A stretch of DNA of 64,000 nt from positions 62,001 through 126,000 of the forward strand of contig NZ_SLZL01000006.1 of the NCBI RefSeq assembly GCF_004342605.1, read 5' to 3'. A program made the translations under genes and the position numbers. Shown piece after piece: positions 1 through 64,000 of this stretch (position 1 is its first letter; every line of letters starts with the position of its first letter). This stretch comes from Caulobacter sp. BK020. Its GTDB lineage: Bacteria; Pseudomonadota; Alphaproteobacteria; Caulobacterales; Caulobacteraceae. The notes beneath the pieces were generated by a model. That model made no database searches. It saw only the letters and a list, made by a program, of their open reading frames with translations, and was not told the DNA's origin.

Positions 1-625
1 GGCCAGTCAGCAGCCGCTGCTCGCCGATCAGGCGGTTGATCAGGGTCGACTTGCCGGCATTGGGACGGCCGACGATGGCGATCTTGATCGGCTTGTCGTC
101 GTCCAGCTCCTCATGGTCGGTCTGCAGCTCTTCGGGCGCGACGGCCAGCAGGGCCGCATAGAGCTCCGCCATGCCCTCGCCGTGCTCGCCGCTGATCTGA
201 ATCGGCTCGCCCAGGCCCAGGACATTGGCCTCGGCTGCGCCGTGGTCGCCGGCCTTGCCCTCGGACTTGTTGGCGGCGACCAGCACCGGCTTGTTCCGCT
301 TGCGCAGGATCTCGGCGAAGATCTTGTCCAGCGGCGTCAGGCCCTCGCGGGCGTCGAAGACCAGCAGGCTGACGTCGGCCTCGTCGATCGCCAGCTCGGT
401 CTGGGCGCGCATCCGCGCCTCCAGGCTCTCGTCGGTGACGTCCTCGAAGCCGGCGGTGTCGATCAACTCCAGGTCCAGGTCGCCCAGGCGGCCGTGCGCG
501 AACCGGCGGTCGCGGGTGACGCCGGGCTGGTCGTCGACCAGGGCCAGCTTGCGGCCGGCCAGACGGTTGAACAGGGTCGACTTGCCCACATTGGGGCGGC
601 CGACGATGGCGAGTTTCAAAGGCAT
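1..625 (-). CDS. der: Ribosome-assembly GTPase Der (EngA), C-terminus beyond the window
   Basis: Der is a tandem two-domain GTPase needed for maturation of the 50S ribosomal subunit. The ATG is the complement of 623-625 and the protein begins [17 protein letters not shown]. This is the G1 P-loop of the first GTPase domain. It is followed by the [13 protein letters not shown]3 region and an NKSEGKAGD segment matching the G4 NKxD motif. A second P-loop, GRPNAGKST, appears near residue 188 and starts the second GTPase domain, which confirms Der over single-domain Era-like proteins. About 208 residues are visible; the rest of domain 2 and the KH-like C-terminal domain lie left of base 1. bamB lies upstream on the same strand, separated by a hairpin. 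Confidence 0.96.
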
Positions 626-662
626 GGGCTGTGATTAGTCGATTTCGGGGACAAAAGCGACA

Positions 663-692
663 AACCCGGACTGGTGAGGACCAGCCCGGGTT
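663..692 (-). terminator. Putative rho-independent terminator between bamB and der
   Basis: The hairpin has arms AACCCGG (663-669) and CCGGGTT (686-692) and an inner stem CTGGT/ACCAG (671-675, 680-684) around a GAGG loop. On the minus strand it is followed by a T-rich stretch, TGTCGCTTTTG. It sits in the 108-base gap after bamB, so it probably ends or attenuates bamB transcription before der. Confidence 0.6.
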
Positions 693-733
693 CGCGGTGC
701 TTGAATTGTGGGTCCGGGCGAGCCCGGAGACGC

Positions 734-2164
734 CTAGCGTATGGCGATCAGGTCCGCCTCGTCGGTGGCAAGATAGACCGTGTCGCCCATGGCGATCGGA
801 CCCAGCAGGACCGACTGGCCGATCTTCAGGGTTTTCAGGGTCTCGCCGTTCTTGGGGTTCAGCGCCACGGCCTGCCCTTCGCTGGATACAGTGATCAGGC
901 GGTTCGAGGCCAGGATCGGGGTGGACCAGACCACCGGGTGCTTGGCGCGCTTCTTCTTCTGCTTCTTGCTCAGCTTGTCGGTGTTGTTGAGGTCGCGGAT
1001 CCAATAAACTTGGCCGGCCTCGCGCGAGACACAGATCACCTGGCCGGCCTTGTCCACCACGAAGACCACGTCGCCGGCCGCCCAGGGGCTGGTGATGGCG
1101 GTGACCGGCAGGCTCCAGCGGGCCTGACCCGTGCGCAGGTCGGTCGCGGCGAACACGCCCGAATGGCTGACGGCGAAAACGTCGCCCTTGAAGATCACCG
1201 GGCGGCCGGCGATGTCGCGGATTTCCGACAGGGCGTTCGTGCGGCTGGCGCGGCTGAGGGCCTCGCTCCACAGGTCGTTGCCGTTGCTGGCGCGCAGGGC
1301 GACCAGTTCGCCCGAAGCGAAGCCGGCCACGACCGTGTCGCCGCTCACGGCCGGGCTGCTGGCCGCCAGGATCCGCGCCGGCTCGATCAGGGCCTGGTAG
1401 GTCCAGCCTGGCGCGCCATCGGCGGCGTTGAAGCTCAGAAGCTCATTGTCGGTCGAGACCACGAACACCCGGCCGTCGGCGACGGTGGGCGCGGCATGGA
1501 CCGGCGTGCTGGTCTGCTGACGCCAGGCTTCCGCGCCGGTGGCGGCATCGAGCTGGGCAACGAAACGGAATCCGGACGAGACATAGAGCTTGCCGTTGGC
1601 GTAGGCGACGCCGCCGCCGAAGCCCGTGCGATCGGCCGCGCTGCCGCCGATCCCGAAGAAGCCGCGCTTCTTGCCCGGCGCCTTGGCGGGGCGCAGGTCC
1701 TTGCGCCAGATCGTCGAACCGCTCTTGGCGTCGATGGCGCTGACGGTGGCCTCGCCGTCCATCACGAAGATCTTGCCGTCGGCGGCCACCGGCGGTGCGG
1801 TCACGTGATACTTGCGGTTGGCCTTCTGGCCGAAGCCCTTGCGCCACGCGATGTCGAAATTGGCGGCTGCCGCGACATGCTCGACGGACTGCTCGGCGTT
1901 GCCGCCCGGCAGCGGCCAGTCGGCCTGGACGGTCGGCTCGGGCAAGAAGAAGTCGGCGCCCTTCAGCGCCTCGGCCGGCTCGACCTTCTGGTCGAAGGCG
2001 ATGACCGAGATCCGCTGCCCCTGGGTGGCCAGGGTCTTGTTGGCCTCCTTCTTGTCGAAGGGGTTGAGCTTGGAGATCGTCGAACAGCCCGCCACCGACA
2101 CCGCGGCGGTCATCATCGCGGTGAGAAGCAGATAGCGCTTGGTCGTCATGGGGCGTCGGCTCAT
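734..2164 (-). CDS. bamB: Outer-membrane assembly lipoprotein BamB (PQQ-like beta-propeller)
   Basis: BamB is the beta-propeller scaffold lipoprotein of the BAM complex that inserts beta-barrel proteins into the outer membrane. The 476-residue product starts with a signal sequence ending in the lipobox VAGC near residue 26, so Cys is the predicted lipidation site. The rest shows repeated propeller-blade signatures such as GKIFVMDGEATVSAIDAKSG, GKLYVSSG and TGQARWSLP, typical of PQQ-like repeats. Its start overlaps the stop of the upstream TPR gene (ATGA), so the two are probably translationally coupled. A second Met at codon 6 is an alternative start. The TPR/BamB pair upstream of der is a familiar proteobacterial arrangement (yfgM-bamB-der). 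Confidence 0.93.
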   Translation of the reverse strand: MSRRPMTTKRYLLLTAMMTAAVSVAGCSTISKLNPFDKKEANKTLATQGQRISVIAFDQKVEPAEALKGADFFLPEPTVQADWPLPGGNAEQSVEHVAAAANFDIAWRKGFGQKANRKYHVTAPPVAADGKIFVMDGEATVSAIDAKSGSTIWRKDLRPAKAPGKKRGFFGIGGSAADRTGFGGGVAYANGKLYVSSGFRFVAQLDAATGAEAWRQQTSTPVHAAPTVADGRVFVVSTDNELLSFNAADGAPGWTYQALIEPARILAASSPAVSGDTVVAGFASGELVALRASNGNDLWSEALSRASRTNALSEIRDIAGRPVIFKGDVFAVSHSGVFAATDLRTGQARWSLPVTAITSPWAAGDVVFVVDKAGQVICVSREAGQVYWIRDLNNTDKLSKKQKKKRAKHPVVWSTPILASNRLITVSSEGQAVALNPKNGETLKTLKIGQSVLLGPIAMGDTVYLATDEADLIAIR

Positions 2165-2919
2165 TGGGCGGTATTGGGGGCGACGTCGGCCTGCGGGCCG
2201 GTCGGGAGCGAGAGCGCGGCGGACGGCGGCAGGGCCATGGCGGCCTTGACCACGGCCGGCAGGTCCTTGGCCGAGCCGGAATCAATCATGGCCATCGCGC
2301 CCCGGGCCCGCTCGCGGATTTCGTCGGACGAATTGTCGAGCGAGCCGGACAGCACCAGGAAGTCGCCGCGCGCGCCGGTCAGGTCGCCAGCCCGCAGCTT
2401 GGCGAAGGCTAGCGCTTCCTTCGCTTGCACGCGATAGGGACTCTTCTCGCCCATCAACGGGGTCAGCCTCGCCTCGACGTCCTTGTAAGGAGCCGTGTCG
2501 ATGAGCGCCAAGGCGGAATTGAGGCCGGCCAGGTCAGCCAGCACCGGATTGGGAGAAAGCTTGGCCGCTTGGTCGAAATAGGCCACCGCCTCGGCGGTTT
2601 TGTTCTGCTCCAGGCGGACACCGCCCATCTGCAGCAAGGCCAGGGCCTTATAGACGGGCGTGCCGGTCTTGGAGATCGCCTCAAACGCCGGGAAGGCCGC
2701 AACCGGGCCAGACTTCTGGCCGGTGGTCAGGGCCGCCTGGTAGGCTTCCGTGGCCTTGTTGGTCAGGCCTTCCTGGTAGCTGGTCCAGCCCATCCAGCCG
2801 CCAACGCCGAGAACCGCCGCCGCCGCCAGCGCGCCCAGCCAGGGCAGCGACTTCAGCGCGAGGGACTTGTAGCGGTCGGAGCGCAGCTGCTCTTCGACCT
2901 CGTCAAACACATCGACCAC
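2161..2919 (-). CDS. YfgM-like tetratricopeptide inner-membrane protein
   Basis: Proteins of this TPR_21/YfgM family are single-pass inner-membrane proteins with periplasmic TPRs that associate with the Sec translocon and periplasmic chaperones. I chose the GTG at 2919 because GGAG lies 8 bases upstream and the product then starts VVDVFDEVEEQLRSDRYKS, the usual start of the family; a longer frame reaches an ATG at 3015. A transmembrane helix (WLGALAAAAVLGVGGWMGW) lies at about residues 22-40, followed by helical repeats rich in Ala and Leu. The stop overlaps the bamB start. About 252 residues, normal for the family. Confidence 0.82.
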   Translation of the reverse strand: MVDVFDEVEEQLRSDRYKSLALKSLPWLGALAAAAVLGVGGWMGWTSYQEGLTNKATEAYQAALTTGQKSGPVAAFPAFEAISKTGTPVYKALALLQMGGVRLEQNKTAEAVAYFDQAAKLSPNPVLADLAGLNSALALIDTAPYKDVEARLTPLMGEKSPYRVQAKEALAFAKLRAGDLTGARGDFLVLSGSLDNSSDEIRERARGAMAMIDSGSAKDLPAVVKAAMALPPSAALSLPTGPQADVAPNTAQ

Positions 2920-3095
2920 GAACGAGGCTCCGATAGAGGGCGAAACAGCGCCCTGGGCGTCGACGCCGGATCGCTCCGGAATCGACACGCGAAATGAAAA
3001 CCATGGTGAGCGCACCCACCGAGGCGGCGAACCTATAGCGTGTCCGGGCCAGCCGCAACGGGGCGGAACCGGCGCCTTGGCCCTTCTTCTTGGTC

Positions 3096-3932
3096 CTAGC
3101 CCTTCTTGGCGTAGTAGGTCTCGGCCTCGCCGGGGAAGGTGCGAGCCTTGACGTCGCGGGCGTAGGCGGCGGCGGCGCGCTCGATCTCGCCCTTCAGGTC
3201 GGCATAGCGGCGCACGAACTTCGGCGCCCAGTCGAACAGGCCCAGCATGTCGTCGACCACTAGGATCTGGCCGTCGCAGCCGGCCGAGGCGCCGATGCCG
3301 ATGGTCGGGACCGAAATAGCCGCGGTCACGTCGCGCGCCAAGCCCTCGGCCACGCCCTCGACCACCACGGCGAAAGCCCCGGCCTCAGCCGTGGCGCGGG
3401 CCTCCACCAGCACCTTCTGGCGGCCTGCTTCGTCCTTGCCCTTGGCCTTGAAGCCGCCGTCGACCAGCACCGCCTGCGGCCGCAGACCGACATGGCCCAT
3501 GACCGGAATGCCGCGCTGCACGAGATAGGCGATGGTGGCCGGCACAGTGGGACCGCTCTCAACCTTCACCGCCTGGCAGCCCGTCTCCTTCATGATCCGC
3601 ACGGCGTTGGCGTAGGCGATCTCGGGCGCGCCTTCGTACGAGCCGAACGGCATGTCGACCACCACCATGGCCTTGCGCGAGCCGCGCATCACCGCCTGAC
3701 CGTGCAGGATCATCATCTCCAGGGTCACGCCGACGGTGTTGGGCAGGCCGTGGACGACCATCCCCAGCGAGTCGCCGACCAGCAGGAGGTCACAGGCCTC
3801 GTCCAGGGTCGCGGCGACCGGCGCAGTGTAGGCCGTCAGACAGACGATGGGTTCGCCGCCCTTGCGCGCGGCGATGTCGGGGGCCGCCAGGCGACGGACC
3901 TTCTCTTCACGATGAGCGGACAGGATCGGCAC
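3096..3932 (-). CDS. panB: 3-methyl-2-oxobutanoate hydroxymethyltransferase (ketopantoate hydroxymethyltransferase)
   Basis: PanB transfers a hydroxymethyl group from 5,10-methylene-THF to 2-oxoisovalerate to give ketopantoate, the first committed step of pantothenate and CoA synthesis. The 278-residue protein has family hallmarks: [18 protein letters not shown], the metal-binding [40 protein letters not shown] and the C-terminal [17 protein letters not shown] with DMLGL. The start used is a GTG at 3932; GGA lies directly against it, so spacing is poor and a start a few codons inside is possible. There is no panC next to it. The gene appears to stand alone. Confidence 0.95.
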
Positions 3933-4013
3933 TCCAGCGAAAAACGCCTGCCGTTTTCCGCCAGATCGTTCGGCGCCGCAACATTATCGGTGAAAAGCCT
4001 GGCCGAACGCCGA

Positions 4014-4391
4014 CTAGACCTCGTCCACCAGCCGGGTCACGGCGAAGGCCAGCGCCAGGATGGCCAGGGCCGCGCCCACCCAGAGGGTCTCGGAACCGCC
4101 CAGACTGAACAGCTGATCGTAGCGGTGGGTCAGCTTGTCCACGCCCAGGTTCAGCTGGTCCGCGCCCTCCTTCGACATCTGCGCGAACTCATTGGCGAAC
4201 CGCGCCCCGACCAACTGGACGGCGGCGGCCACCCCGGCCACCACGCCGGTCGCGCCGATCAGCACCCGGCGCAGCGCCCAGCCGCGATCCAGCTTCTCGG
4301 TCACCTGCTGGGCGAACAGCTCGGCGTCGCGAAACACCGGGGCCTGGCCATAGAGGCGCGCCAGCTGGTTTTCGAAATCCTGCTCAGCCAT
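4014..4391 (-). CDS. Two-TM membrane protein of ECF sigma module A, possible anti-sigma factor
   Basis: This 125-residue protein starts MAEQDFENQLARLYGQ and has two hydrophobic segments, about residues 42-62 (VLIGATGVVAGVAAAVQLVG) and 102-121 (TLWVGAALAILALAFAVTRL). The start overlaps the 3' end of the sigma gene by 8 bases, so co-translation is likely. No ZAS zinc motif (HxxxCxxC) or other named anti-sigma domain is visible. The position directly after a sigma gene is the only basis for suggesting an anti-sigma role. It corresponds in position to the 99-residue protein at 5559-5858 in the neighbouring module, but I see no clear sequence similarity. Confidence 0.6.
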   Translation of the reverse strand: MAEQDFENQLARLYGQAPVFRDAELFAQQVTEKLDRGWALRRVLIGATGVVAGVAAAVQLVGARFANEFAQMSKEGADQLNLGVDKLTHRYDQLFSLGGSETLWVGAALAILALAFAVTRLVDEV

Positions 4392-4971
4392 GGCTTTCCC
4401 TCCTCGCGGAGTCGTTCGATACGCTTTCGGATGGCGCGGCCATCCGGACTCTGAGTTTATCCAGACCACGTTTGACATGGGATTTGACCGTCCCAAGGGG
4501 GATGTTCAAGGCCTCGGCCGCCTCGGCGTGCGACCAGTCGGCCCCATAGCAAAGCGAAACGCACAGGCGCTCGGCCCTGGACAGATGCCTAAGCGCCTCG
4601 TCCAGATCCAGGCGATCGGCGCTGGCGGCCGAGCCGTCCGGTCCCGACGGCGCTTCTTCCTCGGGAGCCTCGGTCAGCACAAAGCGCGCCTCCCGCTTGA
4701 CCTTGCGCAGATAGAGCCGCGCCGCGGTCTTCTTGATCCAGCCCGCGAAGGCTCCCTCCCCACGATAGTCGGCGATCTGCTCGTAGCCGACCAGGAACGC
4801 GTCCTGGGCGACATCGTCGGCGGTGGCCGGATCGGCCCCCAGCCGGCGCAGCAGGCCCCGCACGGCCGAGCCGTGACGGCGCACCAGCTCGCCGAAGGCC
4901 CGCCGGTCGCCGGCCGCCGCCAGCGAGGCCAGTTCGACGTCATGGCCGGTAGGTGGGCGTTCAGTGCCCAT
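4384..4971 (-). CDS. ECF-type RNA polymerase sigma factor, module A
   Basis: A 195-residue sigma-70 family protein with region 2 (AFGELVRRHGSAVRGLLRRL to DDVAQDAFLVGYEQI and GAFAGWIKKTAARLYL) and region 4 (LDEALRHLSRAERLCVSLCY, then WSHAEAAEALNIPLGTVKSHVKRG). The two are joined by an acidic, proline-containing linker. It would direct RNA polymerase to a small regulon, often including its own operon. It follows the DUF6249-type gene at 5003-5398 by 31 bases and overlaps the downstream TM gene, forming a three-gene operon. A paralogous sigma factor with the same C-terminal GTVKSH motif is encoded 0.9 kb upstream. Confidence 0.88.
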   Translation of the reverse strand: MGTERPPTGHDVELASLAAAGDRRAFGELVRRHGSAVRGLLRRLGADPATADDVAQDAFLVGYEQIADYRGEGAFAGWIKKTAARLYLRKVKREARFVLTEAPEEEAPSGPDGSAASADRLDLDEALRHLSRAERLCVSLCYGADWSHAEAAEALNIPLGTVKSHVKRGLDKLRVRMAAPSESVSNDSARRESHG

Positions 4972-5002
4972 GAGCTTGGTCCCCTCTCCCCCTTATCCGC
5001 GC

Positions 5003-5398
5003 TTAAACTTCCGGCGGGTTCTTGTTGGGGTTGAAGAAGCTGAGGATGATGAAGGCGATGCCGATCATGCCGGGGATCGTCGCCGAGCCCGCCACTGCGA
5101 ACATCGCTTCGTCCTCAATCATGCCCAGTGCGGCGCCCAGAAGACCCATGCCGACGGACACCGCCAGCAGGATCACGCCGATTCGTAGGTCACGGTGCGC
5201 CGACGACACCTTCTTCGGCTGAACATCCTTCGACAGCGCCTCGATCAGTTCGGGCGGCAGGGCTTGGCCCTTTTCGATGGCCGCACGGACTGTCTGCTGC
5301 ATTTCACGGCGCTCGCGGTTTTTCAGCCAGGCCGGCACGATGACGATGGCTGCGACCATCAGGAACGGCGAAAGCGGAACCAGAATTCCCAAGTCCAT
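5003..5398 (-). CDS. DUF6249-like membrane protein upstream of ECF sigma
   Basis: 131 residues with an N-terminal membrane segment (LVPLSPFLMVAAIVIVPAWL, about 5-25) and two C-terminal ones (about 71-92 and 98-121). Between them is a cytoplasmic stretch with the sequence EKGQALPPELIEALS. The same Gly-x3-Pro-Pro-Glu-Leu signature occurs in the two membrane proteins of the next sigma module (6370-6807 and 6850-7041). I therefore read all three as one family with a short helical cytoplasmic module next to a TM anchor. No enzymatic motif is visible. The constant position before a sigma gene suggests a role in sensing or sigma control, but that is inference. Confidence 0.7.
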   Translation of the reverse strand: MDLGILVPLSPFLMVAAIVIVPAWLKNRERREMQQTVRAAIEKGQALPPELIEALSKDVQPKKVSSAHRDLRIGVILLAVSVGMGLLGAALGMIEDEAMFAVAGSATIPGMIGIAFIILSFFNPNKNPPEV

Positions 5399-5558
5399 GA
5401 CCTAAGTCCCCTCGAATGCTTGGCGGGAGCGTGCCGCCCTCGCCTTCTGTAGGTAAGAGACCTGGGCCATGGCGATTGGAGGCGCCGGGTCGAATGAAAC
5501 TTTCGTAAGGTTGGAGCCTTTCGAAAACTTCGGCCGAACGCCGGGCGAAATCCGCCGT

Positions 5559-5858
5559 CTAGCGCCGCATCGAGATTCGGCCGCCGAGTACGGCCGCGGC
5601 GGCGGCCAGGGTCAGGATCCCGGCGGCGGGCAGCAGGACGGGCGCCAGGGTCTGGACCGCCAGGTTCAGCACCGGCGCGCAGGTCCACAGCACCGCGCCC
5701 GCGGCCAGGGCGGTCACGGCGGTCGAAGCCAGCTTCAGCTGCAGTTCCCGCCGCGCCACCCGCTGCATCACTTCGGCGACGAACGCCGCGTCCACCGCCG
5801 GCCGCGCCGGAGCGGCGTCGGCGGACAGGAAGGCGGCCAGGCGATCTTCGGGGCTCAT
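5559..5858 (-). CDS. Small membrane protein of ECF sigma module B, possible anti-sigma factor
   Basis: A 99-residue protein, MSPEDRLAAFLSADAAPARP at the N-terminus, with two hydrophobic stretches (about 44-64 and 70-92) and a basic C-terminus (RISMRR). The ATG overlaps the sigma gene stop (ATGA), so expression should be coupled to the sigma factor. The N-terminal 40 residues (AFVAEVMQRVARREL) look like the helical sigma-contacting part of short anti-sigma factors, but no zinc-binding motif is present. It is in the same relative place as the 4014-4391 product of module A. Confidence 0.6.
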   Translation of the reverse strand: MSPEDRLAAFLSADAAPARPAVDAAFVAEVMQRVARRELQLKLASTAVTALAAGAVLWTCAPVLNLAVQTLAPVLLPAAGILTLAAAAAVLGGRISMRR

Positions 5859-6370
5859 GACGGGTCTCCCAATACGGCCAACAGTCTCTCACGTCCGCGG
5901 TTCACATGCGACTTCACGGTGCCCAACGGCAGGTTCAGGGTTTCCGCCGCCTCGCCGTGCGACCAGCCTTGGCCGAGGCACAGGATGACGCAAGCCCGCT
6001 GGTCCGGCGGCAAACCGGCCAACGCCGCCTCCAGCGCCAGGCGATCGGCCGGGTCGGCTTCGCGCGACGCCTCCGCCGCCTGCTCTTCGCGCCAGGCTTC
6101 GTCGCGACGAGCCGCTCGCCGGGCAGCTCGCCCCTGGTCCAGCGCCTTGCGCCAGGCAATCCCGAACAACCAGGCGCGGAAGCCCTCGTCGTCGCGTAGC
6201 CGGTCCAGACTGGACCAAGCCGCCAGAAAAGCTTCCTGGGCGATATCGTCGGCGTCGCTGAAGCCGCTCTTGCGCAGGAATCCGCGCAGGGCCCGCTCGT
6301 GCGTCGCCACGAGCCGGGCGAAGGCGGATTGGGATCCGTCCCGCGCCGCCCGAACGAGCGGTCCGTCCAT
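5855..6370 (-). CDS. ECF-type RNA polymerase sigma factor, module B
   Basis: A 171-residue sigma factor. Region 2 runs from SAFARLVATHERALRGFLRK through DADDIAQEAFLAAWSSLDRL to GFRAWLFGIAWRKALDQ. Region 4 has LAGLPPDQRACVILCLGQGW and SHGEAAETLNLPLGTVKSHV. The linker is Arg/Glu rich. The start codon shares one base with the upstream membrane gene's stop (TGATG) and the stop overlaps the next ATG, so the three genes form a tightly packed operon. Similarity to the module A sigma factor in both regions points to an old duplication of the set. Confidence 0.88.
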   Translation of the reverse strand: MDGPLVRAARDGSQSAFARLVATHERALRGFLRKSGFSDADDIAQEAFLAAWSSLDRLRDDEGFRAWLFGIAWRKALDQGRAARRAARRDEAWREEQAAEASREADPADRLALEAALAGLPPDQRACVILCLGQGWSHGEAAETLNLPLGTVKSHVNRGRERLLAVLGDPS

Positions 6371-6807
6371 CAGACCTTGGGCCCACGATCCACCAGCATC
6401 CCCACCGCCGCCGACACAGCTAAGGCGGCCATGACGAAGGACACGATCACGAAGGCCGGTCCGGCTTCATAGAGGTCGGTGACCGCCGCATAGGTGAAGC
6501 CGGCGCAGAGGCAGGCGAACAGCGCGACCCGTGACCAGGTACGCTGGCGGCGGAAGCGGCGATAGTGGCGGCGGCGCGGACGCTCGTCGCCGTCGTCCGC
6601 GTCATCCAGGTCGTCGCCGTCGTTCCAGCGCCTGTTGAGCTTGGCCAAAAGCTCCGGCGGCGGCTCGCGCCCGGACTGCGCGTAGGTCTTGATCAGGTCC
6701 AGCGTGTCGCGGTTGGCCCGATAGGACAGCCAGCTCTGATAGGCGCCGAACACGAACCAGCTCAGCGGAAAGATCAGCCACCAGAACTGTCGAAACATAT
6801 CTTCCAT
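6370..6807 (-). CDS. Membrane protein with Pro-Pro-Glu-Leu motif, upstream of ECF sigma (module B)
   Basis: 145 residues beginning MEDMFRQFWWLIFPLSWFVF, a TM anchor at about 8-26. Then comes a charged helix (RANRDTLDLIKTYAQSGREP) ending in PPELLAKL, an acidic tract (DGDDLDDADDGDE), an Arg-rich tract (RPRRRHYRRFRRQR) and two more TM helices (about 92-108 and 117-138). The strong acidic-then-basic switch between membrane segments is unusual and could be an interaction surface for sigma or lipid headgroups. Its first 60 residues are closely similar to the whole of the 63-residue protein at 6850-7041. Function unknown. Confidence 0.72.
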   Translation of the reverse strand: MEDMFRQFWWLIFPLSWFVFGAYQSWLSYRANRDTLDLIKTYAQSGREPPPELLAKLNRRWNDGDDLDDADDGDERPRRRHYRRFRRQRTWSRVALFACLCAGFTYAAVTDLYEAGPAFVIVSFVMAALAVSAAVGMLVDRGPKV

Positions 6808-6849
6808 GGTCTTGGTCTCCAGAGGCGCATGGAGCGCCTCGAACGATCA

Positions 6850-7041
6850 TCAGTAGGAGCAGCGGACGTTCAGGCGCGCCAGCAGCGCCGGCGGCGGCTC
6901 GCGGCCAGCTTCGGCGTAGGACTGCAGCAACGCCAGGGCGTCGCGGCGGGCGCGATAGGCCAGCCAGGTCCGGAACCCGCCGAACGCCATCCAGCCGAGG
7001 GGAAACACCAGCCACCAATAGGAGCGGAACAGCTCGTCCAT
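6850..7041 (-). CDS. 63-residue single-TM paralogue of the 6370-6807 protein
   Basis: MDELFRSYWWLVFPLGWMAF starts a 63-residue protein that aligns along its full length with the N-terminal 60 residues of the next gene's product, including AGREPPPALLARLN. It then ends in NVRCSY instead of continuing into acidic, basic and TM segments. The ATG at 7041 was chosen because it aligns with the start of the neighbour; the frame remains open further upstream without a plausible RBS. It is either a truncated tandem duplicate or a deliberately short family member that could pair with the long form in the membrane. Confidence 0.6.
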   Translation of the reverse strand: MDELFRSYWWLVFPLGWMAFGGFRTWLAYRARRDALALLQSYAEAGREPPPALLARLNVRCSY

Positions 7042-7088
7042 CGGTCTCAATCTCCAGATCGGCGCGACCTTCGCGCCGTTTCTGAAGA

Positions 7089-7748
7089 CTAGTCGGCGCC
7101 GACCCGCGGATTGGATGCGGCGACCCGGGAAATAATTTCGTCCATGGCCGCGAACATCATGGTTGGGCCGTGGTCGGCCAGGGCGCGCCGGGTGGCGTAG
7201 CCCCATTCGACGGCCCCGCAAGCAAGGCCCGCCTCGCGCGCCGCCTCGATGTCCCGAGTTTCGTCGCCGATGCACAGCACCCGATCCTTGGAGATGCGCG
7301 CGGCCTTGACCACGGCCCTGAACTTGGCGGCCTTGCCGAAGATCGCCGCCCCGCAGCCGTAATGATCGACGAGGGCGGCCAGGTCAGGCCCCAGGATCGA
7401 GCGGATGGTGGCTTCGGAATTGGAGCTGACGATGGCCAGGCGCAAACCGGCCGCCGAGAGGGCCCGCAGCAGGTCGCCGGTGCCGGAGAACAGCGGGATG
7501 GCGTGAGCCTCGGCCGCCATCATCTTCTTGCCGTGGGCGGCGACCAGCGGGACCTTCCACAGCGGCAGTCCGAGATAGTCGATGATCTCGCGGCTGGAGC
7601 GGCCGCGCAGCATGGCGATCTCGTCCTCGGTGACCGCCTTGAACTTGAAGCGTTCGGCTAGAGGCCTGACGGCGCGGATGGCCCAGGCCGTGCTGTCGGC
7701 CAGCGTGCCGTCGAAGTCGAAAATGACCAGATCGATCTGGGCGTCCAT
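7089..7748 (-). CDS. HAD-superfamily hydrolase (phosphoglycolate phosphatase-like)
   Basis: A 219-residue haloacid-dehalogenase phosphatase. Motif I is IFDFDGTLADS with both catalytic aspartates, motif II is IVSSNSEAT, the motif III lysine is in GKAAKFRAVVKAA, and motif IV is CIGDETRDIEAAREAGL. The helical cap between motifs I and II (AEAHAIPLFSGTGDLLRAL and before) fits subfamily IA, as in Gph. It probably dephosphorylates a small phosphorylated metabolite; the substrate cannot be read from the sequence. The start lies directly against the stop of the ArsC-like gene, so the two are likely co-transcribed. Confidence 0.88.
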   Translation of the reverse strand: MDAQIDLVIFDFDGTLADSTAWAIRAVRPLAERFKFKAVTEDEIAMLRGRSSREIIDYLGLPLWKVPLVAAHGKKMMAAEAHAIPLFSGTGDLLRALSAAGLRLAIVSSNSEATIRSILGPDLAALVDHYGCGAAIFGKAAKFRAVVKAARISKDRVLCIGDETRDIEAAREAGLACGAVEWGYATRRALADHGPTMMFAAMDEIISRVAASNPRVGAD

Positions 7749-8105
7749 TCAGCCCCCTGAACCCATGGCGCGACCATACACGTCAGGCTTGAATCCGACC
7801 AGCAGTTGATCGCCCGTCTCAAGAACCGGCCGCTTGATCATCGAAGGGTTGGCCAGCATCAGCGCGATGGCCTTGGCCTCGTCGATCCCCTGCTTGTCGG
7901 CGTCCGGCAGCTTGCGGAAGGTCGTTCCGGTCCTGTTGAGCAAGGTTTCCCACCCCACGGCCCGGCTCCAGAGTTCCAGGCGCCGAAGGTCAATGCCCGC
8001 CGTTTTGTAGTCGTGGAAGTCGTAGGCGACGCCATGACCTTCCAGCCAGTCCCGCGCCTTCTTCATCGTGTCGCAGGCCTTGATGCCGTAGATCGTGGTG
8101 GTCAC
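7749..8105 (-). CDS. ArsC/YffB-family thioredoxin-fold reductase
   Basis: 118 residues, MTTTIYGIKACDTMKKARDW at the N-terminus. The single active-site Cys in KACDTMKKA is typical of the YffB/ArsC-like group, which has a thioredoxin fold and is glutathione-linked. The family core follows: YDFHDYKTAGID, NRTGTTFRKLPDADK and the cis-Pro-like region MIKRPVLETGDQLLVGF. True arsenate reductases sit in ars operons; none is seen here, so a general thiol-dependent reductase role is more likely than arsenic resistance. The 200 bases between its start and the DUF983 gene presumably hold the promoter. Confidence 0.85.
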   Translation of the reverse strand: MTTTIYGIKACDTMKKARDWLEGHGVAYDFHDYKTAGIDLRRLELWSRAVGWETLLNRTGTTFRKLPDADKQGIDEAKAIALMLANPSMIKRPVLETGDQLLVGFKPDVYGRAMGSGG

Positions 8106-8304
8106 GCCTGATTACTCCGTTCGCGTCAGATTCTCGGAGGATCAGCGTAGAGTTCGTGGGCCTTCGGGCAAACGGAAAAAGCCGGTGCGACGCTCTGCCT
8201 ATCCGTGGAGGTCAAACTAAATCGCAGGCTTATGTAGTCGCTGGCAAAAGGCGTGGAAGGATGACCGAACAGTCGGACCTCCGCTCGCCACGTCGCCTCC
8301 GGCC

Positions 8305-8700
8305 CTATCGTTTCTGCACGCTGGAAGCCCCGCCTTCGCTGGCGTTGTGGATATATTGTTCAGCGACCAGCCAAGCTTTTACCGGCCGCAGCGTGCCCAG
8401 ACAGCCGATCAGCAAGGCTGGAAACACGGTCGCGAACTGCGCCCAGAGCGGCGGGCTCCAGGCGATCACCGCCCAGGCCCAGACCGCGATCACCAGGATG
8501 CCCACGCCCGTCATGACGAAGAAGGCCGGGCCGTCCGCCGGATCGGCGAAGCCGTAGTCCAGCCCGCAACGATCACAGCGTTTGGCCAGACGTAGGAAGC
8601 CGGCGAACAGCTTGCCCTCGCCACAGCGGGGGCAACGACAAAGCAGGCCGGCCTGCAAGCTTGTCGGGCTGTCGAAATGGGTGATGAGGGGCCGTTCCAT
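8305..8700 (-). CDS. DUF983 membrane protein
   Basis: 131 residues. The N-terminus holds two CxxC pairs, CPRCGEGKLF and CDRCGLDYGF, which look like a zinc ribbon, followed by the conserved ADPADGPAFFVM. Two TM helices lie at about 61-80 and 86-107. DUF983 proteins are widespread in alphaproteobacteria and have no settled function; some sit near cytochrome oxidase assembly genes, which are not present here. It diverges from the MocR regulator gene, and the 24-base palindrome between them could control both. Confidence 0.85.
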   Translation of the reverse strand: MERPLITHFDSPTSLQAGLLCRCPRCGEGKLFAGFLRLAKRCDRCGLDYGFADPADGPAFFVMTGVGILVIAVWAWAVIAWSPPLWAQFATVFPALLIGCLGTLRPVKAWLVAEQYIHNASEGGASSVQKR

Positions 8701-8718
8701 ACAATGCGAACCTTATTG

Positions 8719-8742
8719 CATACATTTCATGGGAAATGTATG
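8719..8742. promoter_or_regulatory. Perfect 10-bp inverted repeat, likely MocR operator
   Basis: CATACATTTC (8719-8728) and GAAATGTATG (8733-8742) flank the 4-base spacer ATGG. It lies in the 65-base gap between DUF983 (start 8700) and the MocR-type gene (start 8766). The AT-rich perfect symmetry stands out from the surrounding high-GC DNA. GntR/MocR regulators usually bind their own divergent promoter, so this is the obvious candidate site. Confidence 0.65.
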
Positions 8743-8765
8743 TATCGCGCCATGGAAAAGCAACC

Positions 8766-10148
8766 ATGACCCGGGACCGGCCCACGACCGCCTGGTTGCG
8801 ACACGTCCGCGCGGACAATGGCCGCCCGATCTATCTGGCGCTGGTCGAGGCCCTTGAAACGGCGGTGCGCGAGGGCGAGTTGCAGGCGGGCGATCAATTG
8901 CCGCCCCAGCGCGCCGTGGCCGCTCAGCTGGGTGTCGACTTCACCACCATCACCCGCGCCTATGGCGCCGCTCGGGACCGAGGCCTTGTCGAGGGCGCGG
9001 CAGGGCGCGGCACCTTCGTGCGTCGTCGCGTCCTCGACGACGAGGCCGGCCTCGTAGACCTGAGCATGAACCTGCCGCCGCCGCCGCAGGGCGTGTCGCT
9101 GGCGGCGCTCCTCAAGGAGACGACCGCAGCGATCCTCGACCGCACGGACGTGGCGACCCTGATGGCCTATCACGCCGGCCAGGGCGCGCCAGGACAGCGG
9201 GGCGCAGGCGCCGCCTGGCTGGCGCCTGCCCTGGGCCCGATCGGACCCGAGCGGATCGTGGTCAGCCCAGGGGCGCAGTCGGCCCTGGCGGCGATTCTCA
9301 CCATGGTGGCCAAGCCTGGCGCCGGTCTCATGGTCGAGCCCCTGACCTATCCCGGCGTCATCGCCTTGGCGACGCGGCTGGGCCTGCGCCTGATCCCCTG
9401 CCCCGTGGATGCCGAAGGCTTCCTGCCCGAGGTCCTGGCCCGGCTCTGCGCCGAGCGAAGGCCCGCGGCCGTCTATCTGGTCCCGACCACCCGCAACCCG
9501 GTCGCCACGACCATGGGCTTGGCGCGGCGTCGCGAGATCGCCGCCGCTATCGGCGCCGGCGACGCCTGTCTGATCGAGGACGATCCCTACAGTCGCCTGT
9601 TCGACAGCCCCCTGCCCGCCCTCGCCTCATTGGCGCCGGAGCGGACCTTCCACATCGCCACCCTGTCCAAGACCCTGTCGCCGGGGCTGCGCACCGCCTT
9701 CGTGGCGACGCCGACCGCCGCGATGGCCCAGCAGGTGGCCGACGCGCTGCACGCCACGGCCCTGATGGGATCGCCCCTCGCCACGGCCGTCGCCATTCGC
9801 TGGATTCGGGACGGAACCGCCGAGCGGATCCTGGCCGGCGTGCGGCGCGAAGCTCGACTGCGCCGCGTCGTCGCCGCCGAGGCCCTGCCCCATGCCCAGG
9901 GCGACGCCGAGGGACTCCACGTCTGGCTGGACCTGCCGCCCGGCCTGGACGCTACCGGGTTTCGCGCCCTGGCGGCCGCGCGCGGCCTGGCCCTCGTCGC
10001 GTCGGACGCCTTCGCCACCACCCCTGACGCGCCCGCCGGACTGCGCATCTCGCTGGGCGGTCCGGCCAAGGCGTCGATGCTGCGCCAGGCGCTGAGCCAT
10101 GTCGCGACCCTGCTGGAACCGTCTGACGCGACAGGGCCCGGAGCCTGA
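8766..10148 (+). CDS. MocR-type regulator: GntR DNA-binding domain fused to a PLP aminotransferase fold
   Basis: A 460-residue protein. Residues 1-75 form a GntR winged helix (YLALVEALETAVREGELQAG, then LPPQRAVAAQLGVDFTTITR, AARDRGLVEG and GRGTFV). The remainder is a class-I aminotransferase fold with the PLP Schiff-base lysine in ATLSKTLSPGLRTAF and supporting VSPGAQSAL, YLVPTTRNPVATTMG and IEDDPYSRLF. MocR proteins sense PLP or amino-compound ligands and act as activators or repressors. Start: the ATG at 8766 has GGAAAAG just upstream; an in-frame ATG at 8736 lies inside the palindrome and is rejected. The target is not evident beyond autoregulation and DUF983. Confidence 0.88.
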   Translation: MTRDRPTTAWLRHVRADNGRPIYLALVEALETAVREGELQAGDQLPPQRAVAAQLGVDFTTITRAYGAARDRGLVEGAAGRGTFVRRRVLDDEAGLVDLSMNLPPPPQGVSLAALLKETTAAILDRTDVATLMAYHAGQGAPGQRGAGAAWLAPALGPIGPERIVVSPGAQSALAAILTMVAKPGAGLMVEPLTYPGVIALATRLGLRLIPCPVDAEGFLPEVLARLCAERRPAAVYLVPTTRNPVATTMGLARRREIAAAIGAGDACLIEDDPYSRLFDSPLPALASLAPERTFHIATLSKTLSPGLRTAFVATPTAAMAQQVADALHATALMGSPLATAVAIRWIRDGTAERILAGVRREARLRRVVAAEALPHAQGDAEGLHVWLDLPPGLDATGFRALAAARGLALVASDAFATTPDAPAGLRISLGGPAKASMLRQALSHVATLLEPSDATGPGA

Positions 10149-10199
10149 GTTCAGGTCAAAGGGGACGGCTGGACCCTGCGTCAGACGGCGCTACCGTGC

Positions 10200-10775
10200 C
10201 TAGCGCAATGTCCATCGCGCCAGTGGGACATGTTCGGTCCGCCCCAGCAGGCTGTGGACGAGGGTGAAGCCGCCGACGGTCCATCGGATGGGCGGAAGCG
10301 GCTGCTCGGCGACCAATCGCCTGTCGTAGAGCATCGTCACGTGAGGCGTGAACGTCTTGTCCACCCATTTGCCGAGCCCGGCGCGCGCCATGGCCAGACC
10401 GAGGTCGCGCTGGAAGCCCTTCAGGGCTTCGAGGCCCTCGCCGCCCTGCAGAACGAATGGATTGTTGCCGCCGTTGTGGAAGCTGGCGGCGCGGTCAAAG
10501 ACGACCTCGAACGGCGCCGCTGTCATCGCCTCGGCGGCTTGGTTGGCCATCGCCACGATGTCGCGCCGCACGCCGGCATGATCGCCCAGGTGATGCAGGG
10601 TGATATGAAAGCGTTGGGGCGCCAGCGGCCGGCCGCTCAGTTGGTGCGAGGCGCGTAATGTATTGGCGTGACGGGCGATGCTGGCCGCGGTCTCCACATC
10701 GGGAAAGATCGCGAAGAACAGTCGATCGGTGACTGGCGGCGCGTCGAAGAGGGAGAACTGGTTGGACACCGACAT
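10200..10775 (-). CDS. 2'-5' RNA ligase family (2H phosphoesterase) protein
   Basis: About 191 residues with both catalytic 2H motifs, FHITLHHLGDH near residue 54 and FTPHVTMLYDRR near residue 141. This matches the LigT/ThpR family, which acts on 2',3'-cyclic phosphates or 2'-5' linkages. The family's amino-terminal strand RLFFAIFPDVETAASIARHA is present. I prefer the ATG at 10775 (MSVSNQFSLFDAP) over one at 10835 because homologues begin close to this point. The physiological substrate is unknown for most bacterial members. Confidence 0.84.
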   Translation of the reverse strand: MSVSNQFSLFDAPPVTDRLFFAIFPDVETAASIARHANTLRASHQLSGRPLAPQRFHITLHHLGDHAGVRRDIVAMANQAAEAMTAAPFEVVFDRAASFHNGGNNPFVLQGGEGLEALKGFQRDLGLAMARAGLGKWVDKTFTPHVTMLYDRRLVAEQPLPPIRWTVGGFTLVHSLLGRTEHVPLARWTLR

Positions 10776-10896
10776 ATCCTGCCCAGATTCCAGCGCCTGC
10801 GCCACGGACCCTTCCAGCAGTTGTCCAAGCCTCAAAATTCCCGCTTGGATTGCGACAACGAGGCGCTACTCTTCTACGACATCCGGAGGGGCGGCC

Positions 10897-11334
10897 ATGA
10901 AACTCAGCGCGCATTTCTCGCTTGAGGAATTCATCATCTCCACCAAGGCCCTGTCGATGGGCGTCAGGAACGACCCGACCCCGGCGCATCTGGAGAACCT
11001 CAAACACCTGGCCGAGCGCATGGAAGCCGTTCGCGCGCTGTTCAACCGGCCGATCGAGATCACCAGCGCTTATCGCAACCCCCAGGTCAACGCCGCGGTC
11101 GGCGGCGTGCCGACCTCGGCCCACGCCCTGGGTCACGCCGCCGATTTCCACGTCGACGGCCTGCACGACCTGGAGGTCGCCAAAAGCGTCCGCGACAGTG
11201 GATTGAAGTTCGATCAGCTGATCTACGAAAAGAGCCGCTGCGTGCACATCAGCTTCGATCCCAGGCTGCGCCGCCAGGTGATGCGCCAGCCCGGCGGCCC
11301 GGGGTCCACAGTCTATAACGGCCTGGAGCCTTAG
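10897..11334 (+). CDS. Peptidase M15 family (D-Ala-D-Ala carboxypeptidase-like) protein
   Basis: A 145-residue zinc peptidase of the Peptidase_M15_3 type. The metal-ligand pattern is visible as SAHALGHAADFHVDG and the later His in RCVHISFD, preceded by ITSAYRNPQVNAAVGG. It lacks a signal peptide, as do many phage endolysin-like and chromosomal M15 members, so it may act only after export by another route or cell lysis. The start has a clear RBS, CGGAGGGG. No phage structural or lysis genes are next to it, so I treat it as a chromosomal gene. Its predicted role is cleavage of peptidoglycan stem peptides. Confidence 0.84.
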   Translation: MKLSAHFSLEEFIISTKALSMGVRNDPTPAHLENLKHLAERMEAVRALFNRPIEITSAYRNPQVNAAVGGVPTSAHALGHAADFHVDGLHDLEVAKSVRDSGLKFDQLIYEKSRCVHISFDPRLRRQVMRQPGGPGSTVYNGLEP

Positions 11335-11555
11335 CGTCCCTTCCGTAGCGAAGCCCCGATGGATGGAAACCGAAGGTCTCGCCCACCGCGACCGGCTCCG
11401 CCGCCACGCCGGCCGTCGGCGCCTGGAAATATAAGTTTGGAACCTAGCCCGCGAGGATGAAGTATGCGGGGGTTTGTCGCGCTCTTTGACACCGCGAATC
11501 CTGGAATAGCGCGACAGCGCGTCACGAACCATCGGAACACAAGGCCGCCACCCAA

Positions 11556-12602
11556 ATGCACACGGCTCACGAGATGAGCGAATGGCCCACCTCTGGCTTG
11601 CACGAAGCCATCCTCGACACCGTCACCGCGAACGTGGCGATCCTGAACGCAAAGGGTGAGATCGTCGCGGTGAACGACGCCTGGGCGCATTTCGCCGCGT
11701 TCAACGCGCCGCCGCTGGAAAACCATGGGCTGGGCCTGAACTACGTCGCGTACTGCGACAGCCTGGGCGGGTCCGAGGCTTCCGAAGCGGCTGCTGGCCT
11801 CCGCGGCCTGCTCACGGGCGACCCAGGGCCCTTCCGCTACGAGTACCAGATGGACCTGGCCAGCGGCCCGCTGTGGGCCAGGATGATCGCCACGCGCATC
11901 TCCAGCAACGGCCAGACCCTGGTGATCGTGGCTCAGGAGGACATCACCGTTCAGCGCCACGCCCAGGCAGCCCTTGGACGCGCCACCGCCGCGCTGCTCC
12001 ATGCCGAGGACGACGAGCGCCGGCGAATCGCACGCGAGCTTCACGACGGAACGGCCCAGTACCTCACCGGCGCCAAGCTGATGCTGGGCGCGATGAAGGT
12101 CGAAGGCCGCGCCGAGAAGATCCGGGTCGAGATCGAGGCCTTGCTGGTCAACGCCTTGGAGGAGATCCGCAGCCTTTCCTACGTCATGCACCCTCCAGCC
12201 CTGGAAGAGACGGGCCTTGGCCCAGCGATCCGGCAGATGGCGGAAGGGTTCGCGCGGCGGACGGGACTGTCGCTGCAGATCGATATCGCCGACGACTTTC
12301 CGAAGATGGCGCGGCCGACCGAAGTGGCGCTGTATCGCGTCGCTCAGGAGGCGCTGGCCAATGTGCATCGCCATTCCGGCAGCCCGCGCGCCGCGATCGG
12401 TCTGCGTCTGGCCGGCGAAATGGTGCTGTTGTCGATCCGCGATTACGGCGTGGGCCTGCCGGACGCCGCCGCCGCGACCTCGGGCGTGGGCTTGGCGGGC
12501 ATGCGTCTACGGCTGGAATTCGTGAACGGCCACGTTTCCCTGACCAGCGCCTTTCCCGGCGTTCTGGTCGAAGCCTGGGCGCCATTCCAGCCCAAGGACT
12601 AG
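11556..12602 (+). CDS. PAS-containing NarL-partner type sensor histidine kinase (HisKA_3)
   Basis: 348 residues. A PAS domain at about 16-135 (ILDTVTANVAILNAKGEIVA to VIVAQEDITVQRHAQ) is followed by a HisKA_3 dimerisation box with the phospho-acceptor in DDERRRIARELHDGTAQYL. An HATPase_c domain follows (YRVAQEALANVHRHS, RDYGVGLPD, GVGLAGMRLRLE). There are no TM helices, so the signal is cytoplasmic. HisKA_3 kinases pair with NarL/LuxR regulators, but no response regulator gene is adjacent, making this an orphan here. It sits upstream of the nitrate-type uptake operon, which invites a nitrogen or redox role but does not prove it. Confidence 0.87.
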   Translation: MHTAHEMSEWPTSGLHEAILDTVTANVAILNAKGEIVAVNDAWAHFAAFNAPPLENHGLGLNYVAYCDSLGGSEASEAAAGLRGLLTGDPGPFRYEYQMDLASGPLWARMIATRISSNGQTLVIVAQEDITVQRHAQAALGRATAALLHAEDDERRRIARELHDGTAQYLTGAKLMLGAMKVEGRAEKIRVEIEALLVNALEEIRSLSYVMHPPALEETGLGPAIRQMAEGFARRTGLSLQIDIADDFPKMARPTEVALYRVAQEALANVHRHSGSPRAAIGLRLAGEMVLLSIRDYGVGLPDAAAATSGVGLAGMRLRLEFVNGHVSLTSAFPGVLVEAWAPFQPKD

Positions 12603-12677
12603 GTGGCCCTTCGTCGCGCGACCGGCCGGCCCCGCCCCGCCAAACGCGCGAAATCCGAGCAGCGCCGCCATCGCCCG

Positions 12678-12694
12678 TGCACTGCTGCTGTGCA
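12678..12694. promoter_or_regulatory. NtrC-like binding palindrome
   Basis: The 17-base sequence TGCACTGCTGCTGTGCA has perfect TGCAC/GTGCA half sites with the spacing of the enteric NtrC consensus (TGCACY-N5-RGTGCA; here the position before GTGCA is T). It lies about 100 bases upstream of the predicted leader start and 231 bases upstream of the porin ATG, a usual enhancer distance for sigma-54 promoters. A matching -24/-12 element was not identified. Confidence 0.5.
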
Positions 12695-12779
12695 AATCGC
12701 CCCGTTTTCATGCTGCGATGCGACATAGTGCAGTTTCGGATTGCCGCGCCGGTCGGCCGGCTCCCTCCTAGTCTCAACA

Positions 12780-12867
12780 CGCGGGACAACGACGTTCCGC
12801 GATGGCCCGAGAGGGCCGCCCGGCGGCGATGCAGCCGCGTGGTACCGTTTGGACAACGACGTCCGGA
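12780..12867 (+). promoter_or_regulatory. ANTAR/NasT-responsive antiterminator RNA (two AACGAC hexaloop hairpins)
   Basis: Hairpin P1 has arms CGCGGGAC (12780-12787) and GTTCCGCG (12794-12801) around the loop AACGAC. Hairpin P2 has arms TTTGGAC (12848-12854) and GTCCGGA (12861-12867) around the same loop AACGAC. Both loops have A at position 1 and G at position 4, the known recognition pattern of ANTAR-domain proteins such as NasT and NasR. The 3' arm of P2 is also part of the terminator's 5' arm, so P2 and the terminator exclude each other. Binding of an ANTAR dimer should stabilise P2 and allow readthrough into the uptake genes. The 46-base linker between P1 and P2, with two extra hairpins, is longer than in the minimal motif. 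Confidence 0.85.
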
Positions 12868-12904
12868 GTGATCGCGAAAGCGGTCCCACCGGGCGTTTTT
12901 TTTT
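12859..12904 (+). terminator. Intrinsic terminator/attenuator ahead of the nitrate-type uptake operon
   Basis: The outer stem ACGTCCGG (12859-12866) pairs with CCGGGCGT (12889-12896). The inner stem GATCGC/GCGGTC (12870-12875, 12880-12885) closes on a GAAA tetraloop, and nine T residues (12896-12904) follow. It sits only 20 bases before the porin ATG, so unless overridden it would stop transcription before the first gene. It overlaps ANTAR hairpin P2. Confidence 0.88.
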
Positions 12905-12924
12905 GGCCTTCTGGGGGATAGATC

Positions 12925-14295
12925 ATGCCAAGCCTGCGAAAAATGCTGCTTTGCAGCACGACTTTCTGCGCCTTGATTCTGGGGGGCGCAGCCCATGCAC
13001 AGTCAGCACCGGAGCCCATTGCGACCCCTGACGAAGAGCCGCTCGCAGCCGCCGAACCGCCGCCTCCCCCGCCGCCGCCGCCAACCTTCAGCGACCAGGT
13101 CGCCGCCGGAAAACTGATTCTGGAAGTCCGGGCGCGCTACGAGAGCGTCGACCAGACCAAGACCGCCACCCTGAAGGACGACGCCTCGGCCTTCACGATC
13201 CGCACCCGCCTGGGCTGGGAGACCGCCGAGTTCCACGGCGTGAAGGGCCTGATCGAGTTCGAGGACGTCCGCCAGGCCGGACCCGAGCACTACGCCGTCA
13301 ACGTCCCGGGCGCCGCCACGCCCCCGCTGAACGGCGCCGACAAGGCCCGATATCCGATCGTCAACGACCCGGACGTCACCGAACTCAACCGCGCCCAGCT
13401 GACCTGGACGCCCAGCGCCGCCCTGCAGGTGGTCGCCGGTCGCCAGCGCATCCTGCTCGACGATCAACGCTTCGTCGGCAATGTCGGCTGGCGCCAGGAC
13501 GAGCAGACGTTCGACGCTCTCCGCACCGATGTCGCCTACGGCCGTTTCAAGGCGACCTACGCCTACATCTCGCACGTGAACCGCATCCTGGGCGAACTGC
13601 GCGACTGGGACAGCGACAGCCACCTGCTGAACGCCACCTGGTCGTCGGCCGAGGCCCTGCGCCTTCAAGGCTTCGTCTACGCGCTGGACTTCGGCAATTC
13701 GGCGGTCAATTCGTCGCTGACCAAGGGCGTCAAGGCCTCAGGCAAAACCTGGGTCGGCCTCTACCAGCTGGCCTACAACGCCACCTACGCCAAGCAGTCC
13801 GACTACCACCACAACACCCCCAACTTCGACCTGGCCTATTTCGGCGGCGACATCGCCGGGACCTTCGACATCTACACCGTCAAGGCCAGCTACGAGTCGC
13901 TGGAAGGCGACGGAACCCGCGGCTTCACCACGCCCCTGGCCACCGTCCACGCCTTCCAGGGCTGGGCCGACGCCTTCGTCTCGCCGGGCGGCAACAAGAG
14001 CTTCGTCGACGGGATCGAGGACGCCAATCTGAGCTTCAACGCCAAGCCCCGGTTCAAGCGGACCTACTTCTTCAACACCGACATCCTGGTCCGCTACCAC
14101 GACTTCAACGACCAGCGAACCGGCGCGGACCTTGGTCACGAATGGGACGTCGCCTTCGCCGCGGCCATCACGCCCAAGCTGTCGATCCAGCTGAAGTACG
14201 CCGACTTCCAGCGCGAAACGATCGTGCCCGCGGGCACGGCGACGCCGCCGGCCTCGCGAACCAAGGCCTGGTTCACCCTCGAATACAAACTCTGA
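12925..14295 (+). CDS. Alginate-export-type outer-membrane porin of the nitrate-type uptake operon
   Basis: 456 residues. The signal peptide ends near GGAAHAQ (residues 20-26), followed by a Pro-rich spacer and a long beta-barrel with alternating aromatic strands. Features include FTIRTRLGWETAEFHGVKGL, EDVRQAG, LQVVAGRQRILLDDQRFVGN, VGWRQDEQTFDALR and a C-terminal aromatic-rich strand ending EYKL. These match the Alginate_exp (AlgE-like) family. Such porins are often found next to uptake systems in Caulobacterales. As the first gene after the antiterminator leader it would give outer-membrane access for nitrate or a similar anion. The start has a GGGGGAT RBS. Confidence 0.85.
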   Translation: MPSLRKMLLCSTTFCALILGGAAHAQSAPEPIATPDEEPLAAAEPPPPPPPPPTFSDQVAAGKLILEVRARYESVDQTKTATLKDDASAFTIRTRLGWETAEFHGVKGLIEFEDVRQAGPEHYAVNVPGAATPPLNGADKARYPIVNDPDVTELNRAQLTWTPSAALQVVAGRQRILLDDQRFVGNVGWRQDEQTFDALRTDVAYGRFKATYAYISHVNRILGELRDWDSDSHLLNATWSSAEALRLQGFVYALDFGNSAVNSSLTKGVKASGKTWVGLYQLAYNATYAKQSDYHHNTPNFDLAYFGGDIAGTFDIYTVKASYESLEGDGTRGFTTPLATVHAFQGWADAFVSPGGNKSFVDGIEDANLSFNAKPRFKRTYFFNTDILVRYHDFNDQRTGADLGHEWDVAFAAAITPKLSIQLKYADFQRETIVPAGTATPPASRTKAWFTLEYKL

Positions 14296-14316
14296 CCTCC
14301 AGCGGGATTTGAGATC

Positions 14317-15609
14317 ATGACCAAGACCCCTAAGACCGCCCCTGAGGCCGGCCTCACCCGCCGCCACGCCCTTGTCGGCGCGGCCGCCACAGTCGCCGCC
14401 GCCAAGGCCCTGTTCCCGGCCGGCGCTCACGCGGCCGGGGCCGGGCCTGAAGTGGCCAAGGCCCGCCTGGGCTTCATCGCCCTGACCGACTCCGCGCCGG
14501 TGATCATCGCCAAGGAGCGGGGCCTGTTCGCCAAGTATGGCCTGCCTGACATCGAGGTGGTCAAGCAGGCCTCCTGGGCCGCCACCCGCGACAACCTGGT
14601 GCTCGGTTCGGAGCGCGGGGGCATCGACGGCGCCCACATCCTGTCGCCCATGCCCTATCTGATGACCACGGGCGCAATCACCGGCGGCGCGCCGACGCCG
14701 ATGTACATCCTGGCCCGCCTCAACACCAACGGCCAGGCCATCTCGGTCGGCAACGACCTTAAGGCGGTCAAGGTCGGGCTCAACAGCGCCGGCGCCAAGG
14801 CCAAGTTCCAGCAGCTGAAGGCGGCCGGCAACATCGCCAAGGTCGCCATGACGTTCCGGGGCGGCACCCACGATCTGTGGGTTCGCTACTGGCTGGCGGC
14901 CGGCGGCATCAATCCAGAGACCGACGTCGCCACCATCGTCATCCCGCCGCCGCAGATGGTGGCCAACATGAAGGCCGGCACCCAGGACGCCTTCTGCGTG
15001 GGCGAGCCGTGGAACGGCCAGCTGGTCAACCAGCGTGTCGGTTACACGGCCTGCCTGACCTCCGAACTATGGATGAACCACCCCGAGAAGGCCCTGGGCA
15101 TGCGCGCCGCCTGGGTGGACAAGTATCCGCGCGCCGCTCAGGCCATCACCGCCGCCGTCCAGGAGGCGCAGCTTTGGTGCGACAAGGCTTCCAACCTACC
15201 GGCCATGTGCTCGATCGTCTCGGGCCGGCAGTACGTCAACGTGCCGATGAGCGACATCCTGCCCCGCCTGCAGGGCACGGTGGACTATGGCGACGGCCGC
15301 ACGCTGAAGAACTCGCCGCACCACATGAAGTTCTGGGCCGACAACGCCAGCTTCCCGTTCAAGTCGCACGACCTGTGGTTCCTGACCGAGGACATCCGCT
15401 GGGGCGTGCTGCCCCAGAAGACCAACACCAAGGCGCTGGTCGACAAGGTCAATCGTTCGGACATCTGGCGCGCGGCGGCCAAGACCATCGGCCAGACTGG
15501 CCCGGCCGGTGACAGCCGCGGCGTCGAGCGGTTCTTCGACGGCAAGGTGTTCGACCCGGCCAATCCGGGCGCGTACCTGGCCAGCCAGCCGATCAAGAAG
15601 CTGGTCTAG
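14317..15609 (+). CDS. nrtA: NrtA/CmpA-type ABC transporter substrate-binding protein (nitrate/nitrite)
   Basis: A 430-residue binding protein. The N-terminus, GLTRRHALVGAAATVAAAKA, carries a twin-arginine type signal as in many NrtA proteins. The mature part starts KARLGFIALTDSAPVIIAKE and contains DIEVVKQASWAATRDNLVLG, HILSPMPYLMTTGAITGG, FRGGTHDLWVRYWLAAGGI, FCVGEPWNGQLV and SHDLWFLTEDIRWG, all diagnostic of the nitrate/bicarbonate NrtA-CmpA family. Nitrate is preferred over bicarbonate because of the ANTAR leader and NtrC-like site. The permease gene begins 12 bases after its stop. Confidence 0.9.
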   Translation: MTKTPKTAPEAGLTRRHALVGAAATVAAAKALFPAGAHAAGAGPEVAKARLGFIALTDSAPVIIAKERGLFAKYGLPDIEVVKQASWAATRDNLVLGSERGGIDGAHILSPMPYLMTTGAITGGAPTPMYILARLNTNGQAISVGNDLKAVKVGLNSAGAKAKFQQLKAAGNIAKVAMTFRGGTHDLWVRYWLAAGGINPETDVATIVIPPPQMVANMKAGTQDAFCVGEPWNGQLVNQRVGYTACLTSELWMNHPEKALGMRAAWVDKYPRAAQAITAAVQEAQLWCDKASNLPAMCSIVSGRQYVNVPMSDILPRLQGTVDYGDGRTLKNSPHHMKFWADNASFPFKSHDLWFLTEDIRWGVLPQKTNTKALVDKVNRSDIWRAAAKTIGQTGPAGDSRGVERFFDGKVFDPANPGAYLASQPIKKLV

Positions 15610-15621
15610 GGAGACGTGCGC

Positions 15622-16512
15622 ATGACCTTCCCCAAGCCCTCCTTCTCGCCGGCCGAGCCCGTGGCGGCGCCGGTGATCGAACCGCCGGCCCCCGCGCCTC
15701 GCGCCTCGCACGGATCGGAGATCGTCCGCCGGGCGGGCGCGACGGCGGCGGCGGTGCTTCCGCCGCTGCTGACCGTCCTGGCGATCCTGGGTCTCTGGCA
15801 GGCGGCGATCGGCGACTCGTACGGCGGGCTGCCGTCGCCGGTCCAGGTGTGGACCGAGTCCAAGGACCTGATCCTCAACCCGTTCTTCGATCACGGCGGG
15901 GTCGACAAGGGCCTGTTCTGGCACGTCCTGACCAGCCTCAAGCGGGTCGGGGTCGGGTTCTCGATCTCGGCGGTCTGCGGGGTGATGCTGGGGGTGCTGA
16001 TCGGCTCCAACCGCTGGGCGCACCGGGGGTTGGACCCGATCTTCCAAGTGCTGCGCACCGTGCCGCCCCTGGCTTGGTTGCCGATCTCGCTGGCCGCTTT
16101 CCGCGAGGCCCAGCCCTCGGCCCTGTTCGTGATCTTCATCACCTCGATCTGGCCGATCATCATCAACACAGCCGTCGGCGTGCGCAACATTCCGGCCGAC
16201 TACGTGAATGTCGCCAAGGTGCTGCGGCTGTCGCCGGTCGAATACTTTTTCAAGATCCTGTTGCCAGCCACCACGCCTTACATCTTTACCGGTCTGCGCA
16301 TCGGCGTCGGCATGAGCTGGCTGGCCATCGTCGCTTCCGAGATGCTGCTGGGCGGCGTCGGCGTCGGGTTCTTCATCTGGGACCAGTACAACGCCTCGCG
16401 CATCTCCGACATCATCGTGGCCCTGGCCTGGGTCGGACTGACCGGCTTCTTCCTCGATCGCCTGGTGGCCCTGCTGGGTCACGTCATCTCGCGCGGCAAC
16501 GCGGCCAGCTAG
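15622..16512 (+). CDS. nrtB: NrtB-type ABC transporter permease
   Basis: About 296 residues, starting from the ATG at 15622, which has AGGGAGA 7 bases upstream; a GTG two codons earlier is possible. After a Pro/Ala-rich cytoplasmic tail there is a TM helix (LPPLLTVLAILGLWQAA), then the BPD_transp_1 domain with RVGVGFSISAVCGVMLGVLI, TVPPLAWLPISLAAF and the EAA-loop region PADYVNVAKVLRLSPVEYFF with LPATTPYIFTGLRIGVGMSW. It forms the inner-membrane channel for the NrtA substrate and follows the typical order binding protein, permease, ATPase. Confidence 0.9.
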   Translation: MTFPKPSFSPAEPVAAPVIEPPAPAPRASHGSEIVRRAGATAAAVLPPLLTVLAILGLWQAAIGDSYGGLPSPVQVWTESKDLILNPFFDHGGVDKGLFWHVLTSLKRVGVGFSISAVCGVMLGVLIGSNRWAHRGLDPIFQVLRTVPPLAWLPISLAAFREAQPSALFVIFITSIWPIIINTAVGVRNIPADYVNVAKVLRLSPVEYFFKILLPATTPYIFTGLRIGVGMSWLAIVASEMLLGGVGVGFFIWDQYNASRISDIIVALAWVGLTGFFLDRLVALLGHVISRGNAAS

Positions 16513-16525
16513 GAGACATCGCATC

Positions 16526-17311
16526 ATGGCCAAGGCCTATCTCTCCATCGAAGGCGTCGGCGTCACCTTCGCCAAGGGCGCCGCCCGCTCCGAGGTGCTC
16601 ACCGGCGTCGATCTGAAGGTCGACAAGGGCGAGTTCGTCTCGATAATCGGCCACTCGGGCTGCGGCAAGTCCACCTTGCTGAACGTGGTCGCCGGCCTTG
16701 TGCCGGTGACGACCGGCGCGGTGATCCTGGACAAGCAGGAGGTCAACGCCCCGGGGCCAGACCGGGCGGTGGTGTTCCAGAACCACTCGCTACTGCCCTG
16801 GCTGTCGGTGCGTGAGAACGTCTCGCTGGCGGTCGACAAGGTGTTCGGCAAGACCAAAACCGCCGCCGAGCGCCGCGACTGGACGCAGCACAATCTGGAG
16901 CTGGTCAAGATGACCCACGCCCTGGACAAGCGCCCCTCGGAAATCTCCGGCGGCATGAAGCAACGCGTCGGCATCGCCCGCGCCCTGGCCATGGAGCCCA
17001 AGGTCCTGCTGCTGGACGAGCCGTTCGGCGCCCTGGACGCCCTGACGCGCGCCCACCTGCAGGACAGCGTCATGGAGATCCACGCCAGTCTCAACAACAC
17101 GGTGCTGATGGTTACCCACGACGTCGACGAGGCCGCCCTGCTGTCGGACCGCATCGTGATGATGACCAACGGCCCGCGCGCCGCCATCGGCCAGGTGCTC
17201 GAGGTGGATCTGCCGCGCCCCCGCGATCGTCTCGCCGTCGCCGAGGATCCGACCTACATCCATGCCCGGGCGGCGGTGATCGAGTTCCTCTACGCCCGGC
17301 GCGCGGCCTGA
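16526..17311 (+). CDS. NrtC/NrtD-type ABC transporter ATPase
   Basis: 261 residues with Walker A GHSGCGKST, Q-loop VVFQNHSLLPWLSVRENV, signature SGGMKQRVGIARAL, Walker B KVLLLDEPFGALD and H-loop VMVTHDVDEAA. This is the nitrate/sulfonate/taurine ATPase subfamily. It is a single ATPase domain with no NrtA-like C-terminal extension, so it corresponds to NrtD or a short NrtC. RBS AGGAGA. It powers the upstream NrtB permease. No nitrate or nitrite reductase gene follows within the window, so the assimilatory enzymes must be elsewhere. Confidence 0.92.
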   Translation: MAKAYLSIEGVGVTFAKGAARSEVLTGVDLKVDKGEFVSIIGHSGCGKSTLLNVVAGLVPVTTGAVILDKQEVNAPGPDRAVVFQNHSLLPWLSVRENVSLAVDKVFGKTKTAAERRDWTQHNLELVKMTHALDKRPSEISGGMKQRVGIARALAMEPKVLLLDEPFGALDALTRAHLQDSVMEIHASLNNTVLMVTHDVDEAALLSDRIVMMTNGPRAAIGQVLEVDLPRPRDRLAVAEDPTYIHARAAVIEFLYARRAA

Positions 17312-17429
17312 ACGAGGCCGACCAGGACCGCAGGTGAATTCCGGCGAGACCCGCCTGCGCTATCGTGGGTTGCGCGCGACCACAGTTGAGATACGACTAT
17401 CGGTCTCGTAGTTCAGCTCGGGGAGCGCC

Positions 17430-20378
17430 TTGGCCGAACCCTCGCCAGCAGGAACCCAGGGATCGGACGCTGCGAGTCTGGCGCGACCTTCCAGCCCCGC
17501 GGCCGTCATATTGGTCGTCTTTGGCCTCATCGGCGGCCTGCTGCTGGCCAGCCAGCCCAGGACCTACCCCAACCTCCACACCATCCTCGACACCGGGGTG
17601 GCGCTGTTGTCGGGAATCCTGGCGCTGAAGCTGTGGGGCGCCGGCCAGCGCGAAGGCGACGATATCACCCGACGCCTCGCCCTTGTGTTTCTGGTGACCT
17701 GCGCCATGGAGGTGGTCCATGTCCTGGTGACCGTGGAGTGGTCGGGGGTCCTGGCCCCGATCAGGGCCTCCAGCGGGGTGCTGCGGCCGTCGACCTGGCC
17801 GCCGCCATCCCACCTGCTGCCCCTTGGCGTGATCGGCGCGCTGTTCTGGCCCGCGAGAAGCCGCTTCGGCCTGGCGACCTTCGCCTCGGCGATTCTGGCG
17901 ACCGCCATTGTGCTGTTCGCCATCTATCAACGTCTGCCGACCTATCTGCCGCCGGGTCCTCTAGGGATCACCCGGCCCACGCTGCTCCTGGCGCCGCTGC
18001 TCTGGATCGTGACGGGCCTGGTGGCATGGCGCCTGGCCGACCGCGACCGGGTCATCCGGGCGCTGCCGATGACCGCCGTCATTCTGGCTGTGGCCAACGC
18101 CCTGATCCTCTATTCCCGTTCTCCCGCCGACGCCCCGGCCATGGCCTCGCACCTGGGCAAGATGGCCGGCGACCTAACGCTGCTGTTCTTCTTGTTCCAG
18201 ACGGCGTCGCGCGATATGCGCGATCGGGTCCGCGTCGAGACCGCCCTGTCGAAGCTCAACGCCGAATTGGACCAGCGGGTGGCCGAGCGAACCGCTCAAC
18301 TGGAAGCCGAAACGCAAGCGCGCCAGCAGGGCCAACGCCTGCTGGAGGCCGTCGTCGAAAACTCTCCCGCCGTCATCTACGTCAAGGCCTTGGATGGCCG
18401 CTACCTGATGGTCAATCGCCGCTACTGCGACATCTTCCACATCGATCGCGACGCGATGATCGGGCGAACCGACCACGACATCTTTCCGATGGAGATCGCC
18501 GACGCCTTCCGCGCCATGGACGTGCGCGTCGCTGCGGCCGACCAGCCGCTGACCGAGGAAGAAAGCGCCCCGCACGACGATGGGCCTCACGCCTACATCT
18601 CGGTGAAATCCCCACTGCGCGACGAAACAGGCCAAGTCTACGCCGTGTTCGGCATCTCGACCGACATCACCGAGCGCAAGGACGCCGAAGCCAAGCTCCA
18701 TACCCAGTTGCAGCGAATGAGCCTGCTGGACGAGATCACGCGCGCCATCGGCGAGCGGCAGGACAACCAAAGCATCTTCCAGGTCGTTGTGCGGAGCATC
18801 GAGGACCAGCTGCCCGCCGACTTCGCCTGCCTTTGCCTCTACGACGACCTGGAGCGGGCCCTGACGGTCGCCGCCGTCGGGGTCAACAGCCAGGCCCTGG
18901 CCCTGGAGCTGGCCATGCCCGAGCGCGCGCGCGTCGACATCGACGAGAACGGCCTCTCCCAGTGCGTTCGGGGCCGCTTGGTCTACGAGTCGGACATCGC
19001 CGAGGTCCCCTTCCCGTTCCCGCGCCGGCTCGCCAACGGCGGCCTGGGGTCAATGGTCTGCGCGCCCCTGCAGGTCGAGAGCAAGGTGTTCGGCGTGCTG
19101 GTCGTGGCCCGCTTCCAGCCGAACGCCTTCGTCAGCGCCGAGTGCGAGTTCCTGCGCCAGCTGAGCGAGCACGTCGCCCTGGCCGCCCACCAGGCCCAGC
19201 TGCACAGCGCGCTCCAGGCGGCCTATGACGACCTGCGCCAGTCCCAGCAGGCGATCCTGCAACAGGAGCGGCTGAAGGCGCTGGGCCAGATGGCCAGCGG
19301 CATCGCCCACGACATCAACAACGCGCTGTCGCCCGTCTCGCTCTACACGGAAGCGATGATCGAGACCGAGCCGGGCCTCAGCCCCGCGGGGCGCGGCCAG
19401 CTGGAGATCATTCGCCGCGCCGTCGAGGACGTCGGCCAGACGATCGGCAAGATGCGCGAGTTCTACAGGCTGCGCGAAACCCAGCTGGAGACCGAACCGG
19501 TCCAACTGAACGAACTGGTCGCCCAGGTCCTGGAGCTCACTCGAGCGCGGTGGAACGACATGGCCATGCAGCGCGGCGTGGTCATCAAGGTGGAAACCGC
19601 CCTGGCCGACGATCTGCCGCCCGTGTTGGGCGTGGCCAGCGAGATCCGCGAAGCCCTGGTCAACCTGGTGTTCAACGCCATCGACGCCATGCCCGACGGC
19701 GGCCTCCTGGCGGTGAGCACCGCCAGGGTCGCCACGGACGTCGGCGACGCCGTGCGGGTCAGCGTGGCGGACAACGGAATCGGCATGGACGCAGAGGCGC
19801 GTCGGCGATGCCTTGAACCCTTCTTCACGACCAAGGGCGAGCGCGGCACGGGATTAGGCCTGGCGATGGTCTATGGAGTCGCGCAGCGACATGGCGCGGA
19901 GTTGGACGTCCAGTCCTCGCCCGGCGCCGGCGCGACGCTCTCCCTGACCTTCGCCCGGGCGGTAGACGAGAACGCCGCCCCGAACACGCCGCCGGCCGCT
20001 CCACGGCGACGGCTGCGCCTGCTGCTGGTGGACGACGATCCCGTGCTGCTCAAGGCCTTGAGCGACGCCCTGGAAAGCGACGGCCATGTCGTGACCATCG
20101 CCAACGGCGGCGGCGCGGGGATCGAAACCTTCGAGGCCAGCCAGGGCGGCGACCGCTTCGACGCCGTCTTCACCGACCTGGGCATGCCCTATATCGACGG
20201 TCGCCGCGTGGCGGCCGCGATCAAGGAGCTGTCGGCCAAGACGCCGGTGATCCTACTCACGGGCTGGGGCCAGGGACTGCTCGCCGACGACGACGTCCCG
20301 CCCCATATTGATCTGGTGCTGAGCAAACCGCCCAAGTTGCGAGAGCTCCGCGCGGCCCTCGCCCGTTTCACGACATGA
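17430..20378 (+). CDS. Membrane hybrid histidine kinase: TM sensor-PAS-GAF-HisKA-HATPase-receiver
   Basis: 982 residues from a TTG start with GGGGAG just upstream. About seven TM helices fill residues 25-265. A coiled-coil (ETALSKLNAELDQRVAERTA) leads into a PAS domain (VVENSPAVIYVKALDGRYLM to VFGISTDITERKDAE) and a GAF domain (IFQVVVRSIEDQLPADFACL onward). HisKA has LGQMASGIAHDINNALSPVS; HATPase has LVNLVFNAIDAMPDGG, DNGIGMD and GTGLGLAMVYG. The C-terminal receiver carries LLVDDDPVLL and phospho-acceptor FTDLGMPYIDG. The signal is unknown. The downstream kinase gene overlaps it (ATGA), so the two likely act as a pair. Confidence 0.9.
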   Translation: MAEPSPAGTQGSDAASLARPSSPAAVILVVFGLIGGLLLASQPRTYPNLHTILDTGVALLSGILALKLWGAGQREGDDITRRLALVFLVTCAMEVVHVLVTVEWSGVLAPIRASSGVLRPSTWPPPSHLLPLGVIGALFWPARSRFGLATFASAILATAIVLFAIYQRLPTYLPPGPLGITRPTLLLAPLLWIVTGLVAWRLADRDRVIRALPMTAVILAVANALILYSRSPADAPAMASHLGKMAGDLTLLFFLFQTASRDMRDRVRVETALSKLNAELDQRVAERTAQLEAETQARQQGQRLLEAVVENSPAVIYVKALDGRYLMVNRRYCDIFHIDRDAMIGRTDHDIFPMEIADAFRAMDVRVAAADQPLTEEESAPHDDGPHAYISVKSPLRDETGQVYAVFGISTDITERKDAEAKLHTQLQRMSLLDEITRAIGERQDNQSIFQVVVRSIEDQLPADFACLCLYDDLERALTVAAVGVNSQALALELAMPERARVDIDENGLSQCVRGRLVYESDIAEVPFPFPRRLANGGLGSMVCAPLQVESKVFGVLVVARFQPNAFVSAECEFLRQLSEHVALAAHQAQLHSALQAAYDDLRQSQQAILQQERLKALGQMASGIAHDINNALSPVSLYTEAMIETEPGLSPAGRGQLEIIRRAVEDVGQTIGKMREFYRLRETQLETEPVQLNELVAQVLELTRARWNDMAMQRGVVIKVETALADDLPPVLGVASEIREALVNLVFNAIDAMPDGGLLAVSTARVATDVGDAVRVSVADNGIGMDAEARRRCLEPFFTTKGERGTGLGLAMVYGVAQRHGAELDVQSSPGAGATLSLTFARAVDENAAPNTPPAAPRRRLRLLLVDDDPVLLKALSDALESDGHVVTIANGGGAGIETFEASQGGDRFDAVFTDLGMPYIDGRRVAAAIKELSAKTPVILLTGWGQGLLADDDVPPHIDLVLSKPPKLRELRAALARFTT

Positions 20379-21976
20379 GCCGCCCCATGATCGAACCGCA
20401 CACGCAGCCCGACGACGATCGACGGACGCGCATCCTGATCGTCGACGACGAGGCGGCAAACCTCCAGGCCCTTCGCGTAACGCTGGGTGGTCAGGGCTTC
20501 GACGTCACCGGCTTCACCCATCCGGACGAGGCGCTGGAGGCCATCACCCCCGGCGCGTTCGACGTGCTGCTGACCGACCTGAAGATGCCGTCGACCACCG
20601 GCGTCGAGCTGCTGCAGAGAGCCCACGAGCGCGACCCTCACCTTTCAGGCGTCATCATGACCGGCGAAGGCTCGATCGCCTCGGCGGTGGAATCGATGCG
20701 CAGCGGCGCCGTCGACTATGTCCTCAAGCCGCTCAAGCTCAGCAACCTGCTGCCCGTCCTGGCCAGCGCGCGCACCCTAGGCCGGCTGCGGCGCGAGAAC
20801 GACCAGCTGGAACAGAGCGTGCGTGCGCGCACCGCGGAGCTGGAGCGAGCGCTTGAGGAGGTCGACCACCACGCGGCCGAACTTATCAAGGCCGAACAGG
20901 CGCTGATGCAGGCCCAGAAGATTGAGGCCATCGGCCGTCTTACCGGCGGCGTCGCCCACGACTTCAACAATCTGCTCGCCGCGGTGATCGGCAATCTGGA
21001 ACTGCTGCAGCGTAAGCTTCCGCCCGAGGCCCAGCCGTGCCGACGGTTTGTCGACAACGCCCTCGAAGCGGCCAATCGCGGCGCCAAGGTCACCGGCCAG
21101 CTCCTGGCGTTTTCCCGGACCCAGCGGCTGCGCCTGGAGCCGCTGGAGGTCGACGCGACCTTGCGGCGCAGCGACCCGCTCCTGCGCCAGGCGCTTGGTC
21201 CGGGCGTCGATCTCGAGGTGTGCCTTGAGGCCGAAGGCGCCTGGGCCAGCACCGACGCCACGCAACTGGAACTGGTCGCGCTGAACCTCATCGTCAATGC
21301 GCGCGAGGCCTTGCCAGACGGCGGCGTGGTGCGCCTGAGCACACGCCTCGAACCTGACCGGATCGTCCTTGAAGTCGCCGACACCGGCGTTGGCATGACG
21401 CCGGAGGTTCTGGCGCGCGCCACGGAGCCCTTCTTCACCACCCGGGCCGGCTCCGGAACCGGTCTGGGCCTGGCTCAGGTCCATGGTTTCGCGCGCCAGT
21501 GCGGCGGTGATTGCCAGATCGAAAGCGCTCCGGGCGCGGGAACGCGGGTCGGTGTTTCACTACCGCGAATCGAGCCCCCCGCCGTGCGTGTCGAAGCGCC
21601 GCCGGAGCCGGTTACGACGCAGCGAGACGGCCTTCGGGTGCTGGTCGTCGACGATGACCGCCATGTCCGCGAAAGCCTTTGCGAGGCCTTGGCCAGCGAG
21701 GGTTTCCTGGTGCGCTGGGCGTCGGACGGTGCTTCGGGACTGGCCCAGCTGGAGATCGAGACGCCGGACGCCGTGGTGCTGGACTATGCGATGCCCGGCA
21801 TGACCGGCGCCGAAGTCGCCCGCCGCGCCCAGGCCGCGCATCCGCATCTCCCGATCGTCTTCCTGAGCGGCTACGCGGACTCCCTCGCCCTGGACCAGAT
21901 CGAGGCCGCCGCCGTCCTGCGCAAGCCGATCGCCATCGCCGACCTCAGCCGCGCGCTGCGTCTGGCGGCGGGTTAG
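20375..21976 (+). CDS. Cytoplasmic hybrid kinase: receiver-coiled coil-HisKA-HATPase-receiver
   Basis: 533 residues. The N-terminal receiver (RILIVDDEAANLQALRVTLG, DVLLTDLKMPSTTGVELL, DYVLKPLKL) is followed by a coiled coil, HisKA (IGRLTGGVAHDFNNLLAAVI), HATPase (LNLIVNAREALPDGG, ADTGVGM, GSGTGLGLAQVHGFARQ) and a second receiver (RVLVVDDDRHVRESLCEALA, AVVLDYAMPGMTGAEV). It has no TM segment and no DNA-binding output. With receivers at both ends it suits an intermediate relay node fed by the membrane kinase encoded just upstream. The final target (a phosphotransfer protein such as a ChpT-like one, or a response regulator) is not in this window. Confidence 0.9.
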   Translation: MSRPMIEPHTQPDDDRRTRILIVDDEAANLQALRVTLGGQGFDVTGFTHPDEALEAITPGAFDVLLTDLKMPSTTGVELLQRAHERDPHLSGVIMTGEGSIASAVESMRSGAVDYVLKPLKLSNLLPVLASARTLGRLRRENDQLEQSVRARTAELERALEEVDHHAAELIKAEQALMQAQKIEAIGRLTGGVAHDFNNLLAAVIGNLELLQRKLPPEAQPCRRFVDNALEAANRGAKVTGQLLAFSRTQRLRLEPLEVDATLRRSDPLLRQALGPGVDLEVCLEAEGAWASTDATQLELVALNLIVNAREALPDGGVVRLSTRLEPDRIVLEVADTGVGMTPEVLARATEPFFTTRAGSGTGLGLAQVHGFARQCGGDCQIESAPGAGTRVGVSLPRIEPPAVRVEAPPEPVTTQRDGLRVLVVDDDRHVRESLCEALASEGFLVRWASDGASGLAQLEIETPDAVVLDYAMPGMTGAEVARRAQAAHPHLPIVFLSGYADSLALDQIEAAAVLRKPIAIADLSRALRLAAG

Positions 21977-22006
21977 CGAAGTCCCGAAACTCGCGGCCCA
22001 GGCGGG

Positions 22007-22030
22007 CTACTCCCACTCGATGGTGATTTT
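22007..22030 (-). mobile_element. Displaced 3' end of guaA (putative attachment site of an integrated element)
   Basis: The minus strand reads AAA ATC ACC ATC GAG TGG GAG TAG, i.e. KITIEWE-stop. The TIEWE ending is the near-invariant C-terminus of GMP synthase, and nothing upstream of it on this strand resembles GuaA. The 3' end of guaA is a known integration site of genomic islands. A lone guaA tail of this polarity is what remains at the distal end of an element inserted between it and an intact guaA lying to the right. No integrase is visible nearby. Confidence 0.6.
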
Positions 22031-22033
22031 GCG

Positions 22034-22062
22034 GCCAGAGAATTGAATTCTCTGGCTTTTTT
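22034..22062 (+). terminator. Strong intrinsic terminator downstream of the hybrid-kinase operon / at the element boundary
   Basis: GCCAGAGAAT (22034-22043) and ATTCTCTGGC (22047-22056) form a perfect 10-bp stem with a TGA loop, followed by six T residues (22057-22062). It is 58 bases after the kinase stop and directly adjacent to the guaA tail, so it may end the kinase operon or belong to the element end. Confidence 0.75.
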
Positions 22063-22114
22063 GATTCACGCCCTTGTGCTCAACTGTGGACGGCCCCCAT
22101 GGAATCCTAGCGTT

Positions 22115-22128
22115 TTGATTTAGATCAA
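22115..22128. promoter_or_regulatory. FNR/FixK-type box
   Basis: TTGATTTAGATCAA is an exact TTGAT-N4-ATCAA palindrome, the consensus bound by FNR and FixK proteins that control microaerobic genes in Caulobacter and relatives. No intact microaerobic gene follows on either strand in the next several hundred bases, so it may be a relic of a deleted gene or a chance match. Confidence 0.4.
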
Positions 22129-22347
22129 GAAATCCGACGTTTGACATCGCTGGAAAACCGCGACCGCGACAATTTCCAAGCCGCGACGATACCTTCAAGG
22201 TCGCGGACTCCTCAGTACCGTCGCGCCATCCCGCATCCCCGACCGACATACTTGCCGTGCAGTAGAGCTAGATCAATTGCAAGCACGCCGCTCCGCCACA
22301 CTGTCTCAAGGCTCCACCTGGCAGCTGATGAGGAACGAAGGGAAGCG

Positions 22348-22643
22348 ATGCTTGAACCCTTGGGTTCGGTCGACCAGAACAATCAACCCCAGATCACACG
22401 CGCCATCCGACGCACAGAACTCGACGCATGATCCCGCTCGCCGACACGACGATCTACGAACGCGAACGAAGAGGCGAATTCCCACGCCGCCTTCATCTCA
22501 CCCAACGCTGCCTGGTATGGGACCTGGATGAGGTGGAGGAATGGCTCAAGCAGCGTCGTCGAGCGTCTGAGAACGGCCTCCAGAAGATGGCTCCGCTTCC
22601 CGATGTTCGCTTGAGGCGATCGCGACCAGTCAGAGATCGCTAA
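22348..22643 (+). pseudogene. AlpA-like phage/element transcriptional regulator, frameshifted
   Basis: The first frame (ATG 22348, RBS GGGAAGCG) ends ITRAIRRTELDA at a TGA at 22431. The second frame begins at 22428 and reads MIPLADTTIYERERRGEFPR then LHLTQRCLVWDLDEVEEWLK. Together they reproduce an AlpA-type winged-helix regulator: (R)RxxLxxxIPLSxxTIYxxxxRGEFPxxxxLxxRxVxWxxxEVxxW. AlpA proteins regulate integrase genes on prophages and integrative elements. The split across two frames at the ATGA suggests a one-base frameshift; alternatively translation restarts and only the short HTH form is made. Its place 0.3 kb from the guaA tail supports an integrated-element remnant. Confidence 0.6.
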
Positions 22644-22851
22644 GCGTGATGAGCTGACCTCTGGCCGCCTCCAGAAGTCGGCTTTCGGCCAGTCGCTCCC
22701 AACCATGCCGACGGGCTTGACGACGATCGTTCGCGCCAGCCTCCCAGCTGGCGATGCTTTGCTCACTCATGACATCGGCGGCCAGGCCGATCACCGCCAG
22801 ATCAGTTGAACAATAGCGCGGCTTCAGCGCTCCATTTTTGTCGCCAACCAT
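22630..22851 (-). CDS. Small hypothetical protein, possible element cargo
   Basis: A 73-residue frame, MVGDKNGALKPRYCSTDLAV at the N-terminus and EAARGQLITLSDL at the end, with Arg/Ala-rich helical content in between. The frame stays open upstream to 23019. I do not recognise a family. It overlaps the AlpA-like remnant's 3' end by 14 bases on the opposite strand. It may be a decayed gene of the same integrated element or not a gene at all. Confidence 0.3.
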   Translation of the reverse strand: MVGDKNGALKPRYCSTDLAVIGLAADVMSEQSIASWEAGANDRRQARRHGWERLAESRLLEAARGQLITLSDL

Positions 22852-23031
22852 AGTGGCGCGTTGAACCGGCGCCCTGGTCTCGGGCCACTCATCTTTGGCG
22901 GCCGCGCTCTCGATCGCCCGCAGGCGGCCGGCCGCACGCAACCTCCCCGGCGTCGCTTCCCCAGCCAAACGTCGAGAGGCTTCACGCGACCGGCCGCCGG
23001 TCGCGCTCCAACCGCGCAAAGGTGAGGTTTC

Positions 23032-23748
23032 ATGGCCAAGCGGCTATTCGATGTCCTGCTCTCCCTGGCCATCCTGATCCTGGTCGGGCCGATCCTGGCG
23101 GTGCTGATGGCTCTGGTCTGGGCGCAGGACGGCCGGTCGCCCCTGTTCCTGGGCGTGCGGGTCGGCCGCGACGGACGCGATTTCCGCATGGTCAAGTTGA
23201 GGTCGATGACGGCGGACTCCGAGTTCAAGGGCGCGGCCTCCACGACCCGCTCCGACGCGCGGATCACGCCGCTGGGCCACGTGTTGCGCCGCTGGAAGCT
23301 GGACGAGCTGCCCCAGTTCTGGAACGTCTTGCGCGGCCAGATGAGCGTCGTGGGCCCGCGGCCCAATACGCGGCGCGGCGGGGTCGATCTCTATACGACG
23401 CGAGAAATGGGCCTGCTCAGCGTCCGCCCCGGCATCACCGACCTGGCCTCGATCCTGTTCGCCGACGAGGCCGAGATCCTGGACGGCGCCGCCGATCCGG
23501 ACGCCTTGTACGACCAGGTCATCCGCCCGTGGAAGAGCCGGCTGGGCCTCCTCTACATCGAGCGACGGACCTTCTGGATCGACCTGCGGATCATCGCCCT
23601 GACAGCGCTAGGCGCGATCTCGCACGCCGCCGCGCTGGAGGGCGTCGATGCGATCTTGGAGGATTTAGGCGCCAGCGACGAACTACGCCTGGTATGCCGC
23701 CGAGGCGCGCCCCTGCCCCGCGCCGAACCGCCCGGCTACGCGGCTTGA
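23032..23748 (+). CDS. Undecaprenyl-phosphate sugar phosphotransferase (bacterial sugar transferase)
   Basis: 238 residues. This PglC/WcaJ-type enzyme loads the first sugar-1-phosphate onto undecaprenyl phosphate and so starts repeat-unit assembly. The reentrant/TM helix is at the N-terminus (FDVLLSLAILILVGPILAVL). The catalytic core follows: FRMVKLRSM, RWKLDELPQFWNVLRGQMSV, GPRPNTRR and VRPGITDLASILFADE. It is the short monotopic form without the four-helix PssE/WcaJ N-terminal region. RBS AAAGGTGAGG. It is the first gene of the exopolysaccharide locus, and its stop overlaps the TTG of the acetyltransferase gene. Confidence 0.92.
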   Translation: MAKRLFDVLLSLAILILVGPILAVLMALVWAQDGRSPLFLGVRVGRDGRDFRMVKLRSMTADSEFKGAASTTRSDARITPLGHVLRRWKLDELPQFWNVLRGQMSVVGPRPNTRRGGVDLYTTREMGLLSVRPGITDLASILFADEAEILDGAADPDALYDQVIRPWKSRLGLLYIERRTFWIDLRIIALTALGAISHAAALEGVDAILEDLGASDELRLVCRRGAPLPRAEPPGYAA

Positions 23749-24272
23749 CTATTCTCTTCTATCGGCGGGACGGCGGCGGCGCGGGCCTGGCGACACTCCC
23801 TTCCGGCCTCGTCTTCAGGATCTGGTCGCCGGGCGACCAGGGCCCTCCACCAGCGGGCTCGCAGCGCGCCAGCAACTGGACCTGGTGGCTGTTCGAGACC
23901 CTGGGCCTGTTCAGTCGGCCAGGCTTCCGCGAGGTGACGATCTGGCGCGACGGACAGTTGGTCCATCGGCTGATCCTGACCCCGCGCTGGCCGCGCTTTC
24001 CGTTCATGGACGCCTACGACCTCCAGGTCGGCGACATCTGGACCCATCCCGGCGTCCGCGGCCAAGGCCTGGCGCGGTTGGCCTTAACCGCCGTTCAGGC
24101 GCTGACCTGGCCTGAGGAGCGGTTGTGGTACCTGGTCGAAGCTAACAACGCAGCGTCGGTCCGCTTGGCCGAGACGGCCGGCTATCGCCTCTTCGGTTCC
24201 GGCCGCCGCACGCGGCCGCTGGGCCTAGCGACGCTGGGGCGCTTTCGGCTGGACGCTCCTATCGCCCGCTGA
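23745..24272 (+). CDS. GNAT-family N-acetyltransferase
   Basis: 175 residues from a TTG that overlaps the upstream TGA. The acetyl-CoA pyrophosphate-binding motif A appears as WTHPGVRGQGLARLALTAVQ, followed by EANNAASVRLAETAGYRLFG, the usual GNAT motif B. The N-terminal part (LTILFYRRDGGGAGL) is less conserved. Coupled to the initiating transferase, it probably acetylates an amino-sugar donor or lipid-linked sugar. Its last 14 bases overlap the convergent gene at 24259. Confidence 0.75.
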   Translation: MTILFYRRDGGGAGLATLPSGLVFRIWSPGDQGPPPAGSQRASNWTWWLFETLGLFSRPGFREVTIWRDGQLVHRLILTPRWPRFPFMDAYDLQVGDIWTHPGVRGQGLARLALTAVQALTWPEERLWYLVEANNAASVRLAETAGYRLFGSGRRTRPLGLATLGRFRLDAPIAR

Positions 24273-25440
24273 CCGACACCGAGGCCACGGCCCCCGACTG
24301 GCTCGGCGCGTCGGCGCCGCGCAGATGCAGCGCCAGCTGCTGGCCCAAGCAGCCCTCGGGAACCGTGAAGTCGGTCGCTCCGGTCGCCCCCGCCTCGCGC
24401 GGCTGATCCAGCTGAAGCAGTTGCGGCCCGCGCGCTTCGGCGCAGGTCAGGGTCCAGTAGGGCGAGGCCGCGGCGTCGGTGGCCGCGGCTCGGACCGCCA
24501 GGCGGTAGGCGCCCTTGGGCAGGGTGAGGACCTGGGTCGCCACCGGACCGCCCGCGCCGCTCAGGGCCTGGTAGGCCAGGACAGATCGGCCAGCGACGAC
24601 GCCACGCGTGGCGCCGATCTCTCCTGTCTCGACCAGCCGCCAACCGAACGGATAGGTCTGTCCGGGCCGCGAGAAATCCGGATCGGCCACCCAGCCCTTC
24701 GCAGCGGGGTTGAAGGCGTCATGGACCCGTCGAGCCTCGACGAACGCGCCGTGGGCCGCCAGCTCCTCGACCAGGGACCGATCGACGCCCTCGCGCTTCA
24801 CCCAGGAGCGGTCGCGGATGCTCAGCACGAGGTCAGCCACGCCCGACGGCGCGTGGCGCTCGACCACCGCATAGTGCAGGAACATCGCTCGCCAGTCGCT
24901 GGGACGATCCAACAGCCGAGCGATCGGACCGACCAGGGCGGGGTCGGACGCGGCGTTGGTCAGCACCGGGAACATGATCGGCGGCGCCGCCGCCGAGGTC
25001 CGCAGGGCGATGTCGAAGTCCCTGAGCGCACCGGCGACGTCGCCGGTGTCGACGGCCTTCTGGATCAGCCAGACTCGCGTTCCCAGACTGCGACGGCTGA
25101 TCCGGTCGGACAAGGAGAACAGCGTCGCCGCCCGGGTCTTGTCGCCCTCGGCCTCGGCGCGCAAGGCGCGTAGTTCAACGGCGGCCGGAAGGGTGACGTC
25201 GCGGGCCAGGACCCGATCGACCAGCCTTCGCACGGCGGGATCGCCCGGCGCCACGCCGGCGTCGATTCTGGCCCGCGCCGCCTGAAGCGCGATCCGGGCG
25301 TCGGACGGCGCCAGGGCGGCCGCCCGCGCGGGATCGTCCTGGCCCAGCGCCGTCGCCACGCCGTCGCGGACGACCAGCGTCAGGCCTCCGGCCACGCAGA
25401 GAGCGATCGCCGCCCGCGCCGGCCCCGCCCAGCCGCCCAT
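24259..25440 (-). CDS. Hypothetical TPR-like envelope protein of the polysaccharide locus
   Basis: About 393 residues from the ATG at 25440, one base after the Wzc-like kinase gene. An N-terminal signal-anchor (ARAAIALCVAGGLTLVV) is followed by Ala-rich helical repeats (SDARIALQAARARI, AVELRALRAEAEGDKTRA) to about residue 220. The C-terminal half is beta-rich (DPDFSRPGQTYPFGWRLVE, VATQVLTLPKGAYRLAV) and looks like a carbohydrate-binding or jelly-roll domain. Similar proteins occur in Caulobacterales exopolysaccharide clusters without assigned function. It probably acts in the periplasm with the Wzc/Wza machinery. Confidence 0.65.
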   Translation of the reverse strand: MGGWAGPARAAIALCVAGGLTLVVRDGVATALGQDDPARAAALAPSDARIALQAARARIDAGVAPGDPAVRRLVDRVLARDVTLPAAVELRALRAEAEGDKTRAATLFSLSDRISRRSLGTRVWLIQKAVDTGDVAGALRDFDIALRTSAAAPPIMFPVLTNAASDPALVGPIARLLDRPSDWRAMFLHYAVVERHAPSGVADLVLSIRDRSWVKREGVDRSLVEELAAHGAFVEARRVHDAFNPAAKGWVADPDFSRPGQTYPFGWRLVETGEIGATRGVVAGRSVLAYQALSGAGGPVATQVLTLPKGAYRLAVRAAATDAAASPYWTLTCAEARGPQLLQLDQPREAGATGATDFTVPEGCLGQQLALHLRGADAPSQSGAVASVSVSGR

Positions 25441-25441
25441 C

Positions 25442-27637
25442 CTAGCGGCCGTAGTCGTAGTCGTAGCCGTAATCTGAACCATAGCCGGCCTTCTTCGCCT
25501 CGAACTTGGTCAGCACCGCGCCCACCACCCGGGCCTGCGACGTCCGCAGCCGCGACAACGCCGTCCGCACCGTGCCGGCCGGCGTCGCCCGGGCCTCGAC
25601 CGCATAGACCACCCCGTCGACCGCCGCGGCGACCAGCGGCGCGTCGGCCAGGCCGATCACCGGCGGGGAGTCGACGATCACGTGGTCGAAGCGCTCCTTC
25701 AATCGTTTGACCAGCAGGCCCAGACGGTCGCCCATCAGAAGGTCGCCGGCGTTCGGCGGCTGAGGTCCGGCGGTCATCACCCACAGGCCCTCGTGCTCGG
25801 TCTTGTGCAAGGCGCCGTCCAGGTCGTCGGCGCCGGACAGGAAGTTGCTGATCCCCACGCCGTTCTTCAGGCCGAACGCCGAATGGACCGACGGCGAGCG
25901 CAGGTCGGCGTCGACCAGCACCACCTTGCGGCGGGCGCGGGCCAGGGACTGGGCCAGGGCCACGGTCGTCGTCGACTTGCCCTCGCGCGGGCGGGTGCTG
26001 ATCACCGCCAGCGAGCGCGGCGCGCCCTGGGGCGTCGACAGCTCCAGATTGGCCTGCACCGCCAGATAGGCCTCCACCAGCTTCGAGCGCGGATCGCGCA
26101 GGGCCCTCAGCGGATCCTCCAGCTGGGTCTTGGGCGCGACGCCTAGCAGCGGCAGGCCCAGCTTCTCTTCCAGGTCGGCCGGGTCGGCGATGCCTTCGTC
26201 GATCTGCTCCAGCCCGGCCGCGATCAACGCCCCGACCAGCCCGCCGCCCAACATGGCCAGGACCAGATTGACCAGCAGCTTTGGCGAGGACGGACGATCG
26301 GGCAGCCGCGCCGGGTCGACGATGGCGACGTTGTTGTTCTCGATCCCGCCAGCGACCCCGATCTCCTTATAGCGCTGCAGCAGCGCGTTATAGAGCTCGC
26401 GGTTGGTGTCGGCTTCGCGCTGGTAGATGTTGTACTGGATGCTGCGGCGGCGCAGGTCGGTCAGCCCGCCCTTCAGATCCTGCACGCGCGCCAGCAGGCT
26501 CCGCTCACGCATGACGCTCGACTCGTAGGCCTGCCGCAGCGAGACCCGCACGCGGTTCTCTTCCTGGGCGATGGAGACGTCCAGCGCCTGGACCTGCGAG
26601 GCCAGGGCCTGAGCCTGCGGATAGTCCGGCCGGAACTGGACCATCAGCTTGGCGTACTCGGCCGCGGCGTCGGCGCGCCGCTGGCGCATCGAGGCGATGG
26701 CGTCGTTGCCGAGCGCGATGCTGCTGGCGTCCGGACGCTTGGCCTCGTTCAGCCGGCTCTCGGCGACGATGCGCTCGGCGGTCGCTACTTCCAGCGCCGA
26801 GTTCAGGGCGATCAGGTCGTCGGTCAGTAGCGAACGGCCGCCGCCACCGGCCGCCCCGCCGGTATTGGGATCGATCGGCGACGGCAGGTTGATGATGCCC
26901 TGCTGGGCGGCGTACGCCACGACGTCGCGCTCGGACACCTCCAGCTTCTCGCGCAGCTGCTCGATCCGGCCTTCAAGGAACTTGCGGGCGTAGCTGGAGG
27001 CGTCGAAGCGGCGCTCCAGATTGCTGGCGATGTAGTTCTCGCTCCAGGCCTTGGCGATCTTCTGCGACAGCACCGGGTCCGGCGTGACCGCTCGGATGTC
27101 GACCAGGCTGGACCCGCGCACCGGCGCAACGCCGACGTGCAGCAGCAGGATCTTGCCGGCGACTTCGTTGCGCTTGGCCCGCGCGGTCGGATCGGCCTTG
27201 CCGTCCTGGAACAGGTCGCGGCGACCGAACAGCTTGAAGAAGGCCGGGTCGTCGACCACACCCAGGTCGCGCGCGACCCGTTCTGCCAGCACCTGGGTGC
27301 GCAGCAGGCCGTACTGGGTCTGGTAGAACTCCTGGTCGCCGATGCTGGTGTCGCGCTCGACGCTGTCGATCTTCACGACGCGCGCGGTCTCGCGCGAGAT
27401 CTCCATCCGTGCGGTCGAGGCGTATTGGCGGGGCATGACCAGGGTCAGCGCGATGCCGGCCAGGGCGCCGGCGGCGACGCCGCCCAGCAGCACCCAACGC
27501 CATCGCGTCGCCGCGCGCAGCAGGCGCCGCAGCGGCGGCGCTCCGGCATGGCCGGTCGCTTCCGGCGCGGCCCTGCCGGAGAAAAGGGTCATCTCGCTGG
27601 TCGCAAGACCCAGCATCTGGGGCGAGATTCGTTCCAT
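25442..27637 (-). CDS. Wzc-like polysaccharide co-polymerase with tyrosine autokinase domain
   Basis: 731 residues combining a Wzz/GumC periplasmic domain (TM1 about 48-68, long coiled coil about 210-400, TM2 about 453-474) with a cytoplasmic BY-kinase. The kinase has Walker A STRPREGKSTTT (about 547-558), Walker A' VVLVDADLR (about 572-580) and Walker B HVIVDSPPV. The C-terminus GYGSDYGYDYDYGR holds five tyrosines in 11 residues, the expected autophosphorylation cluster. Cycles of phosphorylation and oligomer change set chain length and couple Wzy to Wza export. Encoded right after wza on the same strand; no partner Wzb phosphatase gene is in the window. Confidence 0.93.
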   Translation of the reverse strand: MERISPQMLGLATSEMTLFSGRAAPEATGHAGAPPLRRLLRAATRWRWVLLGGVAAGALAGIALTLVMPRQYASTARMEISRETARVVKIDSVERDTSIGDQEFYQTQYGLLRTQVLAERVARDLGVVDDPAFFKLFGRRDLFQDGKADPTARAKRNEVAGKILLLHVGVAPVRGSSLVDIRAVTPDPVLSQKIAKAWSENYIASNLERRFDASSYARKFLEGRIEQLREKLEVSERDVVAYAAQQGIINLPSPIDPNTGGAAGGGGRSLLTDDLIALNSALEVATAERIVAESRLNEAKRPDASSIALGNDAIASMRQRRADAAAEYAKLMVQFRPDYPQAQALASQVQALDVSIAQEENRVRVSLRQAYESSVMRERSLLARVQDLKGGLTDLRRRSIQYNIYQREADTNRELYNALLQRYKEIGVAGGIENNNVAIVDPARLPDRPSSPKLLVNLVLAMLGGGLVGALIAAGLEQIDEGIADPADLEEKLGLPLLGVAPKTQLEDPLRALRDPRSKLVEAYLAVQANLELSTPQGAPRSLAVISTRPREGKSTTTVALAQSLARARRKVVLVDADLRSPSVHSAFGLKNGVGISNFLSGADDLDGALHKTEHEGLWVMTAGPQPPNAGDLLMGDRLGLLVKRLKERFDHVIVDSPPVIGLADAPLVAAAVDGVVYAVEARATPAGTVRTALSRLRTSQARVVGAVLTKFEAKKAGYGSDYGYDYDYGR

Positions 27638-27640
27638 GCG

Positions 27641-28357
27641 TCAGAATCGCTCCAGGGCGAGGATCAAGGGCGTGGTCAGCAGCGGGGTGATCTGCAGGAA
27701 CTGCTGGAAGTGGCGGCGGGCCTCGGAGTCGCCGACGATGATCACGTCGTTGGCGTAGATCTTCGGGTCGGCGTAGACGCCGCGCCGGATGGCGCCCAGG
27801 TTGTACAGCGCCGCCAGCGACTGGCCGTTGACGGTGCGGAACACCACCACGTCCTCCAGGCGGGCGAACTCGCTGGTCCCCTTGGCGGTGGCCACCGCGC
27901 GCATTAGCGACATGTTGCCGACCACCGGATAGCTGCCCGGCTGGGTCACCTGGCCGTCGACGGTGAAGACCTGGCTGGTGGTCTCCTCCAGGTTCACGGT
28001 GACCTGGGGGTCGCGCATGAACTTGGCGCGCAGCTTGGCGGCGATGATCGTCGACAGCTCGGACGGGGTACGGCCCGAGGCGTCGACCTCGCCGATCAGC
28101 GGCATTGACAGGCGTGCGGCGGCGTCGGTCTGGAACTTGCCCGACAGGTCCTCGACGCCGAAGACGACGATCGACAGCTTGTCGAGTGGACCGATGCGAT
28201 AGGCGGTCGTGGCGGCCACCAGGTCCGCGCCGGTCGGCGGCGGCAGGTCAGCCCGCTGGGCCACGGCCGAAGGGCCCTTCAGCTCGCCCAGGCGCGGTTC
28301 CTCGGCGCAGGCGGCCGGCAGCAGCGCCGCACAGATCAGGAAGAAGCGACGGCGCAT
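27641..28357 (-). CDS. Wza-like outer-membrane polysaccharide export lipoprotein
   Basis: 238 residues from the ATG at 28357. The lipoprotein signal ends LLPAAC near residue 17. The Poly_export domain contains YRIGPLDKLSIVVFGVEDLS and MPLIGEVDASGRTPSELSTI, and SLBB-type repeats follow (VFTVDGQVTQPGSYPVVGNM, with NDVIIVGDSEAR). It is shorter than E. coli Wza but similar to GumB/ExoF-type exporters. It forms the outer-membrane channel with the Wzc-like protein encoded 3 bases downstream. A longer in-frame extension upstream is rejected because it lacks a signal sequence. Confidence 0.92.
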   Translation of the reverse strand: MRRRFFLICAALLPAACAEEPRLGELKGPSAVAQRADLPPPTGADLVAATTAYRIGPLDKLSIVVFGVEDLSGKFQTDAAARLSMPLIGEVDASGRTPSELSTIIAAKLRAKFMRDPQVTVNLEETTSQVFTVDGQVTQPGSYPVVGNMSLMRAVATAKGTSEFARLEDVVVFRTVNGQSLAALYNLGAIRRGVYADPKIYANDVIIVGDSEARRHFQQFLQITPLLTTPLILALERF

Positions 28358-28359
28358 CG

Positions 28360-29685
28360 TCAGAACCGCATGCGCAACGAGGCCTGGAACACGGTCTGGC
28401 CCTCGAACGGCGAGGTCAGGCCGCCCAGGGTGACCCGCGTGCCGCGGCTGGAGCGTACGTTCAGGGCCTCGAACAGGGCCGTCAGATGGTCGTTGATCGG
28501 CACGCGGGCGGCGGCGGTCATGGACCAGCCGTCCTCGCTGTTGTTGCGGGGCATTTCGCTGCCGTGCTCGTCGGTCGAGAAGGCTTCGGCGCGGCCGGTG
28601 ACGGCGACGTCGCCGAACATATGGGTGACCAGCACATAGGCCGACTGGAACTTGGTACGCACCCAGCGCTGGCCGCCGGTCTCGAAGCCCATGATGGTCG
28701 AGCCGGTCATGCCCTGGGCCAGCAGCCGGGTGTTGGGGCCGAGGTCCGCGTTGAACCCGACGTTCCAGAAGCGCGTGCGCCAGCCCCACTGGCCGGCGGT
28801 CGTGAACGCCTCTGGATCGCCCTTGTTGTCATAGTAGAAGACCGAAGCGCCCCAGGGCTGCGGCGGACGCCAGTCGAGGCGGCCGTAGAAGCCGACATTG
28901 TGGTCGATCTCGGCTGTCGACTTGGTCCGGTCCTCCTGCAGGTGAACGATGAAGTCGTTCAGCGGCGGCAGCTTGAAATAACCCTTGGCCGTGGCCTTCT
29001 CGTCGTGCAGGGCCCAGCCGCGGAACGACAGCAGGGTGCCGGACGTGTCGTTGTAGCCGAAGAGGCCGACGGTGGCGGTCAGCTCGCTCTGGCCGACGGC
29101 GGCATGGATCGTGCCCTCCCCGCCCAACACCTTCACCTCTTCGCCGACCCAGGCGTTGATGGTCGACGGCGTGATGGTGTTGACGACGCTCCAGGCGCCG
29201 CCGGTCGAGTGCTCCAGCGAGATCTCCGGCCACATCAGACCCGCCCGGGCCGAGAAGCCGACCTTGCCCTTGCGCTCGGGCAGATAGTTCACGAAGGCCT
29301 CGATCAGGTCGACGCTCTCCTCATGGTTTTTCTGATAGGCCACCGAGACGTTGGCGTTCAGCGACGAGGTGAAGCGTGGCGTCCAGATCAGGTCGGCCTC
29401 GACGGGGACGGCCCGGGCCTTGAACCCGCCGTCGTCGCCGCCTTGGAAGCGGGTCTTGCCGAAACCGCCGTCGACATACGAGGTCGCGCCGTTGGCCACC
29501 ACCAGCCGGGCGTCGACCAGCACCGACAGGGTGTCCTTCGAGAAGATGTCGGTCTGCGAGCCGCCGCCCGTGTCGTTCGCCGGCGGCGTCGCCTCCTGGG
29601 CCAGGGCGGGCGTCGCGGCCAGCCAGCAGAGGGCGGCGGCCAGGGTGACGCCGCTGGAACCGGCAAGCTTACGACGGGGGATCAT
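28360..29685 (-). CDS. Outer-membrane beta-barrel protein of the polysaccharide locus
   Basis: 441 residues. A signal peptide (GVTLAAALCWLAATPALAQE) cleaves after ALA near residue 27. The mature chain is a run of amphipathic strands (DTLSVLVDARLVVANGATSY, FTSSLNANVSVAYQKNHEES, DFIVHLQEDRTKSTAEIDHN) and ends in the barrel signature VFQASLRMRF with C-terminal Phe. There are roughly 16-18 strands by eye. A porin-like role in secreting or anchoring the polymer is plausible. The ATG overlaps the amidohydrolase gene stop (ATGA). Its stop is 2 bases before the Wza-like gene, so they should be co-expressed. Confidence 0.78.
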   Translation of the reverse strand: MIPRRKLAGSSGVTLAAALCWLAATPALAQEATPPANDTGGGSQTDIFSKDTLSVLVDARLVVANGATSYVDGGFGKTRFQGGDDGGFKARAVPVEADLIWTPRFTSSLNANVSVAYQKNHEESVDLIEAFVNYLPERKGKVGFSARAGLMWPEISLEHSTGGAWSVVNTITPSTINAWVGEEVKVLGGEGTIHAAVGQSELTATVGLFGYNDTSGTLLSFRGWALHDEKATAKGYFKLPPLNDFIVHLQEDRTKSTAEIDHNVGFYGRLDWRPPQPWGASVFYYDNKGDPEAFTTAGQWGWRTRFWNVGFNADLGPNTRLLAQGMTGSTIMGFETGGQRWVRTKFQSAYVLVTHMFGDVAVTGRAEAFSTDEHGSEMPRNNSEDGWSMTAAARVPINDHLTALFEALNVRSSRGTRVTLGGLTSPFEGQTVFQASLRMRF

Positions 29686-30740
29686 GGGAACGACCTCATG
29701 CTGGATGGCGCGGGGACCGGCCCGTTCACCCAACGGGCGATCGGTCCGATGTGTGTTTGTTGCGGATTGGCGGCGAAAGGGTTCACGCGCGGCGCGAGAT
29801 CGACATCGGCCAGGCGGATCACGCCCCCCACCACGACCAGTCGAACCTGGCTGGCGTCGGCCTCCAGCAGCGGCCGGGACAGGACGACGAAATCGGCCAG
29901 CGCGCCGGGTTCCAGACCAGACCCCGGCAGGTTCAAGCGACGCGCGGCGGTCGGGCCCACGGCGGACTCTAGCCGCGCATCGTCCAGTAAGCCCAAGCGC
30001 CGGGCGCGGCGCAGCTCGTCCAGCAGATCGCCGTCGCCGGTGAGGCGCGAGTCGCTGCCCAGGAGCACGTCCTCGCTGTCCAGCATCTCGACTGGCGCCG
30101 TGCGATCGAACAGGAAGAGGTTCGAGGTCGGGCACCAGACCAGGGCCGCGCCGCTGTCCTGGAAGCGTTCGACGCCCGTCGGATCGACGCCAACGCCATG
30201 CACGGCGATCAGGTTTTCCGTCAGCAGGCCGTGCTCGGCCAGCGCCTCGACCTCGGCCGCCGCGGCCGGGTCCACGCCCTCGGCCAGGTGAAGGGCGTAG
30301 GGTCCGCCAGCGTCGAGCCCCTCCAAGGCGGGCGTCATGCCAAGCGAGTCGGCGGTGGCCAGACGCGGCGTGCGGATCGGGAAATCCGCTTCGAAATCGG
30401 CCTCCCACGCGTCGTGATGGATTACCGTGGTGACGCCCGCCGCCAGGTTCTTCCAGGCGCCGGTCAGCAGGGCGTCGCGGCGGGTCGTCGCGCGACCGGT
30501 GGCGATGGCGTCCGCGTCGTTCGCCTGGATGTCCCGCGCCCAGTCGTAGGCGTTGGCGTAGGGCGGCCGGCCCAGCCGGCCATAGTGGTTGCGGTGCAGG
30601 TGGTCGTGGGCGTTGATCAGGCCAGGGCGAACCTCCGCGTCGGGGAAGTCCAGCACGAGGTCGAAAGCGCCCTCGGGCTCGACGAAGCGTTCGCCCTCGA
30701 CGGCGACCCTGGTGTTGCGGGCGACCACCAGCAGGCGCAT
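29682..30740 (-). CDS. Amidohydrolase-superfamily metal-dependent hydrolase
   Basis: 352 residues. The metal-binding HxH is in GLINAHDHLHRNHYGRLG, and further candidate ligands are in TVIHHDAWE, IAVHGVGV and DVLLGSDSRLTGDGDL. The N-terminal small beta-domain and the C-terminal return (GALADFVVLSRPLLEADASQ) fit the ATZ/TRZ-like chlorohydrolase and deaminase group. Such enzymes act on amidines, purines or lactams. Presence inside an exopolysaccharide operon is unusual: it could deacetylate or deaminate a sugar precursor, or be an unrelated passenger. Start at 30740, one base after the methyltransferase gene. Confidence 0.8.
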   Translation of the reverse strand: MRLLVVARNTRVAVEGERFVEPEGAFDLVLDFPDAEVRPGLINAHDHLHRNHYGRLGRPPYANAYDWARDIQANDADAIATGRATTRRDALLTGAWKNLAAGVTTVIHHDAWEADFEADFPIRTPRLATADSLGMTPALEGLDAGGPYALHLAEGVDPAAAAEVEALAEHGLLTENLIAVHGVGVDPTGVERFQDSGAALVWCPTSNLFLFDRTAPVEMLDSEDVLLGSDSRLTGDGDLLDELRRARRLGLLDDARLESAVGPTAARRLNLPGSGLEPGALADFVVLSRPLLEADASQVRLVVVGGVIRLADVDLAPRVNPFAANPQQTHIGPIARWVNGPVPAPSSMRSFP

Positions 30741-30741
30741 C

Positions 30742-31419
30742 TCAGCCCTCACGCCTGAAGGCGGCGGCCAGCACCACCGGCAGGTCCAGGTGCTGCCGGT
30801 AGAGGGCAAGCTTGCCAGCCTGGGCGTAGAAGGGCCGCGCCGCGTCGCCAATCCGCGCCTCGCGCAGCGCCGCCAGGCTCAGGCCTGCGCGCCGTGCGGC
30901 CTCAAGATGCCTTTCGACCGAGTGGACGTGGTGCTCCAGCTCATGCACGCCCGTCGCGTCGCGGAAGGTGCGGCGATGGCCGGCGGCGGCCGCCACCGGG
31001 TGGAAATCGGTGACGATGACGGTCGCGCCGGCGGCGGCGACCCGGGCCAGCTCGCCATAGGCCGTTTCGCATTCGGGCAGATGGCCCAGCACCAGCCGGC
31101 ACCAGACCACGTCGAACGCCTGGTCGGGCAGCGGCAAATCTCGCACGTCGCCGACCAGGGTGCGCAGGTCCGGCCGGTCCACGCCAAGACCAACGCCCGC
31201 TTGCAGCATTTCCGGACTGAGGTCGACGCCGACCGCCAGGGCCGCGCCGGCCATCGGCAGGCGCCGTCCAGTGCCGCATCCGGCGTCGAGCAGCGCCTTG
31301 CCCGCCAAGGGCGGCGTCAGTTCGGCGACCAGCGCCGTATCCAGGTACGAGATGGCGGTCTCGGCGGCATAGGTCGGGGCCCAGCGGCGGTAGCCCTCGC
31401 GGACGTCCAGCGCGCTCAT
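30742..31419 (-). CDS. Class I SAM-dependent methyltransferase
   Basis: 225 residues from the ATG at 31419. The SAM-binding fold shows motif I LLDAGCGTGRRLP, acidic loop VGVDLSPEML, motif II DLPLPDQAFDVVWCRLVLGH and TVIVTDFHPV. The N-terminus (YRRWAPTYAAETAISYLDTA) is typical of Methyltransf_11/UbiE-like enzymes. The acceptor is unknown. It is tightly packed with the amidohydrolase gene, so both may modify the same compound. Confidence 0.82.
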   Translation of the reverse strand: MSALDVREGYRRWAPTYAAETAISYLDTALVAELTPPLAGKALLDAGCGTGRRLPMAGAALAVGVDLSPEMLQAGVGLGVDRPDLRTLVGDVRDLPLPDQAFDVVWCRLVLGHLPECETAYGELARVAAAGATVIVTDFHPVAAAAGHRRTFRDATGVHELEHHVHSVERHLEAARRAGLSLAALREARIGDAARPFYAQAGKLALYRQHLDLPVVLAAAFRREG

Positions 31420-31542
31420 CGGCCCGTCCCCACGCGCGGCGAGTCCGTCGCCTCCACGACCGAAAGGAGAAAAAGCCACGGCGGCGTCCCGTCTTTGAAC
31501 TTGGCGATAGGTTCCCGAACGCCGCCGGAAGGTTCAGGGCCG

Positions 31543-31863
31543 CTACTTGGGCGCGACCGTCAGGGTTCCGCGCATCATCGTGTGGTAGGTGCAGAAGAAC
31601 GGGAACGCGCCGGCCTTGGTCAGCGTCATCTTGGTGCTCCGGCCGGGGGCGACGCGCAGGTCGAAGCTGTGATCGCGCGCTGTCACCGTATGCGGAACCG
31701 TGTCGCGGTTGGTCCAGGTGATGGTGTCGCCGACCTTCAAGCCGGCGGGAAGCTTGCCATAGCTCATGTTCGACATGACGACCGTCTGTTCGGCCTGGGC
31801 GACGGCCTCGCCAGCCAGGGTCAGGGTCGCCGCCAGGGCCATCATCGAGACAAGCATCTTCAC
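31543..31863 (-). CDS. Small periplasmic cupredoxin (amicyanin/plastocyanin-like)
   Basis: 106 residues with a cleavable signal (LVSMMALAATLTLAGEAVAQ). The type-1 copper ligands are all visible: His in TVPHTVTARD, then Cys-His-Met in FFCTYHTMMRG. Proteins of this size and ligand spacing are blue-copper electron carriers or copper-binding proteins. It begins the minus-strand gene row that continues into the polysaccharide export genes, but a 123-base gap separates it from the methyltransferase gene. No amine dehydrogenase or other obvious electron donor gene is adjacent. Confidence 0.85.
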   Translation of the reverse strand: MKMLVSMMALAATLTLAGEAVAQAEQTVVMSNMSYGKLPAGLKVGDTITWTNRDTVPHTVTARDHSFDLRVAPGRSTKMTLTKAGAFPFFCTYHTMMRGTLTVAPK

Positions 31864-31996
31864 GGGGTGATCTCCATCGGGGGTTCACCGATGAATGCTG
31901 CCTCGCGCCGCGAAGGTTTAAGCCGGAGGGAAATTCCTGGATCGCTGAACGTGGGAACTGGGTCGGGCGCTCGCGGTCGCGCGCGCTTCTGAAGAG

Positions 31997-32317
31997 CTGA
32001 GCCTCTCCTACGTCTGCGGCGACTATCTTTTCGTCCTTGCGGGGGCGACCTGGTGTCGCGCGTTCGGCCCAGACGGCGCGAAACCTGCCGTGGATCCGCG
32101 AGCCGTTCCTGACCGGCGCGCGGCCCCTGGAAGAGCTGGTGGTTCATGGCCGCACCCCGCTCCGCGCATCCATTCGGACTATCGCCGCATAGGCCTGGAT
32201 ACCGGCGCCCACGTCTCCGGCGTGCTCAGCGCCTGCCGGCTGGAGGGCGCCGCGCGATCCTTCCTCCAGGCCATCGCTGGTCCCACTGGCGTCGAAATCC
32301 GCCGGCAGACGGCGTGA
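31997..32317 (+). pseudogene. Remnant of a serine/threonine-phosphatase-like metallophosphoesterase
   Basis: Three fragments in shifting frames reproduce the C-terminal half of a PrpA/ApaH-like metallophosphatase: LSLSYVCGDYLFVLAGA (frame of 31997), then WIREPFLTGARPLEELVVHG with RTP (frame of 32085), then IHSDYRRIGLDTGAHVSGVL through LEGAARSFLQA (frame of 32168). The motifs FVHAG and VHGHTP are degraded to FVLAG and VHGRTP, losing metal-ligand histidines. The 5' half, including GDxHG and GDYxDRG, is missing. It lies in the roughly 585-base gap before the sigma gene; the remaining bases on either side show nothing recognisable. Confidence 0.72.
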
Positions 32318-32448
32318 ACCGGTTATTGTCGGTCACCAGCTAAACCTTTCGCCGTCTCGCACGCACTCATGGTCAGCAGCGAGATGAGAACGTGAACGTC
32401 AGGAGCATCAGAATAACCCCGCGCGACACCTCCAGGGCTGCGCCCATC

Positions 32449-32991
32449 ATGAGCGACGCGGAACTCGTCACGCGCATCCGCGCAAAGGATCTGACCGCGT
32501 TCGAGGCGCTGTACCGGATCTATCATCCGCGCCTCGTCCGGTTCCTGACGAACCTGATTCACCGCCCGCAGTTGGTCGAGGAGGTGCTGAACGACACCTT
32601 GATGGTGGTCTGGGAGAAGGCCGACACCTTCAACGGGACCAGCAAGCTGTCGACCTGGATGTTCGGCATCGCCTATCGCAAGGCCATGAAGGCCCTGCGC
32701 AAGCAGGACGAGGCGGTCGAGGATCCGGCGGCCGAGCAGCGGCCCAGCCAGGATCCGACGCCGGAGGACGACCTGGGCCGCGGTCGGACCCAGGTCCTGC
32801 TGAAGCAGGCGATCGAGACCCTTTCGCCTGAACATCGGGCGGTCGTCGAGTTCACCTATTTCCACGAAATGGGGTATCGAGAGATCGCCGACATCATGAA
32901 ATGCCCCGTGGACACCGTGAAGACCCGCATGTTCCACGCACGACGCTACTTGAGACGCCAGCTGGCGGGCGAACTGCCAGACTGGCTGTAG
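32449..32991 (+). CDS. ECF-type RNA polymerase sigma factor (sigma/anti-sigma/subtilase module)
   Basis: 180 residues from the ATG at 32449 (MSDAELVTRIRAKDLTAFEA); a GTG at 32392 would add 19 residues unlike family starts. Region 2: LYRIYHPRLVRFLTNLIHRP, EEVLNDTLMVVWEKADTFNG, KLSTWMFGIAYRKAMKAL. Region 4: TLSPEHRAVVEFTYFHEMGY, REIADIMKCPVDTVKTRMFH. The linker is acidic. The gene for a membrane anti-sigma factor follows after 11 bases, then a subtilase gene, a linked set that suggests control by periplasmic proteolysis. Confidence 0.92.
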   Translation: MSDAELVTRIRAKDLTAFEALYRIYHPRLVRFLTNLIHRPQLVEEVLNDTLMVVWEKADTFNGTSKLSTWMFGIAYRKAMKALRKQDEAVEDPAAEQRPSQDPTPEDDLGRGRTQVLLKQAIETLSPEHRAVVEFTYFHEMGYREIADIMKCPVDTVKTRMFHARRYLRRQLAGELPDWL

Positions 32992-33002
32992 GACCTATCG
33001 CC

Positions 33003-33632
33003 ATGACCAAAATCTTCAACTTCGAGGACGCCCGGCATCAGCAGACCCAGGGCCTGCTGCCCTGGTATATCAACGGGACGCTGGATTCCGTCGAGACCGC
33101 GACCGTTGAGAAGCACCTGACCGAATGCGACGAATGCCGCGCCGATCTTGAGCGCGAGCGCGTGCTGGGCCGGGAAGTCGCCCACCTACCGCTGGACGCC
33201 GACCACGGCTGGGAGCGCATGCGCGCCCGGCTGGAGGGCGCGACCCAGCCTCCCGGCCGCCCCGCCGTCGCCCTGCTGCGGCGCCGCGTTCCGCTGGGTT
33301 GGGCCCTGGCGGCCCAGGCCGCCTGCCTGGCGCTGACGGTCGGCGCCGCGTTCTGGCTGTCGCCGGGCCAGAACCACACCTATCGCGCCCTCGGCGCGTC
33401 CACGCCGCCGACGAACGGCAATGTCGTGGTGATCTTCAAGCCGGACGTCTCCGAGGCGAGCCTGCGCGGCGCCCTGCGCGAAGTCGGCGCCCGGGTGGTC
33501 GACGGACCGACCACGGCCGACGCCTATGTCCTGCATGTCGACGCCGCGCGCCGCGCCGACGCCCTGACCCGGCTGCGGGCCAATGGGGACGTCACGCTGG
33601 CCGAGGCGATCGACGCCGAGCCCCGGCCGTGA
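33003..33632 (+). CDS. Transmembrane anti-sigma factor with zinc-finger N-terminus and propeptide-like C-terminal domain
   Basis: 209 residues. The N-terminal ZAS/zf-HC2 motif VEKHLTECDECRADLERE holds His-x3-Cys-x2-Cys at about residues 39-46 for sigma binding. One TM helix lies at about 101-119 (LGWALAAQAACLALTVGAAF). The periplasmic domain (NGNVVVIFKPDVSEASLRGA, LREVGARVVDGPTTADAYVL, HVDAARRADALTRL) has the beta-alpha-beta pattern of subtilisin propeptide/inhibitor-I9-like folds. The next gene encodes a subtilase and overlaps the stop codon (GTGA), suggesting direct contact between the two. Confidence 0.85.
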   Translation: MTKIFNFEDARHQQTQGLLPWYINGTLDSVETATVEKHLTECDECRADLERERVLGREVAHLPLDADHGWERMRARLEGATQPPGRPAVALLRRRVPLGWALAAQAACLALTVGAAFWLSPGQNHTYRALGASTPPTNGNVVVIFKPDVSEASLRGALREVGARVVDGPTTADAYVLHVDAARRADALTRLRANGDVTLAEAIDAEPRP

Positions 33633-34918
33633 GAACGCGGCGCTCCGCATGCGGCTGGGGCGCGTTGCTCGGCGCGGGACTGCTGGCGCTGGCCAGCCTG
33701 ACGCCGGCGCGCGCCCAGGCGCGGCCGCCTCCCGCCGCCTCATCCCCGTCGACCGACGCCCACGACGTCCTGGTCATGCTGCGGCTGGCGCCCGAGCACT
33801 ACCGCCCCGGCGCCGGCTACGGCGGCAGCTACGGCGACCGCTTCTCGCGCAGCGCGCGTAAGCGGGTGGCCGAGGCCATCGCCCAGCGGCACGGCCTCTC
33901 GCTGGTCGGCGACGGCTGGCCGATGCCGCTGGTCGGGCTGGACTGTTACGTCATGCGCGCGCCGCAGGACCAGCCCGTGGACGCCGTCGTGGCCGAGGTC
34001 TCGCACGATCCGCGGGTGGCTTGGTCCGAGCCTCTGCGCATCTACCGAACCCAGGGCGGCATCGACAGCGACAACGATCCTCTGCTGGCCGCCCAGCCGA
34101 CCGCCAAGGCCTGGCGGCTGGCCGACCTGCACAGATACGCCACCGGCAAGGGCGTGAAGGTCGCGGTGGTCGACAGCAAGATCGAGGTCAATCATCCCGA
34201 CCTGGCGGGCCAGTTCGTGGCCGACCAGGACTTCGTCGCGAGCCGCCCCACCGCGCCCGAACGGCACGGCACCGGCGTCGCCGGCGTGATCGCGGCCAAG
34301 GCCGGCAACGGCCTGGGCATAGCCGGCGTCGCGCCCGGCGCGCGGCTGATGGCCCTGCGCGCCTGTTGGCAGGTCGACAACGGCTCGGCCTCCTCGCCCA
34401 CCTTCTGCGACACCCTCAGCCTGGCCAAGGCCCTCCACTTCGCGATCGACCATAGGGCCGAGGTGATCAATCTCAGCTTGACCGGTCCCCAGGATCGCCT
34501 GCTGACCGAGCTGATCGCCGTGGCCAACGCGCGGCGAATCTCAGTGGTCGCCGCCTTCGACCCTGGTCAGCCCAAGGGCGGCTTTCCGGCGTCCCAGCCC
34601 GGCGTGATCGCCGTGGCGGCGGAATCCTTGGCGACGCTTCCGCCCGGCGTGTACAGTGCTCCGGATCGGGACGTCCCGACCACCCAGCCGGGGGACAAAT
34701 GGAATCTGGTCAACGGCAGTTCTTATGCGGCCGCGCATGTCAGCGGGCTGATCGCGCTTGTTCGTGAAGGCCGTGCCTCCAGCTTCCCGACACTGCTCGT
34801 CGCGTCCCAGCCCCGGGGCGGCGTCGTCGACGCCTACGCCACCGTGCTGCGTGAGATCGACCGCTGCGGCGGCGCCTGCGCCCTGGTCGCGCGCGGGCCG
34901 CAATCCACCGCCCGCTAG
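33629..34918 (+). CDS. S8 family serine peptidase (subtilase), secreted
   Basis: 429 residues from a GTG overlapping the anti-sigma stop. The signal peptide (GALLGAGLLALASLTPARAQ) is followed by its own prodomain-like segment (DVLVMLRLAPEHYRPGAGYG to DPRVAWSEPLRIYRTQGG). The catalytic triad is Asp in VAVVDSKIEVNHPDL, His in ERHGTGVAGVIAAKAG and Ser in NGSSYAAAHVSGLIAL; the oxyanion-hole region has an atypical AAFDPGQPKGG in place of the usual Asn motif. It probably acts in the periplasm, with the co-encoded anti-sigma factor as a possible partner or substrate. Confidence 0.88.
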   Translation: MRTRRSACGWGALLGAGLLALASLTPARAQARPPPAASSPSTDAHDVLVMLRLAPEHYRPGAGYGGSYGDRFSRSARKRVAEAIAQRHGLSLVGDGWPMPLVGLDCYVMRAPQDQPVDAVVAEVSHDPRVAWSEPLRIYRTQGGIDSDNDPLLAAQPTAKAWRLADLHRYATGKGVKVAVVDSKIEVNHPDLAGQFVADQDFVASRPTAPERHGTGVAGVIAAKAGNGLGIAGVAPGARLMALRACWQVDNGSASSPTFCDTLSLAKALHFAIDHRAEVINLSLTGPQDRLLTELIAVANARRISVVAAFDPGQPKGGFPASQPGVIAVAAESLATLPPGVYSAPDRDVPTTQPGDKWNLVNGSSYAAAHVSGLIALVREGRASSFPTLLVASQPRGGVVDAYATVLREIDRCGGACALVARGPQSTAR

Positions 34919-35600
34919 GGCCCTCCTCGCCGCTATTCTCGCCCTCGGCCTGGCCAAGCCGGCCCTGGCCCAGGTCTCCGCCGGCGTCTCCGTCCAGAGC
35001 GACTACCGCCTGCGCGGCTATTCGGTGAGCGGCGAAAATCCAGTGGGCGTGCTGGATCTGGCCTACGACCACAGCTCGGGTCTCTACACCAACGGCTCGG
35101 TGATCGGCGGACGGCGCGACGGTGACCTCGAAGTCGTCGGCCTGATCGGCAATGTCGGCTATGCCCGCCGGCTGAACGAGCGCCTTACCCTGGACGTCGG
35201 CGTGGTGCGCACCAGCCGGCTGCAGCGCTACGGCTCCGTCGCCACCGGTCGTTACACCGAAGGCTATCTCGGCCTGAACGCGGGCGCCGTCTCGGCCCGG
35301 ATCAGCTATTCGCCCGACTATCTGCGCGACCGCGCCAGGACCCTGTACGGCGAGGTCAACGCCGGGGTCGACACGGTCGCAAAGCTGCGTCTCGATGGGC
35401 ACCTGGGCTATCTGAACTGCCTGGACGCACCGGTCAGGTGGCAATGCACAAACCGGGTCGACTGGCGGATCGGCGTCTCGCGCCAGTTCGACCAGCTCGA
35501 CCTGCAGGCCTCGCTGTCAGGCGCCGCGGCTCCCGGTGGCCGATCGCTGCGCCTGGGCGACAATCCGGCCCTGGTGGTCGGAGCCAGCTGGACCTTCTAG
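34851..35600 (+). CDS. TorF-like outer-membrane barrel protein (TIGR02001-type)
   Basis: About 249 residues. The GTG at 34851, inside the 3' end of the subtilase gene, gives a signal peptide (RALLAAILALGLAKPALAQ); no start lies between the two genes in this frame, so an overlap of about 68 bases seems real. The mature start VSAGVSVQSDYRLRGYSVSG is the hallmark of the TIGR02001/TorF putative porins. The protein continues in short amphipathic strands and ends ALVVGASWTF with terminal Phe. It completes the sigma operon and may be a stress-linked porin. Its last 84 bases overlap the convergent ABC transporter gene. Confidence 0.75.
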   Translation: MRSTAAAAPAPWSRAGRNPPPARALLAAILALGLAKPALAQVSAGVSVQSDYRLRGYSVSGENPVGVLDLAYDHSSGLYTNGSVIGGRRDGDLEVVGLIGNVGYARRLNERLTLDVGVVRTSRLQRYGSVATGRYTEGYLGLNAGAVSARISYSPDYLRDRARTLYGEVNAGVDTVAKLRLDGHLGYLNCLDAPVRWQCTNRVDWRIGVSRQFDQLDLQASLSGAAAPGGRSLRLGDNPALVVGASWTF

Positions 35601-37307
35601 GAGCAGGTCCGGCAACCGCAGAACATGGTCGCAGAAGACCAGACTCTCGGCCCGATGCGAGACCATCAGGATCGTCGTCGCGGGCCGCAACTGATTCAGC
35701 CGGGCCAGGATCGCGCGCTCGGCGACGACATCCAGCGCGTTGGTGGCCTCGTCCAGGATCAGCAGGCGCGGCCGGCGCAGCAGGGCGCGGGCCAGGGTCA
35801 ACCGCTGGCGTTCGCCCGCCGAGACACGAGCGCCGCGATCGCCCAGGCGGCCGTCGAGACCAAGGCGCTCCAACAGGTGGCCGGCGTCGATCAGATCGAG
35901 CGCCCATAGCATTTCAGCCTCGGTCGCCTCGGGTCGCCCCCAGGCCAGGTTCCGGCGGATCGAGCCGTCGAACAGGAACGCCTCCTGGGCCACATAGGCC
36001 AGCCGCTCACGCCCCGCCGCCTCGACCGTCACGGTCCCGGCGTCCGGCGACAGCAGGCCGGCCGCCAGATCGAGGAGGGTGGTCTTGCCAACGCCCGAGG
36101 GGCCCGTCAGTCCCACGAAGGCGCCCGACGGGATGGCCAGACTCACGCGCTCAAGCAACGGCGACGTCGCGCCGGGCGGACGGTAGGTCACGTCCCGCAA
36201 TACAACGGCCTCGCCGGGGATCGCCGGCGCCATCGACGGCGCCATCGACGGCGCCATCGACGGCGCCATCGACGGCGGAGGCGTCTCGTCGCCGCCCAGC
36301 ATCTGCTCCAGCGACCGGACGACGGCGTAGGCCGGCAGGCCGTGCAGCATCTGCTGGACGCCTTGCTGGGCTTGCTGGGCCGGACCACTCATCCGCGCCA
36401 GCACCAGCAGCAGGGTCATCATCACCGGGGCCGGCAGATGTAGCCAGCTGACGCCGACCACCAGGACCGCGCCGCCGATCGCCGCGGCCAGCGCGGCCGC
36501 CACGCCGCGCAACGCCGACTGCTGGCCGGCGAAGTCCAGCCGGTCGCGCATCGCCGCGCCGGACGTCCGCCGGTACTCGTCGACGAAGGTGTTCTGCAGG
36601 CCTTCCGCCTTGGCCAGCTTCAACCCGTTCAGCAGCGCCGCCGCGCCGTCGGCCATGCCGAAATGCGCTTCGGTGATCGATCTGCCCAGGCCCCGTGCGC
36701 GGACCAGGAACGGGCGACTGACCAAGGCGGCCAATACGGCGAAGCCGGCGGCCACCGCCCCGCCCAGCGGCGTCAGCACCAGGGCCAGCACCGCGTGGCC
36801 GGCCAGCATCGCCAGGGCCACCGCCGCCAGCAGGGCCGAGTGGGCCGCAATGCCGATCTGGTGGATTTCGACGCTGAGCGCCTGGGTCATCCGCGCCCGG
36901 CTGATTCCCGACGCCTCGCGCCAGTCGGCGTGGGCGATCCGTTCGACCAACCTCAGCCGGATCGACTCCACGAACGCCATCTGCAATCCGTTCAGGCTGC
37001 GGTCCCGCCAGAAGAGGACGAAGCCTCGGACCGCCATCAGCATCGCGTACAGCGCCAACAGGATCAGCAATCTCTGGGTCTGGTCCATCGTCGTCGTCAG
37101 AAAGCTCGGGAACCCTGGCGGAGCTCGGCCCAGGGTCAGGACCAGGTCTATTAGCGGAACCAGCAGCAGCAGGCCCAGGCCCTCGAACAGGGCGCCCAGC
37201 GCCACCAGCGCCGCCACGCAGGCGGCCCGCCAGCGCGCGAAGGCCAGGAAGGCGCGGACGAAGGTCGTCAGGCCGGCCTCCCCTGGGCCTGGAGAGGCCG
37301 CGCTCAT
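35517..37307 (-). CDS. ABC exporter (TM-ATPase fusion) with repeat-expanded linker
   Basis: 596 residues. An ABC_membrane domain with six TM helices (about 20-320) is fused to an ATPase domain with Walker A GPSGVGKTTLL, Q-loop YVAQEAFLFDGSIRRNLAWG, signature VSAGERQRLTLARALL, Walker B LLILDEATNALD and H-loop MVSHRAES. The order fits lipid, oligosaccharide or peptide half-exporters that work as dimers. A Pro-Ser-Met-Ala repeat lies between the two domains. Located between the methyltransferase and porin genes of the polysaccharide locus, it may export a glycolipid or a modified product. The 3' end overlaps the convergent porin gene. Confidence 0.9.
   Translation of the reverse strand: MSAASPGPGEAGLTTFVRAFLAFARWRAACVAALVALGALFEGLGLLLLVPLIDLVLTLGRAPPGFPSFLTTTMDQTQRLLILLALYAMLMAVRGFVLFWRDRSLNGLQMAFVESIRLRLVERIAHADWREASGISRARMTQALSVEIHQIGIAAHSALLAAVALAMLAGHAVLALVLTPLGGAVAAGFAVLAALVSRPFLVRARGLGRSITEAHFGMADGAAALLNGLKLAKAEGLQNTFVDEYRRTSGAAMRDRLDFAGQQSALRGVAAALAAAIGGAVLVVGVSWLHLPAPVMMTLLLVLARMSGPAQQAQQGVQQMLHGLPAYAVVRSLEQMLGGDETPPPSMAPSMAPSMAPSMAPAIPGEAVVLRDVTYRPPGATSPLLERVSLAIPSGAFVGLTGPSGVGKTTLLDLAAGLLSPDAGTVTVEAAGRERLAYVAQEAFLFDGSIRRNLAWGRPEATEAEMLWALDLIDAGHLLERLGLDGRLGDRGARVSAGERQRLTLARALLRRPRLLILDEATNALDVVAERAILARLNQLRPATTILMVSHRAESLVFCDHVLRLPDLLLEGPAGSDHQGRIVAQAQRSATGSRGA
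36226..36273 (-). repeat. Four perfect 12-bp tandem repeats within the ABC exporter gene
   Basis: The unit GGCGCCATCGAC occurs four times without change (36226-36237, 36238-36249, 36250-36261, 36262-36273). Because 12 is a multiple of three, gain or loss of a unit keeps the frame and changes the encoded Pro-Ser-Met-Ala linker by four residues. Such arrays often vary by slippage. Confidence 0.9.
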
Positions 37308-38005
37308 CCCTCGCCTTGCTTGACGATCAGGACCTGTCCCCACGGCAAGGCGATGACCGTGTCGGGCCGGTCTGCGAAATAGTCGGCGAACACGCCGCGC
37401 ACCCCGGGATCGCCGTAGTCGTCGCCGATCAGCATCCCACCGGGCGAAAGGCGCGGATAGAAGAACGCCAAACCCTCGCGCGTGCCCTTCGGCAGGTCGA
37501 GATCGAGGTGGACGAACGAAAAGCGCAGCGCCTCCAGCCCGGCGGCCGAGCGCGGAAAAAGGCCCGGATGCAGCATCACCGCCGGATAGCCGGCCAGCAG
37601 GCGCTCGACCTGGATCCGCTGGCCGTGGACGGCTCCGAAATGCGCCCGCACCACGGCCGCCTCGGCATCGACCGTCCCGTCTTCCTGCAGGGTCTCGAAG
37701 ACGTCGAACAGGTGCAATGGAGTCTGGCCCTTGGCCTCGCAGATCAGCCGGGCGCTGCCGCCCGTCAGCACGCCGGCCTCGGCCATTTCGCCCGGCAGGC
37801 GGCGGGCGGCGGCGACGCAGATCTGGATCTGCAGGGCGGCGGCGTCGTTCATCAGCAGGGCCGTGCGCCGCCGCGTCTCGTCGATCGCCGTCAGGCTCGC
37901 CCGCCATTCGGTCGCCACCGGCGTCTGGATCGAGCCGCGCGCCGCCAGGAGCCGCCGCAGCAGCGCGCCCGGCGAGAGGCGCTGACGCAGAGCGGCCGGG
38001 CTCAC
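37304..38005 (-). CDS. TylF/MycF-family O-methyltransferase-like protein
   Basis: 233 residues from a GTG overlapping the upstream stop (GTGA). Typical TylF/MycF (macrocin O-methyltransferase) elements: EMAEAGVLTGGSARLICEAK at SAM motif I, PLHLFDVFETL, FSFVHLDLDLPKGTREGLAF with the metal-binding Asp, and LSPGGMLIGDDYGDPGVRG. Family members methylate sugar hydroxyls on macrolides or glycans, so O-methylation of a repeat-unit sugar is likely here. The start codon is overlapped by the polymerase-like gene and the stop overlaps the ABC exporter gene, giving an unbroken operon. Confidence 0.82.
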   Translation of the reverse strand: MSPAALRQRLSPGALLRRLLAARGSIQTPVATEWRASLTAIDETRRRTALLMNDAAALQIQICVAAARRLPGEMAEAGVLTGGSARLICEAKGQTPLHLFDVFETLQEDGTVDAEAAVVRAHFGAVHGQRIQVERLLAGYPAVMLHPGLFPRSAAGLEALRFSFVHLDLDLPKGTREGLAFFYPRLSPGGMLIGDDYGDPGVRGVFADYFADRPDTVIALPWGQVLIVKQGEG

Positions 38006-39393
38006 GGCCGCGCCGCCTTGGCCAGGCGGCGAGCGCGCGCGGCGGCGGCGGCCAGCTCCACGCAAGCCAGGGCGAACAGCGCGCCAAGCAGCGGCGTGCG
38101 CAGCGGATAGTCGACCAGGCTGGAGGCCATCAGGATTACGGTCGCCGTGGCGGCGGCCACCGCCATGCCCCGGCGTCGACCGCCGCGTCCTGGCTGGGCT
38201 TCGACCTCCGGGCGCGTCGCCATCCAGACCGCGCGGCCCCACCAGAAAAGGAACGTCGCCAGCAAGGTCAAGGCGGGAATGCCGCCCTCGATGGCCAGTT
38301 GCAGCGGCTCATTGTGAGCCTGGTTCATGTAGATGGTCGAGAGCAGGGCGTAGGGCTCGAACTGGCGATAGACGCCGTCGAAAGTCCCGAACCCGGCGCC
38401 CAGCGGCATGAAGGCCTTCGCCGTCGTCAGCAGCGGTTCCAGCAGAGCGACGCGGGTCTCGCCGGCGATGTCGGCCGGAGCCAGCCGGCCCACTGCGCCG
38501 CCTCGGGCGATGATCGCGGCCAGTCCGCCCAGGATCACCACCAGCGCGCCGCCGACGCCCAGCCGGGCCGCGCGCCTGACCGGCCATAGCCTTTGCCCGG
38601 CCGCGCGCCACGTCCAGGCCGCGCCCACCAATCCGATCAGACCCAGCAGCAAACCCATTCGAGAGCCCGTCGCCAACAGGGCGATCAGCAGGAACAGCAT
38701 CGTCGCCGACGTCAGGGTCAGGACCAGCCGCCGGTCAGCGCCCTTGCGCAACGACAGACCGGCCAGCGCCGCCGTCAGCGGCAGGGCGCAGGCCATCAGC
38801 GCTGCCTGGTGATTGCGATTGGCGAACAGGCCTACGGCGGAATCCTGCGAGGTCTCGTGATAGAGGCGAAGGCCCCCGGTTGCGACCTGGCCGAGGCCCA
38901 GCAGGCCGCTGGCCGCCGCCATGACCACGACGGCGCCAGCCAGGCGCGCGCGGTCCCTGAAATCCAGATGCAGCACCGCCAGCGCCATGGCCGTCGCCGG
39001 CAGCAGGGCCGCCAGGGCGTTCAGGGTCAGGTCGGGACTGAGGCTCAGCGGCCGCCAACCGATGGTCCCCGACACCTCGGCGATATGGGCATAGGCCCCA
39101 TGGCCCGGCAGGGCGGCCCAGATGGCCGGCGGCAGCGGGACCAGTTGCAGCACCAGCAGCAGATAGGCCGCGGCGATGGCGGCCACGATCCCGGCATGGC
39201 GACGCGGCGCCGTGAAGTCCAGCGGCCAGAGGCTGGCGCCGATCGCTAGCAGGGCCGCGCTGCGCACGACCGCCTGCTGGACTTCATCATGGCGCGAGGC
39301 GCCGCCGGCCAGGGCGAGAACGAGGCTCAGCCCCGCGGCGATCATCAGGCGATAGAGGGGGCCGTGGATCCACGACGACGGCAGGCGGCTCAA
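38002..39393 (-). CDS. O-antigen ligase / Wzy-type polymerase, multi-pass membrane protein
   Basis: About 463 residues. I prefer the TTG at 39393, which has GGGAGAG just upstream; a TTG at 39414 would add 7 residues. Twelve or so TM helices. The Wzy_C family core includes SAVGLFANRNHQAALMACAL, the periplasmic-loop motif GAGFGTFDGVYRQFEP and NQAHNEPLQLAIEGGIPAL. FANRNH and the HNEPLQ loop are common to O-antigen ligases and polymerases of GumE/ExoQ-like exopolysaccharide systems. It joins undecaprenyl-linked repeat units. A second polymerase-like protein is encoded at 44058-45467. Confidence 0.85.
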   Translation of the reverse strand: MSRLPSSWIHGPLYRLMIAAGLSLVLALAGGASRHDEVQQAVVRSAALLAIGASLWPLDFTAPRRHAGIVAAIAAAYLLLVLQLVPLPPAIWAALPGHGAYAHIAEVSGTIGWRPLSLSPDLTLNALAALLPATAMALAVLHLDFRDRARLAGAVVVMAAASGLLGLGQVATGGLRLYHETSQDSAVGLFANRNHQAALMACALPLTAALAGLSLRKGADRRLVLTLTSATMLFLLIALLATGSRMGLLLGLIGLVGAAWTWRAAGQRLWPVRRAARLGVGGALVVILGGLAAIIARGGAVGRLAPADIAGETRVALLEPLLTTAKAFMPLGAGFGTFDGVYRQFEPYALLSTIYMNQAHNEPLQLAIEGGIPALTLLATFLFWWGRAVWMATRPEVEAQPGRGGRRRGMAVAAATATVILMASSLVDYPLRTPLLGALFALACVELAAAAARARRLAKAARP

Positions 39394-39417
39394 AGGTCTC
39401 TCCCTGGGGAGCAAGAA

Positions 39418-39443
39418 GGGCGGCGGCCTTTCGACCGCCGCCC
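39418..39443 (-). terminator. Hairpin between the small secreted-protein gene and the polymerase operon
   Basis: GGGCGGCGG (39418-39426) and CCGCCGCCC (39435-39443) make a 9-bp stem with an 8-base loop. On the minus strand TTCTTGCTCC follows. It lies between the stop at 39458 and the polymerase start, so it could be a terminator or attenuator splitting the gene row. Confidence 0.5.
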
Positions 39444-39457
39444 CGGACGCCGGCTCG

Positions 39458-39700
39458 CTAGGAGCTGGCGGCCTTGCTGTCGTGTTTGCTCAGCGCCAGG
39501 GCGCCGGCCACCACGGCCGCGACGGCGATACCAGCCACGACCGTGGTCGAGGTGGCGGCCGTCCCGGCTTGCGGAGCGATCCCGCTGGCGGCGGCCAGCG
39601 AGAGTTTCGAGGCCGGGTTGGACGCCTTCCCCGCGGCGAGCGCTGGAAGCGCCGCCATGGAGAACGCGGCCGACAAGGCCAGGAGATGTGTCAAACGCAT
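39458..39700 (-). CDS. Small secreted/membrane protein of the polysaccharide locus
   Basis: 80 residues. The signal peptide (LALSAAFSMAALPALAAG) is followed by a low-complexity Ala/Ser/Thr linker and one TM helix (TTVVAGIAVAAVVAGALAL, about 52-70), then a short polar tail (SKHDSKAASS). Small proteins of this build are common in alphaproteobacterial exopolysaccharide clusters and often go unannotated. There is no enzymatic motif. It may be an accessory subunit of the export machinery. Confidence 0.6.
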   Translation of the reverse strand: MRLTHLLALSAAFSMAALPALAAGKASNPASKLSLAAASGIAPQAGTAATSTTVVAGIAVAAVVAGALALSKHDSKAASS

Positions 39701-39814
39701 CTGCAGAGCTCCTCGTAGAGTTAGGGAGTTTCAGGATCGCCAGGGCGCCGAAGCCTCCCTGGCGAAAAGCGTGCGCACGCTCCAGCTGTGCGTTCCCGTC
39801 CAGGGCGCGGACGT

Positions 39815-40774
39815 TCAAGCGCCGACGAGATTGGCTTCGAGCACGATGGCCCGCGCCGTCTTGAGGCCCAGCATGGTTCGCAGGCGCGCGACCACCGCAT
39901 GGCGGTCGATCCCGTAGTGGGCGCGCAGATGGGCCTGGTCGCCGACCTCGCTGGGATAGAGGTCCTGGAGGCCGATCCGGGCGAAGCCGCGCGGCGCGAC
40001 CCCGCCCTCCAGCAACGCTTCGGCCACGGCTCCGCCCAGGCCCCCGATGATTGAGTGCTCCTCCAGGGTCAACACGCAGGGACAGGCGCGGACCGAGGCG
40101 AGGACGCCCTCGACGTCGAACGGCTTCAACGTGTGGACGTCGACGACGCGTACGGCGACACCGTCATCCGCCAGCAGGTCGGCGGCGGCCAGGGCCTCTC
40201 CCAGCACGCCGCCCACGGCGAAGATCACCGCATCGCCGCCGTCGCGAACGGTCCGGACCTTGCCCAATGTGACCTCGCCGGGCGGCAAGCCCGCCTGGCT
40301 CTTGTCCAGCCGCAGATAGCCAGGCCCGCCGCGCGCGTGTATCTGGCGGGTGAGTTCATGGGCCTGCCAGGGATCGGACGGCGCCACCACGGTCATGTCC
40401 GGCAGGGCGCGCAGGATCGCCAGGTCCTCGGTCGCGAAGTGCGACATGCCCAGCTGCCCGTACGAGAAACCACCGCCGACCGCGACCACGGTCACGTCGG
40501 CCTTGTGGTAGCAGACGTCGTTGCGCAGCTGCTCGAGGCACCGCAGGGTCGGGAAGTTGGCGATCGAATAGGTGTAGGCCCGCGCGCCCGCCAGGGCCAT
40601 GCCGCAGGCCACCGCGGTCATGTTCTGCTCGGCGATCCCGGCATTGACGTAAGCCTGCGGAAAGCGGGCGATGTAGTCGTTCAGTACGGCGAAACCCAGG
40701 TCGCCCCCGACCAACATCACGCGCGGATCCTCAGCGGCAAGTTCGGTCAGGGCGCGGATGAAGCTGTCACGCAT
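39815..40774 (-). CDS. Transketolase C-terminal subunit (pyrimidine-binding plus transketolase_C)
   Basis: 319 residues with the Transket_pyr domain (MLVGGDLGFAVLNDYIARFP, VNAGIAEQNMTAVACGMALA, SYGQLGMSHFATEDLAILRA) and the C-terminal domain (VRVVDVHTLKPFDVEGVLAS, LTLEEHSIIGGLGGAVAEAL). The conserved Glu that activates TPP is in AEQNMTAV. It pairs with the gene just upstream, whose product carries the TPP-binding half. Split transketolases of this type are usually specialised enzymes of secondary or sugar metabolism. The overlap of 8 bases with the partner gene supports one complex. Confidence 0.88.
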   Translation of the reverse strand: MRDSFIRALTELAAEDPRVMLVGGDLGFAVLNDYIARFPQAYVNAGIAEQNMTAVACGMALAGARAYTYSIANFPTLRCLEQLRNDVCYHKADVTVVAVGGGFSYGQLGMSHFATEDLAILRALPDMTVVAPSDPWQAHELTRQIHARGGPGYLRLDKSQAGLPPGEVTLGKVRTVRDGGDAVIFAVGGVLGEALAAADLLADDGVAVRVVDVHTLKPFDVEGVLASVRACPCVLTLEEHSIIGGLGGAVAEALLEGGVAPRGFARIGLQDLYPSEVGDQAHLRAHYGIDRHAVVARLRTMLGLKTARAIVLEANLVGA

Positions 40775-41594
40775 CGACCAGGTCCAGTTCGGCCAGCGCG
40801 GCCGCCAGCTCCTCGCCGGCGGGCGCGCGGTAGTGCCACAGAACCCGGTTCTCCATGAATGAGACGCCCCGCCCCTTGACGGTGTGGGCGATCACGCAGG
40901 TGGGACGGTCCGCGGCGGCGGCCTGGGCGAAAGCGGCCCTGAGCGCGGCATGGTCATGGCCGTCCGGCTCGACGACCGCCCAGCCGAACGCGCGCCATTT
41001 GTCGGCGAACGGCTCCAGGCCGATCGTGTCCTCGATCGAAGCCAGGGCCTGCAGCTTGTTGTAGTCGATGATGGCGCAGACGCTCGACAGGCGGTGATGG
41101 GCCGCGAAGAGCGCGGCCTCCCAGTTCGAGCCCTCGTCGCATTCGCCATCGCTGAGCACGACATAAACGCGCTGCTCGCCGCCCAGGCGGCGCAACTGCA
41201 TGGCCATGCCAACACCGACCCCCAGGCCGTGCCCCAGCGAGCCGGTCGACATCTCCACGCCCGGCACGCCCCTGTGGTTGACATGGCCCGACAGCACCGA
41301 GCCGTTCTGGTAGTGGGTCTCCAGCATCGCCAGCGGCATGAAGCCCCGCTCTGCCAGGGCCGCGTAGATGCAGGCGCCGGCGTGGCCCTTGGACAGGATG
41401 AAGCGGTCACGATCGGGCCAGAGCGGGTTCTCCGGATCGATCCGCAGCACCTCGCCGTACAGCACCGCGACGATGTCGGCCATCGAGAGCCCCGAACCGA
41501 CGTGCGAACTCTTGCCCGAGGCGCACATCCGCACGACGTGGCGGCGCAGGCGCGAAGCCAAGTCCTCGGTGTCGAGCGGCGGCGCGGCGGTCAC
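40767..41594 (-). CDS. Transketolase N-terminal subunit (TPP-binding)
   Basis: 275 residues. The TPP pyrophosphate/Mg motif is present as VLSDGECDEGSNWEAALFAA through ICAIIDYNKLQ-like VCAIIDYNKLQ. Other transketolase elements include SGKSSHVGSGLSMADIVAVL, SKGHAGACIYAALAERGFMP and EMSTGSLGHGLGVGVGMAMQ. It starts within the stop of the DegT aminotransferase gene (ATGA) and its own stop overlaps the partner subunit, so the three genes are translationally coupled. The enzyme should move a two-carbon ketol unit; the substrate here is probably a nucleotide-linked or phosphorylated sugar rather than a pentose-phosphate intermediate. Confidence 0.88.
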   Translation of the reverse strand: MTAAPPLDTEDLASRLRRHVVRMCASGKSSHVGSGLSMADIVAVLYGEVLRIDPENPLWPDRDRFILSKGHAGACIYAALAERGFMPLAMLETHYQNGSVLSGHVNHRGVPGVEMSTGSLGHGLGVGVGMAMQLRRLGGEQRVYVVLSDGECDEGSNWEAALFAAHHRLSSVCAIIDYNKLQALASIEDTIGLEPFADKWRAFGWAVVEPDGHDHAALRAAFAQAAAADRPTCVIAHTVKGRGVSFMENRVLWHYRAPAGEELAAALAELDLVDA

Positions 41595-42721
41595 GCGAAG
41601 AACTCGCGGACGCTATCGATCACCCGCGCCACCTGGCCGTCGGTCAGCAGATGGTTCATCGGCAGCAGCAGCGAGCGGGCGAAGAAGCGGTCGGTCCTCG
41701 GCAGGTCCTGGTCGAACCCGAGGTTGCGGAACTGATGCAGGCCCACGCCGCCCCACTGCACGATCGTGCCGATCCCCTGGACCGACAGGTGGGCGCGCAG
41801 GGCGTCGCGTGCGTCGCAGCAGACCTCGTAGTTCTGGAAGATGTCGAAGCGGTTCGACGCGTCCGGGCCTGGCGGCAGGTCCAGCGCCGGGATCGCCGCG
41901 AAGGCGTCCTGGTAGCGGGCGGCGATCTGGCGGCGACGGGCGATCGTCTCGTCGTAGTAGGTCAGCTTGTAGGCCAGGATGGCGGCGTGCAGGTTGTCCA
42001 GGCGGGAATTGACGCCCCAGACCGCGCAGTCCTTGGCGATCACCTTGTCGCGCCCGGCGCCGTGGTTGCGCATGGCCCGCACGGTCTGAGCCAGGTCATC
42101 GTCGTCGGTGATCAGGGCGCCCGCGTCGCCAAAACAGCCCAGCGTCTTGGACGGATAGAAGCTGAACGCCCCCCAGGCGCCGAAACGGCCGGCCACGCGG
42201 CCATCAAGGCACGCGCCGAGAGCCTGGGCGGCGTCCTCGTAGACCGCCAAGCCATGCTCGCCAGCGATGTCCAGCAAGGCGTCCATGTCCGAGACCCGGC
42301 CGTTGACGTGAACCGCCATGACCGCCCGGGTGCGCGGCGTAATCGCCGCCCGGACCGCCTCGGGATCGATCAGCCAATCCTGTTCGGACAGCTCGACCGG
42401 AACCGGTCGTCCGCCCGCATGATGGATCGCCTGGGCGGCGGCCAGGAAGCTGTGGCCCGGCAGGATAACCTCGTCGCCGGGCTCCAGGCCCGAGGCCCGC
42501 AGACCTAGCAACATCGCATTGGTGCAGTCGGAGACACCGACCACGTGCCGCACGCCCAGATAGTCGGCCAGGGCGCTCTCGAACCCGTCGACGGCCGATT
42601 GCAGGATGAACCCGCCCGAGGTCGCCGTCTCGTGCAGGATGCGCCCGAAGGTGTCGGCGCGCTCGGCGTAGAGCGCTTTCCAATCGAAGAATGGAACCAG
42701 AGGACCACCTTGGGAGCACAT
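41591..42721 (-). CDS. DegT/DnrJ/EryC1/StrS-family sugar aminotransferase
   Basis: 376 residues. The PLP Schiff-base lysine is in FSFYPSKTLGCFGDAGALIT. Other family segments: GVSDCTNAMLLGLRASGLEP, VILPGHSFLAAAQAIHHAGG, VHVNGRVSDMDALLDIA, YEDAAQALGA and VNSRLDNLHAAILAYKL. These enzymes add an amino group to a keto-sugar nucleotide. It is the first gene of the split-transketolase operon. The ATG at 42721 lacks a strong RBS, and a start nearer VPFFDWKALY, where homologues begin, is possible through a non-standard codon. Confidence 0.88.
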   Translation of the reverse strand: MCSQGGPLVPFFDWKALYAERADTFGRILHETATSGGFILQSAVDGFESALADYLGVRHVVGVSDCTNAMLLGLRASGLEPGDEVILPGHSFLAAAQAIHHAGGRPVPVELSEQDWLIDPEAVRAAITPRTRAVMAVHVNGRVSDMDALLDIAGEHGLAVYEDAAQALGACLDGRVAGRFGAWGAFSFYPSKTLGCFGDAGALITDDDDLAQTVRAMRNHGAGRDKVIAKDCAVWGVNSRLDNLHAAILAYKLTYYDETIARRRQIAARYQDAFAAIPALDLPPGPDASNRFDIFQNYEVCCDARDALRAHLSVQGIGTIVQWGGVGLHQFRNLGFDQDLPRTDRFFARSLLLPMNHLLTDGQVARVIDSVREFFA

Positions 42722-42825
42722 ACGCGCGCAGCCTTGTCATGATCTGAGGCGATCGCCCCGCCGATGTCGATAGGTGCGCCTTTCCCTGGGCGGGGTTCAA
42801 AGACCCGCTCGCTAGAGACGTTTGA

Positions 42826-44061
42826 ATGCGTGTCCTTTATCTGACGCAGTGGTTCGAACCCGAGCCCAACATCCTCAAAGGGCTGGCTTTCGTCCGCGCG
42901 CTTGAGGCCGCCGGACACCAGGTGACGGTGGTCACCGGCTTTCCGAACTATCCGACCGGGCGACTCTATCCAGGCTATCGGATGGCCTGGATGCGGCGCG
43001 AGATGATCGAGGGCGTGGAGGTGGTGCGCCTGCCGCTCTATCCCAGCCACGACGCCTCCAGCCTGCGCCGGTCGCTGAACTTCCTGTCGTTTTTCCTGGC
43101 GGCCCTGGCCTATGGATTGCTGCGCCGACGGCGCTACGACCTGGCCTATGTCTATCATCCGCCGATCACGGTGGGCCTGGCCGCGGCCCTGGCGGGATGG
43201 GTCCGCCGCCTGCCCTTCGTGCTGGATGTCCAGGACCTGTGGCCCGACACGGTCGCAGCGACGGGCCTGGCGGGAACGGAACGGCTGATCGGCGTCCTTG
43301 GCCGCCTCTGCGACTTCGTCTATCGCCGAGCCGCCGCCGTGGTCGCGCAGTCCGAGGGTATGCGCGAGGCTCTGATCGCGCGCGGCGCGCCGGCCGCCAA
43401 GCTGACGACCATCCACAACTGGGCCGACCTGTCACCCGTTTCACAACATGACAAACAGCGCCTCACCGCGCCGAGGAAGACGGCCTTCACCCTAGTCTAT
43501 GGCGGCAATCTGGGTCGGGCCCAGGGGCTGGAGACGCTGATCGACGCCGCCGCCCTGGTGCAGGCGCGCCGCTCCGACATCGAGATCGTGCTGTATGGCG
43601 ACGGCGTCGAGGCCGAGGCCTTGAAGACCCGCGCCGCATGCGTACGCGTCGTGCGCTTCGCCCCTCGCGTCTCCCAGCGAGCGATCATCGATATCTTCGC
43701 CGGCGCCGACGCCCTGCTGATCTCGCTGGCCGATGATCCGCTGTTCCGGATCACCATTCCGTCAAAGACCCAGTTCTGCCTGGCCATGGGCCGGCCGATC
43801 GTCGCCGCCGTCGCCGGCGAGGCGGCGACGATCCTGGCCCGATCCGGCGCCGGCGTGGTCGCGCCGCCCGGCGACGCGCCGGCCCTCGCGACCGCCATCG
43901 AGACCCTGGCCGACACACCGCGCGAACGCCGCGAGGCGATGGGCCGGGCCGGCCAAGCCTATTATCGTGAGCATCTGGCGTTCGAGCGCGGGATCGATCG
44001 AACCCTTCGGCTGCTGGACGGTACATACGCCCAGGATCGACCAGCGCCCCGGACCCCGTGA
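42826..44061 (+). CDS. GT4 glycosyltransferase, WbuB-like
   Basis: 411 residues. The GT-B fold starts MRVLYLTQWFEPEPNILKGL, the usual WbuB opening. It continues VTGFPNYPTGRLYPGYRMAW, PFVLDVQDLWPDTVAATGLA, HNWADLSPV, LVYGGNLGRAQGLETLIDAA and the donor-site region ALLISLADDPLFRITIPSKT. WbuB-type enzymes commonly transfer N-acetyl-L-fucosamine, matching the UDP-L-FucNAc synthesis genes at 47.9-51.2 kb. It is the first of three overlapping plus-strand genes (glycosyltransferase, polymerase-like, flippase). Confidence 0.88.
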   Translation: MRVLYLTQWFEPEPNILKGLAFVRALEAAGHQVTVVTGFPNYPTGRLYPGYRMAWMRREMIEGVEVVRLPLYPSHDASSLRRSLNFLSFFLAALAYGLLRRRRYDLAYVYHPPITVGLAAALAGWVRRLPFVLDVQDLWPDTVAATGLAGTERLIGVLGRLCDFVYRRAAAVVAQSEGMREALIARGAPAAKLTTIHNWADLSPVSQHDKQRLTAPRKTAFTLVYGGNLGRAQGLETLIDAAALVQARRSDIEIVLYGDGVEAEALKTRAACVRVVRFAPRVSQRAIIDIFAGADALLISLADDPLFRITIPSKTQFCLAMGRPIVAAVAGEAATILARSGAGVVAPPGDAPALATAIETLADTPRERREAMGRAGQAYYREHLAFERGIDRTLRLLDGTYAQDRPAPRTP

Positions 44062-45467
44062 CCGACGTCATCATTCCCCTTCCATCACGACCCGGCGGGC
44101 TTCGCGCTATTCCGGTGGTGACGCCGAAGGGCGCGGTCCCGCGCCTGCCGCTGGCGCTGGTGCTGGGCTATCTGGCCGCGACCTTCGCGCTGTTCCTGGT
44201 GTGGCCGGTCAGTTGGCCGATCTATCATTTTGGCGACTGGATTCGGCTGATCGCCTATGTGGCCTTGTGCCTGTCGGTCGTGGGTGTCGGCGCCACCGCC
44301 GGCTCGGCGGGCGACACGCGGGTGACCGCGCCCCTGTCGACGCTGACCGGGCTGCTGGTCGCCGGCGCCATCGTCGCCGCCCTGCTGCTGATCCCGACCA
44401 GCTACGCCTATACGGGCCGGCCGCCCTGGGAAGCGCTGGACTCGCTGCGCGATCAGGGCGGCGCCTATCGTCGTCTGCAGACCCAGCTTCTGGCCACCAC
44501 CGGCCAGCGCAACGCCATCGTCGCCCTGCGCGCCTTCACCGCGCCGCTGACCTATCTGGTGCTGCCGCTGGGGGTGACGCGCTGGACCACCATCGGCTGG
44601 ACCGGCCGGGCGGCCGTGGTCGTCACCGTGCTGTGCTCGATCGTCTTTTCGATCATGCGCGGCACCGACAAGGAGATCGCCGACCTGTTCGTGGTCGGGG
44701 TCGCGGCGGCCTTCGTCTCGTACGGCCGCAGCCGCGCCCTGGGCCACCAAGGCTTTCAACTTGTCCGTCGCTACTGGTCGTGGGCCCTGGTGGCGCTGGT
44801 CTTTCTGTCTTTCGCGCAGGGCCTGTTCATCGAACGCAAGGACCAGCGACTGGGCGGCTACGTCAACCGCTCGGTGGTTTGCGCCAACAACAGCGGCATC
44901 TGCGCGGACCTGCAGAGCCCCTGGATCGTTTGGCTGCCCCTGCCACAGCGCTTCGGGACGACCCTGTTCATCCTGTCGACCTGCTCGGGCTACTACGGGC
45001 TGGAGCTGGCCCTGGAGAAGCCGTTCGACCCCGCCTTCGGCGCCGGCCACTCGCCGGCGGCGCTGTCGGTCTACGAGGCGGTGACCGGCGATCCGTCGCT
45101 GCACCAGCGCACCTACACCTACCGCAACGGCGCAGATCGCTGGTCGGAGGAGTATTACTGGTCGACGCTGATGACCTGGCTGGCCAACGACGTCGGCTTT
45201 CCCGGCGCGGTCGTGGTTCTGGGCCTGATCGCCTGGCTTTGGGGCTTGTGGTGGCGCGAGGCGGCCGCGGGCATGAGCGACCCGGCGGCGGTGCTCTTCT
45301 GCCTCGCCACGACGATGATGGTCTATCTGCCCGCCAACAACCAGGTGCTCGCCGGCTACGACGGCTATGTGATCTTCGCCGTCTGGATCGGCGTGTGGCT
45401 GTGGCATCGCCGCGCGCGCGCCCTGTCGGCCGCCGTGGACACGGTCCGGGGACACCTCTCCGCGTGA
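44058..45467 (+). CDS. Multi-pass membrane protein, candidate Wzy repeat-unit polymerase
   Basis: 469 residues with about 11 TM helices (e.g. LPLALVLGYLAATFALFLVW, LLVAGAIVAALLLIPTSYAY, YWSWALVALVFLSFAQGLFI) and large periplasmic loops, one with NRSVVCANNSGICADLQSPW. It has no Wzy_C signature, but Wzy polymerases are poorly conserved and are best recognised by topology and a place beside wzx. The GTG of the flippase gene overlaps its stop and it overlaps the GT4 gene in turn. I rate it the more likely polymerase of the pair in this locus, with the 38002 product possibly acting as ligase. Confidence 0.65.
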   Translation: MTDVIIPLPSRPGGLRAIPVVTPKGAVPRLPLALVLGYLAATFALFLVWPVSWPIYHFGDWIRLIAYVALCLSVVGVGATAGSAGDTRVTAPLSTLTGLLVAGAIVAALLLIPTSYAYTGRPPWEALDSLRDQGGAYRRLQTQLLATTGQRNAIVALRAFTAPLTYLVLPLGVTRWTTIGWTGRAAVVVTVLCSIVFSIMRGTDKEIADLFVVGVAAAFVSYGRSRALGHQGFQLVRRYWSWALVALVFLSFAQGLFIERKDQRLGGYVNRSVVCANNSGICADLQSPWIVWLPLPQRFGTTLFILSTCSGYYGLELALEKPFDPAFGAGHSPAALSVYEAVTGDPSLHQRTYTYRNGADRWSEEYYWSTLMTWLANDVGFPGAVVVLGLIAWLWGLWWREAAAGMSDPAAVLFCLATTMMVYLPANNQVLAGYDGYVIFAVWIGVWLWHRRARALSAAVDTVRGHLSA

Positions 45468-46708
45468 CCCGCCTGGCTTCCGTCCTGGCCTTCTTCGGCC
45501 TGAAGGTCGCGGTCGGTCTGCTGCTGCTGAAGCTGTCGGCGCGGTTCCTCCCCGTGGCGGGCTTCACGCAGTTCGCGCAGTTCCTGGCCTTCGCCGCCCT
45601 GTTGAACCTGCTGGCCGTCGGCGGCGCCCAGAGCGGCCTGATCCGGGAAGCGGCGGCAGCCGATGGAGCCGAGGACCTGGCCGCGACGCGCGGCGCGGCC
45701 TTCCTCATTTGGGGCGCCATGCTAGCGATGCTGCTGCCGGTGATCGGTCTGGCCAGCGGCGCGATCTCCCACGTGCTGACAGGAAGTTGGAGCCATTGGC
45801 CGGCGGTTCTGGCGATCGCGGTCCTGACCCTGCCCGGCGGCGCCGGCCAGATCTGGTGCGGCCTGCTCTCGGGTCGAGGCAAGGTGGTCGCCAGTCTTTC
45901 GGCCCAGGCCCTGGGCCTGGCGACGGGCCTGGCGGCGGCGGCGTGGTTCCTCGTCAGCGGGCGGCCGATCGTGGCGACTCTGGCCTTCACCAGTGGCGGA
46001 CTGGTCACTACCGCCGCGGCCGCGATGCTGATCGCGCCGCTGAAGATCCCCGCTGCGCCCTTCCACGCCGCGCTCGTGCGGGTGCGGCCACTGGTGCGCT
46101 ATTCGGCGGCCATGGCGGCGACCACGGGGTTTTCCTCGCTGGTGCTGTTTGGCCTGCGCGCCCATTATCGCGAGGGTTTCGGTCACACCGAACTCGGTTA
46201 CTGGATGGCCGCCAACCGCGTCTCCGACATGACGACCCAGCTTCTGGGCCTGTTCATGATCCAATCGTTCGTGCCGCGCCTGGCCCGCCAGGATGATGCG
46301 ACGACCGCGCGACGCCTGGCCCTGCGCTTCTGGGCCGCCGGCGTGGCGGGCATGGCCGGAGCCGCGATCGTGTTCGCCCTGGGTTCGCATCTGCTGGTGC
46401 GCCTCTTCCTCTCGGAGGCCTATCTGCCCGCCATACCCGTCATCCAGACCTACATGATCGGCGACTGCTTCCGGGTCTGGGCCTCGGTCGCGATGTACAG
46501 CGCCTTCGCGCGGGGACAGCCGGGGCGGTACGCGGCGATCGAGATCGGCGCGCTAGGGCTGATGGCGGCGATCACCGTGACCCTGGCCGCGCTCGGCGAA
46601 GGCCGCGCGCCACAGTTCGGCTATGTCGCGGCCTATGCGATCGTTGCGGCCCTGGTCAGCCTGAACGCGCTGCGCCAGGCCCGTTCGTCGCGCCAGGTTC
46701 CAGCCTAG
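45464..46708 (+). CDS. Wzx-type oligosaccharide flippase
   Basis: 414 residues from a GTG overlapping the upstream stop. About 12 TM helices in the MATE/MOP arrangement (LASVLAFFGLKVAVGLLLLK, GFTQFAQFLAFAALLNLLAV, YSAAMAATTGFSSLVLFGLR, HTELGYWMAANRVSDMTTQL), matching the PST exporter family. It moves undecaprenyl-linked repeat units from cytoplasm to periplasm. Together with the Wzy candidate, the Wzc-like and Wza-like proteins it makes a complete Wzx/Wzy pathway. Its stop overlaps the convergent glycosyltransferase gene by 4 bases. Confidence 0.85.
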   Translation: MTRLASVLAFFGLKVAVGLLLLKLSARFLPVAGFTQFAQFLAFAALLNLLAVGGAQSGLIREAAAADGAEDLAATRGAAFLIWGAMLAMLLPVIGLASGAISHVLTGSWSHWPAVLAIAVLTLPGGAGQIWCGLLSGRGKVVASLSAQALGLATGLAAAAWFLVSGRPIVATLAFTSGGLVTTAAAAMLIAPLKIPAAPFHAALVRVRPLVRYSAAMAATTGFSSLVLFGLRAHYREGFGHTELGYWMAANRVSDMTTQLLGLFMIQSFVPRLARQDDATTARRLALRFWAAGVAGMAGAAIVFALGSHLLVRLFLSEAYLPAIPVIQTYMIGDCFRVWASVAMYSAFARGQPGRYAAIEIGALGLMAAITVTLAALGEGRAPQFGYVAAYAIVAALVSLNALRQARSSRQVPA

Positions 46709-47904
46709 GCCGCAGCCTCCAGCACGGCCTCGACCGCGCGGCGGACATGGAAGAATTCCTCAAGGCAGCGCGGCGCCGCGGTCCGGATGGCCGCGCGCCA
46801 AGCCGGGTCGGTCGCCAGCCGCGCCGCCGCCTCGCCAAACCGCGCCGGCTGGCCGAACGGAATCCCGACCCCGACACCGTAGCGCTCCAGCTCCGCGACG
46901 AAATCATTGCCCGGCTCGATGGCGACCGTCACCGGCAGGCCGGCCCGCAGATAGTCGATCGTCTTGCTGGGAATACTGTAGGAGGTCACGCCCGGCACGG
47001 TGGCGACCAGGCCCACATCGCAGGCGGTCAGAAGGGCCAGATAGTCGTCACGCGGCAGTCCTGGCCGCCAAGCGACATTCGCGGCCCGCGCCGCCTCCGC
47101 ACGCACGATCGGGGCCAGACGGCCGTCGCCCACGAACAGGAACAGGAGTTGGTCCGCCCTCTTTTCGCGGCGAGCCGCTTCCAGGATCTGCTCGAGGCCG
47201 CGCCCCTCGACCATCTGACCGCCGAACACGGCGATCGGTCGGTCGGTCGGCAGGCCATGGCGAACCCGCATCGCCGCGCGGTCGACGACGGGAACCAGCG
47301 CGACGTCCGACCAGATCGGCGTGACCAGGACCCGCTGATCCGGCTTCACCGTCCAGTTGCGGCGCAGATAGTCGGCATTGCCCGGCAGGGTGCAGACCAC
47401 GGCGGTGAAATCGCCCAGCAAGCGCTGCTCCCAGGCGCGGGCGACCTGGAACGGCAGGCCGCCGGGCATGCGGCCGATCTCGCGATGATGGTCGGGAAAA
47501 AAGTCCCAGATGAACAGGACACGTCGAGGGATCCCGGCCTGCCGCGCCTGCGCCAGCACCGGCGCGATGGCCACGGCCGGGGCCCAGGTGATCAGAGCGT
47601 CGAAGCTGCCGAGATCAAAGGATCGCCGCGCCACGCGGCCGGCGCGCAGCCCGCTGAGCAGGAACTTGCTGGCGCCGCGCACCACGCCGCCCAGGCCGTC
47701 CAGCGCCAGGGCCGGACACCGCACGACCCGAACGCCCGTGGCGCTTGTCAGCACGTCGAGGCGCGCGTCCGCCGGAGCGGTCCAGTCCAGATGCAGCACC
47801 TCCACCGTGTGCCCGGCGGCGACCAGGGCGTCGGACAGCTCGGTCGTCATGTACGAGCGGCCGGGCTCCGTCGGGTACTGCATGCAAACCATCAGAAAGC
47901 GCAT
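46705..47904 (-). CDS. GT4-type glycosyltransferase
   Basis: 399 residues with a GT-B layout: N-terminal MRFLMVCMQYPTEPGRSYMT and LSDALVAAGHTVEVLHLDW, then the domain boundary VLVTPIWSDVALVPVVDRAA, PIAVFGGQMVEGRGLEQILE, FLFVGDGRLAPIV and GVTSYSIPSKTIDYLRAGLP. The IPSKTxxYxxAGxP pattern is typical of GT4 WbuB-like enzymes. It lies 18 bases downstream of the UDP-FucNAc epimerase gene, so it is a good candidate for using UDP-L-FucNAc. Start at an ATG with a plausible upstream AGAGAAG. Confidence 0.85.
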   Translation of the reverse strand: MRFLMVCMQYPTEPGRSYMTTELSDALVAAGHTVEVLHLDWTAPADARLDVLTSATGVRVVRCPALALDGLGGVVRGASKFLLSGLRAGRVARRSFDLGSFDALITWAPAVAIAPVLAQARQAGIPRRVLFIWDFFPDHHREIGRMPGGLPFQVARAWEQRLLGDFTAVVCTLPGNADYLRRNWTVKPDQRVLVTPIWSDVALVPVVDRAAMRVRHGLPTDRPIAVFGGQMVEGRGLEQILEAARREKRADQLLFLFVGDGRLAPIVRAEAARAANVAWRPGLPRDDYLALLTACDVGLVATVPGVTSYSIPSKTIDYLRAGLPVTVAIEPGNDFVAELERYGVGVGIPFGQPARFGEAAARLATDPAWRAAIRTAAPRCLEEFFHVRRAVEAVLEAAA

Positions 47905-47922
47905 GGCGATCTTCTCTTCGCG

Positions 47923-49059
47923 CTAGGCTTCCCGCCAGACGGTGCGCCGGACATAGTCCACATAGCTAAGGATCACGCGGACCACCTTGTCTGAAACGTT
48001 AGGCGCGGCGTAGTCGGCCGGCAGGCGGATCGTCCGCGCCTCACCTCGGCCCTGACTTTCCAGGATCGCCAGGCCTTGCAGGACGCGTTCGGGATCGAGG
48101 CCCGCCATCATCACCGCCCCCTCCTCCATCGCCTCGGGCCGCTCGTGAGCCTCGCGGATGTTCAGGGCCGGGAAGTTGAGGATCGAGGCTTCCTCGCTGA
48201 TCGTGCCGCTATCGGACAGGACCGCCCGGGCGTTCATCTGCAGGGCGTTATAGTCCAGGAAACCGAACGGCTTCATCAACCGCACGCGAGAATCGAAGGT
48301 CAGGCCCAAGGCCTCGATACGCTTGCGGGTCCGGGGATGGGTGCTCACCACGACCGGCAGGTCATAGGCTTGCGCCACCGCGTCCAGCGTGGCGACCAGG
48401 CGGCCGATCTGCCGATCGGAGTCGACGTTCTCCTCGCGATGACAACTGACCAGGACGTAGCGCCTGGGTTCGAGGTCCAGACGGGTCACCACGTCCGAGC
48501 CCTCGATGCCGGCGCGATAGTGGTTCAGCACCTCGAACATCGGGCTGCCCGTCTTGACGATGCGGTCGGCCGGCACGCCCTCGGCCAGCAGGTAGTCACG
48601 GGCGATGGTCGAGTAGGGCATATTGATGTCGGCCGTGTGGTCGACGATCCGCCGGTTGGTCTCCTCGGGCACACGCTGGTCGAAGCAGCGGTTGCCGGCC
48701 TCCATGTGGAAGATCGGGATCCGCCGACGCTTGGCCGGGATCACGGCCAGGCAGCTGTTGGTGTCGCCCAACACCAGGAGCGCGTCGGGCTTTTCCTGCG
48801 CCATGACCTGGTCGGCGGCGATGATCACCTTACCGATGGTCTCGGCCGCCGTGTCGCCGACCGCCTTCAGGAAGCGGTCCGGCCTGCGAAGCTCCAACTC
48901 GTCGTAGAAGACGCCATTCAGTTCGTAGTCGTAGTTCTGGCCGGTATGGACAAGGACATGGTCGGTCCAGCGGTCGAGCGCGGCCGTGACCCGGGCCAGG
49001 CGGATGATCTCGGGACGCGTGCCCACGATGGTCATCACCTTTAGTCTTCGCGCGGTCAT
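47923..49059 (-). CDS. fnlC: UDP-N-acetylglucosamine 2-epimerase family enzyme (FnlC/CapG/WbjD-like)
   Basis: 378 residues in the WecB superfamily: MTIVGTRPEIIRLARVTAAL, VHTGQNYDYELNGVFYDELE, LVLGDTNSCLAVIPAKRRRI, HMEAGNRCFDQRVPEETNRR, SCHREENVD and SDSGTISEEASILNFPALNI. Sequence openings RPEIIRLARV and FHMEAGNRCFD favour the FnlC/WbjD group over WecB. It would convert UDP-2-acetamido-2,6-dideoxy-L-talose to UDP-L-FucNAc, the last step of the pathway started by the two upstream genes. ATGA overlap with fnlB. Confidence 0.9.
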   Translation of the reverse strand: MTARRLKVMTIVGTRPEIIRLARVTAALDRWTDHVLVHTGQNYDYELNGVFYDELELRRPDRFLKAVGDTAAETIGKVIIAADQVMAQEKPDALLVLGDTNSCLAVIPAKRRRIPIFHMEAGNRCFDQRVPEETNRRIVDHTADINMPYSTIARDYLLAEGVPADRIVKTGSPMFEVLNHYRAGIEGSDVVTRLDLEPRRYVLVSCHREENVDSDRQIGRLVATLDAVAQAYDLPVVVSTHPRTRKRIEALGLTFDSRVRLMKPFGFLDYNALQMNARAVLSDSGTISEEASILNFPALNIREAHERPEAMEEGAVMMAGLDPERVLQGLAILESQGRGEARTIRLPADYAAPNVSDKVVRVILSYVDYVRRTVWREA

Positions 49060-50174
49060 ACCGCCGCCGCCACCGTGTCGGGTCGCGCGCGGTCGAACAC
49101 TTCGCTAGCCCAGATCAGGGACACCATCATGTCGCGCCCGACATTGGTGACGTCATGCGCCCAGCCCGGGATGGTCTCGACCACCACCGGCGTCTCCGCT
49201 GAGGTCCGCACCTCGTGCACGTCGCCGGTCAGGATGTGACGGAAGCGGAACAGCGCCTCGCCGTGCACGATCAGGAACTTCTCGACCTTGCTATGGTGAT
49301 AGTGGCCGCCGCGCGTCACGCCGGGATGGGCCGTGAAGTACGAGACCTGGCCGCTGGCGGGGGTCTTCAGGATCTCGATGAAGCTGCCCCGGGGGTCGGT
49401 GTGGGCGATCAGCGGATAGCTGAACGCCTCGGTCGGCAAGGCCGAAACGAACGTCGCGTACAGGGCGCGCGCCAGGCCCTCGCCGACCGCCTGGATCTCG
49501 CCCGCGCTGCGGCCGTCCGCGAAGGCGCCGATGATCTCGGCGACGTCCCCCACGGTCGTCTGCCGCACGTGCAGGGCCTCGAGGAAGCCCTCCGCCGGGG
49601 TCTCCTCCAGGATCTGGTCACGCCATTGGTCGACCAGGTCGTCGACATAGACCAGCGACAGCGGCGCGCTCGGATCGTCGATCCGGATCGGCAAGCCGCG
49701 CGCCAGGTTATGGCAGAAGGTGGCGATGCAGGAATTGTAATTGGGTCGCGCCCATTTGCCGAATACGTTGGGCAGGCGGTAGATCGCCGCGCGCGCCAAG
49801 TCACGCTGGGCCAGGTCCAGCACCCGTTGTTCCGCCGCGCGCTTGCTGGCGCCATAGGGGGTGTCGTCGTCGGCCCGCACCGACGAGGCGCAGATGATCA
49901 GGGGTTTGCGCCCGCCCTGCTCGATCACCTCGGCCATCCAGGCGGCGTAGGCGTTGGTCTGGTCGAACTCGGCCGGATCTTGCGGCCGGACGGCGCCAGC
50001 CAGGTGCACCACGACGTCGGCCTCGGCTAGCCGCAACGTCGCCTCGTCCCTGGGCGTCGCGCGCGACAGCGGCCAAACAACCAGACCGGTTTCGCGCAGG
50101 CCCACGATCAGGTTCCGTCCGATGAAGCCGCTGGCCCCGGTGACGGCCACCGTCGGCCGCTCAGAGATGATCAT
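49056..50174 (-). CDS. fnlB: UDP-2-acetamido-2,6-dideoxy-L-hexulose reductase FnlB/CapF/WbjC-like
   Basis: 372 residues from the ATG at 50174. An extended SDR N-terminal domain (TVAVTGASGFIGRNLIVGLR, ADVVVHLAGAVRP, YGASKRAAEQRVL with the YxxxK pair) is fused to a C-terminal cupin (PRGSFIEILKTPASGQVSYF, HPGVTRGGHYHHSKVEKFLI with metal-binding His). This bipartite build is specific to CapF/WbjC. It epimerises and reduces the 4-keto intermediate made by FnlA. Start overlaps fnlA stop by 14 bases. Confidence 0.93.
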   Translation of the reverse strand: MIISERPTVAVTGASGFIGRNLIVGLRETGLVVWPLSRATPRDEATLRLAEADVVVHLAGAVRPQDPAEFDQTNAYAAWMAEVIEQGGRKPLIICASSVRADDDTPYGASKRAAEQRVLDLAQRDLARAAIYRLPNVFGKWARPNYNSCIATFCHNLARGLPIRIDDPSAPLSLVYVDDLVDQWRDQILEETPAEGFLEALHVRQTTVGDVAEIIGAFADGRSAGEIQAVGEGLARALYATFVSALPTEAFSYPLIAHTDPRGSFIEILKTPASGQVSYFTAHPGVTRGGHYHHSKVEKFLIVHGEALFRFRHILTGDVHEVRTSAETPVVVETIPGWAHDVTNVGRDMMVSLIWASEVFDRARPDTVAAAV

Positions 50175-51201
50175 GAGCCTCGGCTCCTTCGACGAAGGCG
50201 CGGACATAGGGCAGGCTGAGCAGCAGCTCGGCCAGTTCCTCGACATCCAGCTGGCGCGTGTTGTGGGAATTGTAGTCGTCGATAGCGGAGACCTTTTTCT
50301 CCCCCTCGCTGACATAAGCGTTGTAGTTCAGATCCCGGTTGTCTGGGCTCACCCGGTAATAGCCGCCGCGGTCTTCGGCGAAGGCCATCTCCTCGCGGCT
50401 CAACAGGGTCTCGAACTGCTTCTCGCCGTGACGCGTGCCGATGACGCGGACCGGATGGTCGGGACGTCCCATCACCACCAGCACCGCGCGGGCCAGCATC
50501 TCGATGGTCACGGCCGGCGCCTTCTGCACGAAGAGATCGCCGTTGGCGCCATGCTCGAAGGCGTGCAGGCAAAGGTCCACCGCCTCGTCCAGGGTCATAA
50601 CGAACCGGGTCATCTGCGGATCGGTGATGGTGATGGGCTGGCCGCGCCGGACCTGGTTCAGGAACAGCGGCACCACCGATCCGCGCGAGGCCAGGACATT
50701 GCCGTAGCGGGTGCCGGAGATCACCGTCTGGGCGTTGCGGGCGACGCGCGCCTTTGCGATCATCACCTTTTCCATCAGCGCCTTGGTCATGCCCATGGCG
50801 TTGACCGGATAGACCGCCTTGTCGCTGGACAGGCACACCACCCGCCGCACGCCGTTACGGATCGCCGCGTCCAGCACGTTGTTGGTGCCAGTGACGTTGG
50901 TGTTGACCGCCTCCATCGGGTGGAACTCGCAGGAGGGCACCTGCTTCAAGGCGGCGGCGTGGTAGATGTAGTCGACGCCGCGCGTGATGCTCTCCATGGC
51001 CCGGAAGTCGCGCACGTCGGCGATGTGATACTTGATGCGCGGGTCGTCGAAGCGTTGGCGCTGGTCTTCCTGCTTCTTCTCGTCCCGGCTGACGATCCGG
51101 ATCTCACCCACCGGCAGCCTGAGGAAATGCCTCAGGACGGTCGAGCCGAAGGAGCCCGTTCCCCCCGTGATCATCAGCGTGGTGTCAGCGATGTCCTTCA
51201 T
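50161..51201 (-). CDS. fnlA: UDP-GlcNAc 4,6-dehydratase/5-epimerase FnlA/CapE/WbjB-like
   Basis: 346 residues. Extended SDR with nucleotide motif MITGGTGSFGSTVLRHFLRL, YHAAALKQVPSCEFHPMEAV, CLSSDKAVYPVNAMGMTKAL (the catalytic Tyr is replaced by Met in YxxxK, as in this dehydratase family), SGTRYGNVLASRGSVVPLFL and VIGTRHGEKQFETLLSREEM. The Polysacc_synt_2/CapE family makes UDP-2-acetamido-2,6-dideoxy-4-keto-L-hexose from UDP-GlcNAc, the first step to UDP-L-FucNAc. It heads the fnlA-fnlB-fnlC-glycosyltransferase operon. The 97 bases upstream, up to the previous gene, may hold its promoter. Confidence 0.93.
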   Translation of the reverse strand: MKDIADTTLMITGGTGSFGSTVLRHFLRLPVGEIRIVSRDEKKQEDQRQRFDDPRIKYHIADVRDFRAMESITRGVDYIYHAAALKQVPSCEFHPMEAVNTNVTGTNNVLDAAIRNGVRRVVCLSSDKAVYPVNAMGMTKALMEKVMIAKARVARNAQTVISGTRYGNVLASRGSVVPLFLNQVRRGQPITITDPQMTRFVMTLDEAVDLCLHAFEHGANGDLFVQKAPAVTIEMLARAVLVVMGRPDHPVRVIGTRHGEKQFETLLSREEMAFAEDRGGYYRVSPDNRDLNYNAYVSEGEKKVSAIDDYNSHNTRQLDVEELAELLLSLPYVRAFVEGAEAHDHL

Positions 51202-51297
51202 GCGAGTGCGCTTGCGCCGCTTCTAACGGCCGACGAAGCGCGGCCTCGCAGCGTGGGTACCGGCGCCGTCGGCGACCGTTCATCCGGGCTTGAAGTT

Positions 51298-52404
51298 TCA
51301 GCGGGCGGCAACCTCTACATAGACCCTCCGCATCAGGGCGGCGGTCGCGTCGGCGTCCTCGGCGAGGGCCAGCGCCTGGGCGGCGCGCGCCAACCGCAGC
51401 CGTTCGGGCTCGTCGGCGGCGAGGCGCGAGATCGCCTCGGCCAGGGCTTCGGGATCGCCGATCGGCGTGGCGATCGCCGCCTCCGGCGCCCAGTCGGCGA
51501 TGTGACCGACGCGGGTTCCCACCGTCGGCAGGCCGGCCACGGCAGCCTCCAGGACGACCAGGGGCCCCGCCTCGTGCCGGGAGCTGACCACCATCAGGTC
51601 CGCCGCCTCGACCACCGGACGGGTATCGGCATGCGGCAGGAAGCCGTGGAAGGTGACGAGATCGGCCAGGCCTAGCGCCGCGCAGCGCCGCTGGACCGCC
51701 CCGTCCAGGGTGTCCTGCCCGACGATGTCTAGGCGCCAATCGACGCCGCGATCGCGAGAGGCTCGCATCGCCCGAAGAAGCGTCTCCTGGTCCTTGACCC
51801 TATTCAGATTGGCCACATGCGCCAGTCGAAGCGGCGTCCCCGGCGTACGGGGACGGGGCGGCGCGGCGGGCCAGCGATCCAGGGCGACGCCGAACGGGAT
51901 GCGAACGGTCTCGACGCCGAAGGCGCGCGCCTGCTGCGCCATCCAGTCGCTCTGCACGACCACGCGGCGCGCGCCGGCCAGAGCCAGGCGCGTCCAGAAA
52001 CGGCCGCCCGGCGTCAACCGAGCGCCATAACCGATGTCGGCGAGCGCCGACAGATCGCCGCCCGGCAGCGTCAAGACCACCGGCGTTCCTGTCAGCCGGC
52101 CGAAGAGCGCGGCGACCGCCCCCGGCCCCGCCGCCCAGAAGGCATGGACGACGTCGAACGAGCCCCGCCTGTGCTCGGCCGCCAGATCGACGAGAGTGCG
52201 AAACCGGCGCGGCCGTCGACCGGCGTTGCGGACGCGCGCGCCCAGCAGCCTCCATTCGCCAGGTTCGGGCTCCTGGCCCAAGACGAAGACATGGACCTCA
52301 TCCCCTGACGCGACCAACCTTTCGATCAACCACAGCAGGCACGGAATGACCCGCCGCTCCCCCGACCGGTCAACGCCGCCAGGCACGACAAGAGCCAGCT
52401 TCAT
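51298..52404 (-). CDS. GT4 glycosyltransferase
   Basis: 368 residues. N-terminal KLALVVPGGVDRSGERRVIP and DVVHAFWAAGPGAVAALFGR; donor-binding domain LRLAHVANLNRVKDQETLLR, DIVGQDTLDGAVQRRCAALG, VTFHGFLPHADTRPVVEAAD and SSRHEAGPLVVLEAAVAGLP. The Glu-x7-Glu pair (EAGPLVVLE) is the retaining GT4 motif. It is coupled by ATGA to the next glycosyltransferase gene. The sugar donor is not readable from sequence. Confidence 0.9.
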   Translation of the reverse strand: MKLALVVPGGVDRSGERRVIPCLLWLIERLVASGDEVHVFVLGQEPEPGEWRLLGARVRNAGRRPRRFRTLVDLAAEHRRGSFDVVHAFWAAGPGAVAALFGRLTGTPVVLTLPGGDLSALADIGYGARLTPGGRFWTRLALAGARRVVVQSDWMAQQARAFGVETVRIPFGVALDRWPAAPPRPRTPGTPLRLAHVANLNRVKDQETLLRAMRASRDRGVDWRLDIVGQDTLDGAVQRRCAALGLADLVTFHGFLPHADTRPVVEAADLMVVSSRHEAGPLVVLEAAVAGLPTVGTRVGHIADWAPEAAIATPIGDPEALAEAISRLAADEPERLRLARAAQALALAEDADATAALMRRVYVEVAAR

Positions 52405-53516
52405 CGCCGCGCCTCCGCCAGCACGCGGTAGATCTCGGCCAGCCGCCGGCCGACCTCCTGGAAGGACAGGGTGCGCTGAAAATGGTCGATCACCGCCCGG
52501 CGCTGGGACCCGCGCGGCCGGCTCGCCAGTGCGACCAGCGCACGGGCGAACGACTCGGCGTCGCCAACCGGCGCCAGGGCCCCGATCGCGCCACCGCCGG
52601 TCAAGGCTCGGAACGAGGGAATGTCGCTGACCACCGGCGCGGCCCCGCAGGCGATAGCCTCGATCAGGGCGTAGCCAGAGCCCTCAAACCGGCTGGTCGA
52701 CAGAAAGATGTCGGCGGCCCGGCACAGCTGTTCGATCTCCTGACGCGGCCGGCGCCCCAGCAGCTGCACGCAACGGGACAACGCGGGCGAGGCCGCGATG
52801 CGGGCCCGGACCTCGTCCAGAAGCGGCGCCTCATGGAAGCAGCACCAGACCCGCAGATCTGGCAGCCGGGCGGCCGCCAGCTCGACCGCCTGGAGCATGG
52901 TCAGGGGGTCCTTCTTGGCCTGCAGGCGTCCGATCCACAGCACCACGGGGTCGCCACCGACGCCCATGATCGTTCGCGCCGCGTCCTGGTCGCCGGGGGC
53001 AAAACGGGTCGAGGACTCCGGCACGGCGAACACCGGCAGGTCGGTTGGCAGTCCGGCCCGGGCCAGGATCGGCCGAGCCTGGTCGACGTCGGTGAAGGCC
53101 AGGCCGGCGGCCTTGCCTAGCCCCCAGCGGGCCAGCCGCGGCAGGCGCGCGGCCGAGGTGGCGTGGTCCTGGACCAGGACAGGAACGTCCAGGCCGCACA
53201 GCACCCGCGTGTGCCAGGCGAAGTCCAGGCCGTTGACGTGGATGACGTCGGGCGTCGCGGCCCGCGCCGCCCGCGCCAGGCGCCAGGGATCCAGGCCGGT
53301 CGGCCGCCCTGGCAGGGCGGGCTCCGCCACGAAGCGATAAAGCACCCCATTCCGGCGAAGCGCCACATCGCGGTGGAACGACTGGATCACGGTCGTTTCG
53401 ACGCCGACCCTGGCAGTCGCTTCGGCGACGTCGGCCAGGGTGGGCCAGACCTCCAATAGCGCTTCGGGTTCAGGCCGTCCGCGCGGGCGCACCAGACTGA
53501 ACTGGACGACGCGCAT
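52401..53516 (-). CDS. GT4 glycosyltransferase
   Basis: 371 residues from the ATG at 53516; longer frames upstream are out of phase with the HPr-kinase-like gene and are rejected. N-terminal MRVVQFSLVRPRGRPEPEAL and DVIHVNGLDFAWHTRVLCGL; donor domain VVLWIGRLQAKKDPLTMLQA, QLLGRRPRQEIEQLCRAADI and STSRFEGSGYALIEAIACGA with the EGSGYALIE retaining motif. It follows the kinase-like gene by two bases and overlaps the next GT gene, so the three form one transcription unit. Confidence 0.88.
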   Translation of the reverse strand: MRVVQFSLVRPRGRPEPEALLEVWPTLADVAEATARVGVETTVIQSFHRDVALRRNGVLYRFVAEPALPGRPTGLDPWRLARAARAATPDVIHVNGLDFAWHTRVLCGLDVPVLVQDHATSAARLPRLARWGLGKAAGLAFTDVDQARPILARAGLPTDLPVFAVPESSTRFAPGDQDAARTIMGVGGDPVVLWIGRLQAKKDPLTMLQAVELAAARLPDLRVWCCFHEAPLLDEVRARIAASPALSRCVQLLGRRPRQEIEQLCRAADIFLSTSRFEGSGYALIEAIACGAAPVVSDIPSFRALTGGGAIGALAPVGDAESFARALVALASRPRGSQRRAVIDHFQRTLSFQEVGRRLAEIYRVLAEARR

Positions 53517-53518
53517 CG

Positions 53519-54418
53519 TCAGGCCTCCGCCGCCAAGCGTTCGCGCAGGAAGTCGATGGCCGCGCCGGGATCGCGCGACAGGGTCAGACGCCAGCCGCCG
53601 CCCGCCGCCAGGACCCGGGCGGCCAGGGCCGACTCTTGAGGCATGAGGTCGAAGCCGGGCTCCAGCCGCGACAGACCAGCCGCCGTCGCCTCGGCGTCCA
53701 GCCGGGTCAGGGCCAGGATCTCGCCACGTTCCAGCAGCACCACGACGGCCCGCTCGGCGACGGGCGCGAACGCTTCCAGCGGCAAGGGCGCCACCGCCTT
53801 CAGCTTGCCGCCCCGCAAGCGCGTGCCTTGGGTGAACCTCGGCGCGTCCTTCGGAAACACATGCAGGGGCCTGCGGAAGCCCCAGACCTTCAGGCTGGGC
53901 CGCAGCTGGATGTACAGGGTGTCGTCGGACAGAATGGGAAGGCCACGCTGCATCGCCGCCAGGGCCAGGGTGCTCTTGCCCGAGCCGCTGGGTCCGGCCA
54001 GGGCCACGGCGGTGTCGCCCAGCATGATCCCCGCCGCGTGCAGCGGCGTCCGCTCCGATCGCGACAGCAGGAACAGTAGCAAGGTGTCGGTCACCCGCGC
54101 CGCCAGGGCGGCCGGATCCTCCAGCAGGCGCGGCGCGACCACCGCCCAGGCTTTGCCTGTGGCGGCCTCGGCCTCGCCCGCCCCGTCGTCGCCGCGCAGC
54201 GTCAGACGCGAACCCTTGACCTGGATATCCTCCGCACCCGCCTCGACCTCGCCCAGCGTGAGCTGGATCTCGATCCTGGCCGCGCCGCGCGTCTCGTCGC
54301 GCCAATCGGCATACGCTCGGCCGACAGTCTCCAACAGCACGGCCTCGCTCGACGTGAAGTCGACCGAAAGCCCCAGGAAGTTGAACCGCAAATTTTCGCT
54401 AAGTCTTTCCGACATCAT
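53519..54418 (-). CDS. HPr kinase/phosphorylase-like P-loop protein
   Basis: About 299 residues from the ATG pair at 54415-54418, which has AGAGAA just upstream. A reading-frame extension to 54478 lies in AT-rich promoter-like DNA and is rejected. After about 120 residues without known motifs, the C-terminal domain resembles HprK: HAAGIMLGDTAVALAGPSGS then GKSTLALAAMQRGLPILSDD (P-loop GPSGSGKST and downstream LSDDTLYI). The K-loop and HPr-binding signature of true HprK are not visible. Such kinase-like proteins occur in polysaccharide and peptide natural-product clusters; substrates may be peptides or small molecules. It is divergent from a nucleotidyltransferase gene. Confidence 0.78.
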   Translation of the reverse strand: MMSERLSENLRFNFLGLSVDFTSSEAVLLETVGRAYADWRDETRGAARIEIQLTLGEVEAGAEDIQVKGSRLTLRGDDGAGEAEAATGKAWAVVAPRLLEDPAALAARVTDTLLLFLLSRSERTPLHAAGIMLGDTAVALAGPSGSGKSTLALAAMQRGLPILSDDTLYIQLRPSLKVWGFRRPLHVFPKDAPRFTQGTRLRGGKLKAVAPLPLEAFAPVAERAVVVLLERGEILALTRLDAEATAAGLSRLEPGFDLMPQESALAARVLAAGGGWRLTLSRDPGAAIDFLRERLAAEA

Positions 54419-54484
54419 TTCTCTAAATAGACCTAAATCTGAACAAATTTCAATATCAAACTCTACTTCATATCGCATAATTGT
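54419..54484. promoter_or_regulatory. AT-rich divergent promoter region between kinase-like and nucleotidyltransferase genes
   Basis: The 66 bases between the two starts are strongly AT-rich (runs such as AAATTTCAATATCAAA and CATAATTGTATGAATAATT) amid DNA of very high GC. The composition stays AT-rich for about 35 bases into the nucleotidyltransferase gene. Both genes face away from it, so it must carry both promoters. No exact -35/-10 could be fixed. Confidence 0.6.
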
Positions 54485-55756
54485 ATGAATAATTCACAAG
54501 AACAACTACTATCAAAAACGGACCTTCGCGCGCAGGATATTTCCGAAGCGGAAGTCGCTCGACGTTTCCAGTGGGCGAAGCGGCAGGGACGTCCGGCCTG
54601 GCTGTGGCCCGAAATCTCGGTCGAGGCCTGGCGCGAGGCCCTGCAGCAGATCGCGCGCGTCGTTCCGGACGCCCTGTCCGGCGCGGACGATCCGCCGCGC
54701 CTGGACGGTGATCCGACGGCCATCGGCCTGGCCGGCTACACCTCGGGCCTGGGCCCATTGCTGGGCTGGTGGGCGCGGACGGGCGCCCTGCGCCCGTCTC
54801 CCACCGTCGGCCCGGTGCTGGACCTGCATCTGCGCCATAACCAGATCCGGGCCGCTCGCCTTGAGGCCGCCGCCATCGCCCTGGTCGAGCAGCTCGCGCG
54901 GCGAGGCGTCCCGACGGCGGTGCTGAAGGGCGCCGACACGGCCCGCGCCTATTTCCCCGATCCCGGCGTTCGCCCGGCCTCCGACATCGACCTGCTGGTC
55001 CGGGCCGAGCACGTCCAGACCGCCGAGGCGGTGCTGCGCGCGGAAGGCTTCGCGGAGGCCAGCCGAGGCGAGCGGGAAAGTAGTTGGCGGCGGCGCGACG
55101 TCCCGCGCGCCCCCCGCTCCCTGACCCTGACCCATGGCGACGATCCCTGGTCGATCGACCTGCATAGCGCGCTGGACCTGCGCGTCAGCACAGGCGCCCT
55201 CCTGGCGCGCCTGGACCTCGGAGCGCCGATGGACAGCCGCCGTCGCTGGGCCTGCAATCCCGCTGCGGTCGCCCTGGACCAGCCGCTCCTGCTGTTCCAC
55301 CTGGCGATCCACGCCGGAGCGGGACTGCAGAACCTGACCCTGCTGCGCCTGGTCGAACTGCACCTGGTGATCCGCCGGGACACCGTCGAGGGGCGACTGT
55401 CGTGGGAGGCCTTCCTGGCCCTGGGCCAACGGACCGGCCTGCTGGGCTTCGCCTACCCCGCTCTCAGGCTGTGCGAGGACCTGATCCCCGGAACCGTGCC
55501 AGAGGCCGTGCTGGAGCGCTGCGCTCACGCCGCCCCACGCGGCGTGCTGCGTATCGTCCGCCGCCTGACCCCGGCCACGGCCCAGCGGATCGACCGCACC
55601 TCGATCGCCGAGCACTTCATGTGGAGCGACGGCTGGCGCCAGCGCGCCGAGCAGCTGGCGGCGGACATCGCGCCGCGCGTCGGCTCGTGGCGGACCCTGT
55701 GGTCAATCTACGAGAAGCGCGCGTGGCGCCTGGTCCGGGGCCGCGTCAGCCGCTGA
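54485..55756 (+). CDS. Nucleotidyltransferase-family protein (NTP_transf_5-like)
   Basis: 423 residues. The core has VPTAVLKGADTARAYFPDPG followed by VRPASDIDLLVRAEHVQTAE, with the DxD-like metal pair of the minimal-nucleotidyltransferase fold in SDIDLLV. Then come SWSIDLHSAL-type SIDLHSALDLRVS and a helical C-terminal half. The family is often found with HPr-kinase-like proteins in polysaccharide or lasso-peptide type clusters. The first 15 codons are AT-rich and without a clear RBS. Its 3' end overlaps the convergent radical SAM gene by 54 bases. Substrate unknown. Confidence 0.75.
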   Translation: MNNSQEQLLSKTDLRAQDISEAEVARRFQWAKRQGRPAWLWPEISVEAWREALQQIARVVPDALSGADDPPRLDGDPTAIGLAGYTSGLGPLLGWWARTGALRPSPTVGPVLDLHLRHNQIRAARLEAAAIALVEQLARRGVPTAVLKGADTARAYFPDPGVRPASDIDLLVRAEHVQTAEAVLRAEGFAEASRGERESSWRRRDVPRAPRSLTLTHGDDPWSIDLHSALDLRVSTGALLARLDLGAPMDSRRRWACNPAAVALDQPLLLFHLAIHAGAGLQNLTLLRLVELHLVIRRDTVEGRLSWEAFLALGQRTGLLGFAYPALRLCEDLIPGTVPEAVLERCAHAAPRGVLRIVRRLTPATAQRIDRTSIAEHFMWSDGWRQRAEQLAADIAPRVGSWRTLWSIYEKRAWRLVRGRVSR

Positions 55757-57310
55757 CGGCGCCGCCGCCGTCGACGCCTCCGCGGGCGGCCAGGGCGCGT
55801 CGGTCTCCAGGCTCTCGGGCCGCAGGTGGCCGTAGGCCTGGCTATCGTCCGGAACGATGCGCGCCCACTTGCGGATCAGGCGCAGCAGTCGCGGGTTGTC
55901 ATAGTCCGCCCTGGCCCAGCGCCGGCGGGCGGCCAGGCTGCCCAGCACCTTGCCCCATTTGCGGGTGCGCTTGTCGTGCACCGACGGAAAACGGCTCTTG
56001 AGCACCAGTTCGAAGTCCTCGACCCGCGCCTTCAGCCGCCGCTCCATCCAGGGCAGGTCCGGATCAGCGTGGGTCATCCAGGCGACCCACTGAGGTTCGA
56101 TCCACTCCTCCAGCGTGTCGGGGGTGCCCGCCAGGGCGTCGACCCCGCCATAGGTGCCCTTGCGCTGGGGGGTGGGCGTGTAGAAGTAGCTGATCAGCTC
56201 CATGGCCGGATTGACGGTCTTCAGCTGGCGGATGAAGGCCAGGGTGTTCTCGATCTCGCTCTCGGGCTCGTCGGGGTCGCCGAAGACGAACGAGAACTCC
56301 GGGATGATACCGTGCTCGCGGGTCTTGGCCGCCGCCTTCAGGATCTGGTCGGTCGTGGTGCCCTTGTTCATCTTGGCCAGCACCTCGTTCGATCCGGACT
56401 CGGCGCCGCAGAACACCATGGTCAGGCCGGCCGCCCGCAAGGCGCGCCAGGTGTCGTCCGAGAAGCGTTCCAGCGCGTCGACCCGCGCCTCGCACCACCA
56501 GCGCACGCCCAGCGGCTTGAGCGCCTCGGCGATCGCCCGGGCGTGCTGCTCGTTGAGGAAGAAGTTGTTGTCGTAGAAGTGGAGCGAGTCCATGCCGTGG
56601 TTGCGGACCAGATAGCTCAGGCGCTCGGCCGCCCGCGCCGGAGTCTCGACCTTCTCGCGTCGGCCGTACACCGAGATGACGCCGCAAAAATTGCAGCCGT
56701 ACGGACAGCCTATCGAGGCCTGGTAGACGCCCGTCCGCCGACCCAGGAAGGTCGGGCGCAGATACTGCTCGACGTCGATCTTGTGATAGGGCGGCGCGGG
56801 CAGGTCATTGGGACCCAGCCAGGCCCGTTCCGGCGCCTTCCAGTGCGAGCCGTCGGCCTGGCGGAAGCAGAGTCCGGCCACCGTCTTGGGATCTCGCTCG
56901 CCGGCCAGCACCTCCAGCAGCTCGACGAAGGTCTGCTCGCCCTGACCGCGCACCAGCCAGTCGACATAGGGCGCGTTCAGCACCGGTTCGGGATAGAGAC
57001 TGCCGAAATTGCCGCCCCAGACGATCGGGATGTTCGGGTAGCGGCGCTTCAAGGCCTTGGACAGCGGCACGGCGCTGACCAGCTGCGGCCCTGGCATGAC
57101 GCTCAAGGCGATGACCGTGACTGGATCCGCCACCTTGGCCTGACGCGCGACATGGCCGTGGATCTCGCCCAGGACGTCGATGTCGGGCAGGTTGCCGTCG
57201 ACGATTTCCCAGGTGACGTGCGGCGGCAAGGCGGCGCCGACCGCCATCACCGACAGCGGAAAGCGGCGGTTTGCGGGCCTGGTGGCTTGAGGATTGACCA
57301 GCAGGATCAC
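55703..57310 (-). CDS. B12-binding-type radical SAM enzyme
   Basis: 535 residues from a GTG overlapping the upstream stop. The N-terminal domain (ILLVNPQATRPANRRFPLSV, VIALSVMPGPQLVSAVPLSK, IPIVWGGNFGSLYPEPVLNA, DWLVRGQGEQTFVELLEVLA) has the layout of cobalamin-binding Rossmann domains of this superfamily. The radical SAM core has the 4Fe-4S motif IGCPYGCNFCGV (Cys-x3-Cys-x2-Cys), then DSLHFYDNNFFLNEQHARAI and EFSFVFGDPDEPESEIENTL. A long C-terminal tail (ARKWGKVLGSL-type WGKVLGSLAARRRWAR) follows. These enzymes often methylate unactivated carbons. Substrate unknown. Confidence 0.88.
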   Translation of the reverse strand: MILLVNPQATRPANRRFPLSVMAVGAALPPHVTWEIVDGNLPDIDVLGEIHGHVARQAKVADPVTVIALSVMPGPQLVSAVPLSKALKRRYPNIPIVWGGNFGSLYPEPVLNAPYVDWLVRGQGEQTFVELLEVLAGERDPKTVAGLCFRQADGSHWKAPERAWLGPNDLPAPPYHKIDVEQYLRPTFLGRRTGVYQASIGCPYGCNFCGVISVYGRREKVETPARAAERLSYLVRNHGMDSLHFYDNNFFLNEQHARAIAEALKPLGVRWWCEARVDALERFSDDTWRALRAAGLTMVFCGAESGSNEVLAKMNKGTTTDQILKAAAKTREHGIIPEFSFVFGDPDEPESEIENTLAFIRQLKTVNPAMELISYFYTPTPQRKGTYGGVDALAGTPDTLEEWIEPQWVAWMTHADPDLPWMERRLKARVEDFELVLKSRFPSVHDKRTRKWGKVLGSLAARRRWARADYDNPRLLRLIRKWARIVPDDSQAYGHLRPESLETDAPWPPAEASTAAAPSAADAAPDQAPRALLVD

Positions 57311-58098
57311 GGCCGGACGCTCACCCAGACATCGAAGCGCGACGGCGGTCGTCGGCCCTGCAAGCGCGCGACCAGCGGGCGAGCCTCGTACCAGAGTGGA
57401 TAGAGCACGCGGTTCCGACGCCAGGCCAAGGCCGAGGCCAACGCCAAGCGTTCCTGCGTCAGGAACTCGATGAACGGCGGCGCCAGCAGCACCGAAGCGC
57501 CATCGCCGAAGCGCTGGGCCGCCCCCGCCTTCTTCTCGGCGACCATGGCCAGGCCGTCGGCCTCGCGCGCATAGAACGGGCTGTCGACGATCGCCAGGCG
57601 CCCGCCGGGCCTGACGACCCGCGCGGCCTCGGCCAGCACGGTCGAAAGGTCCAGGGCGTAGTGGAGCGCGGCGTTGAACACCGCCAGGTCGACGCTGGCC
57701 GACGCCAGGGGAATGGCGTCGAACGATCCGGGGCAAAGACGCATCCGTCCCGCCGAGCGCGCCGCCAGGGCGTGGGCCGCGCCCAGGCCGTCGACGTCAT
57801 CCTCGCGGATGTCCAGGGCGATCGCCGAATGTCCTTCCCGGACCAGGCGCCAGCTCAGCCAGCCATTTCCCGCACCCAGGTCCAGCACGACCAGCGGCCG
57901 CCCTTGTCGCGCCGTCAAAGGCTGGACGACGTCGCGCATCAGCGCCTCGAAGCTGCGAACCCGTACGCCCCACTGCCGGACCAGAGGACCTGTTCTCAGG
58001 TAAGGGAGAGCCATCAGCTCGTCGCCCGCATGGCCGCGGCCCTCGGCGGCCCGGTGGCGGGCATATTCGGCGGCGAAACCGGTAAGATCGACGCTCAT
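57307..58098 (-). CDS. Class I SAM-dependent methyltransferase
   Basis: 263 residues from the ATG at 58098 (ATGA overlap with the upstream methyltransferase gene). SAM motif I PLVVLDLGAGNGWLSWRLVR, acidic loop AIALDIREDDVDGL, motif II SASVDLAVFNAALHYALDLS, and EAARVVRPGGRLAIVDSPFY. The C-terminal half (LLAPPFIEFLTQERLALASA) resembles methyltransferases encoded next to B12 radical SAM enzymes. It is embedded between two radical SAM and methyltransferase genes with no spacing, so it likely acts on the same molecule. Confidence 0.85.
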   Translation of the reverse strand: MSVDLTGFAAEYARHRAAEGRGHAGDELMALPYLRTGPLVRQWGVRVRSFEALMRDVVQPLTARQGRPLVVLDLGAGNGWLSWRLVREGHSAIALDIREDDVDGLGAAHALAARSAGRMRLCPGSFDAIPLASASVDLAVFNAALHYALDLSTVLAEAARVVRPGGRLAIVDSPFYAREADGLAMVAEKKAGAAQRFGDGASVLLAPPFIEFLTQERLALASALAWRRNRVLYPLWYEARPLVARLQGRRPPSRFDVWVSVRP

Positions 58099-58916
58099 CG
58101 GTCGACCTCCGCCTCGGTGCGTACGAAACGATACAGGACGTGGTCGCCGAGCCCCGCCAACGGCCGGGAGACGACGCTGTCGATCGCCTCCAGACTGGCC
58201 AGCAGGCTCGGGTGGCGCGAGATCCACGGCTCTGCGGCGCTGGGCGGTACGAAGACGCCGACCCCTTGGCGACCTTGGAGCCGGAACCAGGGCGCGAGCG
58301 CGCGGGCGATGTCGGTCGAACGGTGGTAGCGAACGGTGAAGTCCTGCTTGTTCAGCCGCGCGGGGACATCGCCCCGGGCGAAGCGGCGGAACATGGCGCC
58401 AGACCGTCGCCTCAGGCCCTCGACCAGCCATTCGCCTGGGCAGCAGGTTCCGAACACCACCAGCAAGGCCGGCGCACCGGGCCGCAACAGGCCCGCCAGA
58501 CCGCGCCCGAACACCGACAGGTCCGAGACGCAGTTGAGCGCCGCGAAATTGGAATAGGCGCCGTCGAACGCGGGCTGGTCCGCCAGCCTCTCCAACGCCT
58601 CCGCCGCCGCGACCCTGGCCTCCGCCCCGAAGCGTCCCGCGAACTTGGCGCTGGCCACCCGCACCATCGAAGGCGAGGCGTCCGTCAGCAGCACTCGCCG
58701 CCCGCGCTCAAGCAACCAGATCGCGTCCTCGCCGGTGCCGCCGCCGACTTCCAGCAGCCGCGCGCCGCTGGGGAACGCCTTGGCCAGGGCCGCGCGCACG
58801 ACGCGGCGCTGGGCGGCGACGCTGAGCCAAGACCCGAAGCGTCCGTCGAACCCCTCGGCCATGGCGTCGAAGGCCCGCGCCGGCGCGGGGATGTCCGGGG
58901 TCCCCGCCAAGCTCAT
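58095..58916 (-). CDS. Class I SAM-dependent methyltransferase
   Basis: 273 residues. SAM motif I ARLLEVGGGTGEDAIWLLER, acidic loop RVLLTDASPSMVRVA, motif II PAFDGAYSNFAALNCVSDLS and GAPALLVVFGTCCPGEWLVE. The sequence AFDAMAEGFDGRFG at the N-terminus is typical for this methyltransferase type. It differs clearly from the neighbouring 263-residue enzyme, so two distinct methylation or related steps are implied. Both ends overlap adjacent genes by 4 bases. Confidence 0.85.
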   Translation of the reverse strand: MSLAGTPDIPAPARAFDAMAEGFDGRFGSWLSVAAQRRVVRAALAKAFPSGARLLEVGGGTGEDAIWLLERGRRVLLTDASPSMVRVASAKFAGRFGAEARVAAAEALERLADQPAFDGAYSNFAALNCVSDLSVFGRGLAGLLRPGAPALLVVFGTCCPGEWLVEGLRRRSGAMFRRFARGDVPARLNKQDFTVRYHRSTDIARALAPWFRLQGRQGVGVFVPPSAAEPWISRHPSLLASLEAIDSVVSRPLAGLGDHVLYRFVRTEAEVDR

Positions 58917-60310
58917 GCCTCGACCGCCAAGGTCGAGGGCGCCGGCGAGCGGTGAAGAACGGCCTGCGCCTCCAGCACCGTCCAGGCCGCATCGTCCCAG
59001 CGCCCGGTGTCCACCTCCCGATGCAGCACGTCGCGCACCTTGCGATAGAAGGCAGAGTCATAGGTTCCCTGGAACAGCATCGCCAGGTCGCCGGTGTCCT
59101 TCCAGTTGCGCTGGCCGCCCAGCTGGGCGGCGACCCGGTCGTGGAAGGTCGTTCCCGGCAGCGGATAGGCCACCGAGACGCCGACCTCCTGCGGCCCCTC
59201 CTGGCGTATGAGGTCGCGCGTCGCCAGCAGGTCTTCCCAGGTCTCGCCCGGATAGCCCAGTTGGATGAACCAGCAGGCCTTGACGCCGTGCGCCTTGAGA
59301 ACCCTGGTCGCGGTCCGCGCCGCCTCGATCGTGGCGGCCTTATCCATGGCGTCCAGGATTTTCTGCGAGCCAGTTTCGACGCCCAGCCACACCTCGCGCG
59401 CACCAGCGGCGGCCAGGGCCGCCACCGCCCGCTCGGTCATCAGATTGACCCGAGACTGCATCGAGAACGGGATCGCCGCTCCCGCCGCCACTACGCCGTC
59501 GGCGAAGTCGCAGATCCAGTCGACGTCCAGCCCCAGGATGTCATCGGTGAACCACAGGTGGTCCGGCGCGATCTCAGCCTTCAGCCGCGCCATCTCGCGG
59601 ACCACGTCGCCAGGCGAGCGCACCGTATAGCGCCGCCCGAAGGTCGGCTTGGCGCACCAGTTACAGGCGTAGGGGCACCCGCGCGAGGTCGCGATGTTCC
59701 ACGAAAAGCGGCCATGCGCCCGCGTCCAGGCCGTGCGATAGGCGGCGACGTCGACCAGGTCCCAGGCGGGCGGCGGCAAGCGGTCGAGGTTCTGCATCGC
59801 GCGCCGGGGTGCGGTTCTTTGCGTCCGTCCGTCCTCGCCGAGCAGGACCAGGCCAGCGACGGCGTCCGGATCCTCTCCCCGCTCCCAGCACGCCACGGTC
59901 TCGGCCACGGCCTCCTCGCCTTCGCCGAGGACGACGACCTGCGCGCCAGCCTCAAGGTATAGCTCGGGATGGTCGGCCGCGTCGGGCCCGTTGACCGCGA
60001 CCCGGCAACCGCGAGCCCGCGCCGCGCGAACCATGGCAAGAGCGCTCTCGCGGCGAACGGCGGTGCACATCTTGGTCAGGAAGTTGAAGTTGTCCTCCAT
60101 GAGGACCACGCCTGAAGGTCGCAGCCGCTCCAGCGCGACGATGAAGGCCTGCGGCCCCGCCTCGAAGGTCGCGTCGAACAGGACCACCTCGCGTCCCGCG
60201 CGCCGAACCAATGCCGCGGCCAGCAAGGTCGACAACGGCGCGTAGGGTTTCATCTTCTCGCGCTGCTTGGCGTCCTGGGCGAGGAAGAAGGAATGGGCGA
60301 ACAGGATCAT
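58913..60310 (-). CDS. B12-binding-type radical SAM enzyme, BchE/HpnR-like
   Basis: 465 residues from the ATG at 60310. The N-terminus MILFAHSFFLAQDAKQREKM and KPYAPLSTLLAAALVRRAGR are followed by a cobalamin-domain-like part with VAVNGPDAADHPELYLEAGA and QVVVLGEGEEAVAETVA. The radical SAM core has ATSRGCPYACNWCAKPTFGR (Cys-x3-Cys-x2-Cys), LWFTDDILGLDVDWICDFAD, EVWLGVETGSQKILDAMDKA and FIQLGYPGETWEDLLATRDL. The SRGCPYxCNWCAKP form is shared with BchE and the hopanoid C-3 methylase HpnR, so methylation or cyclisation of a lipid or ring system is possible. It is the first gene of the four-gene operon. Confidence 0.88.
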   Translation of the reverse strand: MILFAHSFFLAQDAKQREKMKPYAPLSTLLAAALVRRAGREVVLFDATFEAGPQAFIVALERLRPSGVVLMEDNFNFLTKMCTAVRRESALAMVRAARARGCRVAVNGPDAADHPELYLEAGAQVVVLGEGEEAVAETVACWERGEDPDAVAGLVLLGEDGRTQRTAPRRAMQNLDRLPPPAWDLVDVAAYRTAWTRAHGRFSWNIATSRGCPYACNWCAKPTFGRRYTVRSPGDVVREMARLKAEIAPDHLWFTDDILGLDVDWICDFADGVVAAGAAIPFSMQSRVNLMTERAVAALAAAGAREVWLGVETGSQKILDAMDKAATIEAARTATRVLKAHGVKACWFIQLGYPGETWEDLLATRDLIRQEGPQEVGVSVAYPLPGTTFHDRVAAQLGGQRNWKDTGDLAMLFQGTYDSAFYRKVRDVLHREVDTGRWDDAAWTVLEAQAVLHRSPAPSTLAVEA

Positions 60311-60823
60311 GCAGGCGAAATCCCCGAATGGGGCCTGGACGGCGCCGCCGTTCGCGCGAAAGCCGCAAGGCCCCTTCCCCCTTCGGCAATTGCTTTGCGC
60401 ATCGTTCTTCCACCGATCCCGCACGCCGGGTGCGCCGTTAGGGGGTCAGTTTCACTGGGCCGGAGGTTGGTTCAGCGTCGTCCGCGAAAGACCGTTTTCG
60501 CGTGGCCAACGACAACCTCTAAGGGCCTCTCGATAATCGAAGTGACGCATCGGGGCGACTTCGCGCCAGGCCCCTTCGCTTGGCTGCCGATAAGTCGCCT
60601 GCGCCCATTCGTGCCGGTCGGCACGAATGGCTAAACTCGCCGATGAGCTGATTGGCCCCCTGCCCTAGCTTGCGTGTTCAAGGCCAGGGCGGCCGGTGGC
60701 AGACAAAGAAGACCGCTACAAGCACGCTATTGCTCCGGCGACTTTCCCGGCGAGACAAGGGACAACCGAGGCCCGCGCGATAGCCCTACCCTGCGTCGAC
60801 GCCGGAACGACGAGTTGGCAAGG
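60311..60823. other. Gene-free stretch upstream of the radical SAM operon
   Basis: 513 bases with no supportable gene. It should hold the promoter of the radical SAM operon. It contains an 11-bp perfect inverted repeat (60605-60630) and a weaker one, CGCGAAA/TTTTCGCG around 60486-60501. The right end of the exopolysaccharide locus falls here; the next genes are catabolic. Confidence 0.6.
60605..60630. repeat. 11-bp perfect inverted repeat
   Basis: CCATTCGTGCC (60605-60615) and GGCACGAATGG (60620-60630) surround the spacer GGTC. There is no T tract after either arm, so it is not a standard terminator. It may be an operator, or a hairpin left by a small mobile repeat. Confidence 0.7.
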
Positions 60824-62089
60824 TCATCGACGCGCTTCGACCGACGTTCCGGCTCCCTTCCACGCATACAGTCCGACGACGACGAAGCATGCCGCGGGCA
60901 GCAGGAAGGCAACGGGCGTGCCATAGAGCTCGGCGATCTTGCCCATCGGCCAGGGCAGCAACACCCCGCCCCCGATGGCCATGACCATCATCGCCGCCCC
61001 TTGTTTTGTCGAGGCGCCGAGGTCGCGTACGCCCAGCGTGAAGATCGTAGCGAACATGATGGACATAAAGAAGAACACGGCGACCAGAGCGAGCGCCGAG
61101 ATCTTCGGGATACCTGCGGCGACAACGAGGGTCAGGCCAGCGTTGATGACCGCGTAGCAAAGCAACAATGTTCGCGGCGCGACCTTGGACATCAGCGCCG
61201 TGCCCAAGAATCTGCCGACCAGATAGGCGAGCATTGCTGCCGAGAGCAGGAAGGCGCCCTTCTGGGTCGAGAGCCCTGGCCAGGTTTCTGTGACAAGATT
61301 GATGAAGTAGGCGCCGATCCCGACCTGGGCGCCGATGTAGAGCACCTGGGTCGCCACGCCGAAGACGAAGTGCCGCTGCTGGCCCAAAGGCTTGGCTTCA
61401 CCATCACTGGCCGGACCGTGGTCCGCGTCCCGAACTTCAGGCAGGTTCGCTCGAGCCAAGACGGCGGCGAATAGGAGGACCAAGACCCCGATCACAGCAT
61501 AGGTCACTTGAACAGACCGATGCTCGCCGCCCAGCGCGCGCATGGTCGCATCGCTGAAGAACAGGGAGCCCCCGATCAGCGGCCCGGCTAACACGCCGAG
61601 ACCGTTGAACGACTGAGCGAGGTTCAATCGCCGTGCGGCATCGTCGGGACGCCCCAGCACATTGACATAGGTGTCCGCCGCCGTCTCCAGGAAGCACAAG
61701 CCGGTGGCCAGCACGAACATCGAGACCACGAAGGCCTGAAAGTTGGCGACCTGCGCTGACGGCACGAAGAGGAATGCGCCGAGGGCGGTGACCACAAGGC
61801 CGCTGACGATCCCAAACTTGTATCCGCGCGCCTGCATGACCGCGCCGGCCGGGAGGCTCATAAGAAGGTATGCGCCGAAATAGGCGATCTGCAGCCAGGC
61901 CGACTCCGCCTTCCCGACATGAAGGGTGTCCTGGAAATGCTTGTTGAGCACGTCGAGGAGCCCGTAGGCCAAGCCCCAAAAGAAGAAGCAGCTGATCGCG
62001 TAAGCTAGGGGACCGCGATAGCTGTTCGCCGATTGAGCTTCCGTGCGATCGGCTTGAAATGAATCTGATCGTTCGATTTTAGAAATCAC
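60824..62089 (-). CDS. MFS sugar permease, FucP (L-fucose:proton symporter)-like
   Basis: 421 residues with 12 TM helices. The FucP/GluP-type features are ISCFFFWGLAYGLLDVLNKH (family motif near TM1), SAWLQIAYFGAYLLMSLPAG (TM2), FLETAADTYVNVLGRPDDA with FLExxAxxYxxxLG (TM4), RLNLAQSFNGLGVLAGPLIG, and AYLVGRFLGTALMSKVAPRT. Substrates in this family are fucose, glucose, galactose or other sugars. It diverges from an IclR regulator gene across 181 bases and is presumably controlled by it. Its 5' codons are more AT-rich than the body. Confidence 0.88.
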   Translation of the reverse strand: MISKIERSDSFQADRTEAQSANSYRGPLAYAISCFFFWGLAYGLLDVLNKHFQDTLHVGKAESAWLQIAYFGAYLLMSLPAGAVMQARGYKFGIVSGLVVTALGAFLFVPSAQVANFQAFVVSMFVLATGLCFLETAADTYVNVLGRPDDAARRLNLAQSFNGLGVLAGPLIGGSLFFSDATMRALGGEHRSVQVTYAVIGVLVLLFAAVLARANLPEVRDADHGPASDGEAKPLGQQRHFVFGVATQVLYIGAQVGIGAYFINLVTETWPGLSTQKGAFLLSAAMLAYLVGRFLGTALMSKVAPRTLLLCYAVINAGLTLVVAAGIPKISALALVAVFFFMSIMFATIFTLGVRDLGASTKQGAAMMVMAIGGGVLLPWPMGKIAELYGTPVAFLLPAACFVVVGLYAWKGAGTSVEARR

Positions 62090-62218
62090 TTTATCGCCCT
62101 CCCGAGGCCAAATTCACAACTGCGCGCAAGCCGTCGTCGCGAAACCAATTGTTATTTGCACGATTGAGTACGATAAAAGCGACGCAAGCGTCAAATCCGG
62201 ATCGGTCCAGTTGGCTGA

Positions 62219-62246
62219 TTCACGGTGAAATGGGCGCGCATGCGCG
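62219..62246. promoter_or_regulatory. Two short palindromes in the permease/IclR divergent region
   Basis: TTCACGGTGAA (62219-62229, one central base) and CGCGCATGCGCG (62235-62246) lie 25-50 bases before the IclR start and within the intergenic region shared with the permease gene. IclR proteins bind short palindromes at divergent promoters, so these are candidate operators. Confidence 0.4.
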
Positions 62247-62270
62247 AGTCCGTAACGTGGGAGGTTCGAC

Positions 62271-63197
62271 TTGCCCTTTGAAAATACGAACAATATTAGC
62301 ATTACAACCGAAGCCCCACCCGCTCCAGTAAAAGGCCAGGCAGATCTTCCGTCACTGAACGCAGCGGATGATTATCCAGACCTTGAGCCCGCTCCATCCG
62401 GAGATGCCTTGCGAGCGAGTCAAACCCTGCAGCGCGGTCTCGACATTCTCGATCTTGTCGCGTGCGGCGGGCCGATAGGCCTGCGCGAGATCGGCGAGAG
62501 CATGAAGTTGACGCGCAGCACGGCGCATCGGCTAACAGCCGCCCTGGTCGATCGCGACCTCGTGCGGAATACGCCCTACGGCTATCAGCTTGGCCCGAAG
62601 CTCTTGGTTCTGGCGGAGACCGCGCGTCTTCAGCGCCCCTTGACAGCTCTCGCCCGACCGCATCTCGAAGCCCTTGCCCGAGACCACCTCGACGCGGTCA
62701 ACTTGGCGATCCGAGACCGGGACCGCGTGCGGTATATGGACCAGATCCGCGGCGCCCGCCGCATGACGGTTCGCTCGGTCGTCGGTGAACTGCGCCCCAT
62801 GGCGACCACCGCGTTGGGCCGCGCCCTGCTCCTAGACGATGCGGAAAACGGTTGGCGCAGGGCCTACGAGGCCGATCTAGACGCGCCGTGCGACGAGAAC
62901 GCTCAAATCGCCTGGATCGAGCGGATGCGTGAGTTCCGCGACCTTGGCGCGGCGTTCGATATCGAGGAAAATGAGGATCGCGTACGCTGCGTGGCCGCGC
63001 CAGTCCGAGATTCCGGCGGCCGGATCGTGGCCGCGATCAGCATCTCGAGCCTCCCGCAGTACCTTGACGATAATCGGATGGCTCAGTTGGTCCGCCCCGT
63101 GACGGAAACCGCCAACGCGATCGCCCGCGAGCTGGGATGGACCGCCCGATCTATCGACAGAAGGACGCGCCGCCCTCACGCCCAGCCGGCTGATTAG
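62271..63197 (+). CDS. IclR-family transcriptional regulator
   Basis: 308 residues from a TTG start with GGAGG 8-12 bases upstream. A disordered N-terminal tail of about 45 residues precedes the winged helix (ASQTLQRGLDILDLVACGGP, IGLREIGESMKLTRSTAHRL, ALVDRDLVRNTPYGYQLGPK) and the C-terminal effector domain (LARDHLDAVNLAIRDRDRVR, VGELRPMATTALGRALL, AAPVRDSGGRIVAAISISSL). It probably represses or activates the divergent FucP-like permease gene in response to a sugar-derived ligand. Its 3' end overlaps the decayed GH3 reading frame on the other strand. Confidence 0.9.
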   Translation: MPFENTNNISITTEAPPAPVKGQADLPSLNAADDYPDLEPAPSGDALRASQTLQRGLDILDLVACGGPIGLREIGESMKLTRSTAHRLTAALVDRDLVRNTPYGYQLGPKLLVLAETARLQRPLTALARPHLEALARDHLDAVNLAIRDRDRVRYMDQIRGARRMTVRSVVGELRPMATTALGRALLLDDAENGWRRAYEADLDAPCDENAQIAWIERMREFRDLGAAFDIEENEDRVRCVAAPVRDSGGRIVAAISISSLPQYLDDNRMAQLVRPVTETANAIARELGWTARSIDRRTRRPHAQPAD

Positions 63198-63795
63198 GCG
63201 AACGGACAACAGCTCGCCCTTGCTCGGTCGCCATGGCCCGGACCAGCGCGTCGACAGCCGAAGGCAATGCCAGCGACTTGAGGTCACCGCCCTCGTATTC
63301 GGCGAGACGAACGCTGACGATGGCGACATCGGTGGCTGCGGCGGCCCGCGCGGCAGTGTCCTGGTCGGAGCTAAGCTCGACGACTACCGCGCCCTTGTGC
63401 TGGGCCTCCAGGGCCTCGCGCACCCTCGGCCAGCGCCCGGCTGCGCCGCCGGGCAAGGTCGGTGTTCCAACTCGCGGCGGTCGCGATCGCCGGCGGCATG
63501 ATGACGCCGGCCACTTTTCGGTTGAGATTCGTAATCCCCAGCGGAGAGTCCGCCTCCAGAAGGATCAGCAACCCGTACTCGGTGAGATCAGCTAACTTGC
63601 CAGCCGTCGCGCCGAAGTCCTCCCCTTGAATCAGCGTGATCTTCTCGGCTTGGCTTAAGCGCGACAGCAGCAGGCCAGCACGCTGGTCCGCCGTCTTGCG
63701 AGCGTCCAGCCAAGGCGCTCCGGCTGAGCCAACGCCTGTCCGCTCACGGTGAGGGCCGCGGTGGCAAGCAGGCAAGTCAGCAGCGATGCATTTTA
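63151..63795 (-). pseudogene. Degraded glycoside hydrolase family 3 beta-glucosidase
   Basis: Fragments of a GH3 enzyme lie in different frames. A signal-like stretch ASLLTCLLATAALTVSGQAL is near 63730-63790. The N-domain start (APWLDARKTADQRAGLLLSR, SQAEKITLIQGEDFG, AGVIMPPAIATAASWNTDLA) is in the frame of 63371. Part of the C-domain (KGAVVVELSSDQDTAARAAA, DVAIVSVRLAEYEGGDLKSL) is in the frame of 63151. The catalytic Asp segment (SDW) and most of the roughly 750-residue protein are missing, so frameshifts and a large internal deletion have destroyed it. Confidence 0.75.
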
Positions 63796-63809
63796 CACGC
63801 TCTTTTGAA

Positions 63810-64000
63810 CTAGATCGACGACCAGCCGCCGTCGGACGCCAGCACGGCCCCACTGACATTCTTGGCTTCATCGCTCAGCAGCCAGGTGATAGCCGCGGCG
63901 ATGTCGTCGGCGTCCGCCAGACCAGGCGCGGCCGCCATCATGATGTTCATCACCGCCTGAAAACCCTTCTCGGATCGCGGCGTCGCGTCGATGCCGGTGA
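63810..64000 (-). CDS. SDR-family oxidoreductase, C-terminal 63 residues (start beyond the window)
   Basis: The visible C-terminus reads GFQAVMNIMMAAAPGLADAD, DIAAAITWLLSDEAKNVSGA and VLASDGGWSSI-stop. The SDEAKNVSGAVLASDGGW ending is the standard C-terminal strand of classical short-chain dehydrogenases. The catalytic YxxxK and the NAD-binding TGxxxGIG lie to the right of the window. Next to the sugar permease and GH3 remnant it may be a sugar or polyol dehydrogenase. Confidence 0.85.
   Translation of the reverse strand, partial: TGIDATPRSEKGFQAVMNIMMAAAPGLADADDIAAAITWLLSDEAKNVSGAVLASDGGWSSI

Follow-up and report, generated by a model that had tools for sequence, protein, structure and literature searches.

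A putative ANTAR-type antiterminator leader with a long two-hairpin linker before a porin and nitrate transporter operon in Caulobacteraceae

Introduction

How is an operon that sets an outer-membrane channel before a nitrate-type ABC transporter switched on, and how would an ANTAR protein read two RNA loops with a long linker between them? Both questions are raised by the window analysed here, a 64-kb stretch of the genome of Caulobacter sp. BK020, in which the original prediction had placed an ANTAR-type antiterminator leader ahead of a porin/ABC operon. Current ANTAR models give a central place to close spacing of the two hexaloops, and the linker in the window is about four times longer and carries two conserved hairpins. 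We have followed the leader through its porin-linked relatives and through the genomes of its family and class.

Methods

Pair scan. Both strands of the window were scanned for two hairpins with AA.G.. loops, each with a stem of 5 bp or more, that were separated by less than 120 bases.

Architecture scan. The best 80 porin-relative loci listed were used as relatives; one (L059) is without upstream DNA, so 79 were scanned. The scan calls for a P1 of at least 5 bp, a P2 of at least 4 bp, A1 and G4 in both loops and an overlapping terminator with at least five Ts. It ignores the letters of the P2 core but requires the A1/G4 hexaloops and the overlapping terminator.

Motif search and alignment. 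This search required A1/G4, six paired P1 bases and the P2 core, and these three features are therefore not evidence in the rows that it yielded. A P1/P2 pair was found at 51 of the best 80 loci listed, which with the window makes 52 rows, 44 of which were aligned. L027 was left out as a duplicate, and a doubtful P1 or a short or dissimilar linker excluded L036, L042, L050, L051, L052, L054 and L063; at L051 the P1 picked by the search is probably wrong.

Covariance model. The model R1 was built from the porin leaders, and its strict filters lose weak matches.

Results

Leader anatomy. The features are collected in Table 1. P1 reads CGCGGGAC-AACGAC-GTTCCGCG and P2 reads TTTGGAC-AACGAC-GTCCGGA, the latter with 7 bp, two of them G-U; direct reading thus confirms the coordinates and letters of the two predicted hairpins of 8 and 7 bp with identical AACGAC loops. 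The claim that the 3′ arm of P2 overlaps a terminator with nine Ts, 20 bases before the first ORF, also holds, on reading and predicted fold together: the whole arm (12861-12867) and G4 of the P2 loop lie inside the predicted terminator stem, and the distance from the end of the T-run to the porin ATG at 12925 is 20 bases. The leader has two features of ANTAR RNAs: two hexaloop hairpins with A1 and G4, and a P2 that shares sequence with the 5′ arm of the predicted terminator. The 46-nt linker between P1 and P2 is filled by two further hairpins, La and Lb, outside of which 9 nt are left unpaired in the predicted fold.

Table 1. Positions of the leader elements and operon genes in the window, and of nasT and nasS on contig L082
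Feature	Position	Strand	Remarks
P1 hairpin	12780..12801	+	8 bp, one G-U; hexaloop AACGAC 12788-12793
Linker hairpin La	12804..12817	+	5 bp; single-sequence folds
Linker hairpin Lb	12818..12843	+	interrupted stem; single-sequence folds
P2 hairpin (antiterminator)	12848..12867	+	hexaloop AACGAC 12855-12860
Intrinsic terminator	12858..12904	+	predicted stem 12858-12897, T9 12896-12904
Outer-membrane channel (porin)	12925..14295	+	PF13372 36.8 bits; signal peptide-like start
NrtA-like substrate-binding protein	14317..15609	+	PF13379 328.5 bits
Nitrate ABC transporter permease (NrtB)	15616..16512	+	TIGR01183 320.8 bits, cut-off 209.05
Nitrate ABC transporter ATPase (NrtC/D)	16526..17311	+	TIGR01184 347.3 bits, cut-off 291.8
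nasT	L082:8624-9373		PF03861 71.9 bits, C-terminal ANTAR
nasS, NrtA-like	L082:9370-10509		PF13379 271.5 bits

The fold is more stable than those of shuffled leaders (z −3.10; 2 of 200 shuffles equally good), and this pair of AA.G hexaloop hairpins is the only one that the pair scan found on either strand of the window. Rfam 15 gave no window match at the gathering score, and at E up to 10 the leader alone gave only below-threshold, chance-like matches. Upstream of P1, column frequencies in 41 leaders pick out T at −47 and, at −21 to −19, CCT, all counted from the loop. Visual inspection of some relatives had suggested a sigma-54 site, an idea abandoned because the window is without its GG.

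Predicted folding path. When prefixes of growing length were folded, P2 was present in the best fold at 90, 95, 100, 105 and 110 nt and absent at 115 nt, and the terminator was in place by 118 nt; P2 and the terminator are mutually exclusive in these predicted folds. Forcing P2 gives a best energy of −64.2 against −66.5 kcal/mol for the free fold, a cost of 2.3 kcal/mol, so a modest binding energy could shift the balance. Because G4 of the P2 loop falls within the terminator stem, a base required by ANTAR proteins would be hidden once the terminator has formed. The predicted switching is that of the ANTAR scheme described in PMC3369931, PMC3369936 and PMC8934654.

Operon. The label 'nitrate-type' given to the operon is upheld by NCBIfam matches of the permease and the ATPase above their cut-offs and by gene order in relatives, where nasT-nasS-leader-porin and leader-porin-nrtABC-nasT-nasS both occur. 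The binding protein matches only SsuA_fam in NCBIfam, below the cut-off, and broad families otherwise. An AlphaFold model of the porin, with 33 aligned relatives, has 18 strands (mean pLDDT 80.1, pTM 0.76). Its best Foldseek matches are channels of the Occ/OprD type, with AlgE lower; by sequence, the PDB offers one match (E 0.46). The barrel is settled by the fold search.

Directly upstream (11556-12602) lies a HisKA_3 sensor kinase with distant similarity, below cut-offs, to the NarX/NarQ type, which among the best 80 loci listed recurs at L002 only. After the operon (17430-21976) come genes for two hybrid histidine kinases, with a four-base overlap between them.

Conservation. The full architecture stands upstream of 51 of the 79 porin relatives scanned from the best 80 loci listed: 39 of 42 at porin identities of at least 60%, 8 of 14 at 45–60% and 4 of 23 below 45%. 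It was found in none of 395 dinucleotide shuffles of the relatives' upstream regions and in none of 77 downstream control stretches. The 28 loci at which the scan found no leader mostly have porins below 45% identity. Three scan misses are at identities of at least 60%: L041 has both hairpins and a terminator that failed the scan's test, while L028 and L040 each carry one loop that begins with G. L044 likewise has G1 in one loop, and P1 of L046 is only 4 bp.

L028, L040, L044 and L046, missed by scan or motif and read by eye, bear on the expectation that orthologous leaders would retain A1/G4 loops, since selection had not imposed these bases on them: G4 is kept in all four, but A1 is replaced by G in one loop each of three, unlike EutV, for which A1 is a requirement (PMC3369931). 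A C-G pair closes P1 in 51 of 51 tallied rows; the C-G pair closing P2 was a selection criterion. Across the 52 rows the spacing between the loops varies from 26, in L036 and the doubtful L051, up to 73.

At six Caulobacter loci (L018, L019, L021, L023, L024 and L038) a second porin, about 60% identical, stands in tandem before the leader, near 3323-3504. This copy was considered as a bearer of the same leader and ruled out, as neither a P2 motif nor a run of six Ts occurs within 700 bases before it; the leader therefore belongs to the nrt-linked copy.

Covariation. In the 44 aligned leaders, chosen for at least six inner P1 pairs, 97.4% of P1 cells are paired and four of the eight pairs have changed on both sides. 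For the terminator the count is 11 of 16 pairs, with a covariation score of 0.306 against 0.135 when shuffled. La and Lb were followed in 34 leaders. La is paired in 77.5% of cells with two-sided changes in four of five pairs, and the consensus helix of Lb in 85.2% with two-sided changes in six of seven pairs and in the innermost pair besides. Taken together, 11 of their 13 pairs show two-sided changes, with a covariation score of 0.241 (0.122 shuffled, at most 0.108 when slid); RNAalifold on the 44 leaders did not recover La or Lb, so the columns behind this covariation are those that single-sequence folds had indicated. The general core of P2 is its inner 4 bp, which do not vary in the 44 leaders but were used to choose them, so that P2 gives no evidence of covariation; its three outer pairs fail to form in 13, 21 and 23 of the 44 leaders. 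Of the covariation to be looked for in P1 and P2, that of P1 was found, and the terminator, La and Lb covary as well.

Linker. Measured to the 4-bp P2 core, linkers in the 44 leaders are 31–55 nt long (median 47). Exactly two helices form in 39 of them, compared with 37.5% of shuffles, and the folding z drops under −2 for 39 of the 44 (mean −3.0). The median of 10 unpaired linker nucleotides compares with 7.3 ± 4.3 in shuffles, which leave fewer, so it is only stability and the two-hairpin form that exceed chance, not a low unpaired count. At L036:4864-4951, in a Phenylobacterium metagenome assembly with the order nasT-nasS-leader-porin-nrtABC-narK, the leader has neither linker hairpin, its linker measures 8 nt and the terminator is intact. 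A leader without the two hairpins yet with a linker this short suggests that La and Lb merely bridge distance.

ANTAR-RNA linkers are called 'variable' in the 2012 definition (PMC3369931) and limited to 2–25 nt in a later actinobacterial curation (PMC8164766). The 46 nt of the window fall within the former wording and above the latter rule, and on the latter ground the leader is classed as a variant. The two-helix folds and the covariation show that the variant architecture first proposed, a long linker with two extra hairpins, is real and conserved. In eut leaders the linker is 5–12 nt; a 14-nt linker drastically reduced induction and a 20-nt extension abolished EutV antitermination in vitro (PMC3369931, PMC8934654).

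Regulator. The source genome (47 contigs) has one ANTAR match (74.5 bits), on a different contig from the leader. This is the nasT whose presence had been predicted, a single ANTAR gene in a nitrate/nitrite assimilation cluster with the order nasT, nasS, NarK-type transporter, NirB-like, nitrate reductase-like and uroporphyrinogen-III methyltransferase. Both marks of a NasS-NasT system are present: an NrtA-like NasS gene adjoining nasT along with nitrate/nitrite reductase genes, and a nasT product with a receiver-like N-part and a C-terminal ANTAR domain. NasT has no Pfam receiver match; phmmer alignments to Rv1626 and EutV span both its receiver-like part and its ANTAR domain, and it also aligns to NasR and AmiR chains. 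Its M, D, G and P align with M, N, R and R, the RNA contacts given for EutV in PMC8934654.

R1 matches occur in 23 of 149 Caulobacteraceae genomes, the source genome included (26 matches in total), and an ANTAR protein in 53, one each. Leader and ANTAR protein are both present in 21 genomes, 2 have the leader only, 32 the ANTAR protein only and 94 neither (Fisher p 2.4e-9, an optimistic value because the genomes are related). The leader-only genomes are G053 (80% complete; the contig begins at nasS) and G018 (L135; 99% complete). Of the 26 matches, 21 precede a porin and 4 narK, and the last, in G019, precedes a different ORF within a nas cluster; matches before porins are partly expected, as the model was built from porin leaders, and only the narK and G019 matches differ in kind from those leaders.

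Other nitrate-gene leaders. A candidate leader precedes narK in the source genome (L082:10672-10756; R1 28.2 bits, E 7.6e-4 in 104 kb). Its P2 is a clean GGAC-AACGGC-GTCC hairpin, its P1 is bulged with loop AATGCA, 63 bases upstream of the P2 hairpin, and no T-run was found in it; it makes a weaker, and perhaps a different, target. An R1 match at L084:14847 (19.6 bits, E 0.034) is weak and was treated as chance. L108 keeps the same P2 as the narK leader, without a clear P1. In G019 a 354-aa ORF (L137:380-1444, minus strand) with a secretion-signal-like start stands where the porin would be, between nasS and narK; it has no Pfam match, and it has its own leader of the four-hairpin type, followed by a second leader and narK.

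Across 240 genomes of the class, R1 matched the source genome alone, and NasT was found at E 1e-25 or better in 30. The 29 others among these have 30 nasT loci, and at 14 of those loci a candidate leader pair lies in the gap behind nasT or nasS, with loop spacings of 18–81, a count that carries no shuffled control and includes two loci with two choices of P1; on these spacings, medium and long distances are not confined to Caulobacteraceae. The porin lies beside nasTS at 4 of the 30 loci (L157, L159, L163 and L164), in other alphaproteobacteria, so linkage to the porin extends beyond leaders of the four-hairpin form. L159 and L163 resemble the window in having an ANTAR-like pair before a porin relative and behind nasTS, but differ from it in their loop spacing of 21, a different P2 core and the lack of an R1 match.

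Discussion

Anatomy, conservation, covariation and linkage to nasTS all support the ANTAR-type antiterminator first proposed, and we consider it very probable that the leader controls the porin-nrtABC operon in this way and is worked by NasT. NasS-NasT control, RNA binding and readthrough at this leader are inferred from known systems; in Paracoccus, NasT binds the nasA leader and nitrate releases NasT from NasS (PMC3795266). By analogy, in the absence of nitrate NasS would keep NasT bound, and the growing RNA would make P1 and a transient P2, which the terminator would then displace, ending transcription before the porin. With nitrate or nitrite present, freed NasT would bind the hexaloops, trap P2 and block terminator formation, so that channel, binding protein, permease and ATPase would be produced together. 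The nitrate response of the operon and the cargo of the porin belong to the same inference.

In favour of NasT, the leader co-occurs with an ANTAR protein and is linked to nasTS and nitrate genes. Several observations point the other way. The NasT residues aligned with the EutV contacts N, R and R are D, G and P; 28 of 79 porin loci are leaderless by scan, while G053 and G018 have a leader and no ANTAR match; and the narK leader of the source genome has a bulged P1 and no T-run. In Bradyrhizobium, narK is reported to bear the hairpin and nevertheless to have risen when nasT was deleted (PMC6759348), and mutation of the second hairpin in Paracoccus is reported to have had little effect with nitrate (PMC5424462). 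Were the leader instead a terminator-attenuator that answers to no factor or to another one, of which a small RNA, Rho or translation would be examples, its hexaloops would be coincidental. The absence of an Rfam match would suit such a leader, and no direct evidence for one was found; two conserved A1/G4 loops, the invariant C-G pair closing P1, the physical linkage to nasTS and the co-occurrence with ANTAR make it very improbable. We regard it as equally far-fetched that a genuine ANTAR leader here serves the transport of a cargo that is neither nitrate nor nitrite but, for example, cyanate or a sulfonate. The broad-family matches of the binding protein would allow this, but permease and ATPase score above nitrate-specific cut-offs, in many relatives the operon has nasTS and narK as neighbours, and nrtABD of C. 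crescentus is described as nitrate transport (PMC8552747).

Within the NasT-switch reading, two roles of the linker come into question. La and Lb may fold most of the linker away, leaving P1 and P2 as close as in short-linker leaders, since only 9 nt would remain unpaired; we put this at about an even chance. Alternatively, the same NasT switch may operate with the linker hairpins as a mere spacer, the loops being visited in turn, or P1 only recruiting, so that distance is irrelevant, a view we hold to be possible at slightly less than an even chance. Distance tolerance is favoured by the wide range of spacings in other genera (the 14 loci noted above, counted without a shuffled control), by the range of 26–73 in loci of the Caulobacterales type, by Paracoccus hairpins placed 137 and 91 bp before nasA (PMC5424462), and by the successive-binding model proposed for EutV (PMC8934654). 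Compaction is favoured by L036, which lost both linker hairpins and kept 8 nt, and by the covariation of La and Lb and their two-helix form, which a neutral spacer would not need; the intolerance of EutV leaders to longer linkers also argues against a mere spacer. Against compaction stand the unpaired count, which shuffled linkers bring lower still, and the failure of RNAalifold to recover La and Lb. Our fullest reading, to which we commit only tentatively and which falls a little short of an even bet, is that the Caulobacteraceae hold a four-hairpin class of ANTAR RNA in which the La/Lb scaffold meets the spacing rule in space rather than in sequence, and that NasT controls the uptake of nitrate starting at the outer membrane, one switch serving different outer-membrane proteins.

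The long structured linker and the short L036 form make it directly testable how an ANTAR dimer reads two loops. Leaders such as that of the window would escape searches that limit linkers to 25 nt. An outer-membrane channel under a nitrate sensor suggests a dedicated entry route for nitrate or nitrite in organisms of poor water; no report of a porin under an ANTAR leader was found in the open-licence literature searched.

The switch itself is of a known kind, and the new part is the conserved, structured 46-nt linker. With the reference ANTAR RNAs, the eutP-type leaders of EutV in Enterococcus faecalis, as described in PMC3369931 and PMC8934654, the leader shares dual A1/G4 hexaloops, a C-G closing pair of the required type and the overlap of P2 with the terminator. 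It differs from them in its 46 nt with two hairpins, where theirs are short and lengthening is not tolerated, and in its input, theirs being an ethanolamine two-component system. The NasT leaders of Paracoccus denitrificans nasA and Bradyrhizobium diazoefficiens nosR have in common with it NasS-NasT, nitrate genes, a hairpin leader and antitermination (PMC3795266, PMC5424462, PMC6759348), a likeness by description rather than by letters; the gene that comes first behind them encodes a reductase or is nosR, where the window has an outer-membrane channel. The nasF leader of Klebsiella oxytoca shares nitrate-induced ANTAR antitermination and A1/G4 loops (PMC3369936), but its NasR joins sensor and antiterminator in one NIT-ANTAR protein, unlike the separate NasS and NasT.
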